Below the pieces are notes generated by a model that did no database searches, was not told the DNA's origin, and worked only from the letters and a program-made list of their open reading frames with translations. Positions 1 through 20,959 of a DNA stretch of 20,959 bases are shown here, in pieces. The stretch spans positions 1-20,959 of the IMG/VR virus record IMGVR_UViG_3300036768_001650. One strand, 5' to 3'. The position numbers were made by a program, and so were the translations under genes. Source of the DNA: a virus. Numbering within the stretch: position 1 is the first letter of the stretch; each line of letters starts with the position of its first letter.

Positions 1-921
1 GTAGATATCTCTACAGAGATCATATCTAGATCAGGAGCTATTGATTCTGAAAATCAAAAAGGTGTGATAGAAAACTTTGCCCGATTTTTAGATAAGGGCC
101 AGACCAATATGTACCAGATACAAGGAGCTAAGTCTGCTTACGATCTGGTTCAGTCATTGACTGGAGAGATGGGCGGAGCACGAGGTGCTATTCAAGCTGC
201 AGCTATTAATAGGAATGAGCATTTAAGAAAATTGAATGTCTATCAAAGAAATTATCTTTTGGGAATGACAGAGGAACAGTTGAGAGCAGGAGGCGATGTA
301 GTTGAAGGATTTGCAGCGCAGGCTGGTCTTTCCTTGAAGGATTTCCAAGACTTAGCAATAAAGGAATTAAAGCACTACTCATTGACTACTCGCGCTGAGA
401 CAGACGCTATTGCAGAAAAAATGCGAAAGCTGAAGGCTGAGGGGAAGGAAAATACCCCAGAATATAAAAAGGCATTCAGTGATTTCATAGCACAATTGTC
501 AGTTGAGAAGGACGAGGTGCGCCATTTGAGCAATGCGGGTCAACGGCAACTTGTCCAAGGAATCGTGTTTGGAAAAACAGGTGCCTCTATCGAGGACGCA
601 ATGAAGGCTATCCAGAAAATGGAAGCAGGGCCTAAAACTTCAGCAGACTTAGCTGTTGCAGGACAGGCTGCAGGAGATAAGGCCTTTCTTGCTACTATGG
701 AAACCTTTAAGACGTCTTTTGATGACGCAAACCGTAAGCTTGCCATATTTTCAGAAAACATAGTAGAGGCAGCAACAGCTCTTAAACACATCAATAAGGA
801 CGATATGGAAGGTCTAAAAAATGCCGCAAAAGCTCTAGCTGAGCTTTATGCGAAGATTGGTGCGGCACCTCAGGGAAGAGAGTTATTGAACCAACCAAAG
901 GGAGCACCTAGAAGTGAGTAA
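1..921 (+). CDS. C-terminal part of a probable tail tape measure protein (5' end cut by window)
   Basis: The frame is open from base 1 to the TAA at 919-921, so this is the end of a longer gene; the GTG at 64 is unlikely to be the real start. The visible 306 residues look almost entirely alpha-helical, rich in Ala, Lys, Glu and Gln, with no enzyme motif and a polar, Pro/Gly-containing tail. A long helical protein directly before the hub and spike genes is the usual place and composition of a tape measure protein, which sets tail length and sits inside the tube. That call comes from position and composition, not from a diagnostic motif. It could instead be another internal tail protein or a chaperone. 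The 3' end overlaps the next gene by 8 bases. Confidence 0.5.
   Translation, partial: VDISTEIISRSGAIDSENQKGVIENFARFLDKGQTNMYQIQGAKSAYDLVQSLTGEMGGARGAIQAAAINRNEHLRKLNVYQRNYLLGMTEEQLRAGGDVVEGFAAQAGLSLKDFQDLAIKELKHYSLTTRAETDAIAEKMRKLKAEGKENTPEYKKAFSDFIAQLSVEKDEVRHLSNAGQRQLVQGIVFGKTGASIEDAMKAIQKMEAGPKTSADLAVAGQAAGDKAFLATMETFKTSFDDANRKLAIFSENIVEAATALKHINKDDMEGLKNAAKALAELYAKIGAAPQGRELLNQPKGAPRSE
901..904 (+). promoter_or_regulatory. Ribosome binding site supporting a GTG start at 914
   Basis: GGAG lies nine bases before the GTG at 914, inside the last codons of the upstream gene. No ATG in the same frame lies close by; the ATG at 921 is in another frame. This supports a GTG start with an 8-base overlap and translational coupling. 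Confidence 0.55.
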
Positions 922-2815
922 TGCGTACACTTATTCTATACTTGCTAATGGAATCGACGGAGTTCATTCAGTTGCTCCACATTGGGTTTTGACCTTTGTT
1001 CGTTGGGAGAATAGATATCTTAATATTTCTGAAGATGGCATGAGTACAGAGCAGAGGCTAAATTTTCTTGCGACAAGAACGCCCTTGGTGGTTGAAAATG
1101 ATTGTGCATCTGTTTCTGTTTCTTATTCAAAATCAAGTCATACGCCTAGTATGCAGGCTATGCTCTATGCTGGTGATGTGAATTATCTTACAGCGATTGC
1201 TCCTGGTGATTTTGTTTTGGTTAATATGTTGAATTTTCCAAAAGATGCCAGAAGGGTAGCAGATAATGCAAGAAATGCCCAGCCTATAAACTCTTTTGCA
1301 GATGGTTTTAAGGGCTTATTTAAAGTTCAATCTGTGAGAAGAGTTCTAGCTATAGATCCAGCAACTGGTATAAAGAGAGTGATGTTCCAGGTTTCTGGGT
1401 TTGGATTTACAGAGTTTAACAATATTATTTATTTTAATCCTTTTCTTTTATCGGCAAACGAAGCAAGTAATCAGTTTTTGTTTGTAACTAGAATTAGTGA
1501 AGTTTGGGAACAGTATGTTGGTAAAAAAGGAACTGCTAACGGAGCTCCATATGTTCAGGACATACTTAAACTAATCATAGAGTCTACAATAGGGACAGGT
1601 CTCAATACAAAAGCAAACGCCAAGAAAGAAAATTTAAACCTATCTCACAATGTGCACTTTTATATTCCACAAGCAGTGGGACAATTGTTGGGAGTGCCTA
1701 AAGCAGAATCTGCAAAAGATATCTATAACTACCTTTTTGGTATACAAACCTATACCGCTACCTCACCCAACCCAGAACAAACAACAGTAGGCGCGGGCAT
1801 GAATCCGAAAATTGCTTCAGTGGAAAATAGATTTTACATGACAGATAAAAAGTGCCAAGGTGCGTCTTTATTAAAACCAGAATATTGGAATCAGGTTGCT
1901 GTTTGGTCAATACTTAGCCAGTATACAAATTCCCCTATAAACGAGTTGTTTGTAACCTTGCGCGTAGCTCCTGATGGTTCTGTGATGCCAACAGTAGTTT
2001 TTAGGCAGATGCCATTTTCTTCTGAAGAGTATCAAGGTGTTTCGACAAAGTTTTTAAACCTTCCAAGGTGGAAGGTTTCCCCAGACCTACTCCTTGATCT
2101 TAATATAGGAAGAGATGAAGCTGCTAGGATTAATTTTGTCCAAGTGTTTGGTGTTATCCCGACTGCATCTCAGAAAAATAATTCTGGTTTCATATCCCAA
2201 CAAATCGGTGCAAAAAATTATCAATTAGATCAGCTCGATATTAGAAGATCAGGGTTAAAGCCTTATATTATAACATCAAATTTTGATTCAGTCGCTACTG
2301 ATAAACGTGGATTTTTCTCACCTATATGGGCAAAACTTTTGGCTGATGCTTTGATAGGTGGTCAGTTAAAATTGAATGGCTCCATAACATCATATGGTAT
2401 AGTTGAACCTATAGCTGTCGGTGATAATTTAGAGCTTGATGGAGTGGTTTACCATATAGAAGGTGTATCTCATCAGTGCTCTTTGGCTCCAGATGGGAAG
2501 AGACATTTTATCACTTCTTTAGAGCTTTCTAATGGTGTTGATATTATGTCTGAAAAAGGAAAGAAAGTTTTTGGGCAGATGCGCAATACAAATATGCAGT
2601 CGGAGCAGAAAGAGGATTTTCAGATTTTCGATGGGAATCTACCTGGTTTTTCTGATGAAGAGTTTATAGTTGGTAGATCGGCAAATCCTTCAGAAGATAC
2701 CACTAAAAACGGTTCATTTCGTAGTTATGTCAATGATCCTATTGCTCAGCCTGAGCCGCGTAAGACGCCTAGGGCCACAGGGAAAGACGATAAGAAGGGA
2801 GGCGATAAGAAATGA
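914..2815 (+). CDS. Baseplate hub protein, gp27 / late-control D type
   Basis: This 633-residue protein is probably the hub that joins the tail tube to the spike. The N-terminal 180 residues look beta-rich and include a PGDFVLVNM segment at about residue 95, like the domains of hub proteins of the T4 gp27 / P2 gpD fold. Around residues 485-545 is a segment typical of the C-terminal hub domain: PIAVGDNLELDG, then YHIEGVSH, then TSLELSNG. The last 50 residues are charged and end in a Lys/Asp-rich tail that is probably flexible. It starts with GTG at 914 and its TGA overlaps the ATG of the spike gene by four bases, as expected for a hub-spike pair made together. The fold is assigned by motif and gene order; detailed subunit count is not inferable. 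Confidence 0.7.
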   Translation: MSNAYTYSILANGIDGVHSVAPHWVLTFVRWENRYLNISEDGMSTEQRLNFLATRTPLVVENDCASVSVSYSKSSHTPSMQAMLYAGDVNYLTAIAPGDFVLVNMLNFPKDARRVADNARNAQPINSFADGFKGLFKVQSVRRVLAIDPATGIKRVMFQVSGFGFTEFNNIIYFNPFLLSANEASNQFLFVTRISEVWEQYVGKKGTANGAPYVQDILKLIIESTIGTGLNTKANAKKENLNLSHNVHFYIPQAVGQLLGVPKAESAKDIYNYLFGIQTYTATSPNPEQTTVGAGMNPKIASVENRFYMTDKKCQGASLLKPEYWNQVAVWSILSQYTNSPINELFVTLRVAPDGSVMPTVVFRQMPFSSEEYQGVSTKFLNLPRWKVSPDLLLDLNIGRDEAARINFVQVFGVIPTASQKNNSGFISQQIGAKNYQLDQLDIRRSGLKPYIITSNFDSVATDKRGFFSPIWAKLLADALIGGQLKLNGSITSYGIVEPIAVGDNLELDGVVYHIEGVSHQCSLAPDGKRHFITSLELSNGVDIMSEKGKKVFGQMRNTNMQSEQKEDFQIFDGNLPGFSDEEFIVGRSANPSEDTTKNGSFRSYVNDPIAQPEPRKTPRATGKDDKKGGDKK

Positions 2816-3870
2816 AATTAAGCAATGGAACTGTGCTACCTTCTGGTCTTCTTGGTGTTGACAACTTTAGTTTGAATGGAGGTTTTGAAAAAACCTATAA
2901 AAATTTTGCACTTAGAGCTGGAATTGTTGTTCGTAGTTATGATATAGACAGTGATTTGAATGTTTCAAAATTAGTTCCCGAATATGATGTTGTCGTCATA
3001 GAGCAAGATAGCAATAGAGCAGTCACTCCTATCACTTATAAGAATTGTATAGCCGCTAGTTCTTTTGGTTCGATAGCTGATTTTTTTGAAGCAAGACTAA
3101 GAGCACAGAAAAAGGTAAAGAATAAGCAGACTAAAGGAAAGGACTTTGGAGGCCAAGATGGAGCTTTAGTCCTTCTTCTATGCTTAGATGGTGCTGCTGA
3201 GAAAGCAATCATCATAGGATCACTCCCTCATCCAGACAGACAAAGCAAGCTTAAAGGCAAAGGGCAGATTTTGGCTGGGGAGTTTAATGGTATTTCGATT
3301 TCGATTGCAGAAGATGGCTCTGCTAACCTTACATTCAAAGGAGCTACTGATAATGAAGGGGCACCTCTAGATAAGCAGCAGGGCAATACGACTTTGGACA
3401 TTGAAAAAGATGGAACTTTACAATTTAAACATAAAGGTGCTGTTCAAAGGATAGAAAAAGGTGGGAATTTCCTACTCTCAAATGAGGGCACTACAACTAT
3501 CAAGTCTAAAAAAACCACAACCATTCAAACTGACGATGCCTTCAATATTGACTCAAAGAAAGATACCTCCATGAAAATGGATAAGTTAATACTTGAAGCT
3601 CAGGGATCGGCTTCAATGAAAGCAAAAAGTCTTGACATTTCGGGTGAGTCTAAGATAGACTTAAAATCGCAGATGGTTTCGATAGCTGGGGACACTCAGG
3701 TAAAAGTTAAGGCAACCCAGATTACTCTGGAAGGCCAAGTGTTCCTGGGTGGGCCAGGAGGCCAGCCGCTAGTTATTCCAACAACCCAGTTTATGGGCGT
3801 TGGGAATATGGGGGCACCAGTAGTAAGCACAGCGATCGGGCCTTTTGCAACTAAAGCTTTTGCAACATAG
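2812..3870 (+). CDS. Central baseplate spike protein, gp5/gpV-like with C-terminal beta-helix
   Basis: The 352-residue protein has the layout of a membrane-piercing spike. Residues about 35-155 look like the OB-fold domain, ending in DGALVLLLCLDG and AIIIGSLPHPDR, which resemble the conserved region of gpV and gp5 relatives. Residues about 195-315 alternate short polar and hydrophobic strands (for example TTTIKSKKTTTIQT, then SMKAKSLDISG), the pattern of a trimeric beta-helix needle. There is no lysozyme domain of the T4 gp5 kind. The end is apolar and Gly/Pro-rich (FLGGPGGQPLVIP) and lacks the His-x-His metal site seen at the gpV tip. An AGGGAGG-like ribosome site at 2796-2802 precedes the ATG, which overlaps the hub stop codon. 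Confidence 0.8.
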   Translation: MKLSNGTVLPSGLLGVDNFSLNGGFEKTYKNFALRAGIVVRSYDIDSDLNVSKLVPEYDVVVIEQDSNRAVTPITYKNCIAASSFGSIADFFEARLRAQKKVKNKQTKGKDFGGQDGALVLLLCLDGAAEKAIIIGSLPHPDRQSKLKGKGQILAGEFNGISISIAEDGSANLTFKGATDNEGAPLDKQQGNTTLDIEKDGTLQFKHKGAVQRIEKGGNFLLSNEGTTTIKSKKTTTIQTDDAFNIDSKKDTSMKMDKLILEAQGSASMKAKSLDISGESKIDLKSQMVSIAGDTQVKVKATQITLEGQVFLGGPGGQPLVIPTTQFMGVGNMGAPVVSTAIGPFATKAFAT

Positions 3871-3881
3871 AAGGAGGACTT

Positions 3882-4367
3882 ATGTTATTACTTATACCTA
3901 TCGCCGTAGCCATGATCATTCTATGCCGAATGATCTTTCCAGATATTGTTCGTTTTGATTTAAAGGCTTATCGTAATTTTCTGTTAGTATTTCTTATATT
4001 TAATGCTGTTAGGATTTTCACAACCTTTGTATTTGGACGAATACCCTCATCCGCTATAGACCTTTCTCAATTCCCACTTTTGTTTTTTGTCTTCTGGGAA
4101 GATATGCTATTTGTTTTCCCTAGTATACTTCTACATACTTTGACTCGGAATAAGTATTTGGTTGCTCTGTTAATACTTGTAAGCTCTGTTCTTTTTTCTC
4201 TAGGTCATGTATCCCAAGGTGTAGATTGGGCCTTGATTTCATTGGCTTATGTCCCCATAATGTTCTTTGTGGGGAGAAAGTGGGGATTGGGAACTGTTAT
4301 GGCTGGTCATGTAACATATGATGTTGTAACAGATTTGGTTGTTCGTTTAATTTTGTTGGTGGTCTAA
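3882..4367 (+). CDS. CPBP (CAAX/Abi) family-like intramembrane metalloprotease
   Basis: This 161-residue protein is highly hydrophobic, with about five membrane segments (roughly residues 2-20, 32-52, 64-86, 92-110 and 117-135, plus a hydrophobic C-terminus). Three motifs in order match the CPBP intramembrane protease pattern: Glu73-Asp74 in FWEDMLF (family: EExxxR), F105-S-L-G-H109 (FxxxH) and H143-V-T-Y-D147 (HxxxN/D). The second Glu is Asp and the Arg of motif 1 is missing, so activity is uncertain. In bacteria such proteins cleave membrane proteins or prenylated tails, or give immunity to bacteriocins; a phage role is unknown. A strong AAGGAGG at 3871-3877 gives a well-expressed start right after the spike gene, so it is probably co-transcribed with late structural genes. 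Other polytopic proteins cannot be excluded. Confidence 0.65.
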   Translation: MLLLIPIAVAMIILCRMIFPDIVRFDLKAYRNFLLVFLIFNAVRIFTTFVFGRIPSSAIDLSQFPLLFFVFWEDMLFVFPSILLHTLTRNKYLVALLILVSSVLFSLGHVSQGVDWALISLAYVPIMFFVGRKWGLGTVMAGHVTYDVVTDLVVRLILLVV

Positions 4368-4645
4368 TGAAAACGAAGGACAAAATCATAAGAACACAGC
4401 AAGATTTGGATATGATTAGAAAGAAAGAAGAGGGTAGGTACTATATCGCTATAGATGGCCATATCGCTACTTTCAATGGAGAATATTTCATGACTATGAT
4501 GTCTGCTCAGGACAGGCTTGCTCAGATTGCTGCTGGTCAGAGTGCTCTTATATCTGAGAGTATGGCTTTAGGAATGAAAAAAGATGCTATGGAGGCTATC
4601 TTAGTAGCTCTTCAAACTTTTATGGTACCTTATAGGATACACTAA
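4367..4645 (+). CDS. Unknown 92-residue protein
   Basis: No family was recognised. The N-terminal 25 residues are charged (KTKDKIIRTQQDLDMIRKKEEG), then comes a short YYIAIDGHIATFNGEYF segment that may form a beta hairpin, and the rest (residues 45-92) looks like two or three amphipathic helices rich in Ala and Met. No cysteines, signal peptide or membrane segment are visible. Start and stop overlap its neighbours as TAATG on both sides, so it is translationally coupled inside the late tail operon. It may be a small virion or assembly protein, but this is inferred from position only. Codon use looks like that of the neighbouring genes. Confidence 0.7.
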   Translation: MKTKDKIIRTQQDLDMIRKKEEGRYYIAIDGHIATFNGEYFMTMMSAQDRLAQIAAGQSALISESMALGMKKDAMEAILVALQTFMVPYRIH

Positions 4646-5955
4646 TGCCATTATCAAAAGAAGATAGAATTGCATTTAGTAAAAAAATAGTTGCCGCCGA
4701 GGCCGAAAAAAGCGGTATTGAATCTTCTAAGCAAAAGATCTTGGTGGAAAAACAGAAAGCATTTGATCTGGACCAGGCCAATAAAAAACTAGTCGATTCA
4801 AAAACTTCACTAATTGATCCATACCAAGTTGAGCTCTCTAGATATACTGGCGTTCTTCGTCTCTCACTGACCGAGTCGGATATTCAAGATGCTGCGAATT
4901 TAGTATTAGGTAATTCATTATTCCCTAATGATCCGCAAAACCCACCGCCTAGTTTAGCACCTCAGATCTGGACACAACCAAAGCCTTATGCAAGAACCAA
5001 GGCTGTCGGTAAGCAGAACAATGAGCAGTATCCTACTGCTGTTCCAGCCGAACAGACCTTCCTAAACAATATCTTGAGCTCTATTACGACTATTGAAACA
5101 AATTATACTTTAATTCAGCGCGTTACAGGTCAGAAGTGTACCCCTAGCCCTGATACAATTGTCACAGATACAGCTCTTCAAGCTGATTATAATACTTTAG
5201 TTTCTCAAGTTAACAATCTTAAAACTTACGTTTTGGCCACTCAGCCACTTATCTTGACTACTGATCCAGTACCTGCTAGACAAGCGCAAAACAATGCGGC
5301 TATCTCAAACATAAACACGCTCGTTACTGCTATTAACACATGGCTTGCATTGGTACCATTTAATACCTCTCATGGCCAAACAACTTGCGTAGGGTTTAAC
5401 TCTTATGACCCAGCACTATTAGGCGCAACAAGGTTACAATCAGGAGATTTAACTGCATTAAAAAATGCTATCCTTTCAAGGCAAACATTCGTAAATACCA
5501 GGGTTTCGCAGATAGATAATACATATCTTGGGTCTTTAACACAGAATCTCACCAATGGTGATGTGACTGGCTCTGGATTATATCTTGAGCGTTGGAACTT
5601 TTTACTTTTGCGCCTCAACGCCTTTGGAGGTTCTCTTTCTGTTCTTAAGGGGTTTGATAAGGCTATTAATGCTCAGACTGCCATGCAGGCTCAGATTGAT
5701 CTTTCCAAAAACACTTACAGTACACTTCTAACAGCTTCTCTTCTTTCAGCCCCATCAAATGGCACAAAAATTCTACACATTAAAAATGTCGGCGATATTA
5801 GCCCAGGAGATAATATTTTCCTAGTCTCAGATTCTCAGGAAGAGATGCTATTAACCGTAGCATCAGTTAGTGGAAACAGAATTACCGTAAGCAAGGAAGT
5901 CCCAGCTAAATATAGACCTGCCGAATTTGCAAGGGTCTATAAAGACAAGACCTAA
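4645..5955 (+). CDS. Probable baseplate/tail virion protein with C-terminal beta module
   Basis: The 436-residue protein is not recognised as a whole. Residues 1-55 are highly charged and likely helical or coiled-coil; residues 93-135 are Pro-rich and probably extended; residues 135-365 are Asn/Thr/Ala-rich with long helices. The last 65 residues form a small beta domain (HIKNVGDISPGDNIFLVSD, then VASVSGNRITVSKEVPAKY) resembling modules in the LysM-gp25, baseplate J and second wedge proteins of this window. That shared module, and its place between spike and wedge genes, makes a structural role likely. AGGA at 4634-4637 is its only ribosome site, and the start overlaps the previous stop. The stop overlaps the stop of the opposite-strand metalloprotease gene by four bases. 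Confidence 0.65.
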   Translation: MPLSKEDRIAFSKKIVAAEAEKSGIESSKQKILVEKQKAFDLDQANKKLVDSKTSLIDPYQVELSRYTGVLRLSLTESDIQDAANLVLGNSLFPNDPQNPPPSLAPQIWTQPKPYARTKAVGKQNNEQYPTAVPAEQTFLNNILSSITTIETNYTLIQRVTGQKCTPSPDTIVTDTALQADYNTLVSQVNNLKTYVLATQPLILTTDPVPARQAQNNAAISNINTLVTAINTWLALVPFNTSHGQTTCVGFNSYDPALLGATRLQSGDLTALKNAILSRQTFVNTRVSQIDNTYLGSLTQNLTNGDVTGSGLYLERWNFLLLRLNAFGGSLSVLKGFDKAINAQTAMQAQIDLSKNTYSTLLTASLLSAPSNGTKILHIKNVGDISPGDNIFLVSDSQEEMLLTVASVSGNRITVSKEVPAKYRPAEFARVYKDKT

Positions 5956-6518
5956 TTATTTTTCTTCTTTTTATAGATTTTGCTGGCATAACATCTTAGA
6001 TTCAGTTCATAGCGATAAAGTTTTCTGTGCTTCCTGTAGCAAGAACTAGTTAGCACTTTGGGATACATGATAGACACAGGACATCCGTCATCTAGAAAAC
6101 CTGCCTTTATTCTCTCTTGTACCGACTCAGGCACGACTGGGTTTTCAGGGTATACCCCTTGGAAATGTTCATGGTCTAGGTCGCACACGCAGTGTGCAAG
6201 CTCGTGAAATAGCAATGCTTCTTTTTGGTGTGCTGAGTATTCTTGCCATGTTTTTGTATCTAGGTATATAAGTTTGGTGGTTTTATATGGCCAACATAAT
6301 CCCGCTGTTGGCGGCCTGAGATCGGTCATTGTAATTTTTACATTATTTACGACTTCCTCGTCAATGATCCCCGACATTAAATCTTTAAAGTCGTTCACCA
6401 ATATCTGAATATCCGTATCTTGATCTTGTGTTTGTGGCTTTGGGGCAATATCTTGATTTTGTTGGATAATGATCGATACAGTCAGTCCTATGATAAATAA
6501 GATATGAAGTATGCCCAT
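5952..6518 (-). CDS. Exported or membrane-anchored HExxH metalloprotease, metzincin-like
   Basis: The 188-residue protein starts with a hydrophobic stretch (residues 3-18, ILHILFIIGLTVSIII) that is a signal peptide or membrane anchor without a lipobox Cys. The zinc site is clear: H105-E-L-A-H109 with a third likely ligand at H116 (HELAHCVCDLDH). A downstream SIMYP (149-153) looks like the Met-turn of metzincins. The HExxH-to-His spacing is one residue longer than the classical HExxHxxGxxH. Six cysteines (75, 110, 112, 146, 160, 176) could form disulfides, fitting action outside the cytoplasm. The C-terminus is basic, ending in a Lys run. GGAAGG lies just upstream of the ATG. It is opposite in direction to the tail genes. 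Target and timing are unknown; processing of virion proteins or damage to the host envelope are both possible. Confidence 0.75.
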   Translation of the reverse strand: MGILHILFIIGLTVSIIIQQNQDIAPKPQTQDQDTDIQILVNDFKDLMSGIIDEEVVNNVKITMTDLRPPTAGLCWPYKTTKLIYLDTKTWQEYSAHQKEALLFHELAHCVCDLDHEHFQGVYPENPVVPESVQERIKAGFLDDGCPVSIMYPKVLTSSCYRKHRKLYRYELNLRCYASKIYKKKKNN

Positions 6519-6579
6519 TTTACCTTCCTTCCATATGATAATAACTTACTAAAAACAATCTTATCATAAAGAGGGTCAA
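6519..6579. promoter_or_regulatory. Divergent intergenic region with an 8-bp inverted repeat
   Basis: These 61 bases separate the minus-strand metalloprotease gene from the plus-strand LysM-gp25 gene. They hold a perfect inverted repeat, TATGATAA at 6534-6541 and TTATCATA at 6561-6568, with a 19-base spacer. Ribosome sites for both genes lie at the two ends (GGAAGG on the minus strand, GAGGG at 6571-6575 on the plus strand). Promoters must probably lie here, at least for the minus gene, but no convincing pair of -35 and -10 boxes was found. The repeat could be an operator or simply A+T-rich chance. Confidence 0.35.
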
Positions 6580-9222
6580 ATGCCAATATCTAAAAATAAT
6601 TTACCAGATTTACAATCTGCTGGTAAAGCAGCATTAAATACTGCTAAATCTGCTTTAGGACTTAGCAAGGATAAGGGTTCGCAACAGCAGGCTCAGCCCT
6701 TAGATATTGTTAAAGGTGTTTGGCAGGCAGATGGCAAGGACGGGTTTGAAGCAGGCTCCTTTTTCCCATCCATAGATATCCAAGGTTCTAGATGGGATAA
6801 ACTCTACCCCTATAGGCTTGTAGTGGTTCGACCAAAAGAGAATAGCGGCTTGTATGAGGTGGTGTCTATAGGGGGTTCTGCTGCTAGCGTGTCTACATCC
6901 AAGGTGGACGACCAGTTTCGAATAAGATTTAAGCCAGTAGATCGATCGTGGAGTTTTAGGCTGCCAATTACCCCACAGCAATTGTCTATTTCTAACCAGT
7001 TTGCTATCAACACCTCAGCCACACTTAGAGGTGTTGTTGAAGAGCATGGTGGAACTAAGTTTAAAATGATCTCCATGACTGGAACCTTTGGTGTTTGGCC
7101 TTATCGTGGGAATGTGAACACTAAAACCACTCCAGAGCCACCAACAAGCCTTCAAACTTTGTTTGGTGGTACATTACAAGCTTTCTCTACCCTTAAAAAC
7201 AATATCCAAAGAACGATTAGCACACTTAAGGGGGTTAATCCCAACCCAAGCACCGATTCGCCAAATGTTGCAAATGCGATAGGTGGTTATGCGGGCACTG
7301 GATATGCTCAGGCCCTTCTTTTAGATCAATTCTTAGAGCAATATGCTGAAAGAAAAAAATTCCCCGAATGGGCAAACTGTAGGCTTGCGTTTGATATTCC
7401 AAAACAGAATCAGACTTATCTAGTTACACCCATACTGTTTACACACAGTCAGTCTGCTGACTCGCCAAACGAGTATAAGTTTAGTCTCCAGTTAAAGGCA
7501 TACAGACGTATTCGGCTTAATCAGAATTTGGCACCTTCAAGAGTCACAGTACCAAAACCTCTTGGAGCTAACACCCTTCAAAGAATGCTCCGTGCTCTTA
7601 CGGATGCACGAAGAGCACTTGGTTCAGCTTATAACCTAGTAAGAGCTGTGCGCTCAGATATTAATGGTCCATTCAATGCACTTCGTGAAACCACTCTTTT
7701 TGTGAAAAATCTAGCAGGTTTAGCAGCCTCAGTGGTTGATCTTACTGATAACATCATCTCAGATGCTAAGTTCGCTATAGCTGACTCTCTGGCTAACCTT
7801 AACCAAGCTTCCCTTATTGTGTCGGGTATTGGGGCAAAGCTTATGGGCGATATTAACAAGGTTAAGGAATTTAAGCGTATACGTGAGGGGTTGCCTCTAG
7901 GCACTGCGATTGAAGAGAACACTATTCTATCTTCAAAAATCAGCCCTATAAATAATTTGTTTGACCATCCAGAGCAGAATTTTGATCTCTTTAATCAATT
8001 AGATATATACTCTGTTAATTTCCCACCATCTATAATGAATGCTATCAATGAAGAAATTGATAGGGTGTCACTGCTTACTGTTGACGATATTCAACAGCAC
8101 AAAAATACTCTGCAAGAGCTTGTATACCAAATATCAAATGCTTTTGGTACTAGCAATGACACCTTTGCTCAGATTTATGGACGCCCCACACCTAAAAAAC
8201 GATTACAGCCCATCACTATTGACGAGTATGACCTCTTAAAAAAGCTTTATGATGTAATCCAATTGATGGGCGTTCTCACTATGGATGACTCTATTCAGCA
8301 AAACCAAAATGCTGCATACGAGTTTGTTAAAGCTGAGGCTAATGACGCCGGTCTTGTTTTTGAGGATTCTACATCAAAAATTCGCGCCCCTGTACCTTTT
8401 GGTCTAACAATCGAGCAGATTGCAGCTAGATATCTGGGCAACTCAGAGCGATGGCTTGAGATAGTGACCTTGAATGCTTTGAAGCCCCCATATATTGATG
8501 AGGTTGGGTTCATACGTCCATTTCTGTCTAATGGTAATGGAAGACAATTCAATGTAAGCTCTGCAGATGATTTATATATTGGTCAGAAGATATTCTTATT
8601 CAGCAATACTCAGGCGAAACAAAGAAGAAAGATCATCAATATCGAAAAAATCAACGACACAAACTACCTGATTACGGTAGATGGTCTTGATAACCTTTCA
8701 ATTTTCACCACTGCTCAACACGCTAAGATGCAGGCTTATTTACCAGGTACTGTAAATAGTCAAGATCAGATTTTTATACCTTCAGACCTACCAGTTTCTG
8801 AAAATCTCGTTACTAGACCTGTTCCAGCCACTAAGGATGATGAGCTTACTGGCTTATCAAAGATTGATCTGTTGTTAACTGATGATAATGATATTGCCGT
8901 AGATGCTTTTGGTGATCTTAGACTTGCTTATGGTTTGACCAATATCTTTCAGGCTTTGAAGCTCAAGTTTATCACCGAGCCTGGCCAGCTTCTTCGTTTC
9001 CCTGGCTTTGGTTCTGGATTAAGACCTGGTATATCTAATGCTGATATAAACGCTCAGGACGTATATAATATAATCTCTGCTTTGATAGCTCAGGACCATA
9101 GGTTTGCAGGTATTGATAATCTTCAAATAATCCAGGAAGGACCAATCTTTACAGTGAACCTTTCTGTATTTATGGCAAATGGTTTGGGTGTTTATCCTAT
9201 TAGCTTTAAGCTTGCTACGTGA
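6580..9222 (+). CDS. Baseplate wedge protein with LysM-like and gp25-like domains
   Basis: This 880-residue protein combines parts often separate in other phages. Residues 60-320 form a beta-rich tail-protein domain (ITPQQLSISNQF, then FPEWANCRLAF and YKFSLQLKAYRR). Residues 330-600 look helical. Residues about 600-640 contain a LysM-like segment (GLTIEQIAARYLGNSERW, then LNALKPPYID), as in T4 gp53 and similar baseplate proteins. Residues 645-735 hold a small beta module also seen in neighbouring genes. Residues about 760-878 match the gp25/baseplate W fold: ALKLKFITEPGQLLRFPGFG, then IDNLQI and VNLSVFM. gp25-like proteins start sheath polymerisation. GAGGG at 6571-6575 sets the ATG. The next gene is a homing endonuclease, which separates it from the baseplate J gene. 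Confidence 0.8.
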   Translation: MPISKNNLPDLQSAGKAALNTAKSALGLSKDKGSQQQAQPLDIVKGVWQADGKDGFEAGSFFPSIDIQGSRWDKLYPYRLVVVRPKENSGLYEVVSIGGSAASVSTSKVDDQFRIRFKPVDRSWSFRLPITPQQLSISNQFAINTSATLRGVVEEHGGTKFKMISMTGTFGVWPYRGNVNTKTTPEPPTSLQTLFGGTLQAFSTLKNNIQRTISTLKGVNPNPSTDSPNVANAIGGYAGTGYAQALLLDQFLEQYAERKKFPEWANCRLAFDIPKQNQTYLVTPILFTHSQSADSPNEYKFSLQLKAYRRIRLNQNLAPSRVTVPKPLGANTLQRMLRALTDARRALGSAYNLVRAVRSDINGPFNALRETTLFVKNLAGLAASVVDLTDNIISDAKFAIADSLANLNQASLIVSGIGAKLMGDINKVKEFKRIREGLPLGTAIEENTILSSKISPINNLFDHPEQNFDLFNQLDIYSVNFPPSIMNAINEEIDRVSLLTVDDIQQHKNTLQELVYQISNAFGTSNDTFAQIYGRPTPKKRLQPITIDEYDLLKKLYDVIQLMGVLTMDDSIQQNQNAAYEFVKAEANDAGLVFEDSTSKIRAPVPFGLTIEQIAARYLGNSERWLEIVTLNALKPPYIDEVGFIRPFLSNGNGRQFNVSSADDLYIGQKIFLFSNTQAKQRRKIINIEKINDTNYLITVDGLDNLSIFTTAQHAKMQAYLPGTVNSQDQIFIPSDLPVSENLVTRPVPATKDDELTGLSKIDLLLTDDNDIAVDAFGDLRLAYGLTNIFQALKLKFITEPGQLLRFPGFGSGLRPGISNADINAQDVYNIISALIAQDHRFAGIDNLQIIQEGPIFTVNLSVFMANGLGVYPISFKLAT

Positions 9223-9244
9223 TAATATATGAACGAGGAAGTGA

Positions 9245-10081
9245 ATGGCTAAGTTTCGTTGGACAGTAGAAAGGGTTATGGAAGATGCCAAGAGGTTTGA
9301 TAGTCTTAGCCTTTGGGAAAAACATAGCAAATCAGCAGTGAGGGTAGCCAGAAAAATGGGGATTTTAGAAAAAGCCACTTCACATATGATTAAAAATAAG
9401 AAATGGTCTATTCAGGACCTTATTGAGGATGCTAAAAAATACAGCACTCGATCAGAGTGGGCGGCCAATTCTAATGCCTATCATTATGCCAAACGAAGAA
9501 AAATACTAGATATTTGCTGCTCCCATATGTCTAAACCTCCTGCTCATAATAAAAAATGGAACCATCAAAATGCCTTAGAAGAAGCCAGAAAGTATAAAAC
9601 TCGTGGGGAGTGGATTAAGAAATCCAGTGCCTCTTATAGGTATTGCAGGGATAATAATCTACTAGATGAGGCAAGAAGTCAAATGCCTCATCAAAGCGGT
9701 ACCTCCCTACCTGAAAAAGAACTTTTTGCTATGATTAAAAATAAATACCCCAAGGCTCAAACTGCTTGGTTTCAGGTAAAAGATCCAGAATTTGCTCCAG
9801 CTAAAAGATTTCAGTTAGATATTTACATTCCCGAGCTTCGTAAGGGCATTGAATTTAACGGTGCCTATTGGCATAGTTTTGATGGATTGGCTAGAAGTAG
9901 AAAACCCAAGGGTTGGACCGATGTCCAGATTGAGAACTATCACGAATTAAAAAAAGGGTTTTTCCAAAAGAAACAAATTCAATTTATAGAAATTTGGGAA
10001 AATGATTGGAAAACAAATAGAGAGCAATGTCTGTTAAAGATATTTTCTTTTTTAGAGGGATCGCATGGCTCAGACACCTGA
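9245..10081 (+). CDS. Homing endonuclease with three DNA-binding-like repeats and Vsr/EDxHD-like nuclease domain
   Basis: The 278-residue protein has three repeats of about 44 residues (5-48, 53-95, 104-147), each with a starting Trp, an AKKY-type helix, an EW pair and an ending HM or QM. The C-terminal domain (155-270) resembles the Vsr-like homing nucleases with an EDxHD motif, of the I-Bth0305I type: Glu157 or Glu159, Asp192 in FQLDIYIP, EFNGAYWHS with His210, then IWENDW near 250. It probably cuts an allele lacking the gene and spreads by repair. It sits between two baseplate genes. GAGGAA at 9235-9240 is the ribosome site. Its last 17 bases overlap the baseplate J start, whose ribosome site lies in its final codons. 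A paralogue begins at 20217. Confidence 0.8.
   Translation: MAKFRWTVERVMEDAKRFDSLSLWEKHSKSAVRVARKMGILEKATSHMIKNKKWSIQDLIEDAKKYSTRSEWAANSNAYHYAKRRKILDICCSHMSKPPAHNKKWNHQNALEEARKYKTRGEWIKKSSASYRYCRDNNLLDEARSQMPHQSGTSLPEKELFAMIKNKYPKAQTAWFQVKDPEFAPAKRFQLDIYIPELRKGIEFNGAYWHSFDGLARSRKPKGWTDVQIENYHELKKGFFQKKQIQFIEIWENDWKTNREQCLLKIFSFLEGSHGSDT
9257..9685 (+). repeat. Three 44-residue protein repeats in the first homing endonuclease
   Basis: Repeat units cover 9257-9388, 9401-9529 and 9554-9685. Shared positions are an initial Trp, (E/D)(D/E)A(K/R)(K/R)(Y/F), an (E/L)W pair, a Ser-rich turn, a basic patch and a closing Leu-x(5-6)-HM/QM. The pattern suggests repeated helical DNA-reading units. It is a protein-level repeat; the DNA copies have diverged. 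Confidence 0.7.
10054..10060 (+). promoter_or_regulatory. Ribosome binding site of baseplate J gene inside the endonuclease gene
   Basis: AGAGGGA ends four bases before the ATG at 10065. It lies within the last nine codons of the endonuclease gene, so translation of the giant baseplate protein starts from a site embedded in the mobile gene. Confidence 0.6.
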
Positions 10082-13000
10082 TATAAAAACTCAAGAACAG
10101 TTTTTAGGCGAGATGCTCGCCGATTGGATTTCTCGAACAGGCGTTAATGATATTAACGTCGGGTCTCTGACCACTCAACTCTTTGAAGTTATGGCCTTGA
10201 TGGCGGCCCGTGTATCAGGTGATGCTCTTCAGATCCTTAGAGATCTTTCTGTCGACCGTGCTGAGGGCGAGTCCCTTCGTCGTATCGCAACTGATGAAGG
10301 TCTTCGTGAGCTTCCTGCTCGTGTTGCATCTGGTACTGTAACAATTACAGATTCTAGTTTTACAAAAATTGCAACAAAGATTTACGCAGGAGCAAAAGCC
10401 CCAAATATTGGATCAACTGAAATCTTTGTTTCCGATGCGTCCAATTTCCCTAACTCTGGCAATATTTATATTGGCCGTGGAACTCCTAACGTAGAAGGAC
10501 CCCTTGCATATACAAGCAAGACTCCAATTGGTGGATACTGGAAGCTTACTCTTTCAACTTCGACCACTAAGTTTCACAATATTAATGAATCCGTGATCCT
10601 TGCTCAAGGTGGTACTCGCTCTATCCCTACTGGTACAGTAGTTCGTGCACCAGCTTCTGGTGCAACTGCCGATGTCAATTTTGTTGTTACTCAACCTGCT
10701 GTTATTCTTGATGGTGAAACTGAAGTTAATGGTGTCCTTGTCTCTGCTCAGGAGCCAGGAAAAATAGGCAATGTACCGATTGGAGCTATTAAGGAGTTTG
10801 CTACTCCACCATTTACTGGTGCTAAAGTGACAAATAAACTACCTTTTAAAACAGGTAGGGATGTTGAAACTGATGAAGAACTTAGAATCAGAATTAAAAG
10901 AGCACGTCTTTCTCGTGGTCTCGGTACTGCGTTGGCAGTAAAAAGCTCTGTTATTGGAGCTACACCTTCTGACGAGAACGCAACTATTGTCTCTTCTGAG
11001 ATTGTAACAAGTGCAGGTGAAACTACTCTTTATGTTGACGATGGCACTGGTTATGAGCAAAAGACATCTGGTGTTGGTGTGGAATTTTTAGTTGACTCTG
11101 CTCTTGGTGGAGAGACCAACTTTCAGCTTGAAACAGGTGGTAGACAGACAAGTGTTGCAAAAGCTTTCATTGTTTCAAATCTTAAAGCTCCTTTCGATAT
11201 AGCTGGCACCGATCGCCTTGCGGTCTCTGTTGGTGGAGTTACGACTGAACATGTTTTTCAGGATTCTGATTTTATAAGCCCAGGTGGAGCTACTGCTTAC
11301 GAGATTGTCGCCTCTATTAATGCTAATAGCTCTCTTCTTTTTGAGGCTGCCACAGCAGAAGGCGGAACTAAGGTAATGTTACAAGCACGAGCTAATGATA
11401 ATGAGGATATCCAAGTTGTTGGGGTGACCGCAGGAAGAGACGCAGCCGTTTTGATGGGATTCCCTTCTAACAAGGTTGAGACTTTACGATTATTTAAGAA
11501 TAAAAAACCTCTTTCAAAAGACGGACGTACAGCTACGGTAATTTCTAGAAAGCAGACGGCTTGGTCATCCACTATCGCTAGTGGTGAAACCTTAAAGATT
11601 TCGGTGGATGGAACTGATCCGATTACCTACACTATAACTGATGCTGATTTTATTGCTGAAGGTTCTCATAATTCTGTTGCTGCTACTAACTCTCTTGAGA
11701 GCTGGGTAAATGTTTTCAACAACAAGCTCACAGGTGTCACCGCTACAAGAGTTGGTGAGCAGATTTATCTCACCTCAAATCTTGGCACTTCAGATAGAGC
11801 TAAAATTGAGATATTCCAATCAGGCTCGTCTCTTGTTAGTAAGGGTATGTTTTCATCTACTCTTGGTCTTTCCGCAACAGGAAAATCTGCGGATTTTGAA
11901 TTCTCAAGAAATACTGCACAGATCAAGCTAAAGACCCCACTTAACGCTGGGGATGAGCTTACAGCAGGAAGTAGGGAAACAGAAGCAAGAGTCCAAACTG
12001 CTCGTATTCTGGGTGGGACCCTCACTATTCCTTCTACAGCATATATCTGGTTTTTGTTTGATGATAAAAATGCATCGATTGTAAATACGGGTGTTTCTGC
12101 TAACTCTGTAATTAACGTCCAGAAACCAACCACAAATATCGTTCGATATGTTTCCTCTGTACCATCGGCCTTCTCCTCTGTTCAAGTTGGTGATTATGTC
12201 ATTATCTGGTCGACACAACTTTCTGCGCCTAACAGGTTGGAAGGGCGTGTAAATGCTGTGACTCCTACCGCTCTAGATATCAAGGTTACGGCTGCTGAAT
12301 ATGCTGCGGCTGTTGTGGAATCTGGTGTCGTATTCCAAGAAGGTTTTGTTGTTCTTAGAACCTCTAAGGTCCCTCAGAAACTTAAGGTTAATCCAGGTAC
12401 TGCTAAACCTATCAGCCAGATAGCTGATGAGCTTAGTTCTCAGGTAAAGGCTGCAGAGTTCTCAACCCTTGATGATGAGATTATTGTCTGTAAATCTAAA
12501 ACGAAGACATCAGACGGTGCCGTATTGGTCGTGACGTTTGATGTTAATGGAAAACTTTTAAGCTTTACTGCTGGCGACTCAGATGTTAGTAAGGATTCTT
12601 TGATTGCTTTTTACGAGAGTGGTTATAAAGAAGGATCTTTCCCACTATTTGCCCATACCGATTTTGCCTCTGAGGCTTCTGCTGTACCTCCTTCTACATA
12701 CATCTCTACCATCACAAGCTCTATCAGCCCTTCTTCACTCGGTTTAGATCCCAACCTAATCATTGGGTATCTTCAACCATATGGTTCTATTTTAGATGCT
12801 TTAAGCACTTCAGAAACAACCGAGCTTGATAATTATTCTGGAGCCACACTGACTCTAGATCAGGACCCTCTTATTAAGAGACTTAGACTTGGTGATCGTT
12901 TATACTTTGCCCAACCTCTTGATTTTGGTCATGAGGATGAAGCTGTAGTTATTCTAGATGGCGATGTGTCTAATAAAACTTTTGAAATTCCTTTTTTCAG

Positions 13001-16000
13001 AAGAGCACAGACAAATACTAGCTTGCCAAACAACCCCAACTCTTTCAATGCTTACGATTTAGATGGTGGTCCAACTACTCCTTTTACCCAGTTTTTCGGT
13101 TCTGCTTTCAAATTTGATAATTTCAAGGTATTGATGCAGGCAAAGAGGGTTATAGATCCTCCTGCAAATGAAGACGCTATCCTTTATCGCGCTGTAAAAT
13201 GGGGTCGATCTGGAGAGCGAATCAATGTTGCGTACACTTATCCTACTGTTCCAAATAGCCCTGTATCGCACACAGTAACTGTTGATGACAATATCAATGT
13301 AAGAATTTCATTAAAATCAGGTGGTGCTATTACTACCAATATAGATGGAACCACAGAGTGGGATGTCACAATCACTCCAAACACACCTGTTGCGGGTGTG
13401 GATCAGGTGACTTATACATGGTCTGGTGTAGGTACTGCACCAGGACTTAGCGGCCTTTCTGGTGGTGAATATGTAACTATCTCACAAGGTTCTGAGCTTA
13501 ATGTTAAGAATACTGGAACCTTTCGTGTTAGTACCCAAGTAGGTTTTACTCCTACGGCGAATAGTTTCACTATTGTTAGAAAGAATGGTGAAGCTGTTGC
13601 TGAACAAAATAAGGCCACTCTAGTCGCTAGTGTGTTTAGTTTCTACGCCCCATTAGCTACTACGGCTGCTGATATCCAAACTTATGTCAGCACTTCATCT
13701 TTGTCCAATATCTTGACTGCTACTCTCGTCAATGACAGTGGAACATCTGGTTCTGGAGTGATAAATAAGAGTACAGCCGAGCAGAATAATTTTGCTATTT
13801 CTTATTATTTTCTAAAAGATGGAATTAACTGGATTGCAAGTACGAATCTAGGCGGTTCTCCTCAGTTTACATTTAAAACTCCGCTCACCTATACTTCTGA
13901 TACTGGATATGCGTTTAACCAGTCAGAAGAGCTTAGGCTTATCCCTACAAGCGTAGAGCAAGCCGTCAGGTTTGCTAATGTACTTGCTGTTACTGGCTTT
14001 ACAACTCTTGGCTCTATCCGTTTAACTAATAGGGAAAGTCGAATGGAGCTTTCTACCAACCTACTTGGTGGTAGTGGTTCTATTCAGATTGTTGGTGGTA
14101 CGGCTAATTCTGTAGAGACCCCTGTTCTAGGAAGCTCTCTCCTAATTAAAAATCAATACATACTCTCTAGTGTTAACAAGTCTGGATTATTAGGATTTCA
14201 TAGTGACCAGTGGGTAAAACTTTTTGCTAGATTTAAACAACCCAAATCAACCCTATTCAAAGAGACAGCTACGATTTCTATAGATGGTGATTTTGGAACA
14301 ATCGGTAAATCGAAGATCGCCTTATCTGGTAGGACTTTGACTGATCGTCATTTTGGCCAACCTAGACATCATATCAGAAGTAGAACAAGGACCTTTAAGG
14401 TTGAGAAGCAGGGTGATTTTACATGTATTAGTTGGGATGGATCTGGAACCCAGCCATTTTTCTCAAAAACTTTGAATTTGAATGCGACTGCTGGTGGTAC
14501 TTTAAATATTGAGAAAATATCAAATACCAGTGAGGTGAACATTTTTATTCTCACTGGTCCTGTTAACTTTACAGAAGTCTCCATTGGAGATATCATAACC
14601 ATTTCTGGTATGGTTTATCCTGAAAACAACGGTTCTTTCCTAGTGACTGGTGTTTCACAGAACGGAAAAACACTCAGGATCTTAAATCCTATTGGAATTA
14701 GCGAGTTCTCAACTGGAACCTTTACTATCACAAACAACGCCACTGTTAATAATGACCAGTTTCAAGTTGGTACTACCACTTTGATTGCAGGTACTCATTT
14801 TACCGTTGGTGCGACTGCTAATGACACTGCTGCTAATTTAGCTACTGCTATTGGTGCTATTCCAGGTGTTACGGCTTCTGCTTCAGCGAACGTCGTAACT
14901 ATTGAAGCAACTACTCCAAATGCAAACATTGCACTAGGTTATACCGATGTAGGCTCAAACGGTGGTGCTACTGTCTCTGGTTCGCAACTTGTTGGTCGTA
15001 GTTATACATCCTCTGATTTTTCATGTACTTCTTCTGTTAAGGAAGGAGATACGGTTATAATCTCTGCTCCTTTTACATATGACAATAGAGGTAAGTTTAG
15101 AGTAATCAGACGCTTCAATAACTCAATATACATTGATAATCCGAATTCGGTCGAAGAAACAGTGAACCTTCCTAACAACTACCAGAATTTGGGGTATGCA
15201 TTAGGTGTGGCCCAATTTAAAGTGGATGCTTCAAATAACAGAATGAGACTTCAATGGATAAGTGGAGGTACTGAGCCTGATTTCGATATAGCACAACCTG
15301 GCGACGAGTTGATTTGTAGTGGCACTAACTTCTTGACATCAAACCAGGGTACTTTCACAGTCACTAGTTCTGGTAAACAACTACAAGAGATCACAAGAGT
15401 TACTTGTATTCCTGGAAACCAGATAACATCTGGTCATTACTGGTTGCTTAATGCGGCTGGAAATACTACAGAGTATTATGTCTGGTATAATGTTAGTGGT
15501 GGCGGTGGAGACCCAATGCTGGCAGGTAAGACAGGTATTCAAGTTGTTATCAACAGTGGAGATTCTGCATCACAGGTCGCAACCGCCACTAACACTGCTA
15601 TCAACGGTTTGCCGACAGTTTTCACATCTGTGGTGTCCAACAACAAGGTGACTATTACAACTACTGGTTATGCAGAGACCACACACGCCACAACAGGCAA
15701 TATGAATTCACCATTTAGTGTTGAGATTCTTCAGGCAGGAAGAAGAACATTCATTGAATGTATCAATCCATCTGTTACTGCACAGTCGACTCCGTTTACA
15801 ATTTCTAATGCGTCAGATTTACTATTACACAGACCACAAATCCTATTCTATGAATATGAAGCTACGGTTAAGGGCGATTCTTTTATTATCACTGGAGACT
15901 TCTTAGGTTCTAACAATAAGGGTTCTTGGGTTGTTGATCGTGTTATCGATCAAGATACTATCCTTGTTGTAGGCTCTATGGTTGACAAAGATCCTATTTC

Positions 16001-16643
16001 TTTGTCTGGCCATCAAGAAGATATACTTGTCCAGGAAGAGAGTCCTTATGTAGGATACAAGCAAATCCGTATGCTCTTAAATGACCCTGCTTCACCAAGT
16101 CGTGGTATTATGGTGTTCTCTACACCAGAACAGTTTAACAAGATCAACGATATTGGTCAGGTGCAAATTTATGCCATGGCTAAGCTTGGTTTTAATACTA
16201 CTATCAAAAAAGGCTTAGATAGCTATCGTTATCATACTGGTTTGATTGGCGAGGCTAATCGTATCGTTTACGGAGATCCTAGAGACCCAATAACATATCC
16301 AGGTGTTGGCGCAGCAGGTGCTGAGATATTCATTCGTGAGCCTCTTTTTAGAAGAGTCCAGGTTGCTATCGATGTGCGTATCGAGACTGGTATTCCTTTT
16401 GCCCAGATCGCAGAGCAGGTTAGAACTAACATCACTGCTCTTATCGAAGGTAATGAGATCGGTCAGCCTATTGCTATCAGTGACATCGTAGAGACAGTAA
16501 ACACCATCCCTGGAGTACGTGCTGTGGCTATTAGTTCTCCGCTTTACAATGCTTCGAACGATACAATTCATATCGCTCCTTCAGAGAAGGCAAGAATTAT
16601 TGACCCAACAACCGATATTTCTGTTAGACAGATTGGTAGTTAA
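10065..16643 (+). CDS. Giant baseplate J (gp6-like) wedge protein with a large modular insertion
   Basis: The protein has 2192 residues, where baseplate J proteins usually have about 350-650. The N-terminus (1-110: ISRTGVNDINVGSLTTQLFE, then LRRIATDEGL), the middle core (190-300: GKIGNVPIGAI, then DEELRIRIKRARL) and the C-terminus (2088-2192: FRRVQVAIDVRIETGIPF, then NTIPGVRAV) are clear baseplate J parts. Between about residues 300 and 2085 lies a string of small beta modules: two copies of one type (383-470, 507-606), five of a GD...NxGxF type (from 1133, 1507, 1660, 1745 and 1936), a Thr/Ala-rich module (1560-1645) and one unit (1789-1892) shared with the next gene. In the baseplate, gp6-type proteins form the ring that changes shape on contraction. 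The insertion could be surface arms or receptor-facing structure. The next gene starts two bases after the stop codon. Confidence 0.85.
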   Translation: MAQTPDIKTQEQFLGEMLADWISRTGVNDINVGSLTTQLFEVMALMAARVSGDALQILRDLSVDRAEGESLRRIATDEGLRELPARVASGTVTITDSSFTKIATKIYAGAKAPNIGSTEIFVSDASNFPNSGNIYIGRGTPNVEGPLAYTSKTPIGGYWKLTLSTSTTKFHNINESVILAQGGTRSIPTGTVVRAPASGATADVNFVVTQPAVILDGETEVNGVLVSAQEPGKIGNVPIGAIKEFATPPFTGAKVTNKLPFKTGRDVETDEELRIRIKRARLSRGLGTALAVKSSVIGATPSDENATIVSSEIVTSAGETTLYVDDGTGYEQKTSGVGVEFLVDSALGGETNFQLETGGRQTSVAKAFIVSNLKAPFDIAGTDRLAVSVGGVTTEHVFQDSDFISPGGATAYEIVASINANSSLLFEAATAEGGTKVMLQARANDNEDIQVVGVTAGRDAAVLMGFPSNKVETLRLFKNKKPLSKDGRTATVISRKQTAWSSTIASGETLKISVDGTDPITYTITDADFIAEGSHNSVAATNSLESWVNVFNNKLTGVTATRVGEQIYLTSNLGTSDRAKIEIFQSGSSLVSKGMFSSTLGLSATGKSADFEFSRNTAQIKLKTPLNAGDELTAGSRETEARVQTARILGGTLTIPSTAYIWFLFDDKNASIVNTGVSANSVINVQKPTTNIVRYVSSVPSAFSSVQVGDYVIIWSTQLSAPNRLEGRVNAVTPTALDIKVTAAEYAAAVVESGVVFQEGFVVLRTSKVPQKLKVNPGTAKPISQIADELSSQVKAAEFSTLDDEIIVCKSKTKTSDGAVLVVTFDVNGKLLSFTAGDSDVSKDSLIAFYESGYKEGSFPLFAHTDFASEASAVPPSTYISTITSSISPSSLGLDPNLIIGYLQPYGSILDALSTSETTELDNYSGATLTLDQDPLIKRLRLGDRLYFAQPLDFGHEDEAVVILDGDVSNKTFEIPFFRRAQTNTSLPNNPNSFNAYDLDGGPTTPFTQFFGSAFKFDNFKVLMQAKRVIDPPANEDAILYRAVKWGRSGERINVAYTYPTVPNSPVSHTVTVDDNINVRISLKSGGAITTNIDGTTEWDVTITPNTPVAGVDQVTYTWSGVGTAPGLSGLSGGEYVTISQGSELNVKNTGTFRVSTQVGFTPTANSFTIVRKNGEAVAEQNKATLVASVFSFYAPLATTAADIQTYVSTSSLSNILTATLVNDSGTSGSGVINKSTAEQNNFAISYYFLKDGINWIASTNLGGSPQFTFKTPLTYTSDTGYAFNQSEELRLIPTSVEQAVRFANVLAVTGFTTLGSIRLTNRESRMELSTNLLGGSGSIQIVGGTANSVETPVLGSSLLIKNQYILSSVNKSGLLGFHSDQWVKLFARFKQPKSTLFKETATISIDGDFGTIGKSKIALSGRTLTDRHFGQPRHHIRSRTRTFKVEKQGDFTCISWDGSGTQPFFSKTLNLNATAGGTLNIEKISNTSEVNIFILTGPVNFTEVSIGDIITISGMVYPENNGSFLVTGVSQNGKTLRILNPIGISEFSTGTFTITNNATVNNDQFQVGTTTLIAGTHFTVGATANDTAANLATAIGAIPGVTASASANVVTIEATTPNANIALGYTDVGSNGGATVSGSQLVGRSYTSSDFSCTSSVKEGDTVIISAPFTYDNRGKFRVIRRFNNSIYIDNPNSVEETVNLPNNYQNLGYALGVAQFKVDASNNRMRLQWISGGTEPDFDIAQPGDELICSGTNFLTSNQGTFTVTSSGKQLQEITRVTCIPGNQITSGHYWLLNAAGNTTEYYVWYNVSGGGGDPMLAGKTGIQVVINSGDSASQVATATNTAINGLPTVFTSVVSNNKVTITTTGYAETTHATTGNMNSPFSVEILQAGRRTFIECINPSVTAQSTPFTISNASDLLLHRPQILFYEYEATVKGDSFIITGDFLGSNNKGSWVVDRVIDQDTILVVGSMVDKDPISLSGHQEDILVQEESPYVGYKQIRMLLNDPASPSRGIMVFSTPEQFNKINDIGQVQIYAMAKLGFNTTIKKGLDSYRYHTGLIGEANRIVYGDPRDPITYPGVGAAGAEIFIREPLFRRVQVAIDVRIETGIPFAQIAEQVRTNITALIEGNEIGQPIAISDIVETVNTIPGVRAVAISSPLYNASNDTIHIAPSEKARIIDPTTDISVRQIGS
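11211..11880 (+). repeat. Two tandem beta modules of a G-DF-AxEI type within baseplate J
   Basis: The first covers 11211 to about 11470, the second 11583 to about 11880. Both read as a strand, a Gly turn, a strand with a (S/A)DF motif (QDSDFIS, TDADFIA), a helix with Ala/Asn, then two strands and a small-residue end near LMGF or LGLS. A third related copy is in the next gene at 17027-17296. Confidence 0.5.
13461..15977 (+). repeat. Five dispersed GD...NxGxF beta modules within baseplate J
   Basis: Units start at 13461, 14583, 15042, 15297 and 15870 and are about 90-130 bases each. Each has Gly-Asp/Glu followed by an alternating strand ending in Ser/Thr-Gly or similar, an Asn-rich turn, then Gly-x-(F/W) and two more strands: for example IGDIITISG...NNGSFLVTG and PGDELICSG...NQGTFTVT. 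A sixth copy is at 17414-17533 in the next gene. Confidence 0.55.
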
Positions 16644-16645
16644 AG

Positions 16646-18691
16646 ATGGCAACAACTAAGCAGGAACAATACGAGATACTGAGAAAGCTATTCAACAGCG
16701 CAATCCGTGGTCCAAACACAGACGCAATACTTTGGGCATTGGCTAATCCTGCCGTTAACCTTATGAATAATATTGAGGCTATACACGATAATGTGTATAT
16801 TGCTACGGCTGTTGATCGTTATCTGGATCAAAGGCTTGCGGACTATAATCTAGTAAGACCCCCAGAGGTTGGTCTTAGTGATGATATTTTCCGTCATATT
16901 GGAATTTCAGTCATTAACAGAAAGCAGGTTCGTGATCTTATTATGTCTATCCTTACTACCATATTTGGTAAGGAATTGACTCAAGCTACTGCAAAAAGTG
17001 GTAAGGCTGCACCTTACGACCTTGATGATGGCGATATTCTCAAAGTTAAATTTGATGGAGGAGAGGTTGTTCAAATTAAGTTTGAGTCTGCACAGTTTGT
17101 TAACATCAATGCAGCCACTGCTCAGGAAGTGGCTGATGCCATTACAAAATCATTAAGAGCGCAAGGGAAGTCTGGACGCGCTTTTGTAAAAGACGATGGT
17201 TCTGGTTCGTATGTTGCCTTGATTTCTGATACAGAAGGCCCACAGTCTTCTGTGGTTGTGCTTGGCGGACGTGCTCAGAATGAGCTTATGTTTGATAAGG
17301 TTCGCCCTACCACTGGCGCGGCATCTACAACGTGGGCTGTATCTCTTGTAGCTGGTGGTTTTTTGAGATTCACATGGATAGGAGGTTCTAATCCATCTAT
17401 TGGGAAAGTGCGTGTTGGCGACTATGTAAATATCTTTGGTTCTGGTTTTAATGCTCAGAATCAGGGCACTTTCACCATAACGGGCGTAAAAGGTGGAACT
17501 GTAAATAATGCGTATTTTGAGGTTGAAAACCCACTAGGAGTAGCTCAGGCTAGCGTTGCTCAGGGTACTACTGATGGGATTTTATTTTTTCAGCCTGTCA
17601 AAAACACAATAACCACAAAGTTTAGATATGCGGCTCTTTTTCAGGAAGAGTCAAGACTTCTTGAGGTTTTCATTCCTGCTACAACTAAGGTGGTGCGTCG
17701 TGACCGTAAAGGTGCTGCTCATATTCATGAGCCTATTATTGTTACAGAAACATATGACCCAGGTAAGAATGAGATAACCGACGTTACGGTTCCAAGCCCT
17801 AGCCTTATCTCAGATGGTGATTATTTCTTATTGGATTCCGCAGGCAATGTACATCTTTACTATGTCTATTTTGACACTACTGGTGGAAATCTTGTCGATC
17901 CAGCTATTGCTGGTAGAACTGGTATACGTGTAGATATATCTACAGCTACAAACGCAACAGATGTTGCCATTAAAGCTGCAAGCGCAATCAACGATATTGC
18001 TTATTTCAATGTTGCCACACCTTCTGGACCTGTGTTTAGAATTTGTAATGCTCAGGTTGGCAACTCTAACGGTGTAGCAAACGGAAACGTCACAGGCCTT
18101 TCTTTGTCTATTGTTCAGCAGGGAGTTGATGAGACATCTACTACGAGTTCTACTCCAAATCCAAATGAAACTCTTCCAGATCAACAAGGCCCTTACACAT
18201 ACGATCCCACACAACCTTTTGTGCTGTCTGACATAGGGACAACTTCTACCGCCGTTATTTCTCCAGAATCAGGAAAGATTATACAGGTTTCAAATGCATC
18301 GAATTTTCCTGACAAGCCAGGTTTCATAATGATCAGCTATGGCACTGATAGGCAAGAAGGTCCTGTTCCATATTTAGCTCGCCCGAGCAATACTACTATT
18401 CTTTTGAGTCCTGCGTTTCGTATTGTCAACACACACGCTGTAGGCACATCAGTTAGACTTGTTGCTCAAACAGGCCCTGTATCTATTGACAAGGCTGGTG
18501 CTGACTTCCCAGCTTATCTCACTGATGTTGTTGCTGGAAGGCTCTATGCAGAGAAACTCGTCAAAGAAGTAGCTGCTACTGGTATAAACATTGTTATCAC
18601 TATTTTGTACCCTGGCGATGAGGGGTTATCAAAATTCTGGACTCCATTTTCAGAAAAAGTCGTAGTTTGGGGAGAAGATTCAAATGCCTAA
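16646..18691 (+). CDS. Second baseplate wedge protein sharing modules with baseplate J
   Basis: The 681-residue protein follows the baseplate J gene by two bases with no clear ribosome site of its own, so it is probably translationally coupled. Residues 1-110 look helical and contain AVDRYLDQRLADYNLVRPP and DIFRHIGISVINRKQV, a start resembling baseplate J relatives. Then come modules seen in the giant neighbour: a G-DF-AxEI type unit (128-217), a GD...NxGxF unit (257-296), a DYFLL...GNVHLYYVYF unit (390-493) and an ASNFP...EGPVPY unit (about 535-610). The C-terminus (615-681) is mixed alpha/beta with VITILYPGDEG. It could be the partner of the J protein in the wedge, like T4 gp7 or a gpI-type protein, but no clear homology was seen. 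Its end overlaps the next gene by eight bases. Confidence 0.65.
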   Translation: MATTKQEQYEILRKLFNSAIRGPNTDAILWALANPAVNLMNNIEAIHDNVYIATAVDRYLDQRLADYNLVRPPEVGLSDDIFRHIGISVINRKQVRDLIMSILTTIFGKELTQATAKSGKAAPYDLDDGDILKVKFDGGEVVQIKFESAQFVNINAATAQEVADAITKSLRAQGKSGRAFVKDDGSGSYVALISDTEGPQSSVVVLGGRAQNELMFDKVRPTTGAASTTWAVSLVAGGFLRFTWIGGSNPSIGKVRVGDYVNIFGSGFNAQNQGTFTITGVKGGTVNNAYFEVENPLGVAQASVAQGTTDGILFFQPVKNTITTKFRYAALFQEESRLLEVFIPATTKVVRRDRKGAAHIHEPIIVTETYDPGKNEITDVTVPSPSLISDGDYFLLDSAGNVHLYYVYFDTTGGNLVDPAIAGRTGIRVDISTATNATDVAIKAASAINDIAYFNVATPSGPVFRICNAQVGNSNGVANGNVTGLSLSIVQQGVDETSTTSSTPNPNETLPDQQGPYTYDPTQPFVLSDIGTTSTAVISPESGKIIQVSNASNFPDKPGFIMISYGTDRQEGPVPYLARPSNTTILLSPAFRIVNTHAVGTSVRLVAQTGPVSIDKAGADFPAYLTDVVAGRLYAEKLVKEVAATGINIVITILYPGDEGLSKFWTPFSEKVVVWGEDSNA

Positions 18692-19112
18692 ACCCTCGGT
18701 TGTTCTTTCTGGTGCTTTAGTTAGAATATATATAAACAATAGAGTCTATAATGAGGCTCAAGCTGTCTCTTACACTATTGACTACGGTGAAGTCGAAGTG
18801 TATGGAATTGATTCCCCATTTCCTCAAGAGATCCATTCAACAAGAGCTATGGTAGCTGGTAGTATTTCTGGTCTACGTCTTAGAAACTCTGGTGGTATCC
18901 AGCCTTTCAAAGCAAGACCTAAGATCACAGATGTTATAAAAGCTGAGTATATCAGCCTTAGAATTCAAGATAGAAGCACAGGTGAGGATATCCTTTTTAT
19001 ACCCAATGCGAAAGTAAGTAAGCAAAGCCTTCAAGTTCAGGCCAAGGGGATTGTTCGTTTGAGTTTTGACTTTAAAGGGCTTATAGGTTTTGAACCAATG
19101 GATAGAGTTTAA
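18684..19112 (+). CDS. Small tail-tube-fold protein, possible tube initiator
   Basis: This 142-residue protein is beta-rich: VRIYINNRVYNEAQAVSYTI, then DYGEVEVYGIDSPFPQEI, a Gly-containing loop (MVAGSISGLRLRNSGG), and a final NAKVSKQSLQVQAKGIVRLS with FDFKG. The order of strands, the helix in the middle and the ending resemble small tail tube and tube-like proteins (gp19 fold), which also act as tube initiators in the baseplate (T4 gp48/gp54). Its place as the last wedge gene suits an initiator rather than the main tube protein. GGGGAGA at 18669-18675 gives the start at 18684. It ends tail-to-tail with the exonuclease gene, overlapping by four bases (TTAA). Confidence 0.6.
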   Translation: MPKPSVVLSGALVRIYINNRVYNEAQAVSYTIDYGEVEVYGIDSPFPQEIHSTRAMVAGSISGLRLRNSGGIQPFKARPKITDVIKAEYISLRIQDRSTGEDILFIPNAKVSKQSLQVQAKGIVRLSFDFKGLIGFEPMDRV

Positions 19113-19648
19113 GTTTTTTTAAGCTTAGCAGACAAAAAATTATAAACTTTCACCGTATTGATAGCATCCCAAAGGGCGTTGTGGCTTTTACCTTCGAAGG
19201 TAAGGCCTAGTTCTTTTATGGCATCTTCTAACCCGCCTTTTACTTTTTCACCGTTTTCTATACGGTACATCTGATAAAGAGTTTTAACATCCAAAACCCT
19301 ATGACCCATGAAGTTTGGCTCTCCTGGGTCTGCCTCTTTGTAAAGGTGTAAGGCATCGTTCCAGGAACCACTTCCCCATAGGATGGGGTTCTTAAATACT
19401 TTGTGCTTCTTTGCAAATTGCTTTAATTTAAAGTAGGCTTCTTTACATGAATACCCATGAGTCTCAACCTGATCTTGTGTGATGCCTGTTAGCTTGGTTA
19501 TTTCAGGTGCCAATTTCTCCTGTGGGTTTACATAAACCATGAATTTATCTATGATTACTCCGTCTTTTTTACGAAAAACGCAGGCACCGACTTGAATTAT
19601 TTTTTGTGACGGTTGATTTAGTTCTAAATCTATTGACAATAATTTCAT
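19109..19648 (-). CDS. DEDDh-family 3'-5' exonuclease (DnaQ-like)
   Basis: The 179-residue protein has all five catalytic residues of the DEDDh exonuclease family: Asp7 and Glu9 in SIDLEL, Asp98 in GSGSWNDAL, and His156 and Asp161 in KSHNALWDA. Length and layout match single-domain members of the ERI-1/KapD/DnaQ group, which remove nucleotides from the 3' end of RNA or DNA. Substrate cannot be read from sequence. It is placed on the minus strand after the baseplate genes, probably co-transcribed from upstream with the zinc-finger gene 30 bases away. Its ribosome site (GGAAAGG) is moderate. Roles in phage DNA repair, RNA processing or nucleotide recycling are all possible. Confidence 0.8.
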   Translation of the reverse strand: MKLLSIDLELNQPSQKIIQVGACVFRKKDGVIIDKFMVYVNPQEKLAPEITKLTGITQDQVETHGYSCKEAYFKLKQFAKKHKVFKNPILWGSGSWNDALHLYKEADPGEPNFMGHRVLDVKTLYQMYRIENGEKVKGGLEDAIKELGLTFEGKSHNALWDAINTVKVYNFLSAKLKKT

Positions 19649-19678
19649 TGGTGCCTTTCCATTATTTCTACCAAATGT

Positions 19679-20101
19679 TTATCGGTCTTTTTTGGTTGGC
19701 GTCTTGGGTATAGTGTCTTCATGCTTTATCCCTTTTACGGAGTTGTTGTATGGCTGGGATTTTGTTCTGTGACCACATGATGGGTTGTTGCATCGACGGA
19801 AATACCACGTTTCGCCTAACTTTGAGTATGTAAATATTTCTAAATAGCCAGCATGGCATTCCTTACACTCCCAGGCTTTTTTTAAATCCTCAAGCACCTC
19901 TGACACTGTTTTTTCTTTTTCTTTTTTATCTTCATTTTCATAAAATTCATCAATAATATCGCGTACATAGGAATGTCTATCTAAATCAAGTCTTGCTAGC
20001 TGCTTTCTAAGTTTTGAGATTTCTCTTTTGAGCTTCTCGTTTTCGTGTAAGGCTTTTTGAAGTCTCGTATACTCTTTGTCGCCTCTAGTATTTCTACCCA
20101 A
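19679..20101 (-). CDS. Coiled-coil protein with Ogr/Delta-like zinc finger
   Basis: The 140-residue protein begins with TTG at 20101. Residues 8-40 form a likely coiled coil (ENEKLKREISKLRKQL), followed by an acidic/lysine linker. Residues 78-120 hold a zinc-binding pattern: C79-K-E-C82, then 21 residues, then C104-N-N-P-S-C109 followed by GHRTKS. This spacing and the CxNxxC part resemble the Ogr/Delta proteins that activate late genes of P2-like phages, where 22 residues separate the pairs. Here the finger is C-terminal and attached to a dimerisation-like helix. It may bind DNA or RNA polymerase, but could also be a plain zinc ribbon. The C-terminal tail is Lys/Pro-rich. Confidence 0.65.
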   Translation of the reverse strand: MGRNTRGDKEYTRLQKALHENEKLKREISKLRKQLARLDLDRHSYVRDIIDEFYENEDKKEKEKTVSEVLEDLKKAWECKECHAGYLEIFTYSKLGETWYFRRCNNPSCGHRTKSQPYNNSVKGIKHEDTIPKTPTKKDR

Positions 20102-20216
20102 GGTTTTCTCCTTTCGATCTTGGCCTCAATATATGATATCTTCTTTTTAAGATTGAATCCACTATTTTTTCGTAGGATAGGCAATCTTTAAGGAGTAAGG
20201 TAGGGTATATAATATT
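20102..20216. promoter_or_regulatory. Divergent intergenic region with a stem-loop before the second endonuclease
   Basis: These 115 bases separate the minus-strand zinc-finger gene from the plus-strand endonuclease gene. They include an imperfect hairpin: AAGATTG (20149-20155) with CAATCTT (20182-20188), and inside it ATCC (20157-20160) with GGAT (20175-20178). AAGGAG follows directly at 20189-20194 region but is about 22 bases from the ATG at 20217; GTAGGG is nearer. A TATAAT at 20208-20213 is too close to the ATG to serve as an ordinary promoter box for it. Promoters for both genes probably lie here, without clear boxes. Confidence 0.35.
20108..20114 (-). promoter_or_regulatory. Ribosome binding site supporting a TTG start
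   Basis: Read on the minus strand this is AAAGGAG, six bases before the TTG at 20101. It is the best ribosome site in the region, and no ATG in that frame lies nearby, so TTG is the most likely start of the zinc-finger gene. Confidence 0.6.
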
Positions 20217-20959
20217 ATGCGGATTAAGTGGACTTTAGAGTCTCTTCAAGAAGAAGCTAAAAAGTACAAAACAAGGACAGAATGGGCTAAAAAGTCCAAA
20301 GCTTCCTATTTGGCTGCCGCTAGAAGAAAAATGCTTGATGCCCTATCTTCTCATATGGACCTATCAGCAAGTAAAAAGAAATGGTCAGAACAAGCCATAT
20401 TAAACGAGGCATTAAAGTATAAGTCCAAGTCCGAATGGCAAAGAAAATCTCCATCGAGCTATGTGGCTGCTCAAAGAAAGAAATTGCTTAAAAAGGCATC
20501 TGCCCATATGTCTAGGCCAGAATCTTGGGCTAAAAAATGGACCAAAGTGGCTGTTATTGAGGATGCAAAAAGATTTTCTTCTAGGAAAGAATGGCAAAAA
20601 CAGTCCCCTGCTTGGAAGGTCGCTCAAAGAAATAAATGGCTAGATGAGGCTTGCGCCCATATGGAAAACAAAAGATCTTCATGGACCAAAGAGGCAGTTG
20701 CAAGAGAAGCCATGAGATTTCAGTCAAAAAATGATTGGATAAAACTTTCTAAAAATTCATATCAATTTGCCCAAAAGATGGGTTGGTTAAATGAGCTTTC
20801 AAGCCATATGAAGGCCCAGGGCGGTGTTTCTTCTTTGGAAACGGAGCTTTTAAATACTATCAAATCTCAATATCCAAAAGCACACTCTGCTTGGTTTCAA
20901 GTGAAAGAGCCTGAATTTGCTCCAGCTAAGAGATTTCAGTTAGACATCTATGTCCCAGA
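20217..20959 (+). CDS. Homing endonuclease paralogue, four repeats and start of nuclease domain (3' end cut by window)
   Basis: The frame is open from the ATG at 20217 to the window edge (247 full codons). It has four repeats of about 44 residues (4-47, 55-98, 107-149, 155-198), one more than the gene at 9245, then the start of the same nuclease domain: SSLETELL with Glu208/Glu210, AWFQVKEPEFAPAKRFQLD with Asp243, cut just after Tyr-Val-Pro. The missing part should hold the EFNG...WH motif. Over the 72 bases 20886-20957 it matches 9761-9832 at 60 positions, showing shared recent ancestry. Upstream a TAA at 20196-20198 closes the frame, so the ATG at 20217 is the only good start. It is probably a free-standing mobile gene inserted beside the minus-strand accessory pair. 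Confidence 0.8.
   Translation, partial: MRIKWTLESLQEEAKKYKTRTEWAKKSKASYLAAARRKMLDALSSHMDLSASKKKWSEQAILNEALKYKSKSEWQRKSPSSYVAAQRKKLLKKASAHMSRPESWAKKWTKVAVIEDAKRFSSRKEWQKQSPAWKVAQRNKWLDEACAHMENKRSSWTKEAVAREAMRFQSKNDWIKLSKNSYQFAQKMGWLNELSSHMKAQGGVSSLETELLNTIKSQYPKAHSAWFQVKEPEFAPAKRFQLDIYVP
20226..20810 (+). repeat. Four 44-residue protein repeats in the second homing endonuclease
   Basis: Units cover 20226-20357, 20379-20510, 20535-20663 and 20679-20810. Each begins with (K/S)W and ends in HM, with the pattern A(K/L/M)(K/R)(Y/F), then (E/D)W, Ser, and Ala-rich helix. The spacing of units and the closing HM match the first endonuclease. Confidence 0.75.

Follow-up and report, generated by a model that had tools for sequence, protein, structure and literature searches.

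Wedge proteins of the J family, such as gp6 of T4, gpJ of P2 and gp47 of Mu, are ordinarily of modest size, those of Staphylococcus phage SEP1, phi812, Mu (gp47), phiCD508 and diffocin TRI-2 being roughly 345-380 aa long. T4 gp6 is present in 12 copies per baseplate. More elaborate versions have been described in contractile injection systems: in AlgoCIS the spike is caged by domain IV (278-643), an insertion with carbohydrate-binding modules in the J-like wedge protein Alg11, a cage domain is likewise present in Anabaena Cis11, and the J-like wedges Alg11 and Anabaena Cis11 and Cis12 make cages or contacts with a membrane out of their large extra domains (PMC8894135, PMC8894136). Receptor-binding complexes in many phages sit on the peripheral gp7/gpI wedge (PMC10811340). 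How large can a J wedge become? The protein considered here is an extreme variant of the large J inserts already seen in contractile injection systems. Its closest cultured relative is the ‘baseplate protein J-like protein’ of Myxococcus phage Mx1 (WNM70274.1, 1925 aa), whose genome is annotated with a sheath gene and a tailspike; this phage is a myovirus whose contractile tail measures 100 nm (PMC6070905).

The window analysed is the whole of a 20,959-base virus record, itself a fragment and one without a sheath gene. On its + strand, as for all features given below, positions 10065-16643 encode a giant baseplate J-like wedge protein of 2192 residues in one uninterrupted ORF with no internal stop; at the window's base composition an open frame of 2192 aa would arise by chance with a probability of about 10^-62. 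More than 110 distinct relatives share the giant frame, both core halves included, which rules out an error of sequencing or assembly. An initial sequence-only reading of this DNA had placed J landmarks at both ends of the frame, and there they are. Pfam Baseplate_J (PF04865) matches residues 182-280 with 55 bits when residues 1-350 are searched and 40.9 bits with the whole chain, the curated cut-off being 21.1 bits. PHROG 6 matches residues 185-327 with its positions 162-285 and resumes from about residue 2077 with positions 302-398, that is, in order after the N-terminal half. The baseplate-J core is thus in two pieces, residues 1-335 and ~2041-2192, and the protein is a J family member of the T4 gp6, P2 gpJ and Mu gp47 type, from a lineage of large contractile-tailed phages.

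Fold comparison bears on both pieces. The N-terminal part, residues 1-110 (10065-10394), comprises helices and first strands matched by Foldseek and VIA to the J proteins of phiCD508, A-1(L), phi812 and Mu, and the core continues at residues 191-335 (10635-11069), where Pfam Baseplate_J, PHROG 6 and the spliced-core alignment described below coincide. Against solved J structures (phi812, phiCD508, A-1(L), Mu and others) the N-terminal core gave a best Foldseek E of 3.5e-9 and Z up to 15, with a large rmsd, presumably because the aligned domains differ in relative position. The C-terminal part, residues 2041-2192 (16185-16640), is identified by PHROG 6, fold and spliced alignment; the J C-terminal domain within it (2092-2192) matches those of phi812, pyocin R2 PA0618, Mu and diffocin with Z 10-12 and rmsd 1.7-3.1 over about 83-93 residues.

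When a profile of the family core was made by leaving out the middle and a smaller module termed E, positions 10-347 of this spliced profile aligned as a single domain to residues 6-314 of the 348-residue SEP1 J, which fixes one insertion site. The likeness to ordinary J thus extends to both core halves, end to end as a spliced profile and by fold; the difference lies between the anchor points (~298 to ~2085), where there are ~1,790 residues here, close to the ~1780 first estimated between the landmarks, and 46 in SEP1 J, a net insertion of ~1,740 residues at one site. The site is the linker between the core's middle helices and its C-terminal domain. That a J protein has been enlarged by an internal modular insertion, as had been proposed, is supported by the alignment of profiles, by the predicted structure and by the analysis of modules. 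The enlargement itself was understated as ‘about fourfold’, being about sixfold over a 348-residue J, and the idea of one insertion holds for the main site with the refinement that module E (residues 111-190; 10395-10634), a small beta domain in the J beta domain, is a second, smaller insertion in the N-terminal half. Module E is without counterpart in ordinary J, alignments having improved or become joined when it was left out. That the core site accepts insertions elsewhere, in independent use, is indicated by the J proteins of Gordonia phage RedWattleHog (588 aa) and HRTV-25 (407 aa), in which 264 and 127 residues stand in place of the 46 of SEP1; these inserts are far smaller, the likeness seen being one of position in the core.

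The insert is a chain of small beta modules with different structural relatives part by part (Foldseek, VIA). Separate parts match separate folds, which rules out the middle as one known domain, one of two findings that would have undone the initial proposal. Profile comparison revealed a module of ~70 residues, A, that is repeated, together with related longer modules (E down to 2e-12). A conserved scaffold, residues 336-1440 (11070-14384), is colinear in most of the family and returns at about 1986-2060. Within it, module C (372-470; 11178-11474) is homologous to residues ~112-218 of the next gene's product (hhalign 5e-14), and module D (494-608; 11544-11888) is a diverged relative of C (hhalign 7e-7 to the C module of that gene). 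Two copies of module A follow, at residues 665-733 (12057-12263; module HMM 51 bits) and 1078-1159 (13296-13541; 73 bits, and hhalign 2e-12 to residues 1704-1768). Next is a variable array of A and B modules, residues 1441-1985 (14385-16019), delimited by indels, divergence and the barrel halves that flank it. The array contains module B2 (1538-1645; 14676-14999; module HMM 126 bits), a copy of A (1698-1770; 15156-15374) seen by profile comparison and module HMM, and module B (1770-1892; 15372-15740), which is also in the next gene (hhalign 9e-18); more copies of A are near 1467-1531 and ~1650-1700, with a fragment near 1933-1985.

The firmest structural matches of the modules are those of B2 with the sheath of cyanophage A-1(L), one domain of which gives Z 11.8 (rmsd 1.7 over 87), and of D with phage XM1, where a domain of chain 7kh1_A6 gives Z 10.8 (rmsd 2.6 over 110); B2 also resembles the T7 nozzle protein. 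The relatives of C and D alike are domains of sheath-type chains. Module E resembles domains of the K1 lyase, LKA1 and phi92 tailspikes and of T5 pb9 (Z 7-10), module C a Pa193 sheath domain (Z 8.4) and residues 639-844 domains D2-D3 of FliD (Z 10), though module matches with Z 7-10 can reflect a common arrangement only. The middle had been described as mostly beta and rich in Gly, Thr and Ser. The former is borne out by two confident models; the latter is right for the insert, with 29.7% Gly/Ser/Thr, but the enrichment is modest, the N-terminal core having 28.8%, the C-terminal core 19.7% and ordinary J 21-27%.

The models are of two overlapping fragments, 1-1095 and 1000-2192, predicted separately with family alignments (mean pLDDT 82 and 88, respectively). 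Two stretches were modelled with low confidence, ~280-337 in the first fragment and ~2051-2091 in the second; they would meet in the full chain, and their low confidence is consistent with a split core, with other causes possible. In the second model residues 1343-1440 and the scaffold's return, residues 1986-2040 (16020-16184; the model pairs ~1987-2040 with 1343-1440), close an EF-Tu-domain-2-like barrel (Z up to 9.7) around 1441-1985. With the halves of a barrel flanking it, the array appears nested, and the insert appears to have a two-level geometry, a scaffold with the array inside.

What of the neighbouring genes? The window has a baseplate-cluster setting, with spike-like and hub-like neighbours (weak to clear profile matches) whose order is conserved in the family. 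Upstream, positions 6580-9222 encode an 880-aa multidomain baseplate protein (PHROG 975, 2.3e-18; PHROG 184, 1.1e-5) with baseplate-protein and hub-like profiles and a weak LysM match (0.01, under the cut-off); an ORF of ~830-950 aa is just 5′ of J in most loci. Downstream, the gene here called T2 (16646-18691, 681 aa) starts 3 bases beyond the last base of the J stop codon, and a large ORF is immediately 3′ of J in 56 of 63 non-redundant loci. Between its own ends T2 has modules C (119-220), A (210-282), B (371-493) and E (538-617), so that J and T2 have four module types in common (E 1e-7 to 1e-17), and this is so in nearly all loci, though among relatives B is optional in T2. By gene position T2 is a candidate for the outer wedge protein of gp7/gpI type. 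Comparison of its profile with downstream genes of four ordinary phages, and of its sequence with the PDB, gave no significant match; a profile comparison gave no support to T2 being a J paralogue via its N-terminal helices.

The reading we favour, and consider rather probable, is of an ordinary J wedge in which the insert makes the outer part of the baseplate larger, the nested array being the portion that is exposed and exchangeable. That the insert belongs to the outer baseplate is supported by T2 being made of the same modules as J, and that the array is the exchangeable part by the indels and highest amino-acid divergence being there (below). A different disposition, which we regard as unlikely, is that the J inserts close around and under the spike as Alg11 domain IV does in AlgoCIS, to protect the tip and open on contraction. 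Domain IV and the cage domain of Anabaena Cis11 are precedents (PMC8894135, PMC8894136), and the AlgoCIS and Anabaena chains 7aeb and 7b5h are among the structural matches, where they match the giant J core. Like Alg11 and Alg12 of AlgoCIS and Cis11 and Cis12 of Anabaena, the giant J is a J-like wedge with large extra domains. With Alg11 it has in common a J core broken by a large inserted domain. The solved chains of those systems, which are injection systems and not phages, have 549-1227 residues and other inserted domains; a carbohydrate-binding chain of the TmCBM27 kind was not seen among the structural matches listed for the giant J. Against a cage, the insert is ~5× longer than domain IV and of different modules, and the modules that J has in common with the outer-wedge candidate T2 fit the periphery better.

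Might the insert have absorbed its neighbours? A subunit fusion, in which it replaces once-separate peripheral wedge proteins of T4 gp7, gp8 or gp10 type so that several subunits are in one chain, would be in keeping with J-like frames of 1000-1300 aa being common in Bacteroidota genomes, but we give it a rather small chance: the structural relatives of the modules are domains of sheaths, tailspikes and FliD, with no chain of gp7, gp8 or gp10 prominent among the matches listed, and a separate protein is still 3′ of J in most loci.

The giant form is not a freak of one genome, as is evident from its more than 110 relatives and from giant J entries in BFVD. Four viral scans and one genome scan, among them searches with two tight family alignments, an alignment of the most divergent members being too variable, turned up the J N-terminal core in 119 complete and distinct frames. 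All but four (115/119) carry both core halves, and these are 1416-2920 aa long with a median of ~2180. Relatives are on contigs of up to 177 kb, and on contigs of 113-177 kb J remains one frame of 1.4-2.8 kaa. Three BFVD entries labelled ‘Baseplate protein J-like’ from uncultured Caudovirales (A0A6J5L250, A0A6J5KUV1 and A0A6J7WUL1) match the model of residues 1000-2192 with E 3e-54 to 1e-20; such entries are stored as pieces, from whose sizes a full length of roughly 1,850-2,600 residues may be deduced, and we found no published study of them, nor any account of giant J proteins in a search of the open-access literature. Among 50,697 annotated phage records Mx1 is the only close relative; its J has 34.8% identity to the giant J over 77% of the protein and has modules E, C, D and A in common with it, but no B or B2 module was detected there and its nested region is shorter. 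One giant J frame is from a contig of a Saprospiraceae MAG and may belong to a phage that was binned there; other Baseplate_J frames in 296 Bacteroidota genomes are of 371-1622 aa. In one relative (L028) J is split over two frames, on our reading from a small out-of-frame deletion. The other finding that would have undone the initial proposal was that J proteins of this size and module order are common in a known phage group. The size is common in a real lineage of more than 110 distinct relatives, but this lineage is unclassified and has hardly any cultured members. A giant J is thus the normal form in a large, almost entirely uncultured group of contractile-tailed phages, Mx1 among them.

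Variation within the family is concentrated in the nested array. The array has indels of 73, 123 and ~615 residues, and its size extends from ~150 residues (relative L100) to ~1,170 (L021). In comparisons of the window protein with relatives L006 and L011, dN is 0.15-0.19 at residues 1536-1940 and 0.01-0.05 in the J core, and dN/dS of the scaffold is mostly 0.05-0.2, rising to 0.29 in 481-620. All parts of the J protein are, to judge from dN/dS of <0.5 throughout, under purifying selection, and values <1 throughout rule out positive selection. Divergence of the array could mean relaxed constraint and not host contact; in a more distant pair (L008 and L009) residues 1941-2040 are as divergent as 1771-1895. 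The shortest members, with frames of 1420-1459 aa, keep the core, E and C with little else recognisable, scaffold 481-1440 being poorly recognised in them. Such ranging of J length over 1416-2920 aa, and the duplication of modules within the chain, could be taken to mean that the insert is a tolerated spacer growing passively without specific role. This is very improbable: proteins of ~50% identity remain colinear in the scaffold for hundreds of residues, the scaffold is under strong purifying selection, and the recovered frames include no intact member that has lost the insert.

As the most variable part of J, the A/B array could alternatively be the primary adhesin itself, and module E does resemble tailspike-associated domains. 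This too we think quite unlikely, since Mx1 has an annotated tailspike as well, A and B modules are also in the neighbouring gene, which suggests structural use, and farther downstream in relatives there is an ORF of ~926 aa that also has module B. The product of the latter is matched by the tail-sheath profile PHROG 165 (1.9e-7), but a sheath identity is not supported: the match is to its B module only and the protein does not align to the Mx1 sheath, and a search of that sheath for the J modules found none. In seven genomes the B modules of J and of this downstream protein are not closer within a genome than between genomes; neither co-evolution nor gene conversion was seen, and there is thus no sign of a shared co-evolving partner.

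On the favoured reading of an enlarged outer baseplate, residues 1-335 and ~2041-2192 come together as an ordinary J core, as profile and fold show, and by analogy with the family the core would form the wedge ring around the spike. The insert of ~1,740 residues leaves the core at one point and, in the predicted model, is organized at two levels, scaffold and nested A/B array. We infer that it is directed outward, the scaffold building an enlarged outer baseplate, as arms or a skirt, packed on the T2 product, and the array, as the exposed end, perhaps serving for fibre attachment or cell-surface contact. At 185 kDa per insert, the baseplate would gain roughly 1.1 MDa with 6 copies of J or 2.2 MDa with 12. 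The scaffold might then relay a signal from fibre or surface contact to the J ring and so trigger sheath contraction, in analogy with what has been proposed for T4 and AlgoCIS. Arms or a shell, or host contact, as originally suggested for the insert, are plausible roles. More tentatively, and with doubts exceeding our confidence, J and T2 may draw on a single kit of beta modules to make up one modular outer baseplate between them, the nested J site being a cassette where modules are gained, lost and swapped, which would retune fibre or host contact.

Few parts of contractile machines are as conserved as the J wedge. With ~1,700 selected residues accommodated at one site in it, and a next, putative wedge gene of the same modules, the baseplate periphery would have been elaborated with the trigger left intact. 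That Mx1 is cultured makes the model testable, and the existence of a giant-J lineage explains the oversized ‘J-like’ annotations in metagenomes.

A homing-endonuclease-like ORF (9245-10081, + strand) separates the gene for the giant baseplate J-like protein from the baseplate gene upstream of it, and shares 17 bases with the start of J. A second homing-endonuclease-like ORF, related to the first, is at 20217-20957 (+) and continues past the end of the window. In most relatives the corresponding slot 5' of J is empty.

Also within the baseplate cluster, on the opposite strand, is a putative phage metallopeptidase gene (5952-6518, −), at whose position a minus-strand ORF of ~180-220 aa is found again in many relatives. 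The same cluster contains a membrane protein gene (3882-4367, +) whose product has a weak likeness, below the cut-off (E 0.005), to Rce1-type CAAX proteases. The ORF at 19109-19648 (−) encodes an RNase_T-family 3'-5' exonuclease (Pfam 4.6e-21). In Myxococcus phage Mx1 (L004, 12103-15405, −) genes for nicotinamide phosphoribosyltransferase and nicotinamide-nucleotide adenylyltransferase lie shortly upstream of the J gene.

As assembled, three relatives have J over two frames (L028, 1350-6630; L050, 1012-6868; L081, 59-5993), and these may be real splits or else assembly errors; that of L028 apparently results from a small out-of-frame deletion. In a further relative with a short J (L094, 10001-14356), residues 1216-1265 match Phage_BR0599 (Pfam 2.8e-7), a different module located inside the insert that interrupts the J core.
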